Virus record (IMG/VR): IMGVR_UViG_3300023174_003114
Span: 1-50,934 of that record
Reading direction: 5' to 3' (one strand)
Length of the DNA: 50,934 bases
Source: a virus
Position 1 is the stretch's first letter, and the number at the start of each line of letters is the position of its first letter. The position numbers and the translations under genes are program-made. Of the stretch, positions 1 through 50,934 are shown one piece after another. Below the pieces are notes generated by a model that saw only the letters and a program-made list of their open reading frames with translations, searched no databases and was not told the origin of the DNA.

Positions 1-388
1 GTTTTTGTAAATCTTTTAGAACGCTTTTGATTGATGGCTCACCGTAACGCATGGCCATGACAACTTCTACATCTTTGCCCAAACTTTGTTTGACAGCCTC
101 TACCTGCTTCTCAGTGTATACACGCAAGGGACTACCTTCTTCAGTCCATATGCTTTTGTATTTGGCTGCACTCTTACTGGGTCTAACTCTCAGTATGATT
201 CCATGTAATATGATGCGCCATACTGCTGCTGGGATTTCTACTACACGTGGATCAGCTAAAAATTCAGCTAGATATTCACGTAATGCTTTGGCTGTAGGAG
301 CGGTAGGAGTGCCTAATTGTACTAATACTACCGCTGTAGTTAATGAATCACCATGTTGGTAATCCTTGTTTGCTGTAAATCTATTCAT
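1..388 (-). CDS. hemH: ferrochelatase, N-terminal part (cut by window edge)
   Basis: Ferrochelatase inserts ferrous iron into protoporphyrin IX, the last step of heme synthesis. The frame starts at ATG 388 and is open to the window edge, giving 129 residues. Seen in order: VVLVQLGTP (20-28), [12 protein letters not shown] (42-53), RPSKSAAKY (69-77), GSPL (85-88) and AMRYGEPSI (112-120), all conserved blocks of bacterial HemH in the right order and spacing. The catalytic His and Glu lie in the missing C-terminal two thirds, so activity cannot be judged. The start lies three bases after the stop of the glycosyltransferase/oxygenase gene, so the two are probably cotranscribed. With hemF and hemA further right this is one of three heme-pathway genes in the window. 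Confidence 0.9.
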
Positions 389-391
389 ATA

Positions 392-1891
392 TCACTCTGC
401 ATCAAAAAAGAACATGTGCCACATTCTACAATTTTCGATATTGTCTCCAAAATATTCCATGGCAGCATGAATAAGACCGCCATCATAAATGACCAATCTA
501 TTAAACACATTGCCCACAATGTCCACATCCTCATAGATCGTTCCATCTAAGAAAGTGATCTGATTAAAACAGTCCATTATACGTGGATGGCTACAATGGC
601 GCACTTTATTCTTTTTATAAGCAGCCATTCTAGTACCTGCTTGAAACGGAGCGTCAGGAGTCAAGTAAATTAGGCCTGCCCAACGTTGAAAATCTGTGTG
701 CCAAGTAGTATTTTCACCTGCTACATTATGTTGGAAACGTCCATTCATTCCGTGACTTTCCCAATTGGTAATTTTTAGTCCCATGATTTGTTCAAACTTT
801 TCTTTAAGACCAGGAAAGAAGAACTGTTTACGAGTACGTTTGCCTATGTAACCAGGATCGTCAAAGAATTCTTGACGCATGGCAAACTCACGCACTGAAT
901 AAGGATCATCATAGAAATCATCCACAATCCAAATACGTTGTTTAGCTTCTTTACCCATGGTAATTGCTGGCATGTGTTCAAAATCAAACTTAAATGGTTG
1001 ATATTGTGCTTCTGCACCTTCTGGATAATAGGGACTGAAGTAATTATATAATCTTTGATTGTCAAATATCTGTCTAGGTAAGTCACTGGTGTCATGGGAT
1101 TTCATCAAATGCCCACGTACTGCCACTGGATCTTGTTGTCCATCTATGGGAACAAAGGTATTCAAGTACTTTTGTCTTAGTTCGTGTCCCAATGTGCTAT
1201 GTTCACAATAAAAGTGGCTGTCCTTGTAGGTTTGCCATTTTCTAGCATTTGATCCCATCCATTGCAGTTTCCAACCTGCGTCCTGTATTAGGCTATTGTC
1301 CTGTAAGTACACACTGGGCACATCCACCCAAGTCCATTGTCCATCTCTAGTTTTTTCTCTACGAAAATCACTGAGTGTGTGTTTTTTAAAATGCTCACTA
1401 CGACACACATAGGCCTGTCTATTTTGAATAATACTTCCAGTATCAATGCTTTTTAATCTAAAATTAACATGCCCACTTAGATGAGCCATTGGCAACCTCA
1501 AACAGCTATCTGGTGATGCAATACTCACAGCCCTATAATAATCAATAAATCCATAGTTGGGAATTTCATCTGCGTATGTTACGAACACAATAGTATTTGG
1601 AGGAATGGCTTTGATCATGCTATCAAATAGCATGTCATGTCTTTCTTCCATAGTGTCGCCGTTTTTTGGCAAGTCTTCTCTTAGAACTTGTACAATTTTG
1701 ATTTTGTCTTTGGGCAGTTCTAAATGATCGAGATCTTCTATTAAACTAAATTCCCGTGTACCACCAGAAAGCGTATAATTGGCTTCTGAAATTATAAATT
1801 CATCAAACCTATCATAGAGATATGTCAAACGTAGTTCTAATAATTCTCGTTCGCCTTGATAAGTAAAACAATTTATTACTTTTTGATCCAC
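392..1891 (-). CDS. GT17-like glycosyltransferase fused to a 2OG-Fe(II) oxygenase-like domain
   Basis: A 499-residue two-domain protein. Residues 1 to about 240 look like family GT17 (N-acetylglucosaminyltransferase type): INCFTYQGERELLELRL at 6-22, EFIISEANYTLSG at 31-43 and an acidic DEIPNYG at 108-114. Residues about 315-499 look like a DUF6445/2OG-Fe(II) oxygenase fold: VDDFYDDPYSVREFA, then an iron-binding HxD (H398, D400), a distal His (H475) and Arg489 before the final strand. An upstream AAAGGAAC Shine-Dalgarno supports ATG 1891; a weak late-promoter-like TTAAATAA lies at 1915-1922. It probably modifies a glycan or small molecule; substrate unknown. It directly precedes hemH. Domain assignments are by motif, the fusion is directly seen. 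Confidence 0.7.
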   Translation of the reverse strand: MDQKVINCFTYQGERELLELRLTYLYDRFDEFIISEANYTLSGGTREFSLIEDLDHLELPKDKIKIVQVLREDLPKNGDTMEERHDMLFDSMIKAIPPNTIVFVTYADEIPNYGFIDYYRAVSIASPDSCLRLPMAHLSGHVNFRLKSIDTGSIIQNRQAYVCRSEHFKKHTLSDFRREKTRDGQWTWVDVPSVYLQDNSLIQDAGWKLQWMGSNARKWQTYKDSHFYCEHSTLGHELRQKYLNTFVPIDGQQDPVAVRGHLMKSHDTSDLPRQIFDNQRLYNYFSPYYPEGAEAQYQPFKFDFEHMPAITMGKEAKQRIWIVDDFYDDPYSVREFAMRQEFFDDPGYIGKRTRKQFFFPGLKEKFEQIMGLKITNWESHGMNGRFQHNVAGENTTWHTDFQRWAGLIYLTPDAPFQAGTRMAAYKKNKVRHCSHPRIMDCFNQITFLDGTIYEDVDIVGNVFNRLVIYDGGLIHAAMEYFGDNIENCRMWHMFFFDAE

Positions 1892-1948
1892 TTTAGTTCC
1901 TTTGTTATATACGCTTATTTAAGCCTATACAGCAAGGTCTAAAAATTT

Positions 1949-2314
1949 TCAGCCTATAATTACGTCGTCTGAACCACTGATAATGGTATGATTGTAGTGT
2001 CCATCTGAGTTATATTTGTCGTCTATTCTTCCCATGCCAAGACCATTGACAAACACTGTGGAGCTGCAAGTACTCAATTTAGGAGTATGATCCACTGGAG
2101 CTGGGACACAGGGCACTCCATCTGGGTGTGTGGTCATGGTGTCACCTTCTCTTACAGCACCATAACCATTGATCAATACATCACTACTTCCTGATACGCT
2201 GGCCTGCGTAGTAGGTGTATTCCAATGATAAACCCTTTTCCCACAAGCAGCTCCTTGTGCGCCGTCTGTGGCTGCTACCTTGCTTGCTCCGTTAGATAAA
2301 GCTGCTCCTGGCAT
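1949..2314 (-). CDS. PAAR-domain protein, likely tail-spike tip
   Basis: A 121-residue protein rich in Gly, Ser and Asp with two PAAR-like repeats: SGSSDVLINGYGAVREGD, followed by a Cys/His-containing block (DGVPCVPAPVDH), then CSSTVFVNGLGMGRIDD and a closing GHYNHTIISGSDDVIIG. PAAR proteins form a zinc-stabilised cone that caps the spike of contractile injection machines; T4 gp5.4 is the phage example. The start codon overlaps the stop of the nuclease gene (TGATG), so translation is coupled. Being the last gene of a fibre-fibre-nuclease-PAAR run fits a baseplate or spike role. Confidence 0.82.
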   Translation of the reverse strand: MPGAALSNGASKVAATDGAQGAACGKRVYHWNTPTTQASVSGSSDVLINGYGAVREGDTMTTHPDGVPCVPAPVDHTPKLSTCSSTVFVNGLGMGRIDDKYNSDGHYNHTIISGSDDVIIG

Positions 2315-3117
2315 CAGTCAGCCTTCCCACATTTGGCACGCTTTGCATTGGTCAGTGCCCCAAAGTTTACTGGCCATTCCTTACCTGGCTGTAACTCTAC
2401 TGCACCTTTAGGATATGCAAATTGCACGCCTGCTGCTGATTGAATTTGGCTAATAGGCTGTCTAAATTTAGTAAGATCATTACCCAATCCACCAGCATGT
2501 GGGAACTGCCATCCTGCTATTTCATTGGTCTGATCGTTGATCACAATCTTATAAAAACTAGAAGGAACAACAATGCCTGTGCCAATTTTCTTATCTTGAG
2601 CAGTGTACACAGCACCTACATATATAGTATAATTTTGATTAGTTTGAACAGCCCAACCTCTTACACTAGTTTCTAATAATTTCCAAATGCCTCTGTTCAA
2701 TCCACCTAGTTGTGGATACATGTTGGTCATTAGAAAACTTTCGTATTCTACTTGCTGGTCCCAACTCATGTCACCATCTGGAGCAGCATGGCCTTTGTCA
2801 TAGCCTGTACCTGTGTAATCATCTGGTCTTGGACCATTTGCCACACTGGCATCAGCTACAAAAGCATTGGTACGCTCAACACAGCCCAATGCATTAGCAG
2901 GAGTTAATGTATAAGCTACATACCCTGGAATCTTAGCAGTGGCATCATATGCACTTAGATATGCTCTACGACAAATAGGTTGTAGAGTTTTAGTTGTTTG
3001 AGCAAAGCCATATGGACTGTGTACTTGACAACGCTCTAAGGGTAAAGGCGGTGTTTGATTCCAAGCAAAACTGGGCAAGCTTATGCCCATTAACAAAGCT
3101 AATACTAAAGTTTTCAT
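2314..3117 (-). CDS. secreted DNA/RNA non-specific endonuclease (beta-beta-alpha metal type)
   Basis: A 267-residue protein with an N-terminal signal peptide (MKTLVLALLMGISLPSFA, likely cut after SFA). The mature part has the Endonuclease_NS pattern: GYDKGHAAP with the general-base His of the DRGH-type motif (DKGH here), followed by SFLMTNMYPQ and LNRGIWKLLE, where the Asn residues help hold the catalytic metal. Such enzymes cut DNA and RNA without sequence preference outside the cytoplasm. The start overlaps the fibre stop (ATGA), with AGGAAG just upstream, and the stop overlaps the PAAR start. It may act in the periplasm or be carried with the spike; the signal peptide favours export. Confidence 0.85.
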   Translation of the reverse strand: MKTLVLALLMGISLPSFAWNQTPPLPLERCQVHSPYGFAQTTKTLQPICRRAYLSAYDATAKIPGYVAYTLTPANALGCVERTNAFVADASVANGPRPDDYTGTGYDKGHAAPDGDMSWDQQVEYESFLMTNMYPQLGGLNRGIWKLLETSVRGWAVQTNQNYTIYVGAVYTAQDKKIGTGIVVPSSFYKIVINDQTNEIAGWQFPHAGGLGNDLTKFRQPISQIQSAAGVQFAYPKGAVELQPGKEWPVNFGALTNAKRAKCGKAD

Positions 3118-4109
3118 AATCTTCCTACCATTGCTTCTACCATGCCGTATTGACCATCAAATGATTCTAGGCTTTTGCCTATGATAGAACCAATTTTGGG
3201 ATTGTCAGTGGATTTGGCGTATCCATCCCCAGCTGACACTAAAAAGTCACCTTTATTTACCTTGCCCTTAACTCTCACTGGTGTTCTTCCTTGCAGAGCA
3301 ATTGCTACTACATGTTCACCTTCACACTCACTGTTCATTAAATATGCAGGATTTTGTGACACTACACCAGCAAGCCGTTGTGTATCCGCATCAGCTACGG
3401 TCACTTCCTTTTCCCCGCCAATCATTAACACAATACCGTAATCGTATTGTTGATCAGATACATAATTTTCCGCCAAGTCAGCATAACGTGCTGATGTGGC
3501 AGTACCAGTCATAACACCGGCACTAAAATTACCACTGGCATCACGAGCAATAATAGCACTTGCTGTGTTGGCGCTAGTGGCTGTAGTGGCAGAGTTACTT
3601 ACTTTGCCAGCTGTGCTAATTGTTGATAGATATGTGTCAGCAATGGCTGATCCTTGCCATACTCCAGTGCCAATAGTACCAACACTAGTCAAACTACTAC
3701 CAGTAACTGTGCTGTTTAATGTAGCACCAGTTAAAGTGCCAGCGGCTGCTGTTACGGTAATTGCCGCGCTGCCATCAAATGCTACACCGTTAATATTAAC
3801 CGTTGCCGCTAGTTTAGTTGCAGTAGCAGCATTGCCTGTACAACTTGCAGAACTACCTGTGGTATTTTGATTTAATGTAGGAAAAGTACAATTTGATAAT
3901 GTCCCGCTTGTTGGTGTGCCTAATGCTCCGCCACTATATAACAAAGTTCCTGATGTTGGTAATGTTACATTGGTTGCGCCTGTTGTGGTTAGAGTAACGG
4001 CGTTTGCGCCGCTTAGTGTTAAAGATGCACTGGCTACACCTAGATTACTAATAGAGTTGGCGTTTGCATCTAATCCACTCTTTACTGAAAAACTTCTTTT
4101 AGTTGCCAT
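3114..4109 (-). CDS. short tail-fibre-like protein with conserved C-terminal domain
   Basis: A 331-residue protein. The N-terminal 60 residues (SGLDANANSISNLGVASASL and the Thr-rich repeat after it) are closely similar to the start of the 833-residue fibre immediately upstream. The middle is Ala/Thr/Gly repeat typical of a fibrous shaft. The C-terminal part from about 205 (ARYADLAENYVSDQ, then YDYGIVLMIGG, LAGVVSQNPAYLMN, VALQGRTPVRVKG, KGDFLVSAGDGYA) resembles the C-terminal domain of T4-like marine-phage fibre proteins. GAGGAAAAGGG precedes ATG 4109. It is the first gene of an overlapping trio with the nuclease and PAAR genes. Receptor specificity unknown. Confidence 0.75.
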   Translation of the reverse strand: MATKRSFSVKSGLDANANSISNLGVASASLTLSGANAVTLTTTGATNVTLPTSGTLLYSGGALGTPTSGTLSNCTFPTLNQNTTGSSASCTGNAATATKLAATVNINGVAFDGSAAITVTAAAGTLTGATLNSTVTGSSLTSVGTIGTGVWQGSAIADTYLSTISTAGKVSNSATTATSANTASAIIARDASGNFSAGVMTGTATSARYADLAENYVSDQQYDYGIVLMIGGEKEVTVADADTQRLAGVVSQNPAYLMNSECEGEHVVAIALQGRTPVRVKGKVNKGDFLVSAGDGYAKSTDNPKIGSIIGKSLESFDGQYGMVEAMVGRL

Positions 4110-4140
4110 TTGATTCCCTTTTCCTCAAATTTTAGGCTAT

Positions 4141-6642
4141 TTAAATTGCTACTGCTCTAATGGCTACATTGAATGTTGTTGCTGCATTTGTTGGTGTAGT
4201 TAATAATCTAATATTACCTCCAGATATATCCATGTCAAATATGGCCAAAGCGGCTGAAGAATATATTTCACCATACTCTGTCATATATACTGTTGTACCA
4301 TCATGTACAGCTAATATCTTAGTTAAATGATAGCTGGTACTACTGGTTATCGATACTAAAAATTCCACACTTCTATATGTGGCAATGGCCAATTGAGCAA
4401 CTACTTGATTAGCTGTTGTTGTAGTTGTTGTAAGTGTGGCAGTATCTTCTAATAATAAGCTGTCAATTGTAATGCTGCCCGCAGCAATTGATCCAGTGCC
4501 AGTAATTGATGGACTGTTAATAGTAGGACTTGTATCCAACACAGCCTTACCAGTACCAGTCTTGTCTGTGATTTGATATGTATTAATTTTGAATACATTG
4601 CCTGTGCCAGCAGTATCAAATGTCTTGTTGGTAAACACATCAGTAGTGGCTTTACCTACTAGTGTGTCAGTGCTCGTTGGCAATGTTAATGTACCAGTAT
4701 TAGAGATTGAACTAATAACTGGACTGGTTAGTGTTTTGTTAGTTAAAGTCTGTGCGGTTGTTTTATCAACTGTGGTAGCAGTATCTATAGCAATGGTCAC
4801 TGCTGCTGAACCATTATAGCTGGTTCCGCTTAGGCCAGTTCCAATAGTCAATGTTTGGGAAGCCGAGGCAGTTACAGTTACACTTCCACCTAAATTAACT
4901 GATTGTCCATTAATTGTAATACTACTATTAGATAATTTATTGTTGGCAATTGAACCAGCTAACATGGTATTAGTAACAGTGCCAGTATCACCAGTTGTTA
5001 CAACAGTACCAGTTATAGCAGGCAATGTTATTGTGTTAGTGCCTGCTATTGCTGTAGCTAATAAATTAATTGTTCCACTAGTTGATCCACTAAAGTTGGC
5101 ACCAGTACTGCCAATAGTTGGTAATGTTAATGTTTTACTGCTTAATGTCTCACTGCCAGCTAATGTGGCCAATGTGCCTGTACTTGGTACTGTCACACTA
5201 GATCCGCCTGATTGAGCTGTTAATGTCAAATTGCCTGTACTGATTGTTAATGTACGTCCTCCGTTGTTAACGCCAGTACCACCATATGTTGAAGTAATTA
5301 CAGTACCTTGCCAAACACCAGTGCCAATTGTGCCTACGGTAGTTAAGCTTGAAGTAACTACTGCTGACCCTAATGTTGTGGCATTGAGTACATCAGCATT
5401 ATTGATTTTAAATGACTTACCAGAAGCTATGTTCCAATGTTCACTACTAGTCCAATTGCTGTTAGTACTATCCCAAGTAATAGTTTTATCTGTGGCACCT
5501 TTAACTGTGATACCTGCACCATCTGCTGTAGTGTCTGTAGGAGAGCCAACTTTGGCCAGTTCAATGTTTTTATCAGTAACACTTAATGTCGTTGAACTTA
5601 AGGTAGTTGTATTACCGTTGACTGTTAAGTTGCCACTGATTACAGTATTACCACCTACACTTAAATCTCCATTAACAGTAGTTGTGCCACCGTTGGAGCT
5701 ACCAATGTTTACGTTACTTGTAGACCCGCTTGCTCCGCCAGTACCAATGTTGACTGTTTTGGTAGTACTTCCAGCTACTGTACCTGTTGAAATATTTGTT
5801 GTACTGGCTGATGTTCCAGTGTATCCAACTGTTAATGCTGTTGAACTGGCAAATGCTCCAAATGTAGCACCACCGTCTATACCAGTTGTAAACGTAGGAC
5901 TTGTTCCAAATACTACTACGCCAGTTCCAGTTTCATCACTGAGAACACTGGCCAATTCACTACTACTTGTTGCAGAAAATACACTTAATTTATTACCAGT
6001 ATAGGCCACTGTGCCACCACCACCAAATCCTACGCTAATTGAGTCAGTGCCTGTGAATGTTAATGTATTACTGGCTGTTAAAGTTTTACCATCTGCAATG
6101 GTCAATGTTGACCCAGTTGCTGGTGTAGTAAGTGTAACCTTATTGATTGTTGTAGCACTGGCTACACCTAATACTGGAGTTGTCAATGTTGGGCTTGTAT
6201 CAAGTACAACTTTACCTGTACCTATTTTATCACTTACTTGTGTGCCATTAATTTTTAATACGTTACCAGTGCCAGCTGTGTCAAATGTCTTATTGGTCAA
6301 CACATCAGTTGTAGCTTTACCTATCAATGTGTCAGTGGCTGCTGGCAATGTCAATGTTCCCGAGGCTGTAGCTGTGGCTTGAACTAAAGTATTGCCACTG
6401 CTAGATCCTGCAAAATTAAGGCCAGTGCTGGCAATTGTTTTACTAGTTAACGTTTCAGTGCCTGACAATGTGGACAATGTGCCTGTTGTAGGCAACGTGA
6501 CTCCAGTTGTACCAGTACTAGTTAATGTAACTGCATATGCTCCATTTAAGGTCAGTGATGCACCGGTTACACCTAAATTTGAAATAGTATTAGCATTATT
6601 ATCTAATCCATTTTTTGCTACAAATCGTTTATTAGTGGCCAT
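4141..6642 (-). CDS. tail-fibre-like repeat protein, 833 aa
   Basis: Made almost wholly of short Thr/Ser/Gly/Val repeats. Units such as TLTLPAATDTLIGKATTDVLTNKTFDTAGTGN recur twice (near residues 95 and 670), and 'TVNGNTTTLSSTTLSVTDKNIELAKVG' marks a block also used in the giant fibre. The last 100 residues (TTTTTTANQVVAQLA, RSVEFLVSITSSTSYH, AVHDGTTVYMTEYGEI, NIRLLTTPTNA) match the C-terminal 100 residues of the 2836-residue fibre. The N-terminus matches the next gene. SD-like GGAATAAAAT precedes ATG 6642. Extended fibrous virion protein is a safe call; which fibre it builds is not known. Confidence 0.75.
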   Translation of the reverse strand: MATNKRFVAKNGLDNNANTISNLGVTGASLTLNGAYAVTLTSTGTTGVTLPTTGTLSTLSGTETLTSKTIASTGLNFAGSSSGNTLVQATATASGTLTLPAATDTLIGKATTDVLTNKTFDTAGTGNVLKINGTQVSDKIGTGKVVLDTSPTLTTPVLGVASATTINKVTLTTPATGSTLTIADGKTLTASNTLTFTGTDSISVGFGGGGTVAYTGNKLSVFSATSSSELASVLSDETGTGVVVFGTSPTFTTGIDGGATFGAFASSTALTVGYTGTSASTTNISTGTVAGSTTKTVNIGTGGASGSTSNVNIGSSNGGTTTVNGDLSVGGNTVISGNLTVNGNTTTLSSTTLSVTDKNIELAKVGSPTDTTADGAGITVKGATDKTITWDSTNSNWTSSEHWNIASGKSFKINNADVLNATTLGSAVVTSSLTTVGTIGTGVWQGTVITSTYGGTGVNNGGRTLTISTGNLTLTAQSGGSSVTVPSTGTLATLAGSETLSSKTLTLPTIGSTGANFSGSTSGTINLLATAIAGTNTITLPAITGTVVTTGDTGTVTNTMLAGSIANNKLSNSSITINGQSVNLGGSVTVTASASQTLTIGTGLSGTSYNGSAAVTIAIDTATTVDKTTAQTLTNKTLTSPVISSISNTGTLTLPTSTDTLVGKATTDVFTNKTFDTAGTGNVFKINTYQITDKTGTGKAVLDTSPTINSPSITGTGSIAAGSITIDSLLLEDTATLTTTTTTANQVVAQLAIATYRSVEFLVSITSSTSYHLTKILAVHDGTTVYMTEYGEIYSSAALAIFDMDISGGNIRLLTTPTNAATTFNVAIRAVAI

Positions 6643-6668
6643 ATTTTATTCCAAGTTATCTAGTATTA

Positions 6669-6676
6669 TATTTATT
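6669..6676 (-). promoter_or_regulatory. late-promoter-like octamer before fibre gene
   Basis: Minus-strand AATAAATA, 26 bases before the ATG at 6642; it differs from the T4 late consensus TATAAATA at the first base. It overlaps the tail of the upstream fibre gene. In AT-rich DNA a single match is weak evidence; the support comes from recurrence at other gene starts. Confidence 0.4.
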
Positions 6677-6677
6677 G

Positions 6678-9600
6678 TTATACTGAAATTGCATTGATTG
6701 AGACCTTATACACAGTATCATTAAACACTGGTGTGGTTAACAATCTAATATTATTAGCTGAAATATCAGCAGTGAATGTGGCCAATAATTGGCTAGGGTT
6801 GGACAAGATCTCTCCGTACTGTGTCAAAAATACACTAGCACCATCATGCACTACTAGAATCTTTAAAGCATGATAATATGCGCCACTGGTCACTGACACT
6901 GTGAATTCTACAGTTCTATATTTTATGCCATTAACTGTGGCTGCTATTTGATCTGTTGCTGTGGTAGTTGTGGTCAGTGTACTTGAATCTATTAGAACTG
7001 TTTCATTATCCAATGTAACTAAACCAGCAGCAATTGATCCAGTGCCTGTGATAGTTGGACTAGACAATGTCTTGTTAGTAAATGTTTCAAGATTGTCTAA
7101 TGTAGCCAATATTCCTGTAATTGGTAATGTTACATTGGTGGTGGCTGTAGTTGTAAAATTAGTACTATATGCGCCTGTAGTAGATAAACTTCCACCCAAG
7201 GTCAATGTATTGGTGCCATTGTTAACGCCAGTGCCGCCATATGTGGGGGCAACAATAGTGCCCTGCCATGTACCAGTGCCAATTGTGCCCACTGAAGTCA
7301 AACTAGATCCAGTTACTCCTGAACCCAAACTTGAAGCTGATAGTACTTGTGTTTCATTAATCTTATAAACTTTGCCAGTAACTAAGTCTAAATTGTCACT
7401 GCTGGTCCAAGACGATGTTGTTCTTTTCCAAACAAAGGTTTTGTCATCAGCACCCTTTACAGTAAGTCCGCCGTTGTCTGCGGTATAGTCCGATACACCA
7501 CCAATATTAAATGTAATTGAGCCCACAGTATTGGCATCATCTGCTTGGAAGGTAAACGAAGTAGTGTTCAATACGTCAACCACTCTGGCATTACTACCAA
7601 AGTCACCAACACCGCTGACCTTGGTCAACAACATACCACCAGTAATTCCAGCAGTGCTGGCTAATCCAGTAATTGTAGATAAACTAGCGGCGTCAGCAAT
7701 TACACCAGTTTTATTATTTGATGCAGAAACCACACCTAATTGAATGTTTTTATCAGCTATGGTAAGCTTGCCAGAAGTTATTGCAACTATTCCACCTAAG
7801 TCAATATTCCCATCAACAGTTAAGTTTTTAAAATTAAGACTGTCACTCCAACTTGGCGCAGAACCTGTACTGACCATGACCTTATTGGCTGTGCCAATGT
7901 TTAACTTGCCCAATGACGTTGTGCCATTGGCATAGATCATATCGCCACTAGTATAGCTGGTTAAATTAGTACCGCCCTTGTTAACTGGTTGAGTAGTATG
8001 ATTAACTGAGTCTAACAAATAACTACTGTTATTGCCGTTTACTGTGGCAGCATCAATCACATTGTCTTTAATAAAGACCTTACCAGCAGTGACTCCATCA
8101 CCTATAGTAAATTGACTTTTACTAAATGCTACCACACCACTGTTGGAGTATAGTGCGTCACCACGAGTTCCATCTACTGGATCAATGTTTAATGTGACAT
8201 CGGCGTAGAATTTATTAACACCACCATTTGTGAAAAAATCACCTGTTAAACTTAAAGGACTATTAGTGCCTGTTTTTAAAGTTTGAACAGCTCGAGCCCA
8301 ACTGCTATCACCTCTGAGGAAAGTTCCAGTATTGGCTGTACCAGTGGCTAGTCTACTGGTGTTAATTATACCACTAACTATGTTACTGGCATCAATGTTA
8401 TTGGCACTTAAACTACTCCAGTTAATGGCCAATGTAGATCCAGTATTGACCACTGAGGTAATCTGTACATTTTGTAAAGTAAATGTAGCTGAGCCACTGC
8501 CAGTGCTAGACAAGTTAATAGGGTTAAAAGTCTGACCATTTATACTGGACAATGCATCTGCTTTTAATTGATGTAGGGTAAAGCTATTTGTAGTTACAGA
8601 TCCAATAAAATAAAAATTACCAGATGGTATGCCATTTGGCAATGATGAGCCTGTTAGACAAATAGGATCGCCTGTGCTAAATCCGTGTGTGGGCAAATAT
8701 ATGGTATCTTTGATTAGATCAACAGCATTTACGGTTAGGCTTTGTGTACCTGTGCCGCTACTAACAAATGCAATCTTATTTTGTATTGTATAATCAGTAC
8801 ATAATTCAACGGTATTACTGTCATATACTTTAATATAATATACACTGCCACCAACTAAGCCACCTATATTAACATACGGTGATGATGTATATTTTACAGG
8901 ATCACCATTACTAAATCCATGACTGCTAATAGTTATTCTACTGTTAATATAATCAACATTTCCGCCCACTGAAGCTGCATTGAATGACTTTACTGAGTTT
9001 GTAGTTAAAGTGACAGTATTGATTAAGGCATTGTTATCATAGATATATTCTGGAACAATACTACTTGCTGTAAACTTTTGTGAACCTACAATATCTACAT
9101 ACAATCTCTTTTGAATACTAGTAACTCTTATACTAAATTGAACAGCATAAGTGCCACCAATATTAGTATATGCAGCACGTATTTGATCGTTAACAGCATA
9201 GCCACTGCCACCTCTAACCAAATAAACATTGGTCACTGAACCATTAGTTACTGTAATGTCTGCTATGGCACCTGTGCCAGTTCCAGTAATTGATACTAAA
9301 GGCACATTAGTATAAACTTGGAACCCTGATGCTGGTGTATATCCAGATCCACCTACAATATTTGCGTTATCAAGTGAATAAAGTACACCGTATACTGTAT
9401 CAGTAACAGTACCTATTGCTTGATAATTAGCACCAACTACTGATGTTATGCCTGTAAAATCATAATCCTTTGAAGGATCCAATACTAAAAATTGACTAGG
9501 TGCCTGTTCAGATAGAATATAGTTAACAGTTTGTCCAGTAGTAATTGAGCCTACATTACTAGGAGTGACTGATTGATTAGTGTCGCTTGGGGTACTGTCA

Positions 9601-12600
9601 CCTCCTATGATCAACGTGTCTGTGGTATTAAAGGCAGCATTGAATGTGGATTTTAAGTAGCTACCCACAGTTATTAATGTTGCAGCAGCCACATTGCCTA
9701 TGATAACGCCCTTGGCTCCTGTGGTGTTTTGCTCAACTACTGTGCCATCTGCTGCTGTTATAGCACGATCTAAAGTCAATTCCTGTATGCTATATGTCTC
9801 TGTAGCAAGGTCTCCGTTTAAGAGATTTACTGCTGGAACATTTTCAACTTGTACTAATCTACTATCATAACCTTGGCTACGATAACTTAGGAAGTTTCTA
9901 ACTGGGGGGATTAAATCTGCATTAAGTTGGCCCAAGCTGTTTAACTGTGGAATAGCACCAGATACGTTGTTAGTGCTAACACGCTTGTCAATGAAGTCAC
10001 CTAGTCTATTTGCTAGATAACTCTTTACTGCTAATTGTGTGCTTAGTCTTGTATCCTTTGGTCCACCTACTTCATTATCACCTAAGCCAATATCTGTACT
10101 AAACTCCTCAATGGTCACATTGCCCACAGCCAATCTCAATGCTGCCAGCGCACCAATTGTAACTGTGTTAGTAAATGTTACGTTACCAGTTTTGTTTTCA
10201 GCTTTGATGAAGTCACCAACTTTGAAGTCACCAAGTTCGTTAGTACCCGAAGTATATACTCTACCAGGAAGATCACTAAATTGTTCGTAATCAGGATCAC
10301 CTTTGCCACCGTTTTGTGGTAAGGCATTATAGTCTGTGCCTGATCCTGCATACTCCCAAGAGTGACTACTACTATTAACAATACTAGGTCGGTGTAACCA
10401 AATTTGTTTCTCTGGCAAGTTACCTAAATTTATTAATTGTGTGCCATTGGTCACTGGCAATATTTTTACATTTACTGTGTAAAGTGTATTAATGGAATCA
10501 TAAGCATTGACCACTATACCAGCAACAGGACTGGATGAATGATCATAATTGATAACGCTAGTATCATTAAACGGTCTTCTTGATATTACATTGTTTACAG
10601 TAACATAATCTAAACTGACTATTAGCTCATACGTTAATGGATCATAAGTATAAACATATGCTCTATTTGGGCTGCCACCAGTTTCACCTTCTATTACTCT
10701 ACCTGTGACAAATTTATAATCACCTGCATCTAAAGTTAATTTTTGATAGTCAGTGTGACTGTCAACAATTGTATCTACATAAAACTCTTTGACGTTCTTA
10801 ATAAATTTTTGTTGCCCAATGCTGGTACCTAATATATTAACTCTAGAGGTTAAACTGTTATCATAGAATAGGCCAAATTGATTTACGGTTTTAAAATCTA
10901 CATAATAGGTTTGTTCATTTGTCAGACCAGGAACAGTTGCGAATGAATTACTGTTATAAATTACTTTTTGACCGTTTAATAAACCGTGTCCAGTAATATT
11001 AAACACATTGTCACCAGCATCAACAGAAGTAGCAGCATTAAAGTTAACGTAATCACTAGCTGAAATAGGTTGATAGTTAGCTGAAATATCTCCCACATTA
11101 CTATAAGATATACTAACTGGGGCTGATGCAGGATCATCAATAATGCCAATGATAATGTCAAACTTCTGTTCTACAATAAAATCTATACCTAAGTCTACGA
11201 CAACTGCCATACATTCTTGTTTTAGGTATTCAAATGCTGCTATATTTTGAAGTGTTTGAGCTGTGAGTGCAGCTACATCAGCATTGGCATAACTTAAACC
11301 AGCTTCAACTGATCTACTATTACCACCTGTTAACACATCATTGGCCACTGCTTCGACTAGCAAGCCAACATCTCTATGGCATTTGTCTTCATCATAGACA
11401 AAGCCTGATGTAAATGGACTAATATTACCATTTACTTGTATGGTAATCCAATCTATAACTGCTGTTTGTAACCTAGTTTTATTTTCTAATAGATCAAAAT
11501 AGGCATTTTTGTATGCAGTATCTCTAAACCTAATTACATAATCCTGCACAGGTAATTGGCCAAACCCAATAGCTTGGAGCGTTTGTTGTGCGCCATTAGT
11601 ACCAGTACCAACTACCACACCTCTATTGAATGAGAACGCATTGGGACTATATCCACTGGCTCTAAGTGCATATTTGCCAAAGTTAGTAGCACTGTTAGTA
11701 ATACTTAAATATCCACCGCTTTGGCAATAGCTACCATTCAAGCAGAAGATCTGGAAACAGCTAACAATCTGTGCATAAGCATCATTGATTACACGCCATC
11801 CTGTGCCACCAAAGCTCAACATGGTAAAGGCGTTGGCCACCATGGACTTGCCTTGCTCTGGTTCTGGTCCTTCTACTGGATTTTCTACTTCATTTGGATT
11901 TTTTGGCTTGTTAGGTGTGTTAACTTTGTTACCATCAACCAATACACCGTTGCCGCCTAAGAAACTGATAATACTACAGTTTTGAATATAAGGAGAAATT
12001 GTAATAGTGGGACGGGTGTCAGGCATGTTTGTATAGCCTGTTCTATCACAGTTTGTGTCAGCGGGGTCATCAAAACTCACAGCATAATCAAATGTGAATT
12101 GTGGTGTTCCATTGACGTTTAGATTATCTCTAAAAGTAAACCCAGTAAAGTAACACGCATTACGCACACGCAACATATCTAAGTTGGCGTTTAATGGGCG
12201 AATGTTACAGGCTCTTAGTCCAGCACCCTGTACACTGACATTGTCTGGAATGATAATTGGGTTGTCTTCGTAGTATTCACCGTTGGCCACACTGACTACA
12301 AGCTTTTTATCGTTAGGCTTGCCATCTTCATCATAGACAATACCACTGGCTATTTGCAAGGCACGTTTAACTGTTTTAACTGGTTTATTAATACCGTCGT
12401 TAGCATCGTCACCATAGACATTACTGACGTTTACCTTGCCGCCACCAAATGCATCAGGGCTGACAAATTCTAATTCACCAGTGGCATTTTGTCCTAGTAC
12501 ATATCCGTCCAATCCCAATGCTGGCGGCAATGTCATTGTGTAAGATGACAACAAATAATCAGGTGCTTTGAGGTTAACTGATGTCACACCATTTGTAGCA

Positions 12601-15188
12601 AGTTCTTTAAATTTAAGTTGACCAGCATTGTTAATAATTTGTTCATCAGCTTTGATCGTAGTACCGTCAACAGTTGATGGGGTTGATCCACCAATTGGGG
12701 TACTGTTAATCGTACCGCCGGTGACTGCAACATTACTAAAACTGCTTGATCCAGTACTGGTCACGTTGCCAGTTAGGTCACCACTAAATCCAGTAGTGGC
12801 TGTGATTGTAGTACCCTTTACTGTACTTGCTGTTGTTGCTCCAATTGGAGTATTATTAATCTTACCACCAGTAACATCAATATCGCTAAAGCTACTTGTT
12901 CCTGTACTGGTCACATTACCTGTGACATTGCCAGTTAAGTTGCCTGTGACATTGCCAGTTAAATTACCTGTGACATTGCCAGTTAAATTACCTGTGACAT
13001 TGCCAGTTAGATCACCACTGAATCCAGTGGTAGCTGTGATTGTAGTACCTTTTACCGTAGTTGGATTTGTAGCACCGATTGTTGTAGTATTGATACTGCC
13101 ACCAGTTACAGTAATATTGCTGAAACTACTAGTACCAGTACTGGTCACATTGCCAGTTAGGTTGCCACTAAATTCAGTAGTGGCTGTGATAGTAGTGCCT
13201 TTTATTGTAGTTGGCGTAGTGGCACCTATTGGTGTATTATTAATCTTACCACCAGTAACATCAATATCGCTAAAGCTACTTGTTCCTGTGCTGGTCACAT
13301 TACCTGTGACATTACCAGTTAGATTACCTGTAACATTACCAGTTAGGTTGCCTGTAACATTACCTGTGACATTACCAGTTAGGTTACCACTAAATCCAGT
13401 AGTAGCCGTAATTGTAGTACCTCTTATAGTGCTAGCAGTAGTAGCACCAATTGGTGTATTATTGATACTACCACCAGTTACATCAATACTACTGAAACTA
13501 CTAGTGCCAGTGCTGGTCACATTACCTGTGACATTACCTGTGACATTGCCAGTTAGGTTACCTGTGACATTGCCAGTTAGGTTACCTGTGACATTGCCAG
13601 TTAGGTTACCTGTGACATTGCCAGTTAGGTTACCACTAAATCCACTAGTAGCTGTGATAGTAGTTCCTCTTATGGTACTGGCAGTAGTAGCCCCAATTGG
13701 TGTAGTATTAATACTTCCACCTGTTATGGTAACATTGCTAAAACTACTTGACCCCGTACTGGTTATATTACCAGTAACTGAACCAGTAAAAGTTGCATTG
13801 GTACCATCAGTTCCGTTGTCTAAAACCTTAGCATCATTATTGGCAACGATATCACCTTTTAAATCACCTGTGACATTTCCTGAACTATTACCTTCAAATG
13901 ATCCTACAAACTTATCTGTGGCAGTGACCACTGTGCCAGTAATAGTAGTTCCAGTGATACGAAATGGAATGGTTTTACCAATCTCTGTGTTATCTATAGT
14001 ACCTGGAGTACCTGTGGTTGAATAAATTGCTACTTCATTAAATGTGCTTTTACCACTGCTATTTACATTACCAGTGAATACTGCATTAGTTCCATCGTTG
14101 CCATTTTCTAATATTTTACTGGTGCCATCCGAGGCATAGACATCACCAATAAGTTTGCCTGTGACTCCGCCCGCTGTATTTACAGTACCAGTAAATGTGG
14201 CATTGTTTCCATCTGTGCCATTTTCTAATATCTTTGTTACACCATCGGCAGCATAGATGTCACCAATTATGTTACCAGTGAATGTGGCAGGAACAGTAGT
14301 ACCATTGCCATTTTCTAATACTTTGGTAGTACCATTGCTGGCATATACATCACCAGTTAAGTCTCCTGCTACGTTACCTGTGACATTGCCAGTTAAATTA
14401 CCTGTGACATTGCCAGTATGCACACCAGTTGTATTACCTGTAACATTACCTGTGACATTACCTGTTAGGTTACCACTAAATCCAGTGGTAGCTGTGATTG
14501 TAGTACCTTTTACGGTACTTGGAGTAGTAGCACCAATTGGAGTGGAATTGATACTACCACCCGTGATTGTAGCACTACTAAAACTACTTGATCCTGTACT
14601 GGTTATGTTGCCTGTAACATCGCCTGTAAATAGAGCATTAAGCCCTGTAGATCCGTTGTCTAATACTCTTATGCCATTGGTAGAGTATACATCACCTCTA
14701 AGGTTACCTGTAACATCGCCTGTGACATTGCCACTTACGTTAACATTTAATGTGCCGCTGTTGCCTGTTAAATCAAGACCATTTACTTTGAGTGTGCCGG
14801 CTACATTGAGATCACCTTGTATGCCCACTCCGCCTGCTACTGTTAAAGCGCCAGTGTATTCATCAACACTAGACTCTTCAGATAAGATGCTTACAGTTAC
14901 AGGATCCTGTATCTCCAGTAGGTTTTTAGTTATGTGAACTGTTAGTTCATCATCATTATAAAAGTCAAGTTCTTCTAAATCACTGGCATCTATATAAGTT
15001 TTACCAGAAGTATTTCTAAATCTACCTAATACTATAGCATAATTTAATTCAGTCCAAGTATTTACACCGTCGCCTATTTTGAAGTTCTTATTGGTCAGAT
15101 CAATACCAATTTCACCTTGTGCAAGTTTAGGATTGATTCGTTCCCAATTTACTAGGGTGTCTCTTCTTAACTGTATTTTTTTTGCCAT
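6678..15188 (-). CDS. giant tail-fibre protein, 2836 aa
   Basis: The largest gene here. Residues 1-60 (KKIQLRRDTLVNWERINP, then LAQGEIGIDLTNKNFKIGDG) form the N-terminal attachment domain seen in many T4-like marine phage fibres; the 565-residue fibre has a related start. Residues about 140-830 are tandem GNVTGN/GNLTGN/STGTSSFS units. About 870-1250 look like a right-handed beta-helix, opening with VYGDDANDGINKPVKTVKRA. The rest is mixed repeats, including an 'ITVADKNIQLG'-like block, and a C-terminal tip shared with the 833-residue fibre. A late-type octamer and an RBS hairpin lie upstream. Length is far above typical fibre genes; it is intact with no internal stop. Confidence 0.85.
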   Translation of the reverse strand: MAKKIQLRRDTLVNWERINPKLAQGEIGIDLTNKNFKIGDGVNTWTELNYAIVLGRFRNTSGKTYIDASDLEELDFYNDDELTVHITKNLLEIQDPVTVSILSEESSVDEYTGALTVAGGVGIQGDLNVAGTLKVNGLDLTGNSGTLNVNVSGNVTGDVTGNLRGDVYSTNGIRVLDNGSTGLNALFTGDVTGNITSTGSSSFSSATITGGSINSTPIGATTPSTVKGTTITATTGFSGNLTGNVTGNVTGNTTGVHTGNVTGNLTGNVTGNVAGDLTGDVYASNGTTKVLENGNGTTVPATFTGNIIGDIYAADGVTKILENGTDGNNATFTGTVNTAGGVTGKLIGDVYASDGTSKILENGNDGTNAVFTGNVNSSGKSTFNEVAIYSTTGTPGTIDNTEIGKTIPFRITGTTITGTVVTATDKFVGSFEGNSSGNVTGDLKGDIVANNDAKVLDNGTDGTNATFTGSVTGNITSTGSSSFSNVTITGGSINTTPIGATTASTIRGTTITATSGFSGNLTGNVTGNLTGNVTGNLTGNVTGNLTGNVTGNVTGNVTSTGTSSFSSIDVTGGSINNTPIGATTASTIRGTTITATTGFSGNLTGNVTGNVTGNLTGNVTGNLTGNVTGNVTSTGTSSFSDIDVTGGKINNTPIGATTPTTIKGTTITATTEFSGNLTGNVTSTGTSSFSNITVTGGSINTTTIGATNPTTVKGTTITATTGFSGDLTGNVTGNLTGNVTGNLTGNVTGNLTGNVTGNVTSTGTSSFSDIDVTGGKINNTPIGATTASTVKGTTITATTGFSGDLTGNVTSTGSSSFSNVAVTGGTINSTPIGGSTPSTVDGTTIKADEQIINNAGQLKFKELATNGVTSVNLKAPDYLLSSYTMTLPPALGLDGYVLGQNATGELEFVSPDAFGGGKVNVSNVYGDDANDGINKPVKTVKRALQIASGIVYDEDGKPNDKKLVVSVANGEYYEDNPIIIPDNVSVQGAGLRACNIRPLNANLDMLRVRNACYFTGFTFRDNLNVNGTPQFTFDYAVSFDDPADTNCDRTGYTNMPDTRPTITISPYIQNCSIISFLGGNGVLVDGNKVNTPNKPKNPNEVENPVEGPEPEQGKSMVANAFTMLSFGGTGWRVINDAYAQIVSCFQIFCLNGSYCQSGGYLSITNSATNFGKYALRASGYSPNAFSFNRGVVVGTGTNGAQQTLQAIGFGQLPVQDYVIRFRDTAYKNAYFDLLENKTRLQTAVIDWITIQVNGNISPFTSGFVYDEDKCHRDVGLLVEAVANDVLTGGNSRSVEAGLSYANADVAALTAQTLQNIAAFEYLKQECMAVVVDLGIDFIVEQKFDIIIGIIDDPASAPVSISYSNVGDISANYQPISASDYVNFNAATSVDAGDNVFNITGHGLLNGQKVIYNSNSFATVPGLTNEQTYYVDFKTVNQFGLFYDNSLTSRVNILGTSIGQQKFIKNVKEFYVDTIVDSHTDYQKLTLDAGDYKFVTGRVIEGETGGSPNRAYVYTYDPLTYELIVSLDYVTVNNVISRRPFNDTSVINYDHSSSPVAGIVVNAYDSINTLYTVNVKILPVTNGTQLINLGNLPEKQIWLHRPSIVNSSSHSWEYAGSGTDYNALPQNGGKGDPDYEQFSDLPGRVYTSGTNELGDFKVGDFIKAENKTGNVTFTNTVTIGALAALRLAVGNVTIEEFSTDIGLGDNEVGGPKDTRLSTQLAVKSYLANRLGDFIDKRVSTNNVSGAIPQLNSLGQLNADLIPPVRNFLSYRSQGYDSRLVQVENVPAVNLLNGDLATETYSIQELTLDRAITAADGTVVEQNTTGAKGVIIGNVAAATLITVGSYLKSTFNAAFNTTDTLIIGGDSTPSDTNQSVTPSNVGSITTGQTVNYILSEQAPSQFLVLDPSKDYDFTGITSVVGANYQAIGTVTDTVYGVLYSLDNANIVGGSGYTPASGFQVYTNVPLVSITGTGTGAIADITVTNGSVTNVYLVRGGSGYAVNDQIRAAYTNIGGTYAVQFSIRVTSIQKRLYVDIVGSQKFTASSIVPEYIYDNNALINTVTLTTNSVKSFNAASVGGNVDYINSRITISSHGFSNGDPVKYTSSPYVNIGGLVGGSVYYIKVYDSNTVELCTDYTIQNKIAFVSSGTGTQSLTVNAVDLIKDTIYLPTHGFSTGDPICLTGSSLPNGIPSGNFYFIGSVTTNSFTLHQLKADALSSINGQTFNPINLSSTGSGSATFTLQNVQITSVVNTGSTLAINWSSLSANNIDASNIVSGIINTSRLATGTANTGTFLRGDSSWARAVQTLKTGTNSPLSLTGDFFTNGGVNKFYADVTLNIDPVDGTRGDALYSNSGVVAFSKSQFTIGDGVTAGKVFIKDNVIDAATVNGNNSSYLLDSVNHTTQPVNKGGTNLTSYTSGDMIYANGTTSLGKLNIGTANKVMVSTGSAPSWSDSLNFKNLTVDGNIDLGGIVAITSGKLTIADKNIQLGVVSASNNKTGVIADAASLSTITGLASTAGITGGMLLTKVSGVGDFGSNARVVDVLNTTSFTFQADDANTVGSITFNIGGVSDYTADNGGLTVKGADDKTFVWKRTTSSWTSSDNLDLVTGKVYKINETQVLSASSLGSGVTGSSLTSVGTIGTGTWQGTIVAPTYGGTGVNNGTNTLTLGGSLSTTGAYSTNFTTTATTNVTLPITGILATLDNLETFTNKTLSSPTITGTGSIAAGLVTLDNETVLIDSSTLTTTTTATDQIAATVNGIKYRTVEFTVSVTSGAYYHALKILVVHDGASVFLTQYGEILSNPSQLLATFTADISANNIRLLTTPVFNDTVYKVSINAISV
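12740..14720 (-). repeat. tandem coding repeat in giant fibre (GNVTGNLTG units)
   Basis: Short units of the form 'ACATTGCCAGTTAGGTTACC' on the plus strand recur dozens of times, grouped in larger blocks of roughly 150-300 bp that end in a STGTSSFS/TPIGATT module. They are in frame and encode the GNVTGN shaft. Silent third-base differences between copies show that the protein repeat is kept while the DNA drifts. The units are also natural sites for copy-number change by recombination. Confidence 0.85.
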
Positions 15189-15192
15189 TCTT

Positions 15193-15225
15193 GTCTCCAG
15201 CGATTTGCTTGGAGACTGACTCCAA
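15193..15225 (-). promoter_or_regulatory. alternative hairpins that can hide or free the RBS of the giant fibre gene
   Basis: On the minus strand the leader holds three complementary segments: A TTGGAG (15225-15220), B GTCTCCAA (15216-15209) and C TGGAGAC (15199-15193). B can pair with C (GTCTCCA/TGGAGAC, 7 bp, 10-base loop), which buries the Shine-Dalgarno GGAG six bases before ATG 15188. B can instead pair with A (TTGGAG/CTCCAA, 6 bp, 5-base loop), which frees it. The two folds exclude each other. Function as a translational switch is inferred; base pairing is directly seen. Confidence 0.55.
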
Positions 15226-15239
15226 ACCGCCCATAAAAC

Positions 15240-15247
15240 TATTTATT
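15240..15247 (-). promoter_or_regulatory. late-promoter-like octamer before giant fibre
   Basis: Minus-strand AATAAATA (one mismatch to TATAAATA). Predicted start of transcription near 15233 would include the whole A/B/C hairpin leader of the giant fibre gene. Confidence 0.5.
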
Positions 15248-15274
15248 AAGAACGGCTTGGTTATTAACTAAGCT

Positions 15275-15565
15275 TTAGGTCAATTGAATTCCGCTGGTCT
15301 TGCTTAGATATTGTTTGCCAATATCATCATCTGTGCGAGCAAAAGTGATTACTGCTGATCTAGCAATGGCATACTCTTCTTCAGGTCTCACTGTCATCAT
15401 GTATGGAACCATGCCCATACCCTGCTGACTCATCATCAACACACTGGGCTTGGTAACATAAAAATTGATACCATCTTCACGTACATAACGACCGAGGATC
15501 TCTTCTCCGCTACTTACTTTGAAACTGATAATATCATTGGTTTTAAACTTATTTTCAACTAACAT
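15275..15565 (-). CDS. small conserved phage protein, possible Sm-like barrel
   Basis: 96 residues. The pattern FKVSSGEEILGRYVREDG followed by FYVTKPSVLMM resembles a small conserved protein of T4-like marine phages, and the short five-strand, GEE-containing layout is reminiscent of Sm-like folds. No catalytic motif seen. Clear SD AAAGGATAAAA before ATG 15565, two bases after the glutaredoxin stop, so it lies in the nrd operon. Function unknown. Confidence 0.6.
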   Translation of the reverse strand: MLVENKFKTNDIISFKVSSGEEILGRYVREDGINFYVTKPSVLMMSQQGMGMVPYMMTVRPEEEYAIARSAVITFARTDDDIGKQYLSKTSGIQLT

Positions 15566-15567
15566 TT

Positions 15568-15810
15568 TTATCCTTTATATTGTTCGAAAAACTCTGCTGG
15601 CTTGCTATCTAAGCCTTGAAACCCACCTGGTAATAGAGTAGTACCATCAAAGATCTGTGGTACACTACGCAATCCTTGATCCATTAAGAACTCTTTAGAT
15701 TCAGGTTCATCTTGTACATTGATAGTCTTGTAAGGAACGCCTTTACTTTCCAATAGGGCTTTAGCTCTGTCACAAAATGGACAGTCATATTTTGTATATA
15801 CTGTTAACAT
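15568..15810 (-). CDS. grx: glutaredoxin
   Basis: 80 residues with the dithiol active site CPFC at 10-13, a SVPQIF block carrying the cis-Pro, and the closing GGFQGLDS helix region. Glutaredoxins supply electrons to class Ia ribonucleotide reductase; T4 NrdC has the same role. It sits 18 bases after nrdB and has a strong AAAGGAG Shine-Dalgarno plus its own sigma70-type promoter inside the end of nrdB. The likely job is recycling the C-terminal Cys pair of the NrdA encoded in the same operon. Confidence 0.93.
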   Translation of the reverse strand: MLTVYTKYDCPFCDRAKALLESKGVPYKTINVQDEPESKEFLMDQGLRSVPQIFDGTTLLPGGFQGLDSKPAEFFEQYKG

Positions 15811-15827
15811 TACTTCTCCTTTAAAGG

Positions 15828-15857
15828 ATTATAACATGGGCAACTCATCATAGTCAA
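15828..15857 (-). promoter_or_regulatory. sigma70-type promoter for glutaredoxin
   Basis: Minus-strand TTGACT (15857-15852), 18-base spacer, TATAAT (15833-15828). It overlaps the last codons of nrdB and reads into the AAAGGAG leader of the glutaredoxin gene. Confidence 0.65.
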
Positions 15858-16929
15858 TACTATCGCCCATGATCCCTATAACATAATTAGTCGATTCATT
15901 TTCCTGTAAAGCAGTCTGCTTTTTACTAGTATCACTGTGTTTATTAAACCAAGGAATGGGAGTGGTCTTGGGTGCAGGATTCATATACTTTAAACCAATG
16001 TCCTTTAAGGCTGCGGCTGCTGTATAATCCACAAAGTCTTTTAGAATATTGGCATTTAATCCAATCACTGGACCTTTCATAAACAAATAGTCTGCCCAGG
16101 CCTTTTCCTCACGGATTACATCCATGTACATACCATACACTTCTTGTTCACAATCTTGTTTTGCTTGAGCAAATCTTGCATCTTCCTTAACCACTTGATT
16201 AATTAACCAAGCAGTCCAACCTTTATGTAACAATTCATCCTGTAGGATTAGACTAATAATATTGCCATTGCCAATAAAGATTTTATTCTCTACCATGGCT
16301 AGGCTGGTGGCAAATGACACCATAAACCTAAATGCTTCTAAAGCATAACTGGCATTAAGAGCAAGCCAAATTGATCTAATGTGTATTTTTTCACCAACTT
16401 CTTCTCCTAGCTCTTTATGACAATTAATCATGTGCAACTGGTCATAATAGTTGCCCACACTTGATGCCATGTCCACAATCTCTTTGGTGTCATGTATGGT
16501 GTTAAACACATCCTTAGGCACATTATAGATGTTACGAATAATATGGCTATAGCTACGACTATGTATGTTAGTTTCAAAGAAACTCCAATTATACATCAGT
16601 GCTTCCATCTCAGGCAAACTTACCACAGGAGTGAATACCTGTGCTGGACCACGTCCTTGTATACTGTCCAAAGCTGTTTGACGTAGCAAATTGCTGGTAA
16701 AGATGTGACGTATGCTACTGCTAGCATCTTTAAAGTCACTGGCGTCTTTGGTCAAACTGATCTCTTCTGGCACCCAAAAGAATCCACGGGCTGTTTGTTC
16801 AAAGTCTACGATCTTTTTGTATTTTACTTCTTCAAATCTTTGTATAGTAACTGGACCCATGGGATCCAAGAACATTTTACGATTTAAATAGTCTGTCTTT
16901 GTCTCTAAGTTATATTGTGCTTTACTCAT
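15829..16929 (-). CDS. nrdB: ribonucleotide reductase class Ia, small subunit
   Basis: 366 residues, close to the usual 370-390. NrdB holds the di-iron centre and tyrosyl radical used by NrdA to make deoxyribonucleotides. Visible: LDSIQGRGPAQV, the metal and radical segment SFFETNIHSRSYSHIIRN with radical Tyr, ALEAFRFMVSFA with a Glu ligand, and LQDELLHKGW with Glu and His ligands. The Glu-to-His spacing in the radical segment (ETNIH) is one residue longer than in E. coli and T4 (ETIH), worth aligning. The start overlaps the stop of the small membrane gene (ATGA); no Shine-Dalgarno is visible, so coupling is likely. Confidence 0.95.
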   Translation of the reverse strand: MSKAQYNLETKTDYLNRKMFLDPMGPVTIQRFEEVKYKKIVDFEQTARGFFWVPEEISLTKDASDFKDASSSIRHIFTSNLLRQTALDSIQGRGPAQVFTPVVSLPEMEALMYNWSFFETNIHSRSYSHIIRNIYNVPKDVFNTIHDTKEIVDMASSVGNYYDQLHMINCHKELGEEVGEKIHIRSIWLALNASYALEAFRFMVSFATSLAMVENKIFIGNGNIISLILQDELLHKGWTAWLINQVVKEDARFAQAKQDCEQEVYGMYMDVIREEKAWADYLFMKGPVIGLNANILKDFVDYTAAAALKDIGLKYMNPAPKTTPIPWFNKHSDTSKKQTALQENESTNYVIGIMGDSIDYDELPML

Positions 16930-17180
16930 TTTATTAGTTTATTAATTATTTTAATACCTGCGTAAGTCCCTAAAACAGTAGTTATCATTTTGAATACTGT
17001 ACTCCAATCTGTAGCATTGCTTAAGGTTATTTTAATGGGTCCTGCTTCTATTGAATCTGTGGTCAGTGGATGTTCGAAGAATTGCAAATGATATAAAAAC
17101 AAATCCCAAGAGTAATGAATTAATAGATATATTGCAAAGGATATTAGAATCCCTACAAATATCCCTCTACGATACATCAT
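16926..17180 (-). CDS. small membrane protein between nrdA and nrdB
   Basis: 84 residues. An N-terminal hydrophobic segment (GILISFAIYLLIHYSWDLFLY, about 9-30) and a second weaker one near the C-terminus (VFKMITTVLGTYAGIKII) suggest one or two membrane passes. It overlaps the stop of nrdA and the start of nrdB by four bases each, so it is translated with them. I do not recognise a family; insertion of unrelated small genes between nrd genes is common in T4-like phages. Confidence 0.6.
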   Translation of the reverse strand: MMYRRGIFVGILISFAIYLLIHYSWDLFLYHLQFFEHPLTTDSIEAGPIKITLSNATDWSTVFKMITTVLGTYAGIKIINKLIK

Positions 17181-19510
17181 AATTTACAAGCCTCACAGTC
17201 CTCGTCCTCAATTAATTCTCTCTGATTGTCAAACCCGTTGTAGTGTACTTCGGGAGTGGGTTCAGGCATTTTACTACCCTGCTTGTCTATCAAACTATAA
17301 TACAGCGTCTTCAATCCCCAAATGTGTGCTTGCATTAGGTTCTTGGCAATCAATGTACTAGGCACTTTACGATCTGCAAAATGCTTGGGACTATAGAATG
17401 TATTGGTGCTGATGCTTTGATCTACATAGGCTGCTAGTACTGCTGCTGTTTTCAAATAGCCAACACAATCCTTCTGTTCCCACATAAGTTGGTAACGATT
17501 CTTAAGTCTATGATACTCTGGAACAACTTGTATAAAGCTACCTGCTTTACTTTCTTTCACACTGATTAGGCTCATAGGCATTTCAATACCATTAGTGCTG
17601 TTGATAACTACACTGCTGGACTCCACTGGGGCAATGGCCATCAATGTGGCATTGCGTACACCATACTGTTTCATATTGGCACGTAAGATTTCCCAGTCAA
17701 GTTCTGGTGTAAACTCTGCTAGATCATTAACTGTATTGGCTCTAAGTTCCCAAGGAAAAATGCCCTGTCCATATCTTGTCTTATGGCTATCTTTACAAGG
17801 CCCACGCTCCTTGGCCAGTTCCACTGTGGCTTCGGTTAAGTAGTATGCTTGATGCTCAATCCAACTCTTAACATCTTGAAGCGCATCTTTGTCACCATAC
17901 TTATAGCCACGCTTGGCATGCCAATAAGCTAGATTGGTTACTCCAATACCTAATGGTTGAATTTCGTCATTACTCAGTTTGGATTGAATACTGAGGAAGT
18001 CCTGATAATCAAGTATGTTACATAGGCTGCGCTGGAGAATACGACAGGCACGGCGCATATCCTCGGGATTTCTGAACGCACCCCAATTAATCGATCCCAA
18101 GGTACATAGAGCGATACGGCCATCGCTGTCATCCAAACGCTTGAATGGGCGAGTAGGAAGTAGAATTTCACAGCAAAGATTACTCTGGTAAATTGTATGA
18201 TAGTCAGGATCAAATGGACCCTGCTTCATAACATTGTCAATGAACACTAGGTAGATACGTCCTGTATCTGTGCGTTCTTTTAAGATGCCACTTTTGAATA
18301 CTTCTTCAGCAGCTATGGTTTTTTTACGAATGCCATCTTGCTGTTCGTATTTTACATAGAGTTCTTCGAACTTTTCCGTATTTGAGTAGAAGGCTTCGTA
18401 GAGGTCCGGTACTTGGTTTGGGTCGAAGAAAGTAATATTTTCTTTGTTCTTAAACCTACGCCAGAAGAATGCTGAGAGTACGACACCATAGTCCATATGT
18501 CTGACTCTGGTTTCTTCGGTGCCTTGATTATTTTTGAGCACAATAAGGTCATCAAATTGGTGATGCCAGATCGGATAGAATACAGTCGCTGAAGCATTTC
18601 TAATCCCTCCTTGTGAACAACTACGTAGATCCCCAAACCATTTCTTTAAGAACGGAATCATGCCGGTATGCATGATCTCGCCTCCCCTAATTGGACTACC
18701 CAACGGGCGTAGTCTACCAATCTCTAACCCAATGCCTGCACGTTTGCTGGCATATTTAGCCATCATTTCGCCTGAGGCAAAGATGCTGTCTAAATCGTCA
18801 TCACTGCGTATGAGAACACAACTACTAAACTGCTTAGTAGGGGTTCCGAGACCAGCCAATACTGGAGTCGCCAAAGTAAATAACCCATCACTGGCTGCAT
18901 TGTAATACTCCTTGATATAACGCATTCTGGCAGCTAACGGCTCTTCCTTATGAAAGATTGTGGCTGCTGCAATAATATAACGAACTTGCGGCGTTTCATA
19001 AATCTCTTTGGTACTACGATTGCGTACTAGATATTTTTCAATTAGCTGTTCAATGGCTGCATAGCTATAATCCTCATCACGTTCATGTCGTACAAACAAA
19101 TCAATTGTGTTCCAGTCTTCTTCAGTATACCATTTTAGTAATTCAGGTGTGTACAGTCCTACCTGTACATTGCGTTTAACAATATCATAGATTCTAGGAA
19201 CATCGTAGCTACCATATACATCCTTACGTAGCATACTGAGACGCTGTTTGCCTGCCACATATTGATAGTTTGTATGGCCTACATGCGGATTACTTTCAAT
19301 ATCAATCAAATCAACAATAGCACGTAGGGTAATCTCATCAATTTCCTTAGTGGTAATGCCATCGTAAAAATGTGGCTGTGCTTTGATCTCTATCATGCTT
19401 TGGCTTACATCTGCAATACCACTGCATACTTTAGCTATCTGTGTCTGCCATTTGGAAAGGTCTAAAGGAACACTTTCCCCATTTCTTTTTTTCACCGTAA
19501 TTTTATTCAT
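17177..19510 (-). CDS. nrdA: ribonucleotide reductase class Ia, large subunit
   Basis: 777 residues, full length. An N-terminal ATP-cone (KITVKKRNGESVPLDLSKWQ onwards) indicates allosteric control of overall activity, which many phage NrdA proteins lack. Active-site residues are present: the redox Cys in KQFSSCVL, NLCCEI with the Asn/Cys/Glu triad, the second redox Cys in ALCTLGSINW, the radical-transfer pair in TLYYSLID, and the C-terminal CEACKL thiols. It converts ribonucleoside diphosphates to deoxy forms with NrdB. Promoter TTGGCT-17-TAAAAT ends six bases before ATG, so the mRNA may be leaderless. Confidence 0.97.
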   Translation of the reverse strand: MNKITVKKRNGESVPLDLSKWQTQIAKVCSGIADVSQSMIEIKAQPHFYDGITTKEIDEITLRAIVDLIDIESNPHVGHTNYQYVAGKQRLSMLRKDVYGSYDVPRIYDIVKRNVQVGLYTPELLKWYTEEDWNTIDLFVRHERDEDYSYAAIEQLIEKYLVRNRSTKEIYETPQVRYIIAAATIFHKEEPLAARMRYIKEYYNAASDGLFTLATPVLAGLGTPTKQFSSCVLIRSDDDLDSIFASGEMMAKYASKRAGIGLEIGRLRPLGSPIRGGEIMHTGMIPFLKKWFGDLRSCSQGGIRNASATVFYPIWHHQFDDLIVLKNNQGTEETRVRHMDYGVVLSAFFWRRFKNKENITFFDPNQVPDLYEAFYSNTEKFEELYVKYEQQDGIRKKTIAAEEVFKSGILKERTDTGRIYLVFIDNVMKQGPFDPDYHTIYQSNLCCEILLPTRPFKRLDDSDGRIALCTLGSINWGAFRNPEDMRRACRILQRSLCNILDYQDFLSIQSKLSNDEIQPLGIGVTNLAYWHAKRGYKYGDKDALQDVKSWIEHQAYYLTEATVELAKERGPCKDSHKTRYGQGIFPWELRANTVNDLAEFTPELDWEILRANMKQYGVRNATLMAIAPVESSSVVINSTNGIEMPMSLISVKESKAGSFIQVVPEYHRLKNRYQLMWEQKDCVGYLKTAAVLAAYVDQSISTNTFYSPKHFADRKVPSTLIAKNLMQAHIWGLKTLYYSLIDKQGSKMPEPTPEVHYNGFDNQRELIEDEDCEACKL

Positions 19511-19516
19511 AGCCTT

Positions 19517-19545
19517 ATTTTACAGTAGTTTTACGATTAAGCCAA
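19517..19545 (-). promoter_or_regulatory. sigma70-type promoter of nrdA
   Basis: Minus-strand TTGGCT (19545-19540), 17-base spacer, TAAAAT (19522-19517), then AAGGCT and ATG. Only six bases separate the -10 box from the start codon, which places +1 at or next to the A of ATG. Confidence 0.6.
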
Positions 19546-19551
19546 ATCTTA

Positions 19552-21249
19552 TTAGCTCAATATTTTGTAAGTGTAAGTTAATTTAGCCTGATCCCCCAAG
19601 CTTTGAGTATTTTCACCATCATAAGTATAACGAAGCTCTACGGTATATCTATTGGATATTCCAACTGTGTATTTTCTTGTGCTTGCTGAAAATATCAAAT
19701 GAATATCTTCATAGGTAAATTGTTGAGTCATACCTACTCCAAAATAATCATAGTCATCAATCATTTCAACTTTTGGATTGCCACTATTATCCAAATTAAG
19801 TACATCAACTACTACAGACAGTTTACCTCTGCGTATTCTTCGTTGGTTGGTACTTTGATAAAGGTATTCTACCTCCAAGTGACATGAAGATGGCACTGGC
19901 AATCTAAATAACTTTACTGGCGTTGTCGAGTAAGTTAAGTTAACAACATTAGTAAAAGAATTTGAATAATTTGCTTTACCAACTACTTCACTGATATAAG
20001 GTTTGCTGTACGATAAATCTGCTGGGTTTGATAAATTGTGTCTGTCTGAATAGTCTTGTACAGATATGTTGCTAGGGACATCAAATTCTATAGAGCCATA
20101 TCTAGCATCATCATTATTGCCAAATAAATCTCCTACTAACGTAAATGTATTTTGACTACTGATGTTTCCAGATCCATTATAAACTTTAATGCCTTGATTG
20201 CTTATTCTATTAAAAGAATTATTGGCAATGATATTGTTTCTTGGACCAAATTTTTCTCCATAATCAACTAAATTAGTATCCTTACCAAAACGTACAGCTA
20301 CTTCTAGATTCTCAAATACACAATTTTTAATGGTGTTATTTAAAATATCATATTTGGAGTCAATACCTACTTTAAAGTTTTTAATATTGATATTTGTGAA
20401 TAAGTTATTTTTACTGGTAATTAATTCAGTAGTTGCCATTATGTTTATGGCACAGCTTGATAGAGATCCAAGTTCTCCATTCCAATCACTGCTTAAATCT
20501 ATGTTGGCAAATTCACTATTTTTTACACTTTCAAGTAGTAAAGCATTGGCATTATTACTATCCAGTATTAGGCTAAAGTTTTTTAATGTTACTGAACGAC
20601 ATTGGTTCTCTGAAGTGCTCAATGGTACTGCACTATCATCTACATAATTTTCATCATTGGTCAGCCTAAATGCAGAGCCTGTGCCTGTATATTGAAAAAT
20701 AGTTCTTCCTTGGCCAGCTCCTATTATGTGTGTATAACTGTGAATATATATGGGATGATTGAATAAGAATACTCCTGCACCAAACTCCAATACGGCTCTT
20801 ATACTGGGTGTTCCATCACCTTGCAATGAGTTAAGGTACAGCTTATTAATAGCGTCTTGTATGGCCTCTGTTCTACTTGTTTGAGAATTGGCACTAATGT
20901 CGCCATCACGTACAGGAAAAACTCCAAAACTTTCCGCATTTACTCTCTCATCCAAACGCTGTTGTAAAGGTCTTGCTACTGGGGTGTCTACTCTTTTATA
21001 GTTGTAATTGGCTACGTCCAGTAAATTACTACGTTGTGTTAGGATTTCTGTATTGCCAATAAACGGCGCACCTTCACTGGTTTCTCCATTACCAATATAC
21101 AATTGTTGTGTGTCAACACACCAAGCCATCTCAGCACTGGCTAATCTAACTCCGTTGTCCTGCCCAGGTATGCCATTCCAAGGTGCTCCACGTGGGCCAT
21201 CTTTCTTGCCTCGACGTATTTGGATTCGGCTAATTTGTACTACAGCCAT
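19552..21249 (-). CDS. beta-helix tail-fibre or spike protein
   Basis: 565 residues. The N-terminal VQISRIQIRRGKKDGPRG plus SAEMAWCVDTQQLYIGNG is a virion-attachment domain of the same kind as in the giant fibre. From about 110 a right-handed beta-helix (pectate-lyase-like) follows: AIQDAINKLYLN, IRAVLEFGAGVFLF, IIGAGQGRTIFQY, then ladder strands rich in Asn (NNTIKNCVFENL, NNIIANNSFNRI). The C-terminal 150 residues form a separate beta-rich tip. No catalytic residues recognised, so glycan binding or cleavage is open. AAGGGG precedes ATG 21249. Confidence 0.8.
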   Translation of the reverse strand: MAVVQISRIQIRRGKKDGPRGAPWNGIPGQDNGVRLASAEMAWCVDTQQLYIGNGETSEGAPFIGNTEILTQRSNLLDVANYNYKRVDTPVARPLQQRLDERVNAESFGVFPVRDGDISANSQTSRTEAIQDAINKLYLNSLQGDGTPSIRAVLEFGAGVFLFNHPIYIHSYTHIIGAGQGRTIFQYTGTGSAFRLTNDENYVDDSAVPLSTSENQCRSVTLKNFSLILDSNNANALLLESVKNSEFANIDLSSDWNGELGSLSSCAINIMATTELITSKNNLFTNINIKNFKVGIDSKYDILNNTIKNCVFENLEVAVRFGKDTNLVDYGEKFGPRNNIIANNSFNRISNQGIKVYNGSGNISSQNTFTLVGDLFGNNDDARYGSIEFDVPSNISVQDYSDRHNLSNPADLSYSKPYISEVVGKANYSNSFTNVVNLTYSTTPVKLFRLPVPSSCHLEVEYLYQSTNQRRIRRGKLSVVVDVLNLDNSGNPKVEMIDDYDYFGVGMTQQFTYEDIHLIFSASTRKYTVGISNRYTVELRYTYDGENTQSLGDQAKLTYTYKILS

Positions 21250-21269
21250 GTGATTATCCCCTTATAGGA

Positions 21270-21277
21270 TATTTATC
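21270..21277 (-). promoter_or_regulatory. late-promoter-like octamer before beta-helix fibre
   Basis: Minus-strand GATAAATA, 20 bases before ATG 21249 and followed by an AAGGGG Shine-Dalgarno. Confidence 0.5.
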
Positions 21278-21992
21278 AGATGTTCGAATAGTATTCTTCT
21301 AGCCTGTCGAACCAACGATTAGTCCAATAATCAAAATGTTCTGGTAACAGTCGAAACTCTTGGTACTCGGGCTCGCCCCATTGACCAAGAGCAATCTCTG
21401 GAGGCTTTACACACATCATGATAACACCTTTACGTATGTTAGTGCCATGCACTTGATTATGTGCCAGAGCATAGGCAGTGAGCTGTAGGAAGTAATCATC
21501 AATCCACTCTATCTTTTTTGGCTTGTTGGTCTGCTTGAAGTCTAAAATACTTTCTTCACCTTGGTGTAGGCCCACACAATCGGTAGTACCTGCATACAAT
21601 TCAGGATAGTACAAAGGCACTTCACTGCCCCATATTTCTGTAACGTGTCCAAATCCTTTTTCAATGACCTTTTTGGCCATTACTAGACTTTGTTGTGCAT
21701 AAGGATTAGAAACCGTGTCTTTGATGCCTTCGCCCTTGACATAGCGTTCAAGGAATGTGTGCATACGAGTGCCACGATTGGCTGCTTCTGTAGTGATTTG
21801 CTGTGCCTTAGCTTCACCTACACTGCGGCGCCAATTAAGTAGAGCTTGTTTGGCTTCTTCTGGTTTGGTTTTTTCTAGTACAGTGGTAACGCTAGGAACT
21901 TTGGTTCCATCTGGGCAAGCATATAAACGCCGTCCTGTGCTGTCATCTCTGGATAATTTAGTATATTGATATCGTTCTATTAGTAAAGTCAT
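21276..21992 (-). CDS. PD-(D/E)XK exonuclease, MGME1/Cas4-like
   Basis: 238 residues from ATG 21992. Pattern: VPSVTTVLEKTKP near the N-terminus, then GTRMHTFLERY, an AGTTDCVG segment with the first acidic metal ligand, ILDFKQTNKPK giving the D-x-K core, and FLQLTAYALAH as the following helix. This matches RecB-like single-strand or dsDNA exonucleases common in T4-like phages, with likely roles in host DNA breakdown or recombination. A TTG six bases upstream is possible, but the -10 box of an almost perfect promoter abuts it, so ATG at +1 (leaderless) fits best. Confidence 0.85.
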   Translation of the reverse strand: MTLLIERYQYTKLSRDDSTGRRLYACPDGTKVPSVTTVLEKTKPEEAKQALLNWRRSVGEAKAQQITTEAANRGTRMHTFLERYVKGEGIKDTVSNPYAQQSLVMAKKVIEKGFGHVTEIWGSEVPLYYPELYAGTTDCVGLHQGEESILDFKQTNKPKKIEWIDDYFLQLTAYALAHNQVHGTNIRKGVIMMCVKPPEIALGQWGEPEYQEFRLLPEHFDYWTNRWFDRLEEYYSNI

Positions 21993-21997
21993 ACCCA

Positions 21998-22026
21998 ATT
22001 ATACTACAGAGTCAACGGCTTGTCAA
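21998..22026 (-). promoter_or_regulatory. near-consensus sigma70 promoter of the exonuclease gene
   Basis: Minus-strand TTGACA (22026-22021), 17-base spacer, TATAAT (22003-21998), both boxes exact. Five bases (TGGGT) separate the -10 box from ATG 21992 and no Shine-Dalgarno exists, so the transcript should be leaderless. Confidence 0.8.
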
Positions 22027-22313
22027 CCTATTCTTTTTGCCGTTGCTTTTTTAGCCATTTGACTTACTGTGCTACGACCCGTTTCACCACCACTTTGTTG
22101 ACTGGCTGTTTCAGCACTGGTCTTTAGCTTGACTCCTTGTGGATCAAAACTACAGATGTCTTTGAAACTGGGATTGGCATCAAATCTAGGACCAAACTTA
22201 TCTGCGCTATCAATGCGCTGTCCTAGGACGTTTTCTGTTTCATTGCCAAGAGCACGCCAACTAATAACTTCTGGATTTCCTCTGCTATCGGCGGCATTTT
22301 TCTTTGCCACCAA
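22023..22313 (-). CDS. hypothetical 96-aa protein or frameshifted C-terminal extension of the virion protein
   Basis: Read alone it would start at TTG 22313 or GTG 22310 with no good Shine-Dalgarno. The same frame stays open upstream to the A11 run at 22347-22357 and codes a plausible continuous helix there (VTEATDKLFDLLVAKKNAAD). Loss of one A (or gain of two) would join the preceding 321-residue protein to it. The protein has PRFDANPSFKDICSFDPQGV and a basic C-terminus (MAKKATAKRIG) but no known domain. I think it is more likely an extension domain than an independent gene. Confidence 0.5.
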   Translation of the reverse strand: MVAKKNAADSRGNPEVISWRALGNETENVLGQRIDSADKFGPRFDANPSFKDICSFDPQGVKLKTSAETASQQSGGETGRSTVSQMAKKATAKRIG

Positions 22314-22329
22314 TAGGTCAAATAACTTA

Positions 22330-23295
22330 TCAGTGGCTTCTGTTACTTTTTTTTTTTGAAGTTAGAATTGTGGCTAACTTACGACTGTACATACTTTCTC
22401 TCATGGCACGACCAGCTGCTCCACCTTCTGGTGCTTCACCTGCTGCTTCTTCTGGTGGACCTTCTTCTGCACCCATGCCACCGCCTGCCCCTGCTAGCCC
22501 TGGACCAGCACCCATACCACTTGGAGCTGGACCTCCTGTGCCTGTTAATACACCTACAGCCTGTGCCAGTGCCTGACGATTCTTTTCAAGTGCCAAATAG
22601 ATTTCATCCAATGCTGGACGAACTGTTTGCTCAAATTGTGTGCTAGTATCACTGCCCATTTCATCTCTTATAGAGTCTAATAAATCTAACATAGCTTCTG
22701 ATTTCATTGAAGCAACATCTTCTAACCAGCCTGTAATACGATCAACCATGTCCTTACTGGCCATGATTAATTCTGCCTTTTCTTCTTCGCCTTCTGTGAT
22801 AATTAAATCTCTTACAACGCCTTTGGCTGTGGTTTCGTCTAGGTCATAACGTACAATTAGTTCGCTAACAACTTCTTCATCAGCATCACGTTCCATCATT
22901 AAACGCTGTCTTGCGTTCTGCACCCAATCTTTATTGAAACTGTGCCCTTGTAGACGACGCATAGCATTGTGATATTCTTTTAGATTCTTCATCTTTTTCT
23001 TCTTACCTCTAGTACCCTCTTCCACATCATCTTCTTCACGTGTTTCACGTTCAGCAATCTCTTGATTAATCACATCAAGAAACATTTTGTTCTTTTGATA
23101 TTTGTGACTGCTCAATACACTGTCATAACTTTCATTAGTTTCAAATTGACTCTGTGCTGTTCTTAGTTTGTTTCTTGCATCATGTAACTGCTCTGTGGTG
23201 AATCGTTCGAGGTTGATACTGTATCCAAACTTTTGGGATAAACTTTCATTAAGTTGTCTACTGGTAAGTGGTTTATGAAGATCTTTGATATTCAT
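22330..23295 (-). CDS. conserved T4-like virion-type protein, 321 aa
   Basis: Opens with MNIKDLHKPLTSRQLNESL, then a helical region (INLERFTTEQLHDARNKL, FLDVINQEIAERE) and an acidic helical core (EEEKAELIMASKDMVDRITG) followed by MKSEAMLDLLDSIRDEMG. This layout is familiar from conserved structural or core proteins of T4-like marine phages. The last 70 residues are Gly/Pro/Ala-rich, then MYSRKLATILTSKKK at the A11 run, where the frame ends in SNRSH. AGGAACCC precedes the ATG, and GATAAATA lies upstream. Exact virion position unknown. Confidence 0.7.
   Translation of the reverse strand: MNIKDLHKPLTSRQLNESLSQKFGYSINLERFTTEQLHDARNKLRTAQSQFETNESYDSVLSSHKYQKNKMFLDVINQEIAERETREEDDVEEGTRGKKKKMKNLKEYHNAMRRLQGHSFNKDWVQNARQRLMMERDADEEVVSELIVRYDLDETTAKGVVRDLIITEGEEEKAELIMASKDMVDRITGWLEDVASMKSEAMLDLLDSIRDEMGSDTSTQFEQTVRPALDEIYLALEKNRQALAQAVGVLTGTGGPAPSGMGAGPGLAGAGGGMGAEEGPPEEAAGEAPEGGAAGRAMRESMYSRKLATILTSKKKSNRSH
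22347..22357 (-). other. A11 slippery run at the end of the virion gene
   Basis: Eleven consecutive A on the coding strand, close to the 3' end of the 321-residue frame. The frame used by the downstream 96-residue ORF enters at exactly this run. Candidate for transcriptional slippage, or for a one-base homopolymer error in the assembly. Confidence 0.75.
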
Positions 23296-23318
23296 ACTGG
23301 GTTCCTAAATATTTAAGT

Positions 23319-23326
23319 TATTTATC
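23319..23326 (-). promoter_or_regulatory. late-promoter-like octamer before virion gene
   Basis: Minus-strand GATAAATA, 23 bases before ATG 23295, overlapping the stop region of the upstream gene. Confidence 0.5.
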
Positions 23327-23762
23327 TAAATGATGTAGCAAACGCATTGCTTATTTTATCACGATAGTAGCCTGCTCGATCTCTAGTTAGTTCTCCTCGC
23401 CAGAGGTACAAATCTCTTTTAACTAGGTCTTTGGTTTTCTTGTATAGTTCTTTAAAATTTAAGTGATCGTTATAATTAGCCCAATAGTGTTCATCTAATA
23501 TCTTAGTTTCAATTAGCAAATCAATTCTATTTGTTCTATGATAATTAGCTGCCAATAATGCACTGCTTTTTAAATTAAAAACTTCTATGAATATCTTGCT
23601 TTGATTCTGTATTCTTGACAATGACCAACTAGCATCTTTATTCTTTTTAATAATATAGTTCTTATAGGCCACACTGCCGTCTGGTAGTATGGTCAACGGC
23701 ATCATGTCATTGACATCTTCTAAAAACTTTTCTAATTTCTTAGCGACTTGCTTGATAGTCAT
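23322..23762 (-). CDS. conserved phage hypothetical, 146 aa
   Basis: Basic protein with MMPLTILPDGSVAYKNYIIK near the N-terminus, a mid-region SALLAANYHRTN and DEHYWANYNDHLNF. The same signature occurs in a small conserved gene of T4-like marine phages, to the best of my recall. No enzymatic motif. It overlaps the preceding gene by 23 bases, so expression is coupled to the virion block around it. Confidence 0.6.
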   Translation of the reverse strand: MTIKQVAKKLEKFLEDVNDMMPLTILPDGSVAYKNYIIKKNKDASWSLSRIQNQSKIFIEVFNLKSSALLAANYHRTNRIDLLIETKILDEHYWANYNDHLNFKELYKKTKDLVKRDLYLWRGELTRDRAGYYRDKISNAFATSFR

Positions 23763-23952
23763 TGGCTACAACCTTTGGATCCTTGTGCCCTATCTTGATC
23801 AGCAAATGTTTACGTATCATAACTTCGGCTATTTGTTGTTCACGTTGAGGCATAGTACTTAGCAAAGTAGGCCTAGTTAGTTTGTCCAATAAGGCACGTT
23901 CCTCGTTAGTAGTATAGATTTCAAAACTCTTAATCAGTTCGTTGATTTTCAT
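23740..23952 (-). CDS. conserved phage hypothetical, 70 aa
   Basis: All-helical 70-residue protein starting MKINELIKSFEIYTTNEE; helices ERALLDKL and REQQIAEVMIRKHLL. Its MK-x-x-EL start is shared with several other proteins in the window (see findings). The start overlaps the stop of the Pro/Ala-rich gene (ATGA). Function not known. Confidence 0.6.
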   Translation of the reverse strand: MKINELIKSFEIYTTNEERALLDKLTRPTLLSTMPQREQQIAEVMIRKHLLIKIGHKDPKVVANDYQASR

Positions 23953-25118
23953 CTAAGTCCTGCAATACGTAGCATGGCTGTGAGTTCAGGATCCTCACTA
24001 AGTCTACTTTCTTTTTTAACTTGCATAGCTTTTAGTAACGCTGTGTTGGCTTCTGCACTTCCTGCTTTAAATTTACCAGCACCTAATTTTTGATCCACAA
24101 ATGCTTGATCAAGTCTTTGTTGCTTGGTAACGCCTAATTTTTCTAAAGACTGGCCTACTGAGCCAGCTGCTGGTGCTGCTGGTGCCCCAGCTACCGTCAT
24201 ACCCTTTTCTGGTTTGGCTCCTGGTGGCAATTGTAATGGTTGATCAGCAAGTGATGTATACTTTTGCACTCCATTCTCTGGATTAACACCTGGAGGAACT
24301 GCTGCTGGTGTTGCTGCTGCTGGTGTTGCTGCTGGTGTTGCTGCTGCTGGTGTTGCTGCTGGTGTTGCTGCTGGTGTTGCTGCTGGTGCTGCTGCTGGTG
24401 TTGCTGCTGGTGCTGCTGCTTGATCGCTATATTTGACCTGTTGTTTTTGATGTGCATCAAGTCTCTCTTTAGCTAATGCGTCATCATCATATGGATTTCT
24501 ATCAGTCATTCCAGTATCAGCACCAGGGTTAGGTACTGGTTTGGCTGCTGGTGTTGATGGTGCCGCTGCTGCTGGAGCTGCTGGAGTTGATGATGAATTA
24601 CCTGGCATGTACGCAGGTACCTCTGGTGCTTGATCGGCTCTTGTTTTTTCAATTGTGGAATCCAACTCAGCTTCTGGGTTAGCATTGTCACCACTTAGGC
24701 TAGTTGCTGGTGCCTTGGCTGCAGCCAATGCTGATGCAGGTGTTACTTTAGGCTGTGCTGCTGGTGGCGAGGCTCCTTGATTAACTGGCGTACCATCTCC
24801 GCTAACTAATTGTCCGCCTGATCCTGTGCCTACTGTACCAGGTTTTGGACCGCCTCGAGTACTATTACTTGCCGATGCTGCAAAAGGATCGCCTATGCCC
24901 ATACCTTCTACCTCTGCTACCATTTTGATTGTACTCATAGTTTTTGGATCAGGCTGACCAGTTTGATCTAACCCTGCATACTTTTGAAAAATACTAATTG
25001 CTCTAGCAGTATCTGCGTATTTGGTAGTATAAGATTCTTGTAGGCCAGATAGTTGTCTTACTCTAGCTACCTCAATTTGCTCCAATAGAGCCTTGGCAAA
25101 GATTTGCATTTTATTCAT
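23949..25118 (-). CDS. Pro/Ala/Thr-rich protein with N-terminal PG-binding-like segment
   Basis: 389 residues. Residues about 35-70 (ARAISIFQKYAGLDQTGQPD, then PKTMSTIKMV) resemble a short peptidoglycan-binding domain. Residues about 75-310 are low-complexity linker, including a (PAATPAATPAA)n tract. The C-terminal 70 residues are again folded (SVGQSLEKLGVTKQQRLDQA and a charged helix). It looks like two small domains joined by a long flexible spacer, as in virion or cell-wall-interacting proteins. AGGAATCTAAT precedes ATG 25118. It is adjacent to a second Pro/Ala-rich gene. Confidence 0.6.
   Translation of the reverse strand: MNKMQIFAKALLEQIEVARVRQLSGLQESYTTKYADTARAISIFQKYAGLDQTGQPDPKTMSTIKMVAEVEGMGIGDPFAASASNSTRGGPKPGTVGTGSGGQLVSGDGTPVNQGASPPAAQPKVTPASALAAAKAPATSLSGDNANPEAELDSTIEKTRADQAPEVPAYMPGNSSSTPAAPAAAAPSTPAAKPVPNPGADTGMTDRNPYDDDALAKERLDAHQKQQVKYSDQAAAPAATPAAAPAATPAATPAATPAAATPAATPAAATPAAVPPGVNPENGVQKYTSLADQPLQLPPGAKPEKGMTVAGAPAAPAAGSVGQSLEKLGVTKQQRLDQAFVDQKLGAGKFKAGSAEANTALLKAMQVKKESRLSEDPELTAMLRIAGLR
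24299..24420 (-). repeat. short tandem repeat coding (PAATPAA)n
   Basis: On the plus strand about ten in-frame copies of a 12-15 base unit (GCTGCTGGTGTT and variants). It encodes the Pro/Ala/Thr linker of the 389-residue protein; unit lengths are multiples of three, so copy-number change keeps the frame. Confidence 0.85.
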
Positions 25119-25119
25119 A

Positions 25120-25674
25120 TTAGATTCCTGCTAATTTTTTTAAATTTAATACGTCCTGATTTCCAGTTTGTGTATTCAGTACGCTTACTCCAGCCACACG
25201 TTGTGCCAATTTGGCAATGTATGCTGCTTCATCTAAAGGTTCATTTAGACTTTTGAATTCTTTTTCTAATTTACTTATGGGATCTTCTTCACCAAAGTTT
25301 TCTGTAGTTGGTGCATTTTGTTGTCCACCCTGCTCTGGTGGGGCACCTGCAGGAGGTTGAGAAGGAGCTGCTGCTGGTGCTGCTGCTGGATTTGGAGTCA
25401 TTGCTCCTGGTGCTCCAACTACTTTGATATCCTGTCCAGGTTTGAGGCTGGCTGCTGGATCTGGCGCCGATGGCGAAACAGCTTTAGGATCAACTACTGG
25501 AACTCCATCTTGTCCTACAGTGACCACACCTGGCTTTAAAGGCACTGTGACCTCAGGAGCAGGAGCACTGGGATTCTTAGGATCAGGCTGTGTGTAGGTC
25601 AATTCAGTACTACTTGCTTTAGTTACCTCAGCTCGTGATGGAGGAGCACCACCAGTTATTTCATAAATTTTCAT
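25120..25674 (-). CDS. Pro/Ala-rich phage protein, 184 aa
   Basis: Starts MKIYEITGGAPPSRAEV. Residues 20-140 are Pro/Ala/Val-rich with beta-prone VVTVGQDGVPVVDP; the C-terminal 45 residues (EEDPISKLEKEFKSLNEPLD, then EAAYIAKLAQRVAGV) are helical. Composition matches the next gene, so both may be linkers or accessory virion proteins. GGAACAACAAT precedes ATG 25674; it overlaps the nucleotidyltransferase gene by 14 bases. Family not recognised. Confidence 0.6.
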   Translation of the reverse strand: MKIYEITGGAPPSRAEVTKASSTELTYTQPDPKNPSAPAPEVTVPLKPGVVTVGQDGVPVVDPKAVSPSAPDPAASLKPGQDIKVVGAPGAMTPNPAAAPAAAPSQPPAGAPPEQGGQQNAPTTENFGEEDPISKLEKEFKSLNEPLDEAAYIAKLAQRVAGVSVLNTQTGNQDVLNLKKLAGI

Positions 25675-26371
25675 ATTGTTGTTCCAAACTCAACCTGTCG
25701 GCTTCTATATTACTTATGTGATTTCTAAGTTTTTCTATGTGACCTTTGGCTCGTAACACTTTAAACGCTATGTTTTCTGCACTGAGCTCGCCACCTGTGC
25801 TTAACCCGTGTTGACGTAATCTCTTAATACTGTCCAACACTTCTTTAACAGACTCTATGTCATCACTACGTAGGGCCACACGTACCTTACCCACAAATTG
25901 TTTATACTTTTCTTTTACTGAGGCCCTATCTACTGTGTCCTCCACAGTCTCTGGGATCTTTAACCAACGATCATCCAATACAGAATATATGCCTGCACTG
26001 GTATGTGGCTGCTGACTATCTTGCACATACAACTCTACATCAATACCTTTGATTTGTATGTTGTGTTGAAAATTATACTGATTCTTCTTTGCATCAAATA
26101 ACTGTTTGAGTAGGATCTTCTTATCCTCAGGCATGTCCACTACAAGATGTAGATCAATATCACTGTTCCTACTATAGGTATAGCCAGCATTACTACCACT
26201 CAATGTGATGTCTTGTAAGTGTAATTCTTCAATGCCAATATACTCTATAAAATTCTTAGCTATCTTTAATAATGTATAACGTACAATGGGCTTGAGTTTG
26301 CCTTTATTCCATAATTTAAGATTAAGGCGTCGATGAAAGATAACTGCTGAACTGACAAGATCTTCGTGCAT
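25661..26371 (-). CDS. nucleotidyltransferase-fold protein
   Basis: 236 residues with the polymerase-beta-type nucleotidyltransferase signature: LSGSNAGYTYSRNSDIDLHL gives GS followed by the D-x-D metal pair, and GIDVELYVQD supplies the third acidic residue. The C-terminal half is helical (KEKYKQFVGKVRVAL onward), like the helical domain of MNT-type enzymes. Similar genes occur in T4-like marine phages. Could adenylylate a protein or RNA; target unknown. A late-type octamer lies only four bases before the ATG and no Shine-Dalgarno is seen. Confidence 0.75.
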   Translation of the reverse strand: MHEDLVSSAVIFHRRLNLKLWNKGKLKPIVRYTLLKIAKNFIEYIGIEELHLQDITLSGSNAGYTYSRNSDIDLHLVVDMPEDKKILLKQLFDAKKNQYNFQHNIQIKGIDVELYVQDSQQPHTSAGIYSVLDDRWLKIPETVEDTVDRASVKEKYKQFVGKVRVALRSDDIESVKEVLDSIKRLRQHGLSTGGELSAENIAFKVLRAKGHIEKLRNHISNIEADRLSLEQQYENL

Positions 26372-26375
26372 TGCA

Positions 26376-26383
26376 TATTTATC
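26376..26383 (-). promoter_or_regulatory. late-promoter-like octamer abutting the nucleotidyltransferase start
   Basis: Minus-strand GATAAATA, then TGCA and ATG. If used, transcription would begin at the start codon. Confidence 0.4.
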
Positions 26384-26774
26384 TTAACATTTCAAAACTG
26401 ATATTGACGCCAGGTCTAAACACACTGGGCTTGGTCTTAATTGTTTCAGTCAGTCCTGGTATATATGGCACTAGATCAAAGTCCTTTTTTAGTAAAGCTA
26501 CATCGTCACCATCTTCAACGAACACAAACTCTAATTCAACATGCCAATCAAATACCCATATATTACATAATTCTTTACCTGTCATACCATATTTTTCTGG
26601 TTGATCTATAATAACCTTAGGAGGGTAGTCATAGTAAAGGTTACTACGCATGCCAACGGTTTGCACCACTGTGTCGAAGTTTTGCTGTTGGCTACGTGCT
26701 TGTTGTTTGTGTTCATCATTGCGATATTGACCAGTATTGGTAATATCCACAAGAGTATAGATTGTGTAACGCAT
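26379..26774 (-). CDS. conserved T4-like phage protein, 131 aa
   Basis: Beta-rich protein: RYTIYTLVDITNTGQYR at the N-terminus, FDTVVQTVGMRSNLYY, then WVFDWHVELEFVFVEDGDDV and KKDFDLVPYIPGLTET. This order is familiar from a conserved small protein of T4-like marine phages; role unknown, probably virion or assembly. Its stop overlaps the octamer before the next gene. Start ATG 26774 has no Shine-Dalgarno; ATTAAATA ends five bases upstream. Confidence 0.65.
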   Translation of the reverse strand: MRYTIYTLVDITNTGQYRNDEHKQQARSQQQNFDTVVQTVGMRSNLYYDYPPKVIIDQPEKYGMTGKELCNIWVFDWHVELEFVFVEDGDDVALLKKDFDLVPYIPGLTETIKTKPSVFRPGVNISFEMLR

Positions 26775-26778
26775 TAGC

Positions 26779-26786
26779 TATTTAAT
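26779..26786 (-). promoter_or_regulatory. late-promoter-like octamer (imperfect)
   Basis: Minus-strand ATTAAATA followed by GCTA and ATG, the same octamer-N4-ATG layout as before other genes but with two differences from the T4 consensus. Confidence 0.3.
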
Positions 26787-26807
26787 GCGTAGTTAATGGT
26801 TAACGAA

Positions 26808-27170
26808 TTATTTGCCTAGTACTCTAACTATCTCGCTTAAATGCCCCATTACAAAACCTATTACTATGGCAGCGCCCGTGATCAAATAAACCCATCTATT
26901 CTTAAAGTCTTCTAAATTATCTAACTTTTCAAGAACCTTAGTGTTGGCTTTTTTAGCTTCCTCTTTATTCACTTCTAGTCGTTCGTAGTAGTCGTCACGA
27001 TTAGTCTTGTAGGTATCCAACATTTTATCTAACTTCTTGTCCATGTCATCACTGATTTGATTGATTGCCCCATGAACATTCTTCACATCGGTTTTTAAGT
27101 CGTCAATTTTTTCGCCTAAAAATTCTACTTTAGTCTCTACTACACCTACACGTTCTTCAATAGTGGCCAT
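26808..27170 (-). CDS. coiled-coil protein with C-terminal membrane anchor (XhlA-like)
   Basis: 120 residues: heptad-rich coiled coil from 5 to about 95 (VGVVETKVEFLGEKIDDL onward), then one transmembrane segment WVYLITGAAIVIGFVMGHL near 93-111 and a short tail. This layout is typical of XhlA/hemolysin-type phage proteins that assist holins, and of small phage spanin-like helpers. Lysis role is inference. It is preceded by an exact TATAAATA and is followed in the minus direction by non-related genes. Confidence 0.6.
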   Translation of the reverse strand: MATIEERVGVVETKVEFLGEKIDDLKTDVKNVHGAINQISDDMDKKLDKMLDTYKTNRDDYYERLEVNKEEAKKANTKVLEKLDNLEDFKNRWVYLITGAAIVIGFVMGHLSEIVRVLGK

Positions 27171-27194
27171 TATTATAGTCCTATGTATAAAAAA

Positions 27195-27202
27195 TATTTA
27201 TA
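27195..27202 (-). promoter_or_regulatory. T4-type late promoter, exact TATAAATA
   Basis: Minus-strand TATAAATA, 24 bases before ATG 27170. It matches the T4 late consensus at all eight positions and there is no -35 box, as expected for gp55-type late promoters. Confidence 0.65.
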
Positions 27203-27239
27203 GTTAGGTAAAAATTAGTTATATTATAATATAAGTGGC

Positions 27240-27264
27240 AAAAAAGCACACCGAAGTGTGCTTA
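27240..27264 (-). terminator. intrinsic terminator
   Basis: Minus strand: AAGCACAC, TTCG tetraloop, GTGTGCTT, then a run of T. An 8-bp stem with a stable tetraloop, 25 bases after the stop of the 127-residue gene. Confidence 0.9.
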
Positions 27265-27288
27265 ATTGCTTCCCATCCCGATTGAGAA

Positions 27289-27672
27289 TTAAGAGATGCC
27301 GTATAGGCTGGTTAACTGTGCTACTGTGACTAGAGCTGTTTCAGCAGCACCAGTAAAGTCACCTGTACCACCTAGAGCCTTGTCTGCTCTACGTGCTACG
27401 ATGTCCGCGTCTAAGGCATGCCCATCACCTACGAAAATAAATGAAGCTGGACTTGATACGTTTTTGATCTCAAATAACGCTGCTGTTGTACCAAACTCTT
27501 GTGCAATACTTGTAGCTTGGCTGTATAGGCCAGCACTGTATGTAGGATCATCCGCATCAACTAAAGTGATCGGTGGGCTTTTAACTGTGATTTTGAACGC
27601 CTTTAATTGTAAGGTACTGTATAATTGACCTTTGCCAATTGGGGCTGGGTGTGCTTTGTAAACTTGTGGCAT
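27289..27672 (-). CDS. hypothetical 127-aa protein, likely virion component
   Basis: 127 residues, no signal peptide. Beta-rich start (LKAFKITVKSPPITLVDADD), an Ala/Gly-rich centre (PASFIFVGDGHALDADIVAR) and a helical end (GAAETALVTVAQLTSLYG). It is a single-gene unit between two intrinsic terminators, has a strong GAGGAG Shine-Dalgarno and a 5' hairpin, a layout typical of a strongly expressed late protein such as a capsid decoration or tube-associated protein. Family not recognised. Confidence 0.6.
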   Translation of the reverse strand: MPQVYKAHPAPIGKGQLYSTLQLKAFKITVKSPPITLVDADDPTYSAGLYSQATSIAQEFGTTAALFEIKNVSSPASFIFVGDGHALDADIVARRADKALGGTGDFTGAAETALVTVAQLTSLYGIS

Positions 27673-27692
27673 AATATTCTCCTCGTTGCCTT

Positions 27693-27713
27693 AACCCGTT
27701 AACTCTACGGGTT
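27693..27713 (-). promoter_or_regulatory. 5' leader hairpin
   Basis: Minus strand AACCCGT, 7-base loop, ACGGGTT: a perfect 7-bp stem 20 bases before the start of the 127-residue gene and just before its GAGGAG. It lacks a T-run, so it is not a terminator; it may stabilise the mRNA. Confidence 0.55.
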
Positions 27714-27737
27714 GTGTAAAAGTATTTACCAAATTTT

Positions 27738-27764
27738 AAAAAATTGGGCAACTTAGCCCCAATT
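27738..27764 (-). terminator. intrinsic terminator
   Basis: Minus strand AATTGGG, 9-base loop, CCCAATT followed by a T-run. It lies directly after the 89-residue gene and isolates the next unit. Confidence 0.8.
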
Positions 27765-27768
27765 TTGG

Positions 27769-28038
27769 TTAGATTGAACTCTTACTATTTTTACGAGTTT
27801 CGTGTACTTTGTTCATACCACGTTTGAATTTATCACTGTCACTGCTACGAATAGCATTGATAAATCTACGCTCCAACTCACCAGCAGTCTCTACATCATA
27901 GTGTTCTTTGATTAACTTCAATAAGTTAGCAGCACTGGCGATTAGGTTAACACCTTTACTTTCAATAAGGTGGTCCTTGTTACGGATCAAACTGATCTCA
28001 TTTAGCTCTTCAAGAATACTTCTAGTGCTTTTCTTCAT
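27769..28038 (-). CDS. small helical phage protein, 89 aa
   Basis: From ATG 28038 (SD AAAGG close by; a TTG at 28053 is the only longer choice). Highly charged and helical: RSILEELNEISLIRNKDHLI, then AANLLKLIKEHYDVETAGEL and a basic tail (GMNKVHETRKNSKSSI). The segment SRGVNLIASAANLL-like spacing recalls small internal or scaffold proteins of T4-like phages. Exact TATAAATA promoter upstream and terminator downstream make it a one-gene late unit. Confidence 0.65.
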   Translation of the reverse strand: MKKSTRSILEELNEISLIRNKDHLIESKGVNLIASAANLLKLIKEHYDVETAGELERRFINAIRSSDSDKFKRGMNKVHETRKNSKSSI

Positions 28039-28055
28039 AGCCTTTCCCTTCAAAC

Positions 28056-28063
28056 TATTTATA
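28056..28063 (-). promoter_or_regulatory. T4-type late promoter, exact TATAAATA
   Basis: Minus-strand TATAAATA, 17 bases before ATG 28038, with the AAAGG ribosome site between them. Confidence 0.7.
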
Positions 28064-28123
28064 ATAGCTTAACAAACTGGTTTAGTAAGCTGATAATGGT
28101 TGTATATTTCTTATGCAAAATCC

Positions 28124-28152
28124 TTGACTCTTGCTGCATTGCAGCATAAAAT
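28124..28152 (+). promoter_or_regulatory. sigma70-type promoter with palindrome in the spacer
   Basis: TTGACT (28124-28129), 17-base spacer, TAAAAT (28147-28152). It drives the plus-strand small-gene cluster. The predicted +1 near 28159 excludes the upstream ATG and favours the start at 28208. Confidence 0.7.
28132..28146 (+). promoter_or_regulatory. 15-bp perfect palindrome, candidate operator
   Basis: TGCTGCA-T-TGCAGCA: 7-bp arms with one central base, filling the spacer between the -35 and -10 boxes. A protein bound there would block RNA polymerase. Confidence 0.6.
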
Positions 28153-28207
28153 ACATAAATACTCAGTAGAAACCATGAGTATCTACTTAACCAAAAGGAA
28201 ACACAAA

Positions 28208-28372
28208 ATGTTTATTTTTACAGTATTTGACAAACTAGTTGATTTATTGGATCGTTTTAGCAGTCATCAAACAGATTTGGAAAGATTTATTATCGCCCAC
28301 AATCCCGCACACGGCGGTGATGTGGACAATCTTATCCGTCAATTCACATACGGTCGCAGAGGTGCATTATGA
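28208..28372 (+). CDS. small conserved protein, 54 aa
   Basis: Start ATG 28208 is chosen because AAAGGA precedes it and it lies downstream of the predicted +1; ATG 28175 is the alternative. The protein MFIFTVFDKLVDLLDRF plus TDLERFIIAHNPAHGGDVDN and LIRQF recalls short DUF3563-like proteins with a LEx[YF]I..NP..DVE..IR pattern, also seen in phages. Role unknown. It overlaps the next ORF by four bases. Confidence 0.6.
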   Translation: MFIFTVFDKLVDLLDRFSSHQTDLERFIIAHNPAHGGDVDNLIRQFTYGRRGAL

Positions 28373-28488
28373 AATCGTTTTTTAATTTTATTAGTATATT
28401 TTTAAAAGAATTTAGTAGAGCCAAAGAAGCTACAGTGTTAGCGAGATTAGGAAAGTATGAAGCTGCATTATCTTTTTATAAAAGTTAA
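28369..28488 (+). CDS. small protein, 39 aa
   Basis: Starts in the ATGA overlap with the previous stop. Hydrophobic aromatic start (MKSFFNFISIFLKEF), then RAKEATVLARLGKYEAALSF, a pattern often found in short bacterial and phage proteins that follow DUF3563-like genes. Too short for standard gene callers; order and overlap support it. Confidence 0.5.
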   Translation: MKSFFNFISIFLKEFSRAKEATVLARLGKYEAALSFYKS

Positions 28489-28498
28489 AAAAGTTATT

Positions 28499-28576
28499 AT
28501 GAATCTACTAAATTTTATTATTGCAGTAAGATACTTTTTAAAGTGGAATTGTAATAATTTTGAGGTACATCCATGA
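28499..28576 (+). CDS. possible 25-aa ORF
   Basis: MNLLNFIIAVRYFLKW followed by nine polar residues. Its stop overlaps an ATG (28573) that opens a 12-codon ORF with GAGG seven bases upstream. Coding status is uncertain; the ATGA linkage is the only support. Confidence 0.25.
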   Translation: MNLLNFIIAVRYFLKWNCNNFEVHP

Positions 28577-28638
28577 AGATGGCCGCAAATAAATTTCCCA
28601 GAAAGATTTAAATAAACATATACTTTAAAGGTAAGATT

Positions 28639-29052
28639 ATGTCTACTAAATTTTCGCATTCCAAAGCCTCCGAAGCAGAATTCAAAAGCGGAGGCCTAAG
28701 AGATTTTTTTGTTTATAGAGACTTAGGCGTAGCTGATGCTACTAATGGTAAAGTAGTTGCACACATAACCAAGGCCAACATGCCACCTGAACAAGGCACT
28801 GGGTGGCATACCCACGTGGCAGACTTTCAAATAGTTTATATGCTAAAAGGGTGGGCCAAGTTTATGTATGAGGATAAAGAAACACTGGTACAGGCAGGCG
28901 ACTGTATTCATCAACGCCCTGGTATTGTACACTATTTGTTTGACTATAGCGAGGATATGGAGTATTTGGAAATTGTTGGTCCAGCTGACTTTGGCAGCGT
29001 TGATGCCGAAGCCCCTTGTGCAGTACCACCAGTAACCCCTTGGAGCAAGTAA
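28639..29052 (+). CDS. cupin-domain protein
   Basis: 137 residues, a single small beta-barrel cupin. Motif 1: GTGWHTHVADFQIVYMLKG with two metal-type His residues, and motif 2: GDCIHQRPGIVHYLFDYS with the later His. Cupins bind a metal and act as enzymes or sugar/ligand binders; ring-cleaving and sugar-modifying members exist. Substrate unknown. AAAGGTAAGATT precedes ATG 28639, and the stop overlaps the start of the hydrolase (TAATG), so the two are expressed together. Confidence 0.8.
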   Translation: MSTKFSHSKASEAEFKSGGLRDFFVYRDLGVADATNGKVVAHITKANMPPEQGTGWHTHVADFQIVYMLKGWAKFMYEDKETLVQAGDCIHQRPGIVHYLFDYSEDMEYLEIVGPADFGSVDAEAPCAVPPVTPWSK

Positions 29053-29627
29053 TGAAGCTGGTATACATACACGGTGCCAGTGCTACCAGTGACAGCTTTA
29101 ACTATATCCGCAGTAAAGTAGGCAAAGGCATAGACATTAACTACGATAGCCGCAAAGGGTTTGAAAATAATCTAAGTGACATGCTAGAACGACTAGCCAA
29201 TGTGGACGACATATTCTTTGTGGCACATAGCCTAGGCGGCATCTATAGTTTGCATCTTGCCAACGCTATCCCTAAGCGAGTACTTGGTGCTGTGACATTG
29301 AGCACTCCATACGGTGGCGCAGAAGTTGCTGATGTACTAACATTCTTCATGCCATTCAGTAGACTTATGCGTGACATAGGCCCTAGTAGTTGGGCCATGC
29401 GTAGAGCAGACTCTATTAAGATACAACATCCTTGGACCAATGTGGTCACTATGAAAGGACAGAGTCCTTTCATTCCCGAGGACAATGATGGAATAGTTAC
29501 AATTAGCAGTATGAAACATCACATTGATATGGAGTTAGTTGAAGTTAACTTCAACCACTATGAAGTAGTATTGAGTGATGAAGTAGTAAAAATTATTAAA
29601 GAACGGATAGATAGAGTAAGGAAATAA
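29052..29627 (+). CDS. alpha/beta-hydrolase, lipase-like
   Basis: 191 residues from ATG 29052. Opens with LVYIHGASATSDSFNYI (oxyanion HG motif), nucleophile elbow VAHSLGGIYSL (Ser in G-x-S-x-G type AHSLGG), and late acidic/His candidates in EDNDGIVTISSMKHH. Small lipase- or esterase-like fold; no signal peptide, so cytoplasmic. Coupled to the cupin gene. A role in host lipid breakdown or in a small-molecule pathway is open. Confidence 0.8.
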   Translation: MKLVYIHGASATSDSFNYIRSKVGKGIDINYDSRKGFENNLSDMLERLANVDDIFFVAHSLGGIYSLHLANAIPKRVLGAVTLSTPYGGAEVADVLTFFMPFSRLMRDIGPSSWAMRRADSIKIQHPWTNVVTMKGQSPFIPEDNDGIVTISSMKHHIDMELVEVNFNHYEVVLSDEVVKIIKERIDRVRK

Positions 29628-29628
29628 C

Positions 29629-29657
29629 TTGCTCTTATCTATTATAGCCTGTATAAT
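29629..29657 (+). promoter_or_regulatory. sigma70-type promoter (weak -35)
   Basis: TTGCTC (29629-29634), 17-base spacer, TATAAT (29652-29657). The octamer AATAAATA (29655-29662) overlaps the -10 box, so the 89-residue gene may have early and late starts. Confidence 0.55.
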
Positions 29658-29712
29658 AAATACATAGGCAGCAGGGTTGTTGCTTATACAGACATACACA
29701 TAGGAGATTATT

Positions 29713-29982
29713 ATGTCAGACTTTACCCCAAAACTTCCAGATGTGAAGTTCAATAAGAACGGATATGAAATCCGTACAGACATCCTCGATATGGCCAAGA
29801 GCCTTATGATGGAGGAATACCACGCTAAATTCCACGGTTGGGAAATCTCGGCACAGCGTGATGAAAAATCAGGACAAGTTATTACCACAGTTGGTATGCC
29901 ACAGTTTCCTGGACTTGAGCAAGTGCTATCTACAGCAGAAAAAATGTACGGCTTTGTTAATCAAGGCACCAAGTCACGTTAA
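29713..29982 (+). CDS. conserved T4-like phage protein, 89 aa
   Basis: LPDVKFNKNGYEIRTDILDM near the N-terminus, then MEEYHAKFHGWEISAQRDE and a C-terminal GLEQVLSTAEKMYGFVNQG. The FNKNGYEIRT signature marks a small conserved protein in T4-like marine phages as far as I recall; function unknown. Strong TAGGAGATTATT ribosome site. It is a one-gene unit between its promoter and an intrinsic terminator. Confidence 0.7.
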   Translation: MSDFTPKLPDVKFNKNGYEIRTDILDMAKSLMMEEYHAKFHGWEISAQRDEKSGQVITTVGMPQFPGLEQVLSTAEKMYGFVNQGTKSR

Positions 29983-30000
29983 TCATTAGTGCCTAGCACA

Positions 30001-30025
30001 ATAGGGCCTTAGGGCCCTATTTTTA
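30001..30025 (+). terminator. intrinsic terminator
   Basis: ATAGGGCC, loop TTAG, GGCCCTAT then TTTTTATA. An 8-bp GC-rich stem with T-run on the plus strand, between the 89-residue gene and the end of hemF. Confidence 0.9.
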
Positions 30026-30925
30026 TATCCAGTCCCTAGGCTTTAGATAACGCTCATATAATAGAGCTTCTGGAGAGTTGACTTCTGGTCTATAGTCATA
30101 ACTCCAAGTAACATTGGGTGGCATACTCATTAAGATACTTTCTGTACGGCCACCGCTTTGTAGTCCAAACAATGTGCCACGATCCCATACTAGGTTAAAC
30201 TCTACGTATCTACCACGGCGATATGCTTGCCATGCTCTTTGTTCTGGCCTGTACGCCGAGTCACGTCTACGGTGTGCAATGGGCAACCAAGCTGATAAAA
30301 AGTTATCACCCACTGCTCTTGTTAAGGCAAATGCTGTGTCAAAGTCTGGTGTGTCTAAGTCATCAAAGAATATGCCGCCTATGCCTCTAGGTTCATTGCG
30401 ATGTTTGAGATAAAAATATTCATCACAGGCTTTTTTATAGTTGGCATAGATATCCTCACCGTATGGATGCAGTGCATCACGACAAGTACGATGAAAGTGT
30501 TCAGCATCATCATCAAAGCCATAGTAAGGTGTTAGGTCCATACCGCCACCAAACCACCACGTTGCTGGTTCATTGCTAGTGGCCTGTGCCACAAAGAAGC
30601 GCACATTTAAATGTACTGTTGGTACATATGGGTTGAGTGGATGAAACACTAGACTCATTCCCATTGCTTCCCACTTTCTGCCTATTAGGTGTGGGCGTGC
30701 TGCTGTGGCTGATGGTGGTAGTTGATTGCCTGTTACATGGCTAAATCCAACTCCACCTCGCTCGAGTAGTTGACCGCCTTCAAGTATGCAGGTTATACCT
30801 TCGCCAGTAGGTTTATTCCATTCATCATGTTTGAATTTGGCGGACTCTTCATTCATTTCTAACATATAAACTATGTTTTCTTGTAATCCAAGTAGCCAGC
30901 TTTTTACTGCTTTTGAGTCAACCAT
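30023..30925 (-). CDS. hemF: oxygen-dependent coproporphyrinogen III oxidase
   Basis: 300 residues, the same length as E. coli HemF (299), and alignable end to end by eye. Blocks: [86 protein letters not shown] and SILMSMPP, all diagnostic. It uses oxygen to decarboxylate coproporphyrinogen III to protoporphyrinogen IX. The conserved His and Asp residues are present, so the enzyme should be active. It overlaps the zincin/M23 gene by eight bases and has GGAAGG within that gene's end, so it is expressed in that operon. Confidence 0.98.
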
Positions 30926-32291
30926 TCTTATTCCTTCCTCTACGCATATTGGCTTGCCAATGTGCTAGTTGTTTCTTACGTGGGCTAGCATTGCTATGAG
31001 TGATCTTGTCTAATGAGCTCAAACTGGCCTTTTTAGGTATACCGTGTCTAGCACTGTCCCCTTTGTCCTCAGGGTGCTTTCCATCTGCAAAGTTTTCAGC
31101 TATTGGGTTAGTTGGGTAACCAGAAACATGTTTTTCCCAATGTAGATGTGGGCCTGTCGAAGTGCCAGAATTGCCTGATAGTCCTACTACTTGCCCTTGA
31201 GTTACACGACTACCTGCTCGTACCATAACTTTAGACAAATGGAAGAACTTATGTACTTCACCATTGTCTCCTATGACTGTAACATAATTACCTTGGCTTC
31301 CTCGAGTGTACCCCGATCCCTTAACTGAACCAGACACTGGTGATTTTACTGGAGTGCCTATTGGTACACCAAAGTCTACTCCATTATGCTGACCTCTAGC
31401 CCTTCTTCCAAATGCACTAGTAATTGGGCCATTAACTGGTTTAGTTGAACTTGATGATCCCATAGACCTAGTTCTAGGCTGAGATTGATTGGATACTGGT
31501 CTTTGATTAGGTGTGCCATTTTTATTAACTATCTGATCACGGGGGCCTTTCATACTAGTTACAGCATCAATAGCACTCTGTGTATATGGTCCAATTTTTC
31601 CATCAACGCCAGTTGGACCCAAATTGTAACCCATTTTTTGTAATACTGTTTGAATTCCCCTAATTGCTGTAGGTGATTTATTAACTATATCAAAGAACCC
31701 TTCATCAAGCCTATCCAAATAGTTTTTCATTTTGAATAAACCATCTTGATCTAGGTCATCCAAATATCTATGTCCAGCAACGCGTCTAGTTAGTTTTAAA
31801 AAGGCTGGCTCATCATCCCACTTAATACCTTTCTTATCTGCTATTTTATGTATACTCTTTGGTGTTAGTTTTTTCTTTTGGCTCTCTGCCAATATGGTAG
31901 CGTGTTGGAATAGTTCAGGATTCATCTTAGCCCATAAACGCATGACCACAGCGGCTTTGGCATTGGCTTCGTTTTCTTCGTCACTGCCATCTCGACCACT
32001 ATCTGGCTTTAATTGACCATTAATGTCCTGTTTGTAGTGAACCATTTCATGTGCTAGAGTACGTAGCACATCCATAATATGTCTATTACCAATGTTGATC
32101 TCTATGCCTGCTCCTGGCATATATCCACCAAAGCTACGACGTTGACTGGCCAACTTGGGATTTCTGTGTAATACAATTTTAGGTGGTTCTTGTAATCCTA
32201 ACTTTTGACTGGTAAACTTCACAAAGGCCTTGATGATAGGTTCGCTGCCATCATCAGGTCTAGGCTTGTCAGTCAATTCTAAAAATTTCAT
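30918..32291 (-). CDS. zincin + PG-binding + M23 peptidase fusion
   Basis: 457 residues, three domains. (1) Residues 1-150: SprT/zincin-like, [10 protein letters not shown] giving H-E-x-x-H. (2) About 210-245: peptidoglycan-binding motif, [13 protein letters not shown] and [13 protein letters not shown]. (3) About 285-395: LytM/M23 endopeptidase with NGVDFGVP (H-x(n)-D zinc pair) and GPHLHWEKH (H-x-H). A cell-wall hydrolase for entry or lysis is likely; the N-terminal metalloprotease may process virion proteins. Start [12 protein letters not shown] overlaps the zinc-ribbon gene (ATGA). hemF follows. Confidence 0.85.
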
Positions 32292-32494
32292 ATAAAGTTC
32301 TTATTTGATAATTGTTGTATTTGATCAGGATGTGTGCCTTCCATACGGGCTACACAATTAGGACATTCACAAGTATTACATTCACATTCTTTACACTTTG
32401 GTTTGTTGCAGTGATGTGCATGACCGCATAGTCTACAAGGTGTGAATAAGGTTTCAGTATCATCATTATCCAGTAGATCTAAAAAATTAAACAT
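32288..32494 (-). CDS. Cys-rich zinc-binding small protein
   Basis: 68 residues with ten Cys and several His (CRLCGHAHHCNKPKCKECEC, then CECPNC), enough for two zinc ribbons or a small metal cluster. Acidic N-terminus (FLDLLDNDDTET). AAGGAAC precedes ATG 32494; the stop overlaps the next start. Family not recognised; metal binding is inferred from the Cys spacing. Confidence 0.6.
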   Translation of the reverse strand: MFNFLDLLDNDDTETLFTPCRLCGHAHHCNKPKCKECECNTCECPNCVARMEGTHPDQIQQLSNKNFI

Positions 32495-32523
32495 GTTAGT
32501 TCCTTGTACAAGTAATTATTTAC

Positions 32524-35478
32524 TTAGCTCCAAGTACCGTTGGCTGAGTCAGCTCCAATTGGTCCTATGGGTAATAATTTAACGTAAGCGCCAGCTAGAA
32601 CGCTCCATGTTATAGGAGTGGGTTGATCTTGGCTAATCATAAAGTTTAGTGAGCCGCCTGTGGTCACATCAATAGTACCCCAAATTGCATAATGTGCAAA
32701 GGCATTGTTAGTATCTGCCACTGCCTGTGCTGTGGTAAACAATGAAGTTAAGTTCTTACTCATCATGGTAATACCAGCACCATATGCATCAATGGGGTTA
32801 GTCTTGTTGGCAATCACTGAGTAATTATGCTGTGCTAGAACTAGGCCGCTATTTGTGGCCAAGGCATAACTTAACACACCTGCTTTATTAGCCTGTAAAT
32901 TAAACACTAATTCATATTGATAACGTGTATTGGAAGTCACCGTAACACCATTAGTCAACCCAAACACACTGAGCAATGTATTCTTAGCACTGATCAATGT
33001 TGCTGAATTGTTTAGTACATAAGTTAATTCACTGGAGTTTATACTGCCGTACGTTGTTCCAAGACCCTGTAAACCTTGTATACCTTGGGCAGCTTGTGTT
33101 CCCTGTATACCTTGGCTGGCCTGCATACCTTGTATGCCCTGTATACCTTGATTGCCTGTTATACCTTGTTCACCTGTTGTGCCTTGGTTCCCTAATGTAC
33201 CTTGAGTGCCCTGAAACCCCAGTGTACCTTGTGTACCTTGACGTCCTTGAATGCCTTGGTTACCAGTAATGCCTTGTGCGCCTTGTACTCCTTGACTGCC
33301 AGTAGTTCCTTGCGTGCCTTGAATACCCTGCGTGCCTTGGTTACCATTAATGCCTTGAGAGCCTTGAACACCCTGTATGCCTTGTATAGCTGTGCCTTGT
33401 ACACCCTGTATGCCTTGTGGTCCATGTACATCACCTACATCGTTCCATTGTATGCCATCCCAAAAGTATAAGCTGCCGTCAACGATGTTAAGATATCCAT
33501 CACCAATGTCACCGGTATAACTATTTGGGTATCCTGGTAAATCTGTGATAGCACTAACAGAACCTAATATTCTTACGCTAGTTCCATCCACTCCCTTAAC
33601 ACCTTGTACTCCTTGGATACCCTGTACGCCTTGAACGCCTTGTACGGGATTGGGTTTATTTTTAATATAATCTAATTTGGTGTTGTCTGTTTGAAGCCAA
33701 TCACTTTGAATGGCTGCTGTGGTTTGTCTTGTATTATCCTGGAATGTAATACCTAAATTGCTAGCACCACCTGAAATTATACTCGGGAAAGTTATACCTG
33801 TACTGTCAATTCTTAAATCGGCTTTTTCTGTAGGTGTAATTGATCCAGGAACCTGTGTTCTAAATAACCAATATGCTGCGTTTGAACTAGTGGTAAATGC
33901 TTCTCCGGCTATTGCTGTTAATCTAGCACTGGGTATGCCAGGGGTGATACCCGATCCATGATATCCGGTGGCCGCTAATTGTATTATAGCATCTTCAGCC
34001 TGAACTGCTAATAGACTGGTTGGAGTACCTCGAAATCTACGACCCTGTAAAATAATTGAGTTACTGGTTGAAAAGTTGTCAAATGTTATAATTGTAGGAT
34101 TATTAATCTTGCTGGTAAAATGCGCAACAGATCCACCTTCTGGTGCGGTCACTGGATAGACCGTGCCATCTGAAGTAGCGCTGACCGTCAATGCTGATTG
34201 ACCTACAGTTAATGACCGAGTTTTAATTTCTGTTTTACCATCTTTTGTAACTGTAAAAGACGCATCGCCAGCAGTGGTATTGACTTCTAAAGGACGGTTA
34301 AGAATAAATTTTCCAGTGGCAGCAGTAGTACCAAGAATGATGTCGCGAGAAGGATTGGCAATCCTAATCTGATTATCCACCAAAGTGAACTCACCCACAC
34401 TAAGTCCAGAACCATTCTGAACATATAACAAATTGTCCCTAGCACCAATAGCAATGTCCTTGCCCGATGTTTCATCAGTTACATATATGGTGCCTGGACC
34501 TACATATATACTTTTCCAACGTTTGGTAGGTGTACCAAGTGTACTAACATTAGTAGATACTGGCACTATATTGGTATTGATGACGACATCACCTAATCCA
34601 CGACTATTTAAAAATATATCACTGCCTTGGGCACTTTGAAAGTTAAAGTTAGCCTTGACTAATGGCCTTAATAGATCAAAATTGGCGCCAATTAATGGCA
34701 ATACCTGTCCCAATGAAGATAGATCCAATCCCACAATAACATAGTTGCTCCACTCAATGGGATCACCCTGCCCGGCTAATCCACGATCCTGTACTACACT
34801 GGGCACAATACCTACCCCTGTTAATACGTCATTAATCTCAATAGCACTGACAGGAATTTCACTAATGCTTGGCGCTAATTCAAACACGGTCCATGGTGCT
34901 TGAACTCCATTTATATTTCCATAACTACCAATTGGCAATTCATCATCTGGTCCTGTACTATAGTCCACTATGCTGACTAGTTCATATTGAGTGATATAAG
35001 CTTCAATATAGAGATTACTAGTTACAATATCACCATCAGTGCCTACTTTAAGACTGGGCACTTGTACACTGCCACCATTGGGATTCAGCACAATGTCAGC
35101 ATCAACTACACTGCCTGATATGGTTTGTTCATCTGCACCTCCCACACTGAGGTTGCCCAAATCATTATATTGTTCTATTTGTGTGTTAACATACTCCGTT
35201 GTGGCATATTCAGATAAGTCCACGCTGATCTTGCCTTCTCCATCAACATAGATATTATCACCAACTTTAACACCGCCTAGTCTGGTATCTGTGGCAGGCA
35301 ATAATGTATAGTCACTACCGGCTCCAGCAATGACGGTGCCACCTGGAGTGACGGTGTCTAATTGTATACGTAGGGTGTTGGTGTTGCTGTCATACCAAAT
35401 ACGATTGAGCTCGCCTATACGAGTATTGCCGTCTGGATAACTATGGAAACTGGTGAATAATTTTTGTGTGAAGGACAC
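32524..35478 (-). CDS. tail fibre with collagen-like repeat
   Basis: 984 residues from GTG 35478 (GGGAG six bases upstream). N-terminal 650 residues are beta-rich repeat (LGGVKVGDNIYVDG, NLSVGG, TLTVGQSALTVS). Residues about 620-830 are a collagen-type G-x-y tract (GVQGVQGIQGVQG and GTQGIQGTQG), interrupted by one globular insert. The last 150 residues (SELTYVLNNSATLISAKNTL onward) form the tip. Collagen-like segments give phage fibres their trimeric shaft. No catalytic motif. Confidence 0.85.
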   Translation of the reverse strand: MSFTQKLFTSFHSYPDGNTRIGELNRIWYDSNTNTLRIQLDTVTPGGTVIAGAGSDYTLLPATDTRLGGVKVGDNIYVDGEGKISVDLSEYATTEYVNTQIEQYNDLGNLSVGGADEQTISGSVVDADIVLNPNGGSVQVPSLKVGTDGDIVTSNLYIEAYITQYELVSIVDYSTGPDDELPIGSYGNINGVQAPWTVFELAPSISEIPVSAIEINDVLTGVGIVPSVVQDRGLAGQGDPIEWSNYVIVGLDLSSLGQVLPLIGANFDLLRPLVKANFNFQSAQGSDIFLNSRGLGDVVINTNIVPVSTNVSTLGTPTKRWKSIYVGPGTIYVTDETSGKDIAIGARDNLLYVQNGSGLSVGEFTLVDNQIRIANPSRDIILGTTAATGKFILNRPLEVNTTAGDASFTVTKDGKTEIKTRSLTVGQSALTVSATSDGTVYPVTAPEGGSVAHFTSKINNPTIITFDNFSTSNSIILQGRRFRGTPTSLLAVQAEDAIIQLAATGYHGSGITPGIPSARLTAIAGEAFTTSSNAAYWLFRTQVPGSITPTEKADLRIDSTGITFPSIISGGASNLGITFQDNTRQTTAAIQSDWLQTDNTKLDYIKNKPNPVQGVQGVQGIQGVQGVKGVDGTSVRILGSVSAITDLPGYPNSYTGDIGDGYLNIVDGSLYFWDGIQWNDVGDVHGPQGIQGVQGTAIQGIQGVQGSQGINGNQGTQGIQGTQGTTGSQGVQGAQGITGNQGIQGRQGTQGTLGFQGTQGTLGNQGTTGEQGITGNQGIQGIQGMQASQGIQGTQAAQGIQGLQGLGTTYGSINSSELTYVLNNSATLISAKNTLLSVFGLTNGVTVTSNTRYQYELVFNLQANKAGVLSYALATNSGLVLAQHNYSVIANKTNPIDAYGAGITMMSKNLTSLFTTAQAVADTNNAFAHYAIWGTIDVTTGGSLNFMISQDQPTPITWSVLAGAYVKLLPIGPIGADSANGTWS

Positions 35479-35488
35479 GGGCTACTCC

Positions 35489-35779
35489 CTATCCCTCGAA
35501 GGGCTCGTCTTCGTCTGCTACTATGGCTGTGAACTTGTCTGCTTGATTTGGCAACCCTGCCATCTTTTTCATTATTTCTATTTTTTGTTGCAATGGAGGA
35601 ACCATTACTGGATTTGGATCCAATTCTGGATCTTCATGCTCGTGTTCATCATGTCCTGGCATTTCCACCGTTTGATGACCACCGTGAATATTAACTTCTA
35701 CGCCGTCATTGTGCTCTTCCTCACCATCCATAGAGGATAACATATTCACGACGTCTCTTAAAAATTCTGCTGCTCTCAT
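35489..35779 (-). CDS. His/Glu-rich conserved phage protein, 96 aa
   Basis: RAAEFLRDVVNMLSSMDG at the start, then an acidic His-rich stretch (HDEHEHEDPELDPNP) and the conserved VMVPPLQQKIEIMKKMAGL. This last motif recurs in a small protein of T4-like marine phages. The His/Asp stretch could bind metal. No Shine-Dalgarno; ACTAAATA ends six bases before the start. Lies 10 bases before the fibre gene. Confidence 0.6.
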   Translation of the reverse strand: MRAAEFLRDVVNMLSSMDGEEEHNDGVEVNIHGGHQTVEMPGHDEHEHEDPELDPNPVMVPPLQQKIEIMKKMAGLPNQADKFTAIVADEDEPFEG

Positions 35780-35794
35780 ATTAGTATTTAGTAA

Positions 35795-36004
35795 TTATTC
35801 TGCAACCCAAGGCCTTCCTTCGACTAGGCCTCCTATATTGTCATTGTCCACAACATCATTATCACTATATTGCGTAGGCAACTGCTCTAATACATATACA
35901 GATCTTGGATTGCCAACTCTTGCTCTGTCCAGTGCAGCCAAATCTAACTTGGCCCGTTGTCTATCTTCTTTAGTAGGTAAGTCACTTATTCCATTTGCTG
36001 CCAT
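35795..36004 (-). CDS. conserved small phage protein, 69 aa
   Basis: Start ATG 36004 is preferred (AGGAATCC upstream); ATG 36019 has no ribosome site. MAANGISDLPTKEDRQRAKL, then LEQLPTQYSDNDVVDNDNIG and LVEGRPW is a pattern familiar from T4-like marine phages. Probably a virion-assembly protein. Divergent from hemA, with starts 42 bases apart. Confidence 0.6.
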   Translation of the reverse strand: MAANGISDLPTKEDRQRAKLDLAALDRARVGNPRSVYVLEQLPTQYSDNDVVDNDNIGGLVEGRPWVAE

Positions 36005-36031
36005 TTTTGGATTCCTCATTAATACTTATCA

Positions 36032-36039
36032 AATAAATA
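36032..36039 (+). promoter_or_regulatory. late-promoter-like octamer of hemA
   Basis: AATAAATA then AACTACT and ATG 36047. No Shine-Dalgarno is present. If this octamer is used, +1 falls at the start codon and hemA mRNA is leaderless. Confidence 0.45.
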
Positions 36040-36046
36040 AACTACT

Positions 36047-37246
36047 ATGATTAATAAAACACCATTTCACAAATTACTTAAGGATCTTAAAGATTCTGGC
36101 AAATACAGAGTATTCAATAACATCGTCCGTGAGAAAGGCGAATTCCCCAATGCTATTTGGTACGGTAAGTTTACTATTAAAAACATCGTAAACTGGTGCA
36201 GCAACGATTACTTGGGCATGGGCCAACATAAGGCTGTTATTGATGCCATGCATACAGCACTAGATCAAACTGGCTCAGGCTCGGGTGGCACTAGAAACAT
36301 TGGCGGTACTAGCAGCTATCACGTAGCCCTAGAGAACGAACTTGCTACCTTACATAACAAAGCCAAAGCATTACTATTCAGCAGTGCTTATGTGGCCAAT
36401 GAGTGGGCATTGATTGCACTGAGTAGGATTATTCCTGATATTCATTTCGTCAGTGACAGCCAAAACCATAATAGCTTGATCATAGGCATCAATCATAGTC
36501 GTGCTGCAAAGACTGTGTTCAAACACAACGATATGGAAGACCTAGAACGTATTTTAAAGGAAGTCAAAGCTCAAGGTCAAACTCCCTGTATCGTATTTGA
36601 AAGTGTTTACAGTATGGATGGCGACATTGGCCTAATTAAAGAAGTATGTGATCTAGCAGACGAATACGAAGCCATTACCTACATTGACGAAGTACACGCA
36701 GTTGGTCTATATGGCCCACAAGGAGGTGGCGTTGCTCAACAACTAGGATTAGAAAGTAGAATTGACTTGATCAACGGCACACTAGGCAAAGCATTTGGTG
36801 TGCAAGGAGGTTATGTTGCTGGTGACTCTGATGTGATTGATGCTATTCGTAGCGTGGCTGCTGGCTTTATCTTTACTACTAGCATGAGCCCAGTTAGTTG
36901 TGCTGGTGCATTAACTGCTGTGAAATGGCTGAAGGAACATCAAGAACTAAGAGACAAGCATCAAGAACGTGCTCTTAAATTAAAGGTAGCATTGATCGAA
37001 GCTGGTTTACCTTATATGGATATTTCCACATCACATATTGTTCCAGTGCTAGTAGGCAATGCTGTTCGTTGTAAAGCAATGAGTGACGCATTGTTGGATG
37101 ATCATAACATCTATGTTCAGCCTATTAACTATCCAACTGTGGCTGTGGGCACAGAACGACTAAGATTTGCTCCTACTCCATACCATGATGATGGCATGAT
37201 CGAAAAGCTGATCATTGCTCTTAAGGATGTGTTTAATAGATTTTGA
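36047..37246 (+). CDS. hemA: 5-aminolevulinate synthase
   Basis: 399 residues, a full-length alpha-oxoamine synthase (PLP fold type I) that condenses glycine and succinyl-CoA to 5-aminolevulinate, the first step of heme synthesis by the Shemin route. Blocks: [67 protein letters not shown], and [14 protein letters not shown] with the PLP Lys at residue 248, the same number as in Rhodobacter ALAS. C-terminal [19 protein letters not shown] is specific for ALAS over KBL/BioF. The Shemin route is typical of alphaproteobacteria, a hint to host or donor. It converges on dps. Confidence 0.97.
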
Positions 37247-37684
37247 TTAGGACTGCATGGATGCTTTTAACATCCATCCATGCTTTCTATGAGCATCCAT
37301 ACGTTCAGCTAGGAAGTTGCTGAATCCATGCTCACCATATTGTTCCGCTGCATCATAGACCATTTTGAAAAGTTTAACCATCTTTTCATTGTCCTGTGCC
37401 AATTCCATTAACATACTATTTTGATCTAATATCTCAGTCTCGTCATCAACTTGTGATAACATACTGAAACGCTGTAAGCTGGCTGGGACAAATGTGCCTA
37501 GGCTACGAATCTTTTCAGCAAAGTCATCAATTGCGCCATAGACTTCCTCATAGATTTTACCAAACAAGTCGTGGTATTCTAAAAAGTCTGGGCCTGTGAT
37601 GTTCCAGTGAAAATTGTGTGCTTTTAGATAAAAACTAAACTCACTGGCAAATGCTACTTTGGCTGCTTTATGTAATTCTTCCAT
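37247..37684 (-). CDS. dps: Dps-like ferritin
   Basis: 145 residues from ATG 37684, a four-helix ferritin-like protein of the Dps type. AHNFHWN (22-28) and EYHDLFGKIYEEVYGAIDDFAEKI carry the His, Asp and Glu residues of the inter-subunit ferroxidase site. Dps shells oxidise and store iron and protect DNA from hydrogen peroxide. The N-terminus has no long basic tail, so DNA binding may be weak. Stop codons of dps and hemA abut with no gap. Location next to hemA suggests iron handling along with heme synthesis. Confidence 0.85.
   Translation of the reverse strand: MEELHKAAKVAFASEFSFYLKAHNFHWNITGPDFLEYHDLFGKIYEEVYGAIDDFAEKIRSLGTFVPASLQRFSMLSQVDDETEILDQNSMLMELAQDNEKMVKLFKMVYDAAEQYGEHGFSNFLAERMDAHRKHGWMLKASMQS
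37255..37283 (+). terminator. possible hemA terminator inside the dps end
   Basis: GCATGGATG, 11-base loop, CATCCATGC then TTTCT. A 9-bp perfect stem nine bases after the hemA stop but with a poor T-run; it codes for the C-terminus of Dps on the other strand. Could also act as a stabilising 3' hairpin. Confidence 0.35.
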
Positions 37685-37688
37685 CAAG

Positions 37689-37696
37689 TATTTATT
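37689..37696 (-). promoter_or_regulatory. late-promoter-like octamer of dps
   Basis: Minus-strand AATAAATA, four bases (CTTG) before ATG 37684; no Shine-Dalgarno. It overlaps the stop of the methyltransferase-like gene. Confidence 0.4.
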
Positions 37697-38286
37697 TAAA
37701 TGCTTTCAAGTAAGACATACCCCTCATCAGCATAGAATTTTGACACTTTCCTATTGTATTTAGATAAGAAGTCTGAGTTTAATTTATCGCTGACAGTTAG
37801 TCTATCTGCCCATATGCCACCTTCATATGGACCATCTTCATAAATTCTTAAATCATCACAAACAATAACATCTTCATATTGAGATCTTTTAGAAAATATA
37901 ATATCTAATTCTTTTTCTAAGGGAAAGTTTACATCATGCTCAAAATTACTATTAGGGGGCCATGCTCCATAGTACCAGCCAGGCAAATGAGCATCAAGAA
38001 AAAATAATACACTTTGTTTGGGAAGATCTGGAATGATTTGTTTTAAGTAATCACTGGAGTCCATATGATAGATATTAGCATCTTTGTCTTTAAATGCTTG
38101 TTTACATTGATCGACAAATTCCAGTTTGACATCACAACTGTAAGCTGTTGTATATCCTGAGGCAAAGGCATAACTCAAAGACTCGCCTAAATAACAGCCT
38201 GTTTCTACAAAAACACTTTGATTGTATTGTTTCCTAATGTCTTCAAGACTCTTACACTTCCTACTAAACCCTGTCAACGACCCCAT
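37696..38286 (-). CDS. methyltransferase-like protein
   Basis: 196 residues. VFVETGCYLGESLSYAFASG resembles the glycine-rich SAM loop of class I (FkbM/Mtase-type) methyltransferases, followed by AYSCDVKLEF (acidic residue ending strand 2), HMDSSDYL and VLFFLDAHLPGW (strand 4 and post-motif). Such phage enzymes may modify sugars, proteins or small molecules; target unknown. AAAGGTACAACT precedes ATG 38286. Confidence 0.65.
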   Translation of the reverse strand: MGSLTGFSRKCKSLEDIRKQYNQSVFVETGCYLGESLSYAFASGYTTAYSCDVKLEFVDQCKQAFKDKDANIYHMDSSDYLKQIIPDLPKQSVLFFLDAHLPGWYYGAWPPNSNFEHDVNFPLEKELDIIFSKRSQYEDVIVCDDLRIYEDGPYEGGIWADRLTVSDKLNSDFLSKYNRKVSKFYADEGYVLLESI

Positions 38287-38296
38287 AGTTGTACCT

Positions 38297-38716
38297 TTAA
38301 AAATTATTATTAAACCAGCCTATCTTACGCCCTTCAGCAATTCTCTTTTCATATTCTGCTACACTACCGGGCCAGCGCCATGCCCATATGGCCACACACA
38401 ACATAAAGATACCAGTGTATACGATGCCCCTTGTAGGCACATTGGTCAAGTACATGGTCAACAGGCTTGAGCTCATCATAATGATCATAAAGTATTTCAT
38501 CTTAGTTGGAAATACTCTGCACTTACTCCAATTAGTCAAGAATGGTCCAAATAGTTTGTGATTGTATAACCAGGCGTGCATACGTGGACTACCCTTGGCA
38601 AAGCAATAGGCTGCAAACACTATGAAACAACTGTAGGGAATACCAGGTACTATGACTCCAATATAGGCCATGCCCAAACTTAAAAATCCTAAAGCTATCC
38701 AAAAATATTTTTTCAT
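38297..38716 (-). CDS. DUF454 (YbaN-like) inner-membrane protein
   Basis: 139 residues with four hydrophobic segments: FWIALGFLSLGMAYIGVIVP, FIVFAAYCFA, YFMIIMMSSSLLTMYL and GIVYTGIFMLCVAIWAW. The signature CFAKGSPRMHAWLYNHKLFG plus FLTNWSKCRVFPTKMK is characteristic of DUF454. Function of the family is unknown; in bacteria it often sits near membrane or respiratory genes. A TATAAATT octamer lies at 38735-38742. Confidence 0.85.
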   Translation of the reverse strand: MKKYFWIALGFLSLGMAYIGVIVPGIPYSCFIVFAAYCFAKGSPRMHAWLYNHKLFGPFLTNWSKCRVFPTKMKYFMIIMMSSSLLTMYLTNVPTRGIVYTGIFMLCVAIWAWRWPGSVAEYEKRIAEGRKIGWFNNNF

Positions 38717-38732
38717 AGACTATTCCAAATTA

Positions 38733-39242
38733 CTAATTTATATAGTCTAACCAACTGTCATGTCTAATATTAAATGGAATGTTTTTACGTTTATTGACCA
38801 TTTCAAAATAGTCAGGGCGGTATGGCTTAATCTTTGGCTTCATCTTAGTGCTATTGCCTTTGGCACTATTGCATGGACTACAGGCTGTGACTGTATTTTC
38901 AAACACAGTCTTACCACCTTGGCTCAATGGTTTGACATGATCCAAGGTACAGTCACGTTTGTCCAATAATACCCCGCAGTATTGGCAAGTATGATTGTCA
39001 CGTAGAAATACGTTGCTTTTGCTGAACCTAACAGAGGTTTTGGGCTTCATGTATTCCCTCAACATGAGTACCGCAGGCACATTGGTCTCCCAATCTACGC
39101 TATGCACTACCCAATTCTCATGCCAAGTTATTACTGATGCTTTGTCTAGGACCAGATAACGGATAGATTCCTGCCAATCAATAGTGCTCAGAGGTAGAAA
39201 ACTTAATGGTTGTCCGTCAGCGTTAAGAACTAGAGTATCCAT
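38733..39242 (-). CDS. HNH endonuclease
   Basis: 169 residues. CQYCGVLLDKRDCTLDHVKP gives the first zinc Cys pair and the catalytic His; NTVTACSPCNSAKGN gives the N residue, second Cys pair and final part of the motif. The N-terminal 80 residues (LVLNADGQPLSFLPLSTIDW) are a common bacterial and phage HNH extension. Likely nicks or cuts DNA; may be a free-standing homing or host-nuclease gene. It lies on its own sigma70-type promoter. Confidence 0.9.
   Translation of the reverse strand: MDTLVLNADGQPLSFLPLSTIDWQESIRYLVLDKASVITWHENWVVHSVDWETNVPAVLMLREYMKPKTSVRFSKSNVFLRDNHTCQYCGVLLDKRDCTLDHVKPLSQGGKTVFENTVTACSPCNSAKGNSTKMKPKIKPYRPDYFEMVNKRKNIPFNIRHDSWLDYIN
38735..38742 (-). promoter_or_regulatory. 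late-promoter-like octamer, TATAAATT
   Basis: Minus-strand TATAAATT (7 of 8 to the T4 consensus), 19 bases before ATG 38716. Confidence 0.35.
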
Positions 39243-39274
39243 AAATGGATTCCAAAAATTGTAAAAGATACTGT

Positions 39275-39302
39275 ATTATACAGTCTTTTTCCATTTAGGC
39301 AA
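39275..39302 (-). promoter_or_regulatory. sigma70-type promoter of HNH gene
   Basis: Minus-strand TTGCCT (39302-39297), 16-base spacer, TATAAT (39280-39275), inside the end of the AlgH-like gene. The -10 box sits in a short palindrome CTGTATAATACAG. Confidence 0.45.
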
Positions 39303-39849
39303 AGATTGATTGGACAAAGTCCATACCACTTCGTTCTACGCTTTGAAGCCATTGATCCTTTTGATCATGTTCAAATACCAATTCATAATCAGCTGAGCTG
39401 ACTAGCCAGCTATGATTGCGACTTCTTGGAGGGGTTCCTTGATACTCATCCATTAATTGACTTGGTGCCCAACCACACATACCTAGGAACATTCTAAAAT
39501 GTTTTGGTGCATCACCATTGCCTAATCTAAACATTAGGTCATCACTGCTGCTTATACTGAAGTCATCATTGATCTGCATGGTATTACCACAAGACCACTC
39601 ACTGCTATGTAGCATGGTCAATGCTTTAATATTGACTGGGCCACCAATATGTAAAAATCCTGGAATGTTGTATTCCTCGCCAACTTGCCTAGAAAAGTCT
39701 CTAATTAGAATGGTACTACGTTTGTTTAATAAGAGTCCCACGCTGCCATTTATGTGATCCTCAGTCATGAATATGACGGCGTTTTTCCAAAAGCCATCAT
39801 CAATTTTGGGAGGGGCTATTAACAATTTGCCAGTAAAATTATCTATCAT
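39295..39849 (-). CDS. YqgE/AlgH family protein (UPF0301)
   Basis: 184 residues matching UPF0301 throughout: FTGKLLIAPPKIDDGFWKNA, NGSVGLLLNKRS, LHIGGPVNIKALTMLH, DDLMFRLGNGDAPKHF, and FLGMCGWAPSQLMDEY (the conserved G-x-x-x-W-x-x-x-Q-L part). The family is bacterial; AlgH is a putative transcriptional regulator in Pseudomonas, but biochemistry is unsettled. A phage copy is unusual and may act on host gene expression. No Shine-Dalgarno; late-type octamer eight bases before ATG. Confidence 0.9.
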   Translation of the reverse strand: MIDNFTGKLLIAPPKIDDGFWKNAVIFMTEDHINGSVGLLLNKRSTILIRDFSRQVGEEYNIPGFLHIGGPVNIKALTMLHSSEWSCGNTMQINDDFSISSSDDLMFRLGNGDAPKHFRMFLGMCGWAPSQLMDEYQGTPPRSRNHSWLVSSADYELVFEHDQKDQWLQSVERSGMDFVQSIFA

Positions 39850-39857
39850 TGTAAGGA

Positions 39858-39865
39858 TATTTATT
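39858..39865 (-). promoter_or_regulatory. late-promoter-like octamer of the AlgH-like gene
   Basis: Minus-strand AATAAATA, then TCCTTACA and ATG 39849; a predicted leader of at most about three bases. Confidence 0.4.
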
Positions 39866-40586
39866 AAGCAATATTGCTACTGGCATTAAACATGGCGACT
39901 TCCTCTCGTCTGCGTTGAACAAGCCCGCCCAATCTTTGACCGCCAGCAGTATTAAAGGTTAACATAGACTGTGCTATTTGTTGTTTACTTCTACGACCAT
40001 TATCACTAACTTGATCTAACCATCCTGGACCGCCATTATACACAAAACTAGTTAAAGCATTAAGTTGATTGTTATTAAATCCATACTTATGAGTACGATC
40101 AAATTGTACTACAATATTATAAAATTCTTGTACCTGTTGCCTTAATCTACGATCCGCTTCCCTTTCATCAATTACTTCATTGCGACTTCGAGCTTTAGTC
40201 CCGTAGCCATTACTATATTGCTTATAATCTAGTTTGGCCCGTGGACTAAAAGTCTCTTTTTGTTTTATAAAATTTATAAGCTGTTCACTAGGTCTTCCAG
40301 ATACTGATATTGAACTGGCGTTTGTTTTTCTATCAGTTTGAATATTAGTATTTGAAGGGGGAACTGTTGAGCTTGTGGATCTAGAATTTGACGTTGTTTT
40401 CGAACCAACTTTTGAATTTTTAGAGCTCTTTTCATCAGAACCAAAAATACCACTCAATTTAGATAATGGTTTTAGCAAGCCAGTTGCTTTACCGCCTGAA
40501 AACATTGACGTTATTCCAGTACCAATTAAATCATCCCATGCATGATCTTCATAATCTTCTTTAATTCTAAATTCTGTAAATCTCAT
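39864..40586 (-). CDS. GH24 lysozyme (T4-lysozyme-like)
   Basis: 240 residues from ATG 40586. Catalytic domain from about 105: LINFIKQKETFSPRAKLDYK holds the Glu, YSNGYGTKARS the G-x-G-T/Asp-type site, and LNALTSFVYNGGPG plus RREEVAMFN close the fold; all are GH24 landmarks. The N-terminal 100 residues are a Ser/Thr-rich spacer after RFTEFRIKEDYEDH, no signal peptide. It cleaves peptidoglycan, for entry (virion-borne) or lysis. The start overlaps the previous stop (TGATG). Confidence 0.85.
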   Translation of the reverse strand: MRFTEFRIKEDYEDHAWDDLIGTGITSMFSGGKATGLLKPLSKLSGIFGSDEKSSKNSKVGSKTTSNSRSTSSTVPPSNTNIQTDRKTNASSISVSGRPSEQLINFIKQKETFSPRAKLDYKQYSNGYGTKARSRNEVIDEREADRRLRQQVQEFYNIVVQFDRTHKYGFNNNQLNALTSFVYNGGPGWLDQVSDNGRRSKQQIAQSMLTFNTAGGQRLGGLVQRRREEVAMFNASSNIA

Positions 40587-40825
40587 CAGCCATTTCCCTT
40601 CCAAACAGGTAAGGGACCGCCGTAATTACCACCTTTGACTTTTTTACCTTTGACTTTTTGTCGCTTCTTATTAATAGTAAACTTCTTCTCTGTTTCCCTA
40701 GCTCTATATCCTTGACTGATACAACTGCTCAATTGGCTTGCGCCCAATTGACTATCTGGTTTGGTACTGGTGCAGAGTTTTCTACTGGCTGGTCCAGATT
40801 CTTGAATAATTTCATGTATCTTCAT
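40586..40825 (-). CDS. small basic phage protein, 79 aa
   Basis: Start MKIHEIIQESGPASRKL at ATG 40825. Cys-containing middle (SQLSSCISQGYRARE) and a lysine-rich end (KKRQKVKGKKVKGGNYGGP), about pI 10. Basic tail may bind DNA or peptidoglycan. It shares the MK-x-x-E start of other virion-type genes in the window and is coupled to the lysozyme gene. A GATAAATA octamer ends five bases before ATG. Confidence 0.55.
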   Translation of the reverse strand: MKIHEIIQESGPASRKLCTSTKPDSQLGASQLSSCISQGYRARETEKKFTINKKRQKVKGKKVKGGNYGGPLPVWKGNG

Positions 40826-40829
40826 AAAG

Positions 40830-41654
40830 TTATTTATCGTGGTCCAGCCATTCGTACACATTCAACCAAGCCCTACTACCTATGGTAGACTTTAAATGTT
40901 TTAGATTGGCACAGACATTACTTCTATTCTTCACATATTGATCCTTGGGCATGGGCTCTGTGATAACAGGCACTCCCTCCTGTTCGGCTATGTACTCAGC
41001 AAGATCCAAATAACTATGACTTAATCCAGAACCCACATTCCATATGCCTGATCCCTTGACCTGTTGCATAAAGTCCCAATGTAATTTACATACATCGCCA
41101 ACCCATACCCAATCTCTTTTGACTTTGTCGGCATTTTCCCATACTGTGATACGGCCTTCTTTACGTGCTTGTTGACGCCATTGATATATGGCATTGGTCT
41201 TGTGTGCTTTAACATGCTGCCATTTGCCATATACACTGAAGTATCTAAAGCCTTGTACAAAACTAGTATGAGCCTTTTGAAAAGCATATCTATCAAATAG
41301 ATATTTGCTCCATGCATAGGTACTTAATGGATTGCAAGCTGCTGTTTCTTCAAAATTCTTAGTATCACCATACACTGTGCTGCTACTGGCATACTGTAGA
41401 TTGACTCCTTGTCTTTGACATTCATCTAACAGCCAACAACTGAAGTCATAGTTCTTGCCCAATATGCTTTCCACATCTGAGTCCATAGAATCATGTACAT
41501 CGGCTAAATGTATTACCCAATCATATTGACGCACACTGGGCTTTGTGCTATCATCCCATTCATATCCATCTACTTGCACACCTTCCTGTTTGTGTAGAAA
41601 GGACATCATGTTTCTTCCAACAAAGCCCAAGTAGCCAGTGACTAATATCTTCAT
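40830..41654 (-). CDS. NAD-dependent epimerase, HldD-like
   Basis: 274 residues. Rossmann start KILVTGYLGFVGRNM (G-x-x-G-x-x-G), active-site ASSSTVYGD with catalytic Ser/Thr, and YAWSKYLFD (Y-x-x-x-K). The NYDFSCWLLDECQRQGVNLQ segment and the overall layout resemble ADP-heptose 6-epimerase (HldD) rather than UDP-glucose epimerases. It would alter sugar nucleotides for lipopolysaccharide core, fitting a surface-modification role. AAGGAGTGTATT precedes ATG 41654. Divergent from the next plus-strand gene. Confidence 0.8.
   Translation of the reverse strand: MKILVTGYLGFVGRNMMSFLHKQEGVQVDGYEWDDSTKPSVRQYDWVIHLADVHDSMDSDVESILGKNYDFSCWLLDECQRQGVNLQYASSSTVYGDTKNFEETAACNPLSTYAWSKYLFDRYAFQKAHTSFVQGFRYFSVYGKWQHVKAHKTNAIYQWRQQARKEGRITVWENADKVKRDWVWVGDVCKLHWDFMQQVKGSGIWNVGSGLSHSYLDLAEYIAEQEGVPVITEPMPKDQYVKNRSNVCANLKHLKSTIGSRAWLNVYEWLDHDK
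40831..40838 (-). promoter_or_regulatory. late-promoter-like octamer
   Basis: Minus-strand GATAAATA, then ACTTT and ATG 40825, overlapping the hldD-like stop. Same octamer-N5-ATG layout, no Shine-Dalgarno. Confidence 0.4.
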
Positions 41655-41670
41655 AATACACTCCTTGGTG

Positions 41671-41699
41671 TTGACAGAAGCAAAGTTAACTAGTATTAT
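41671..41699 (+). promoter_or_regulatory. near-consensus sigma70 promoter of phosphoribosyltransferase-like gene
   Basis: TTGACA (41671-41676), 17-base spacer, TATTAT (41694-41699), then seven bases to ATG 41707. No Shine-Dalgarno, so the mRNA should start at or one base before the ATG. Confidence 0.75.
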
Positions 41700-41706
41700 T
41701 TACATT

Positions 41707-42180
41707 ATGAATCAAACAGCATTTCCAGAACAATCACGTAGAATGACTGATGAAGAAGCAGAAACTTACTTCAGCATCATGCTAGATCAAATTAAAGAAT
41801 TCAATCCCAATGAGATTGTGGCAGTGGCACGTAGCGGATTTAGCTATGCCATGTGGGCTGCCCAAGAACTTAAACTGCCATTGGGAGCATATTGGAGTGA
41901 ACGTGCTGAATTGGTCACTGGCAGTGATCCAGAACGCATTGTGTTCATTGACGACAACATACTCAGTGGGAATACTTACAAGGATACTAAACTGTTTATG
42001 ACGAGATATTATCCAGACTGTGAGTGGCGGTGGGCTGTATTATTCAGTGACTGGAATACTCCCGAGGATGTTAGAAACGAAATTATTCAAGGTGTTAGGT
42101 TGCCCTATTTCGCAATGGAACCTATTTGGGGCAGTAGGAAAATAAGTAAAAATTATGGAGTTAGATACAGAGATGAGTGA
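41707..42180 (+). CDS. phosphoribosyltransferase-fold protein
   Basis: 157 residues from ATG 41707. Type I PRTase features: EIVAVARSGFSYAMWAA (substrate loop with the Arg), and ERIVFIDDNILSGNTYKDTK, which is the PRPP-binding loop with the acidic pair and a GNT turn. Likely handles nucleotide or PRPP salvage, or a modified base. The C-terminal part (GVRLPYFAMEPIWGSRK) is unusual. First gene of the rightward region; it overlaps the HAD gene. Confidence 0.75.
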   Translation: MNQTAFPEQSRRMTDEEAETYFSIMLDQIKEFNPNEIVAVARSGFSYAMWAAQELKLPLGAYWSERAELVTGSDPERIVFIDDNILSGNTYKDTKLFMTRYYPDCEWRWAVLFSDWNTPEDVRNEIIQGVRLPYFAMEPIWGSRKISKNYGVRYRDE

Positions 42181-42601
42181 AGAACGTAAAAATAAAACCG
42201 CATTTGATTTTGATGGCGTATTTGTGCCAGACTGCGAAAAGATTCCTACTGTAGGTGATACACTAGAATTTTTTGAATTGACCATGTACATGAAACCAAT
42301 TTTTGAACCAGTTGGTGAATGGTATTTGCTCACTGCTAGATTGGCCGAGCATGAAGAAATTACCAAAAGTTGGTTGCTCAAACACTTTAAGAATCAACCA
42401 AAAGAAATTTATCACAGCCGCACCAGTGATGAAGAGCCAGAAGCATACAAGGCTAGAATGATCAAAGAACACGACATTGATGTGTTTGTGGAAAGTGATC
42501 CTAGAACTGTACGTCATATCCAAAGAGAATATCCAGATATGGCTGTGGTACACTTTGCCGACTTTTGCCAAATGTACTTGAACTATAACGCAGGTACTTG
42601 A
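42155..42601 (+). CDS. HAD-superfamily hydrolase-like protein
   Basis: 148 residues (ATG 42155; ATG 42173 is possible, neither has a good ribosome site). Motif I is AFDFDGVFVPD (D-x-D nucleophile pair), motif II LLTARLAEHEE, Lys in YKARMIKEHD, and motif IV-like VFVESDPRTV. The HAD layout without a large cap fits a small phosphatase or 5'-nucleotidase, for example similar to the phosphatase domain of T4 polynucleotide kinase. It overlaps the PRTase gene, suggesting joint nucleotide metabolism. Confidence 0.75.
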   Translation: MELDTEMSEERKNKTAFDFDGVFVPDCEKIPTVGDTLEFFELTMYMKPIFEPVGEWYLLTARLAEHEEITKSWLLKHFKNQPKEIYHSRTSDEEPEAYKARMIKEHDIDVFVESDPRTVRHIQREYPDMAVVHFADFCQMYLNYNAGT

Positions 42602-42626
42602 CTTAGATAGCGTTTTCGCATATAAT
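42598..42626 (+). promoter_or_regulatory. sigma70 promoter of the small-gene array
   Basis: TTGACT (42598-42603), 17-base spacer, TATAAT (42621-42626). Predicted +1 near 42633 puts the ATG at 42631 outside the mRNA, so the first gene starts at 42658. I find no terminator before 47560, so one long transcript is likely. Confidence 0.8.
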
Positions 42627-42657
42627 GTAAATGTTGCTAACTTACACACTTACAGAT

Positions 42658-42909
42658 ATGCGAAAACTACTTATTGGCTTGCTGGTTATTAATTTAACTG
42701 CTTGTGGCTCTTTGCCTCAACCACTATGCCCTGGAACAAGGGAATACGATGTTCAACATTGTCGTGGAGAAAAGGCACTTAGAATACCAAACTTTTATGG
42801 CGAAGCAGGTCAACGCAAAGAAAAATGTATGCAATGTATTGATGTAGATCAAAACTGCTACATGATGTCTGTACCAAGACAGTGTAAAGCCAATAACTGG
42901 AAGTACTGA
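42658..42909 (+). CDS. small lipoprotein
   Basis: 83 residues. MRKLLIGLLVINLTACGSLP is a lipoprotein signal peptide with the lipobox LTAC (Cys 16 lipidated). The mature part has six more Cys residues (CPGTREYDVQHCRGE, KEKCMQCIDVDQNCYMM, RQCKAN), suggesting disulphides in the periplasm. Could block superinfection or act on the envelope; not known. Its stop overlaps the first array gene start (TGATG). Confidence 0.75.
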   Translation: MRKLLIGLLVINLTACGSLPQPLCPGTREYDVQHCRGEKALRIPNFYGEAGQRKEKCMQCIDVDQNCYMMSVPRQCKANNWKY

Positions 42910-43112
42910 TGAAGATCACTAATGTGGATGTTGGCTTGTTCAAACTGCCAGGTGTTGTTCTTGATCGAGAAGAACTCAACGAAGAACGATTACTTGAAAT
43001 ACAGACTTGGTGCATGGAACATAATTGTGGCAAACAAATGACCGACATCATGTGGAGCTTCAAAAAAGCCAGTCATCGTGATCTGTTTATCCTACACTGG
43101 AATGATCAATGA
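42909..43112 (+). CDS. array gene 1 (LFILHW end)
   Basis: 67 residues. It carries the family helix IQTWCMEHNCG and ends SHRDLFILHWNDQ, a divergent form of the array's C-terminal motif with a four-residue tail. It starts in the TGATG overlap with the lipoprotein stop and ends in ATGA with the next gene. Function unknown. Confidence 0.75.
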   Translation: MKITNVDVGLFKLPGVVLDREELNEERLLEIQTWCMEHNCGKQMTDIMWSFKKASHRDLFILHWNDQ

Positions 43113-43324
43113 AACCCTGCTTCCTATACTACGCCTCCAATAGTAATCAAGACAACAGCATCTGGGGCAACATGGTCAATTACTACTATGATCATGTTCA
43201 TTTTGAACACAATATATCATTAAACCAATGGCTGGCCAAAGACTTTAAGGCTCGAGTAGATGGTGCCAACCTTGTGTTCGAAGATGAAAAATACTACAAT
43301 TGGTTCATGCTGAGATTCCAATGA
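43109..43324 (+). CDS. array gene 2 (WFMLRFQ end)
   Basis: 71 residues: Asn/Tyr-rich start (YYASNSNQDNSIWGN), NQWLAKDF helix and FEDEKYYNWFMLRFQ end. This F-x-DEK-x-x-x-WF-x-LR form is the clearest ancestor-like version of the tail. Starts by ATGA overlap; the ctgagattcca before the next ATG gives a weak Shine-Dalgarno. Confidence 0.75.
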   Translation: MKPCFLYYASNSNQDNSIWGNMVNYYYDHVHFEHNISLNQWLAKDFKARVDGANLVFEDEKYYNWFMLRFQ

Positions 43325-43557
43325 AGAAGGCCAAGTTAATTTGGGTTGAAACCGAAGATCCACTAATCTTGGCTGCAAGAATGGATGCTTACTACGTTTA
43401 CGAGAACACAGAATGTGATCCAGTGTTTAACGAACGGACCATGGATCCCATACAGGCTTGGTGCCAGCAAACTAACTGCGGTGTACGCATCAGCTTTGAC
43501 ATGTTTCAATTCAAAAACCAAGCACAAAAGACCATGTTCTTGTTGAGGTGGGCATGA
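43321..43557 (+). CDS. array gene 3 (MFLLRWA end)
   Basis: 78 residues from ATG 43321. IQAWCQQTNCGVRISFDMFQ is the W-C-x-x-x-N helix followed by a strand; FKNQAQKTMFLLRWA closes it. The DNA TTGAGGTGGGCATGA gives the next gene its GAGGTGG ribosome site. Closest in layout to array genes 1 and 4, with which it shares the 'W-C' helix and Phe strand. Confidence 0.75.
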   Translation: MKKAKLIWVETEDPLILAARMDAYYVYENTECDPVFNERTMDPIQAWCQQTNCGVRISFDMFQFKNQAQKTMFLLRWA

Positions 43558-43748
43558 AGGTATTCGAGAAGTTCCATCGAGCCGACAGTCTGGTCATAAT
43601 TCTAACGGACTTTGTTTACTTTGCAGATAATGCCGAAGCAGTGGATGAATGGTGCTGGCAAACACTTGGTTATCACCCTAGAGAGGGCATGATACTAACA
43701 TTTCGTAAACCCAGTCATACTACATTGTTTATGTTGAGGTGGTCGTGA
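43554..43748 (+). CDS. array gene 4 (LFMLRWS end)
   Basis: 64 residues, from ATG 43554. VDEWCWQTLGYHPREGMIL and FRKPSHTTLFMLRWS: PSH-x-x-LF replaces the DEK-x-x-x-WF form, as in array gene 1. The end TTGAGGTGGTCGTGA makes the next start GTG rather than ATG. Confidence 0.75.
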   Translation: MKVFEKFHRADSLVIILTDFVYFADNAEAVDEWCWQTLGYHPREGMILTFRKPSHTTLFMLRWS

Positions 43749-43981
43749 GTCATTTACCACGCAAAGGTCAGTATGAACTGTTCACCCATAACAATAAAAC
43801 CTATTGCTTCGATGATGTTGAGTTTGACTGTGATCCAGCCGTAGTCGATGCTCCAGATGAAATGTGGAATTGGCTACGCAGTTATCCTGACCTATGTAAG
43901 CCCATGGATCATACCAATACTGCCTACTATTTAGATCCCAAATTATACTTAATGTGGAAACTTAAATATGCATACCGTTGA
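43745..43981 (+). CDS. array gene 5 (degenerate tail)
   Basis: 78 residues, GTG start at 43745 in a GTGA overlap. FDDVEFDCDPAVVDAPDEMW then a helix WNWLRSYPDLC and LDPKLYLMWKLKYAYR in place of WF-x-LRWS. The tail is recognisable but has lost Arg-Trp-Ser, and the following gene does not use the GAGGTGG module. Likely family member that drifted. Confidence 0.6.
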   Translation: MSHLPRKGQYELFTHNNKTYCFDDVEFDCDPAVVDAPDEMWNWLRSYPDLCKPMDHTNTAYYLDPKLYLMWKLKYAYR

Positions 43982-44351
43982 TCGAAAAGTACAAGATTTT
44001 TGCCACAAGTATGAGGCTACTATAAAGCCCAGTCATAGAAAATGGCGAAGGTATAAACCTATACAGTATAAGGCCAACGACCCTTACTTACCTATAAATC
44101 ATGAAGTGGTCTATGATGAAGAGCCCATGGTTGAATTAACTATGCCCGCGGATCGGTTAAGTGCCCTAATAGATTTGGAAGACTTTAAGGATCGTCTACA
44201 AAAAAATCTAATGAGTCCCGTACACAGTTCAGGCACGGCCTATCATATGCTTACAGAATACGAAGAAGAATGTCGCATTAGGCATACCAATCCTGCTGTA
44301 CGAAAAGCCTATGAAAAATATAGAATGCTGTTAACACTGACTCGATATTGA
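43968..44351 (+). CDS. conserved phage protein within the array, 127 aa
   Basis: Lacks the array tail. PMVELTMPADRLSALIDLED, KDRLQKNLM, and HTNPAVRKAYEKYRMLLTLT form a helical protein familiar from T4-like marine phages (V-E-L-T-x-P ... L-x-D-L-E ... NPAV). It seems to be an unrelated gene inserted in the array between members 5 and 6. Start ATG 43968 overlaps the previous gene by 14 bases. Confidence 0.7.
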   Translation: MHTVDRKVQDFCHKYEATIKPSHRKWRRYKPIQYKANDPYLPINHEVVYDEEPMVELTMPADRLSALIDLEDFKDRLQKNLMSPVHSSGTAYHMLTEYEEECRIRHTNPAVRKAYEKYRMLLTLTRY

Positions 44352-44365
44352 GAAGTGAGGCGATT

Positions 44366-44548
44366 ATGACAGTTACCATACCTTACGATCCATTTGGGGA
44401 ACCAACGAAATGGGCTAAAAAATATTGTTCAAGTTATATCACTAACGATATGCATATGGATGGATACAATACATATGATCATACTAAGGTTGATTATCAT
44501 TTTAGCGACGAAAAAGATGCCATGTGGTTTAAACTGAGATGGTCATGA
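44366..44548 (+). CDS. array gene 6 (WFKLRWS end)
   Basis: 60 residues. ATG 44366 is chosen over TTG 44348 because GAGG lies five bases upstream. TKWAKKYCSSYITND replaces the W-C helix; end FSDEKDAMWFKLRWS is the textbook tail. CTGAGATGGTCATGA joins it to the next gene. Confidence 0.8.
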   Translation: MTVTIPYDPFGEPTKWAKKYCSSYITNDMHMDGYNTYDHTKVDYHFSDEKDAMWFKLRWS

Positions 44549-44817
44549 ACGTAGTAGTTAAAAACAATTGGATGGTCCTGCCTAAGAAGCCTGCACCGAA
44601 CGAAAACTATAGTGTCTTGACCAAGGCAGTAGTCGACGGTGATCAGTGGTACACTGTTCGCTGTAGTAAAGAAGCATCTGTATGGTTTAGAGAAACATTT
44701 CCCCAGCATAAAGATAAACTATGGTTTGAAAACATAGATCAGCATTGGCAACTGAATAAGAATGTTTATGACATGCACGAAAAACTCTATACTATGTTAG
44801 TTCTGAGGTGGTCATGA
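44545..44817 (+). CDS. array gene 7 (MLVLRWS end)
   Basis: 90 residues, longer than most members. WYTVRCSKEASVWFRETFPQ resembles a second copy of the helix region, then LWFENIDQHWQLNKNVYDMH, and KLYTMLVLRWS where ML replaces WF. Starts by ATGA. Confidence 0.75.
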   Translation: MNVVVKNNWMVLPKKPAPNENYSVLTKAVVDGDQWYTVRCSKEASVWFRETFPQHKDKLWFENIDQHWQLNKNVYDMHEKLYTMLVLRWS

Positions 44818-45026
44818 ATATTCAAGTAGAAGCCTGGCCCTATCATCGCAGTTATCGCGGTGATGTTTATAGAGTTAAAACTATGCCCGAATTCCATGCT
44901 ATCATCGAATGGATGTGGAAAAATAATGTGGACTATTTACACGAGTTTACAGGTCCAGAAGGATACGGTTTTAGTGTAAGACCAAAAGGTCCTGGATATA
45001 CAATGTTCGTGTTGAGATGGTTGTAA
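44814..45026 (+). CDS. array gene 8 (MFVLRWL end)
   Basis: 70 residues. HAIIEWMWKNNVDYLHEF is the helix with W-M-W instead of W-C; GYGFSVRPKGPGYTMFVLRWL closes with PGY before MF-x-LRW. The end TTGAGATGGTTGTAATG uses a TAA stop and a one-base overlap with the next ATG. Confidence 0.75.
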   Translation: MNIQVEAWPYHRSYRGDVYRVKTMPEFHAIIEWMWKNNVDYLHEFTGPEGYGFSVRPKGPGYTMFVLRWL

Positions 45027-45205
45027 TGGAAGTTAAGACTGTTTACCGAAATATGGCAGCAGGGGCCTGGGATGAAAAAGTCCAATGGTGTAAAGAAAAT
45101 CTTTACCACGGGGGATACTATGAACCTAACTGGTACTTGCGTTATCCTTGGATAGAGTTTGATGACGAAAAAGAATATGCTTGGTTCGTGTTGAGGTGGT
45201 CATAA
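45026..45205 (+). CDS. array gene 9 (WFVLRWS end)
   Basis: 59 residues, the shortest member. KVQWCKENLYHGGYYE (W-C helix), WYLRYPWIEF strand, FDDEKEYAWFVLRWS tail. It shows the minimum architecture: helix, strand, DEK turn-helix, final strand. TAATG junction with the next gene. Confidence 0.85.
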   Translation: MEVKTVYRNMAAGAWDEKVQWCKENLYHGGYYEPNWYLRYPWIEFDDEKEYAWFVLRWS

Positions 45206-45432
45206 TGAATCGAGTAAGATTGCCAGCATGGGAAGGTCCTGTGCTCAATGCTACTATATGGTTGAGGGAGCATTTGGACATGCCCGAATATGAAACATTA
45301 GAGCCTGCGTTTGCGGGATATTTTAATTGCCAAATAGTAACAGAGGACGATCCTGTTCATCGTCATATCTTTAAGGTCTATGCCGAGTTTGATGAACCTG
45401 TGGCTACTTGGTTCATGTTGAGGTGGTCATAA
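45205..45432 (+). CDS. array gene 10 (WFMLRWS end)
   Basis: 75 residues. ATIWLREHLDMPEYETL is a variant of the helix without Cys; the body FNCQIVTEDDPVHRHIFKVY forms strands, and FDEPVATWFMLRWS is the tail. TAATG junction both sides. Confidence 0.8.
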   Translation: MNRVRLPAWEGPVLNATIWLREHLDMPEYETLEPAFAGYFNCQIVTEDDPVHRHIFKVYAEFDEPVATWFMLRWS

Positions 45433-45653
45433 TGTTTATTCATACATACAACAGCACCTATTGGAAAGTTGCCACATTTATGACACCTAAAGAAAATCGT
45501 AAAGAGATTACTAAATGGTGCTATCAAAATTTTGGTGCTCCTGGTATGAATACTCTCACTAAACAGACTCGGTGGAAAGATAGTATTCAATATGGTGAAG
45601 TATATTTTAGTAATCAAAAAGACCTTGTGTGGTTTATTTTGAGATGGTCATGA
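45432..45653 (+). CDS. array gene 11 (WFILRWS end)
   Basis: 73 residues. KEITKWCYQNFGAPGMNTL, strand IQYGEVYF, tail FSNQKDLVWFILRWS. Lys-rich compared with its neighbours. Start ATG 45432 in a TAATG; stop in ATGA with the next gene. Confidence 0.85.
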   Translation: MFIHTYNSTYWKVATFMTPKENRKEITKWCYQNFGAPGMNTLTKQTRWKDSIQYGEVYFSNQKDLVWFILRWS

Positions 45654-45880
45654 TTGATCCTTGGCATATGCGAGTAATAGATAACTCTATAGTAGTCAAT
45701 CGCAAACGGTTAGATGTAGACTTATTTGAAGTTATCCAATGGACAAAGAAAAATTGTCCACATTATATATGTAATCAATATCACGGTGGACATTATGGCA
45801 ATGATCTAATTGATTTTTTATTTTTAGATACTGAAAAAGCCAAAAAAGAAATGAATTGGTTTTTATTGAGGTGGTCATGA
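45650..45880 (+). CDS. array gene 12 (WFLLRWS end)
   Basis: 76 residues. VIQWTKKNCPHYICNQYHGG with Cys moved along the helix, LIDFLFLDTEK strand and turn, then EMNWFLLRWS; the DEK helix is three residues longer. ATGA both sides. Confidence 0.8.
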   Translation: MIDPWHMRVIDNSIVVNRKRLDVDLFEVIQWTKKNCPHYICNQYHGGHYGNDLIDFLFLDTEKAKKEMNWFLLRWS

Positions 45881-46266
45881 GTCAAAAAGAAATTAAGGGT
45901 CTATATTTTTGGAAAGGCCGGTATAACCATTGTATACCTTGCGGACTAAACATCAAAGAAAAACTTTGGTGGCGTTTCATGCCTGGTGTTGTCATCAATG
46001 TAAAGTGGCCAAAAGGTATGATTATAGCAGGTCCCGGTCCAGAAGATACACGGTGGTATGATTTAGGTGGTACTGCTTATATTAAATTTGAATCGGCGGA
46101 TCCGAACGATCACTATCGTCCTTGGATGGAAAAACATGTTGGTAAACAAGGGCGAGATTGGAATTGGGGACTGACTGGGAATGACGCTGCTGAAAATCGC
46201 CTAACCATAAAGATTAGACAAAAACATGCCAAGTATGCTACAATAGCAGCATTGAGGTGGTCGTGA
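45877..46266 (+). CDS. array gene 13 (IAALRWS end)
   Basis: 129 residues, the longest member. The first 100 residues (LYFWKGRYNHCIPCGLNIKE, then GVVINVKWPKGMIIAGPGPE) do not resemble the others; only the last ten (KYATIAALRWS) keep the tail, without WF. A fusion of a foreign domain to the module, or strong drift. End GTGA gives a GTG start to the next gene. Confidence 0.75.
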   Translation: MSQKEIKGLYFWKGRYNHCIPCGLNIKEKLWWRFMPGVVINVKWPKGMIIAGPGPEDTRWYDLGGTAYIKFESADPNDHYRPWMEKHVGKQGRDWNWGLTGNDAAENRLTIKIRQKHAKYATIAALRWS

Positions 46267-46469
46267 TTGAAGCTAAATTTCAGTGTATGAATCCATATGT
46301 AGTAAGTAAAATGCTGGATTGGTGCGATCAACAATTTGGACAAATGGCTCCTGACCTAGAGTATGTGGGTAGCCAGTTTAGATGGGGATTTCGTATTATG
46401 TCTCAAGAGATGCTGTTTAAGTTTGACAATGATCGAGATTATGCTTGGTTCGTGTTGAAATGGTCATGA
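46263..46469 (+). CDS. array gene 14 (WFVLKWS end)
   Basis: 68 residues, GTG start. SKMLDWCDQQFGQMAPDLEY, strands FRWGFRIMSQEMLFKF, tail FDNDRDYAWFVLKWS with Lys for Arg: the codon change AAA for AGG makes the ribosome site TTGAAATGGTC, weaker than in its neighbours. Confidence 0.8.
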   Translation: MIEAKFQCMNPYVVSKMLDWCDQQFGQMAPDLEYVGSQFRWGFRIMSQEMLFKFDNDRDYAWFVLKWS

Positions 46470-46780
46470 CGAGATCGCAATTCGCCGAACATTGGAATAC
46501 CATTAGAGCCGGCCTCGGTGATGATGACAGCCCACTATGGGAAGCGGAATTCGATTGCTCTCCATGCCAATGGTTTATCAATATCCCTCCCATACAACCT
46601 GCTAGTGAATTACGAACTAGGGATTATCCTTGGGGACACAAGTCATATTTTTGGTCTTGGTGCAATCAAACGCTTCAAGGGCAGGTTCGATGCTTCAGTT
46701 GCGATATTGACGGTATGAGCGAATGGTGGGGATTTACCAACGAAAAAGACATATCTTGGTTCATATTGAGGTGGACATGA
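46466..46780 (+). CDS. array gene 15 (WFILRWT end)
   Basis: 104 residues. An extended N-terminus rich in Trp/Pro precedes SYFWSWCNQTLQGQVRCFSC and FTNEKDISWFILRWT. It looks like a standard member with about 40 extra residues in front. End TTGAGGTGGACATGA. Confidence 0.75.
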   Translation: MTRSQFAEHWNTIRAGLGDDDSPLWEAEFDCSPCQWFINIPPIQPASELRTRDYPWGHKSYFWSWCNQTLQGQVRCFSCDIDGMSEWWGFTNEKDISWFILRWT

Positions 46781-47022
46781 AGCCTTGCGAATTACAAATA
46801 ATATTAAGTCGAGAATACAGTGAATTTGGGCGTCATGTTCCAGTCACTCTTACACCAGAAGCACGATTTGTCACGGGCAATGCAAGACATGACGCTCAGA
46901 TACATCGTATACTAGTCGAATACGGTATAGAACTTGATTTGAATCACAAACTCCACAGTATTGAAGACTACCGCATTGTTGATGAAAAGAAATTTATGTG
47001 GTTCTTGTTGAGGTGGTCATAA
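46777..47022 (+). CDS. array gene 16 (WFLLRWS end)
   Basis: 81 residues. HDAQIHRILVEYGIELDLNH takes the place of the W-C helix; end VDEKKFMWFLLRWS is typical. Start ATG 46777 (ATGA), TAATG at the end. Confidence 0.75.
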   Translation: MKPCELQIILSREYSEFGRHVPVTLTPEARFVTGNARHDAQIHRILVEYGIELDLNHKLHSIEDYRIVDEKKFMWFLLRWS

Positions 47023-47252
47023 TGGCTGAAAAAGTTTTTATAGAACGAGGTTCTTACAAATTGATCAGCGACGAACGTGACGTAATGCTGCCTATGGGGT
47101 TAACCAATCAAGTCGAAGAATGGTGCCTAAATAATAATATTACGGCAGAACGGGTTCCACGGCAATTAATAGGTCAAACCGCATTTGGTGTCACACTTTG
47201 GCGTATCAAAGATGAAAGACAACGTATGTGGTTTACCTTGAGGTGGTTATGA
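47022..47252 (+). CDS. array gene 17 (WFTLRWL end)
   Basis: 76 residues. NQVEEWCLNNNITAERVP, strand FGVTLWRI, tail KDERQRMWFTLRWL. The end TTGAGGTGGTTATGA keeps the GAGGTGG ribosome site although Ser became Leu. Confidence 0.8.
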   Translation: MAEKVFIERGSYKLISDERDVMLPMGLTNQVEEWCLNNNITAERVPRQLIGQTAFGVTLWRIKDERQRMWFTLRWL

Positions 47253-47560
47253 AATTTCGAATCAATCGAACAGATAGAAGGCATACTGGGCACGAACAAT
47301 TCCAATGGTATGTACAGACGTTTGGTGACAAACTACACCATAACCAACACGAAAAACTAAAAGCTTTATTTGAACTAAGAGAGTGGGCGTGGACTACTTG
47401 GGGACCTAGTTGCGAACGTGACTACTGGCTTCACATCCTACGCTACAATACAGAGCATACATTAAATACTCACTGGTGCTGGCACACTGATTATGGTGAA
47501 TGCAAACTATATCTCCGCACCGACAAAGAAGCCAATTGGTTCAAACTGAGATGGCAATAA
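47249..47560 (+). CDS. array gene 18, last member (WFKLRWQ end)
   Basis: 103 residues. Aromatic body (LREWAWTTWGPSCERDYWLH) and a tail LRTDKEANWFKLRWQ, followed by TAA. The overlap with a next start is lost here; the next gene has its own AAAAGGAAAAAT ribosome site, which marks the end of the coupled array. Confidence 0.8.
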   Translation: MKFRINRTDRRHTGHEQFQWYVQTFGDKLHHNQHEKLKALFELREWAWTTWGPSCERDYWLHILRYNTEHTLNTHWCWHTDYGECKLYLRTDKEANWFKLRWQ

Positions 47561-47570
47561 AAGGAAAAAT

Positions 47571-47855
47571 ATGTTAGATAAAGTCAAAGCCTTTTGGCGT
47601 AATAGTTATACTTCAGATAGAACTGCTTTCTATTTGGAAATGATGGCATCAATATTTGTAGTAGGCACTACATCGAGCATTGCTTGGTTTGCTCAACACC
47701 CACCCATGCACTTGATTTATCCTGTGAGCTTTTTGGGTGCCTGCTTTAGCATCGCCGCATACTGGCGTAGACAATTGGCTTGGCCCTTCCTGCTTACTTG
47801 CTATTTTGCTTGCATCCACATATTTGGATTTAGTCGTGCTATGGGTTGGGTTTAA
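47571..47855 (+). CDS. small integral membrane protein, 94 aa
   Basis: Three hydrophobic segments: ASIFVVGTTSSIAWFA, LIYPVSFLGACFSIAAYW and WPFLLTCYFACIHIFGF. The N-terminal 25 residues are polar. The layout resembles small membrane proteins frequent in T4-like marine phages; function unknown. AAAAGGAAAAAT ribosome site. The stop overlaps the next ATG (TAATG). Confidence 0.65.
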   Translation: MLDKVKAFWRNSYTSDRTAFYLEMMASIFVVGTTSSIAWFAQHPPMHLIYPVSFLGACFSIAAYWRRQLAWPFLLTCYFACIHIFGFSRAMGWV

Positions 47856-48640
47856 TGGCCAGTTTGTTTAAATTCCCAGAGGAGTTGTCGAGGGCAGAAT
47901 TTGTACGAATGATTCCCAAACCTGCTCGTATTCTTGAGATTGGGCCTTACAACAATCCTGCATTGAGCAAAACGGACTATGCCAATCTCAAGTATATGGA
48001 TGTGTTTACCAGCGAACAGATTAGTCTTGATCAAGCTCGCTACACGCATACCGTGGAAATACCCCAAGAGATTGACATCATTGCCAATCCCTTGAACACT
48101 CCTACTTTTAGTACAGATTTAAAATTTGATTTCATCTTCAGTGCTCATAATATCGAGCATCATCCAGACATCATCGCACACCTAAATGAAATAGCCAAGG
48201 TAGCTGCAACACCCAATACCAAATACTTCTTAGCTGTGCCCGACAGACGTTATTGCTTCGATTACTATAGAACAGAAAGTTCTTTTATTGAAATGATTGA
48301 TGCACATGATAGATTAGTAAAAAACCCCACATTGGAATCTTATCTCAAGCATAGACTTTACGCCACACACAATAATATCTATGCTCATTGGATGGCAGAG
48401 CATGGTGAAGATCCTAGAGCAACTGCATTTGATTTAGGCCGAGTACAAAAAGTCCTTAAAGAGTATAAAGAACAACCTGATTTTGCCGATATTCATTCTT
48501 GGGTCTTTACAAATGACAGCTTTATGCGTAATATAAACATGCTAAATGATCTGGGACTACAACCTTGGCGTGTTGACATAGTCTCTAAACCACAATACAT
48601 GACGCCAGAATTTTATACTATTATGAGTTTAACAAAATGA
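47855..48640 (+). CDS. SAM-dependent methyltransferase-like protein
   Basis: 261 residues from ATG 47855. PARILEIGPYNNPALSKTDY supplies the motif I Gly-rich loop, YMDVFTSEQI follows, and KFDFIFSAHNIEHHPDIIAH is the typical post-strand 4 'H-x-x-E-H' segment of Methyltransf_11-type enzymes. The C-terminal half (RYCFDYYRTESSFIEMID and the HNNIYAHWMAEH segment) resembles methyltransferase-like domains near glycosylation genes. Substrate unknown, possibly sugar or glycan. Confidence 0.75.
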   Translation: MASLFKFPEELSRAEFVRMIPKPARILEIGPYNNPALSKTDYANLKYMDVFTSEQISLDQARYTHTVEIPQEIDIIANPLNTPTFSTDLKFDFIFSAHNIEHHPDIIAHLNEIAKVAATPNTKYFLAVPDRRYCFDYYRTESSFIEMIDAHDRLVKNPTLESYLKHRLYATHNNIYAHWMAEHGEDPRATAFDLGRVQKVLKEYKEQPDFADIHSWVFTNDSFMRNINMLNDLGLQPWRVDIVSKPQYMTPEFYTIMSLTK

Positions 48641-49014
48641 TTAGAAACCTTATGTCCCATACACAACATATCCATGTAAATCGTTCAGGGAGTGGTGGCC
48701 CATATATCAGTCCAGGTGCCAATGGCGCAGGGCTAGTACGCTATAACCCCAGTATGAATAGACTAGAGGTCAATGACGGTTCAGTATGGTTGGAATTGGT
48801 AAATCAAGACTTTACATTGTCATTGAGCGATCAAGCCACAAGAGCTATTAGTTGGGCAACGCAAAAAATGATGGAAGACGAAGAGCGCGAACGTCGTGCT
48901 CGCAACAATCCTGCTCTACAAAAGGCACTAGAAGCTATTCGTCGTGCTGAAGATAACTTTGAATTGATTGAACAACTTGTGGGCAAAGACGGTGTCGACT
49001 ACCACAGAGTCTAA
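48637..49014 (+). CDS. small virion-type protein, 125 aa
   Basis: Start ATG 48637 overlaps the methyltransferase stop (ATGA). N-terminal HVNRSGSGGPYISPGANG and AGLVRYNPSMNRLEVNDGSV plus WLELV resemble the short beta domains of phage fibre or whisker proteins; the C-terminal 55 residues are a charged coiled coil (KMMEDEERERRARNNPALQK). Could be a small fibre-associated or adaptor protein. Confidence 0.6.
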   Translation: MIRNLMSHTQHIHVNRSGSGGPYISPGANGAGLVRYNPSMNRLEVNDGSVWLELVNQDFTLSLSDQATRAISWATQKMMEDEERERRARNNPALQKALEAIRRAEDNFELIEQLVGKDGVDYHRV

Positions 49015-49267
49015 CGTCAAATGTATTGTACACAGGATTACCTTAGGTGATGTAGACGATCCAGAAGTCTACATTGCCCTGCCCTTATACTCTTGGCAAA
49101 ATAGTGAAGAAGGTAATTGGATAATGACTCACTCTGTGGAACCGCCTTACTGGAAGACCAGTCCATTTCCAATTACTGCATATGGCATACAATACGATAT
49201 TGTGGCTGTGTTTACTCCCAAAGATCATACATTCTGGATGCTCAAATGGGGCGCCAATAAGACTTGA
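48992..49267 (+). CDS. array-related small protein outside the array (FWMLKWG end)
   Basis: 91 residues from GTG 48992, inside the end of the previous gene; no ATG is available. The end FTPKDHTFWMLKWGANKT keeps the family tail (K-D-x-x-x-W-x-LKW) with four extra residues. The body (VYIALPLYSWQNSEEGNWIM) is unlike the others. It shows that the fold extends past the coupled array. Confidence 0.55.
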   Translation: MSTTTESNVKCIVHRITLGDVDDPEVYIALPLYSWQNSEEGNWIMTHSVEPPYWKTSPFPITAYGIQYDIVAVFTPKDHTFWMLKWGANKT

Positions 49268-49292
49268 CATAGTGCTACTCTTCTAGTATAAT
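49264..49292 (+). promoter_or_regulatory. consensus sigma70 promoter
   Basis: TTGACA (49264-49269), 17-base spacer, TATAAT (49287-49292), both boxes exact. Leader of about 15 bases with AAGGAG before ATG 49315, unlike the leaderless genes. Confidence 0.9.
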
Positions 49293-49314
49293 TACTAGAC
49301 TAAAGGAGTTAACT

Positions 49315-49530
49315 ATGAGTGATGATAAAACCGTTGACCGCTTTGATCTAGAACAGAGCATCCAACAATGTTGGGGTATTACTGACGACATCATGCTGCT
49401 ACTTGAACAAGAAGCTGGACCAGATGACTTTGCTAACTTGGCTAGTTTCTATAACTTTAAATTTGAAAAGCTTTGGAAGACTTTTGAAACTATGGTTGCC
49501 ACTAAACAATTTGTCGAGACACCACAATGA
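49315..49530 (+). CDS. conserved T4-like phage protein, 71 aa
   Basis: All-helical acidic protein: FDLEQSIQQCWGITDDIMLL, then FANLASFYNFKFEKLWKTF. This 'FDLEQ-x-I-x-x-CW-x-x-T-D-D-I' pattern is very common in T4-like marine phages; function unknown, probably an early small regulator. Consensus promoter and AAGGAG support high expression. Stop overlaps the next gene (ATGA). Confidence 0.75.
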   Translation: MSDDKTVDRFDLEQSIQQCWGITDDIMLLLEQEAGPDDFANLASFYNFKFEKLWKTFETMVATKQFVETPQ

Positions 49531-49688
49531 TCATTGAACTGGATCGCGAAACTATCAGCGACGAACTCTACAACAAATTGCTCCAACACTTTGTTAACAA
49601 GGCTGTAGAGCAGGGTGTGTTTGTGACCAAACATACTAAGTTTGAAGATTGGGTATTAACTGCTCGTGTAGAGACATTAGTACATTGA
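49527..49688 (+). CDS. small acidic protein, 53 aa
   Basis: MIIELDRETISDELYNKLLQ, FVNKAVEQGVFVTKHTKFED, WVLTARVETLVH. Starts in ATGA and ends in TGATG with the next gene, so the chain 49315-49918-50286 is one coupled operon. Too short for the usual cut-off but flanked on both sides by overlaps. Family not recognised. Confidence 0.65.
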   Translation: MIIELDRETISDELYNKLLQHFVNKAVEQGVFVTKHTKFEDWVLTARVETLVH

Positions 49689-49918
49689 TGTTAAACAACA
49701 TACTAAAGTGGACTGCCTGTGTCCTATGCTGCTTAGGCGCATTGGGCACCAGTCTACAAAAACTTGACATACTGGCTGCTAGTTCACTGAACTTAGTTTT
49801 TTTAACTGTGAGTGCTGTGCTCTATTTGATTTGGAGCATACGTATTCGTGAACCTAACCTAATCATAGTGAATGCTATGGTTCTAGTATGTTGGGGCATA
49901 GGACTTATACCAAAATGA
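49688..49918 (+). CDS. small integral membrane protein, 76 aa
   Basis: Three hydrophobic segments: ILKWTACVLCCLGALGTSL, LVFLTVSAVLYLIWSIRI and LIIVNAMVLVCWGIGLI. The 'LYLIWSIRIRE' stretch is typical of a small membrane protein common in T4-like marine phages, loosely like YgjV/SemiSWEET-type small transporters. Function unknown. ATGA overlap with the next gene. Confidence 0.65.
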   Translation: MLNNILKWTACVLCCLGALGTSLQKLDILAASSLNLVFLTVSAVLYLIWSIRIREPNLIIVNAMVLVCWGIGLIPK

Positions 49919-50286
49919 GTAAGATTAGATACAGCACTAATTGGATGGGCCCAGTCAGTATGAATTGGTATGAACAACGCGGCCTTGTTGAAACTAAAAT
50001 AGTCACACTGGAGGAGGACTCTGCTTTCAGTGGACTTAAGGCCGGTGATCAATATGAGTCCCGAGAAATTACCACCCACTATAGTTGTGGCCGCATTGAC
50101 ATCATGGGCACTGATGATCCCTATGGTGATGAAATAGGCGTACCTCCCATGATCAGTGAGGATTGGGCAAGGTTTGGCGCTTGGCTAGAAACTTTTGAAA
50201 CCGATGCAGTTTGGACATTAGATCAGCTTGTATGGATGTATGAACAAGCCAACCCCAAGATTAGATGGGAAAGCGATAATAAATAA
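49915..50286 (+). CDS. conserved phage hypothetical, 123 aa
   Basis: Start ATG 49915 (ATGA overlap). Beta-rich N-terminus (SKIRYSTNWMGPVSMNWYEQ), then GGRIDIMG-like turn, and VPPMISEDWARFGAWLETFE followed by a helix WTLDQLVWMYEQANPKIRW. The pattern recurs in T4-like marine phages. No enzymatic motif. Confidence 0.7.
   Translation: MSKIRYSTNWMGPVSMNWYEQRGLVETKIVTLEEDSAFSGLKAGDQYESREITTHYSCGRIDIMGTDDPYGDEIGVPPMISEDWARFGAWLETFETDAVWTLDQLVWMYEQANPKIRWESDNK
50278..50285 (+). promoter_or_regulatory. late-promoter-like octamer
   Basis: AATAAATA across the stop of the previous gene, 29 bases before ATG 50314; that gene has no Shine-Dalgarno. Confidence 0.3.
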
Positions 50287-50313
50287 ACTTATTCGATCCA
50301 GTAGTTTAATAAA

Positions 50314-50649
50314 ATGAAAGCAGACGATCTGTTTGAAATGAGCAATATATCCAGAGAAGAATCTGGGTTACCTGTTCGTATTTGGGTTAGTAGCAAAATG
50401 AGTGCCGCCGAGCGACATGGCCCAAGAGTAAAAGTTGAACTACCAGGACAAGGTAGTCCCACTATTCCAGTTTTGCTTAAAATGGATATTACATCGGAAG
50501 ATGTTGTTGGATACGATAAACTTCCTGCAAAAGTTTTAAATCCATTGCGAAACTTTATTAACCTAAATTACGATATTTTGATTCAGTATTGGAATGATGA
50601 AATATCTACCAAACAGATGATTCTGTCTATTAAAACTATTGCACGATGA
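50314..50649 (+). CDS. conserved phage protein, 111 aa
   Basis: KADDLFEMSNISREESGLPV, then RIWVSSKMSAAERHGPRVKV: the G-L-P-V-x-I-W-V-S ... HGPR-x-KV pattern is shared by small phage and bacterial proteins related to the DUF4160 type. Short MK-x-x-D/E start as in other virion-type genes here. The stop overlaps the SGNH gene start (ATGA). Confidence 0.6.
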   Translation: MKADDLFEMSNISREESGLPVRIWVSSKMSAAERHGPRVKVELPGQGSPTIPVLLKMDITSEDVVGYDKLPAKVLNPLRNFINLNYDILIQYWNDEISTKQMILSIKTIAR

Positions 50650-50934
50650 TTGAATGTTTATTATTGGGTGATAGCATTGCTGTGGGCCTATACCATCATG
50701 TGGCTCCATGTGAGTCACTAAGCAAAGGTGGCTGGAATACATATCAATGGAATAGAGACTACCTCAAATACGACCTCACTGCTCAAACGGTAATCATTAG
50801 TTTGGGTAGCAATGATCATAAGCACATTCGAACACAGGAAGAACTGGAAAAACTAAGATCCAAAGTTCAAGCACATCGAGTATTTTGGATCCTACCACAT
50901 GGCAACTTGCCTGCTGGCGGTGTACCTATTGAAG
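50646..50934 (+). CDS. SGNH/GDSL hydrolase-like protein (cut by window edge)
   Basis: Starts at ATG 50646 and runs past the right edge; 96 residues are visible. LLLGDSIAVGLYHHV is block I (GDSI with the nucleophile Ser), SLGSNDHKHIR is block III (GxND), so block II and the Asp-His block lie beyond or are not yet seen. SGNH enzymes are esterases acting on acylated sugars or lipids. Fits a surface-glycan or capsule-modifying role. Confidence 0.8.
   Translation, partial: MIECLLLGDSIAVGLYHHVAPCESLSKGGWNTYQWNRDYLKYDLTAQTVIISLGSNDHKHIRTQEELEKLRSKVQAHRVFWILPHGNLPAGGVPIE

Follow-up and report, generated by a model that had tools for sequence, protein, structure and literature searches.

A large family of uncultured phages, some with contigs of up to 400 kb, may use -1 frameshifting in an undescribed virion-type gene, and in one of its clades a two-base growth of the A-run may have switched the gene to RNA-polymerase slippage (or to a +1/-2 shift) while the fusion protein was kept. 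This clade is the one to which the window belongs, the window being the whole 50,934-base stretch of viral DNA that we analyzed. We regard this full account, read from sequence, as evenly poised between right and wrong. A narrower reading seems to us probable, namely that this is one gene with two forms produced through programmed recoding, which would be -1 ribosomal in most of the family and would proceed by polymerase slippage in the window clade. In the mechanism that we propose, standard decoding would end at a Lys-Lys-Lys run or shortly past it and yield a helical protein, probably one of the virion or its assembly, and the fraction that shifts frame within the A-run would gain a small C-terminal domain, usually one without a start codon of its own. 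We infer both the occurrence and the efficiency of this shift. In most of the phage family, the ribosome would move by -1 at A_AAA_AAG (or at the variants ending in A or C), often with a downstream stem-loop. In the window clade, RNA polymerase would slip on A10/A11 and give rise to A10-type transcripts, which would be decoded normally into the same SKKKVTE fusion.

Eleven T on the plus strand of the window, corresponding to A11 on the coding (minus) strand, mark the point at which two reading frames meet, just as the first-pass annotation had claimed. The junction comprises the following features:

22347..22357, minus strand: A11 slip run
22330..23295, minus strand: zero-frame ORF of 321 aa, ending in SKKKSNRSH (the short form), with a distant match to PHROG 14154
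22330..22346, minus strand: zero-frame tail past the run, consisting of the rest of AGT followed by AAC AGA AGC CAC TGA, which gives SNRSH and the stop
22023..22346 including the stop, minus strand: downstream frame VTEATDKLFD...AKRIG, 107 aa, entered with one A fewer
22285..22316, minus strand: 12-bp stem-loop, CUAUUGGUGGCA / UGCCGCCGAUAG, 30 nt past the run and conserved with the nearest -1 relatives

The 321-aa ORF reads ...LTSKKKSNRSH* through the A11. With one A removed, the frame reads SKKKVTEATDKLFDLLVAKKNAADSRG... into a 96-aa ORF, and the resulting sequence, SKKKVTEATDKLFDLLVAKKNAADS, continues to the stop at 22023. The link between the two frames proposed in the first-pass annotation is thus borne out by the reading frames, and the fused product of 423 aa (316 + 107) comes close to its estimate of about 430 residues. 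The same annotation was right that the 96-aa ORF lacks a good start: its listed start is a TTG at 22311-22313, inspection by eye showed no ribosome site of the AGGA/GGAG type in front of this codon, and the downstream domain of the window has no preceding ATG. The downstream frame sits at +1/-2 from the slip run, outside the -1 geometry, and a -1 shift on the A11 runs immediately into TAA. The window clade therefore needs either one A fewer in the RNA or a +1/-2 shift on the ribosome. Apart from the A11, no homopolymer in the window reaches nine bases. The runner-up is a T8 on the plus strand (15176-15183; A8 on the coding strand), which lies directly 3' of the start codon of a 2836-aa ORF (6678-15188, minus strand) and is possibly slip-prone too; this ORF encodes a tail-like protein rich in TGNVTGN-type repeats.

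We scanned IMG/VR with both halves of the gene and with their relatives, which led to several hundred contigs with a gene for the upstream protein, plus three MAG contigs, and searched all stop-to-stop frames of each retrieved locus with profiles of both halves. The relatives' contigs include very large ones (399,796 and 356,312 bases). The check suggested at the outset, whether homologues form one continuous frame, gave a clear answer, as not one of the 206 distinct IMG/VR and MAG junctions is continuous. Rather, 166 of the 206 encode the downstream domain in the -1 frame, preceded by an A_AAA_AA[G/A/C] heptamer in the zero-frame register. (The automatic table gave 168 such junctions; L092 and L171 additionally carry an ATG before the domain and were counted as separate genes.) The typical family junction reads TCA AAA AAA AAG TAA, and the usual heptamer context among the -1 junctions is TCAAAAAAAAAGTAA. 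The last base of the heptamer is G in 142 of the 166, A in 20 and C in four, and the run is A9 in 136, A10 in 17, A8 in five and A6 in eight. No in-frame ATG is found near the domain start in 145 of the -1 junctions, and six carry a TAATG overlap that would permit reinitiation. Another group of about 35 among the 206 consists of separate genes and unusual cases; in most of these an ATG closely follows the upstream stop, and the heptamer is missing from nearly all. In about 30 relatives the two parts are separate genes that start at an ATG of their own, mostly with a ribosome site, and here, too, the heptamer is nearly always absent, such that heptamer and own start codon are nearly mutually exclusive across the junctions. 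In one relative (L089:3740-4500), the upstream protein is extended at its C terminus by additional sequence that closes with a TCTAAAAAAAAAGTAA of its own, a different open frame of 160 residues lies at -1, and the usual downstream domain comes next as a separate ATG gene. The arrangement resembles a second frameshift junction, here leading into an unrelated domain.

The pattern exceeds what chance would give. A_AAA_AAN occurs in the last five codons of two of the 926 other ORFs of the fetched loci, neither with an open -1 frame, versus 168 of the 206 focal junctions, and of 187 KKK at other places in these genes, 7 use the codons AAA AAA AAG. The 166 junctions have a conserved X_XXY_YYZ heptamer in the zero-frame register, followed by an open -1 frame that carries a conserved domain. 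Downstream stem-loops are present as well, yet z falls below -2.5 at only 47 of 90 sites. Across these 90 sites, folding of the 60 nt past the slip site gave a mean z of -2.67 against shuffles, versus -0.21 for control segments of the same loci (Wilcoxon p 7e-14). A 13-pair hairpin in a 38-sequence clade is paired in 75.5% of cells, versus 30-48% when the pairing is slid, and shows 22 two-sided changes versus 8.3 in shuffles; hairpin covariation is seen in two clades, this one and the window's neighborhood. Because no junction is continuous, the conserved heptamer goes with a mostly start-less domain, stem-loops follow it, and separate-ATG genes nearly always lack it, we consider programmed recoding, with a short and a longer, frameshifted product predicted from these sequences, well supported.

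As to how most of the family would shift, A_AA.A_AA.G is one of the -1 motifs that work most efficiently in E. coli (PMC4066793), and slippage by the E. coli RNA polymerase was first detected at eight A's (PMC6260861). Eight sites of the family carry only A6, which is below this threshold and makes -1 ribosomal frameshifting the likely family mechanism. The A9 majority could use transcriptional slippage by +1 A instead, with an identical SKKKV fusion either way. Programmed transcriptional slippage giving a short and a long form, one of the two readings in the first-pass annotation, stands in its two-form part, with 166 of the 206 junctions split behind an A-run; as to the route, a -1 shift of the ribosome on A_AAA_AAG is likelier for most of the family.

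The window group forms one clade nested among the -1 lineages (SH-aLRT 98-99). Its five distinct junctions (the window, L002, L004, L005 and L006) read TC[A/C], ten A's and GTAACAG, with the domain at +1/-2. L086 and L092, which the automatic rule had placed in the window group and the -1 group, respectively, have their own ATG and were counted as separate genes. The run is two bases longer than in the -1 relatives, either as A11 or as TCC plus A10. Over informative pairs of the clade, the downstream frame has a dN/dS of 0.087-0.205, whereas the values for the two remaining frames are about 0.8 to 4; judged by these ratios, it is under purifying selection. It contains no stops, and its length and motifs are kept. 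Synonymous changes number 4/72 in the first 24 codons past the run, whereas later segments have 12-35% and the stretch immediately ahead of the run has 36%. The 12-bp stem at 22285-22316 shows two-sided changes at three pairs, and covariation in the window's neighborhood is above that in shuffles. Ribosomal stimulators usually lie at 5-8 nt (PMC4066793), and the stem's 30 nt is beyond that spacing, which makes a stimulator role doubtful.

Transcriptional slippage on A10/A11 is the best explanation for the window clade and in our view the most likely route, as the run is long enough and one A fewer restores the frame. On A11, deletion predominated with the E. coli RNA polymerase in vitro (PMC6260861), and long poly(A) runs in insect endosymbionts yield 12-50% frame-corrected transcripts (PMC5009743). 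Work on lacZ constructs carrying 7-11 A's weakens the one-A-deletion route, since the reported efficiency of insertion there was two or more times that of deletion (cited in PMC6260861). The main rival is a shift on the ribosome, by +1 or by -2 on AAA AAA AAA AGT, the latter adding one lysine. Every such step would re-pair perfectly on poly(A), the rest of the family looks ribosomal, and some phage coat and tail genes interchange +1 and -1 (PMC5009743). Neither a stop codon nor a rare pair directly past the run favors +1, however, the stem is far from the run, and A10/A11 already suffices for polymerase slippage. We consider a ribosomal +1/-2 shift unlikely, although it is the strongest of the alternatives.

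A production of the downstream frame as a protein of its own, by internal initiation or termination-reinitiation, is improbable in our judgment. The relatives with separate ATG genes, the TAATG overlaps and the jumbo phage RaK2, in which a pair of neighboring ATG genes occupies the corresponding position, all speak for it, and the first-pass annotation had named homologues of exactly this kind, with clear starts, as the case that would overturn its reading. Such homologues exist, but the near-exclusion between heptamer and own start makes them an alternative architecture rather than a refutation, and both the window domain, with neither ATG nor ribosome site before it, and the 145 -1 junctions that likewise have no nearby in-frame ATG argue against separate synthesis.

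Slightly less probable again is an error of sequencing or assembly, the other possibility raised at first, in which the true run would be one A shorter, giving a continuous gene, or two shorter, as in the -1 relatives. Long homopolymers are error-prone, and the contig of a 93% relative (L007:1-8) begins 11 nt downstream of the run, a possible assembly break. Against this, contigs of close relatives from several metagenome assemblies keep the same offset (L002/L003, L004, L005 and L006, from assemblies 3300027973/3300027974, 3300032329, 3300027760 and 3300023174), and they do so with two run lengths, A11 after TCA and A10 after TCC. An identical error is improbable because differently numbered assemblies share the offset with both run lengths, and a run one A shorter would have its continuous gene in a family that has none among 206 junctions. 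That a recent two-base insertion broke the gene in the window clade and left its downstream half decaying would account for an offset unlike that of all -1 relatives, but is scarcely credible given a dN/dS of 0.09-0.20 within the clade and an intact, stop-free frame.

The upstream protein of the window matches PHROG 14154 ('virion structural protein') with E 1.6e-9 over 89 residues, as do 36 of 39 relatives, the best at 6.1e-19; from this weak profile match, a virion role is probable. Its structure is modeled as long helices with a low-confidence Gly/Pro-rich linker, and a fold search with the model returned good matches to uncharacterized phage proteins only. The profile of the upstream protein also finds distant counterparts in the jumbo phages RaK2 and Atu_ph07 (1.0e-9 and 2.5e-14), and BLAST-level searches of cultured phages with the window and relative proteins gave nothing significant. 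For the downstream domain, sequence, profile and fold searches yielded no convincing relative: no match from fold searches with its model fell below E 0.001, PDB sequences searched by profile yielded just two weak matches, to unrelated enzymes (best E 0.01), and its alignment was too diverse for a pattern scan. RaK2 ORF136 occupies the same position and has a similar C-terminal motif, with an hhalign probability of 1.6% against the downstream domain. In the ORF135-ORF136 pair (L373:3402-4384), ORF135 is the distant counterpart of the upstream protein, and ORF136 ends in VQDMAGKAATDS, resembling VSQMAKKAT in the window, a likeness that does not establish homology. In the parts of the RaK2 and CBB papers available to us, we found no virion evidence for the counterpart gene. 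By analogy with the gpG/gpGT and coat-protein frameshifts of phages (PMC5009743), the longer product is likely a C-terminally extended variant of an assembly or virion protein, produced in the smaller amount and at a fixed ratio.

The window gene adjoins exonuclease and ribonucleotide reductase genes. Elsewhere in the window, a CAACAG-like DNA repeat (24197-24460) encodes PAAT-type protein repeats in a 389-aa ORF (23949-25118) and has long open frames in other frames too, and a 236-aa ORF (25661-26371) has a weak nucleotidyltransferase match (PF01909, E 0.0036) along with a match to PHROG 36119, of unknown function (E 6.2e-46).

Ordinary annotation would split this gene and leave its second half as a start-less orphan, and the gene appears to be common among aquatic phages. 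A single gene family here offers -1 sites from A6 to A10, a clade with A10/A11 at the opposite offset, and separate-gene versions. This range of site types makes the interchangeability of ribosomal frameshifting and polymerase slippage directly testable, and, if our reading is true, the family documents a natural transition from one recoding mechanism to another. Phage recoding itself is already known. In the literature that we searched, we found neither this gene family nor a within-family change of shift direction, and no paper combining jumbo phage, frameshift and slippery sequence; a recoded phage gene family with such a change is apparently undescribed.

The family junctions resemble the bacterial -1 sites of dnaX and IS elements in having A_AAA_AAG in the zero-frame register, a stop close behind and, in many relatives, stem-loops. 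They differ in that the gene is another one, carried by uncultured phages, in that shifting should lengthen the product and add a new domain to it, and in that the window clade itself falls outside the -1 geometry. The predicted products recall the lambda gpG/gpGT tail chaperone and the T7/T3-type coat protein, where a phage assembly or virion gene makes a major short form and a minor C-terminally extended one (PMC5009743), an arrangement that we predict here from sequence. Unlike in those systems, the present gene lies beside exonuclease and ribonucleotide reductase genes, and its upstream protein matches a head-and-packaging PHROG only, with no sequence relationship seen to either. RaK2 has the same gene order as the window (upstream gene, small gene, exonuclease, nrdA), but its ORF135 and ORF136 are two separate ATG genes. 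The window clade resembles Thermus dnaX, Shigella mxiE and spa13 and the A10 genes of Buchnera, in which one base more or fewer in a run of 10-11 A's restores the frame (PMC6260861, PMC5009743). Unlike those slippage genes, it is nested in a family that otherwise keeps a ribosomal -1 heptamer, down to A6.
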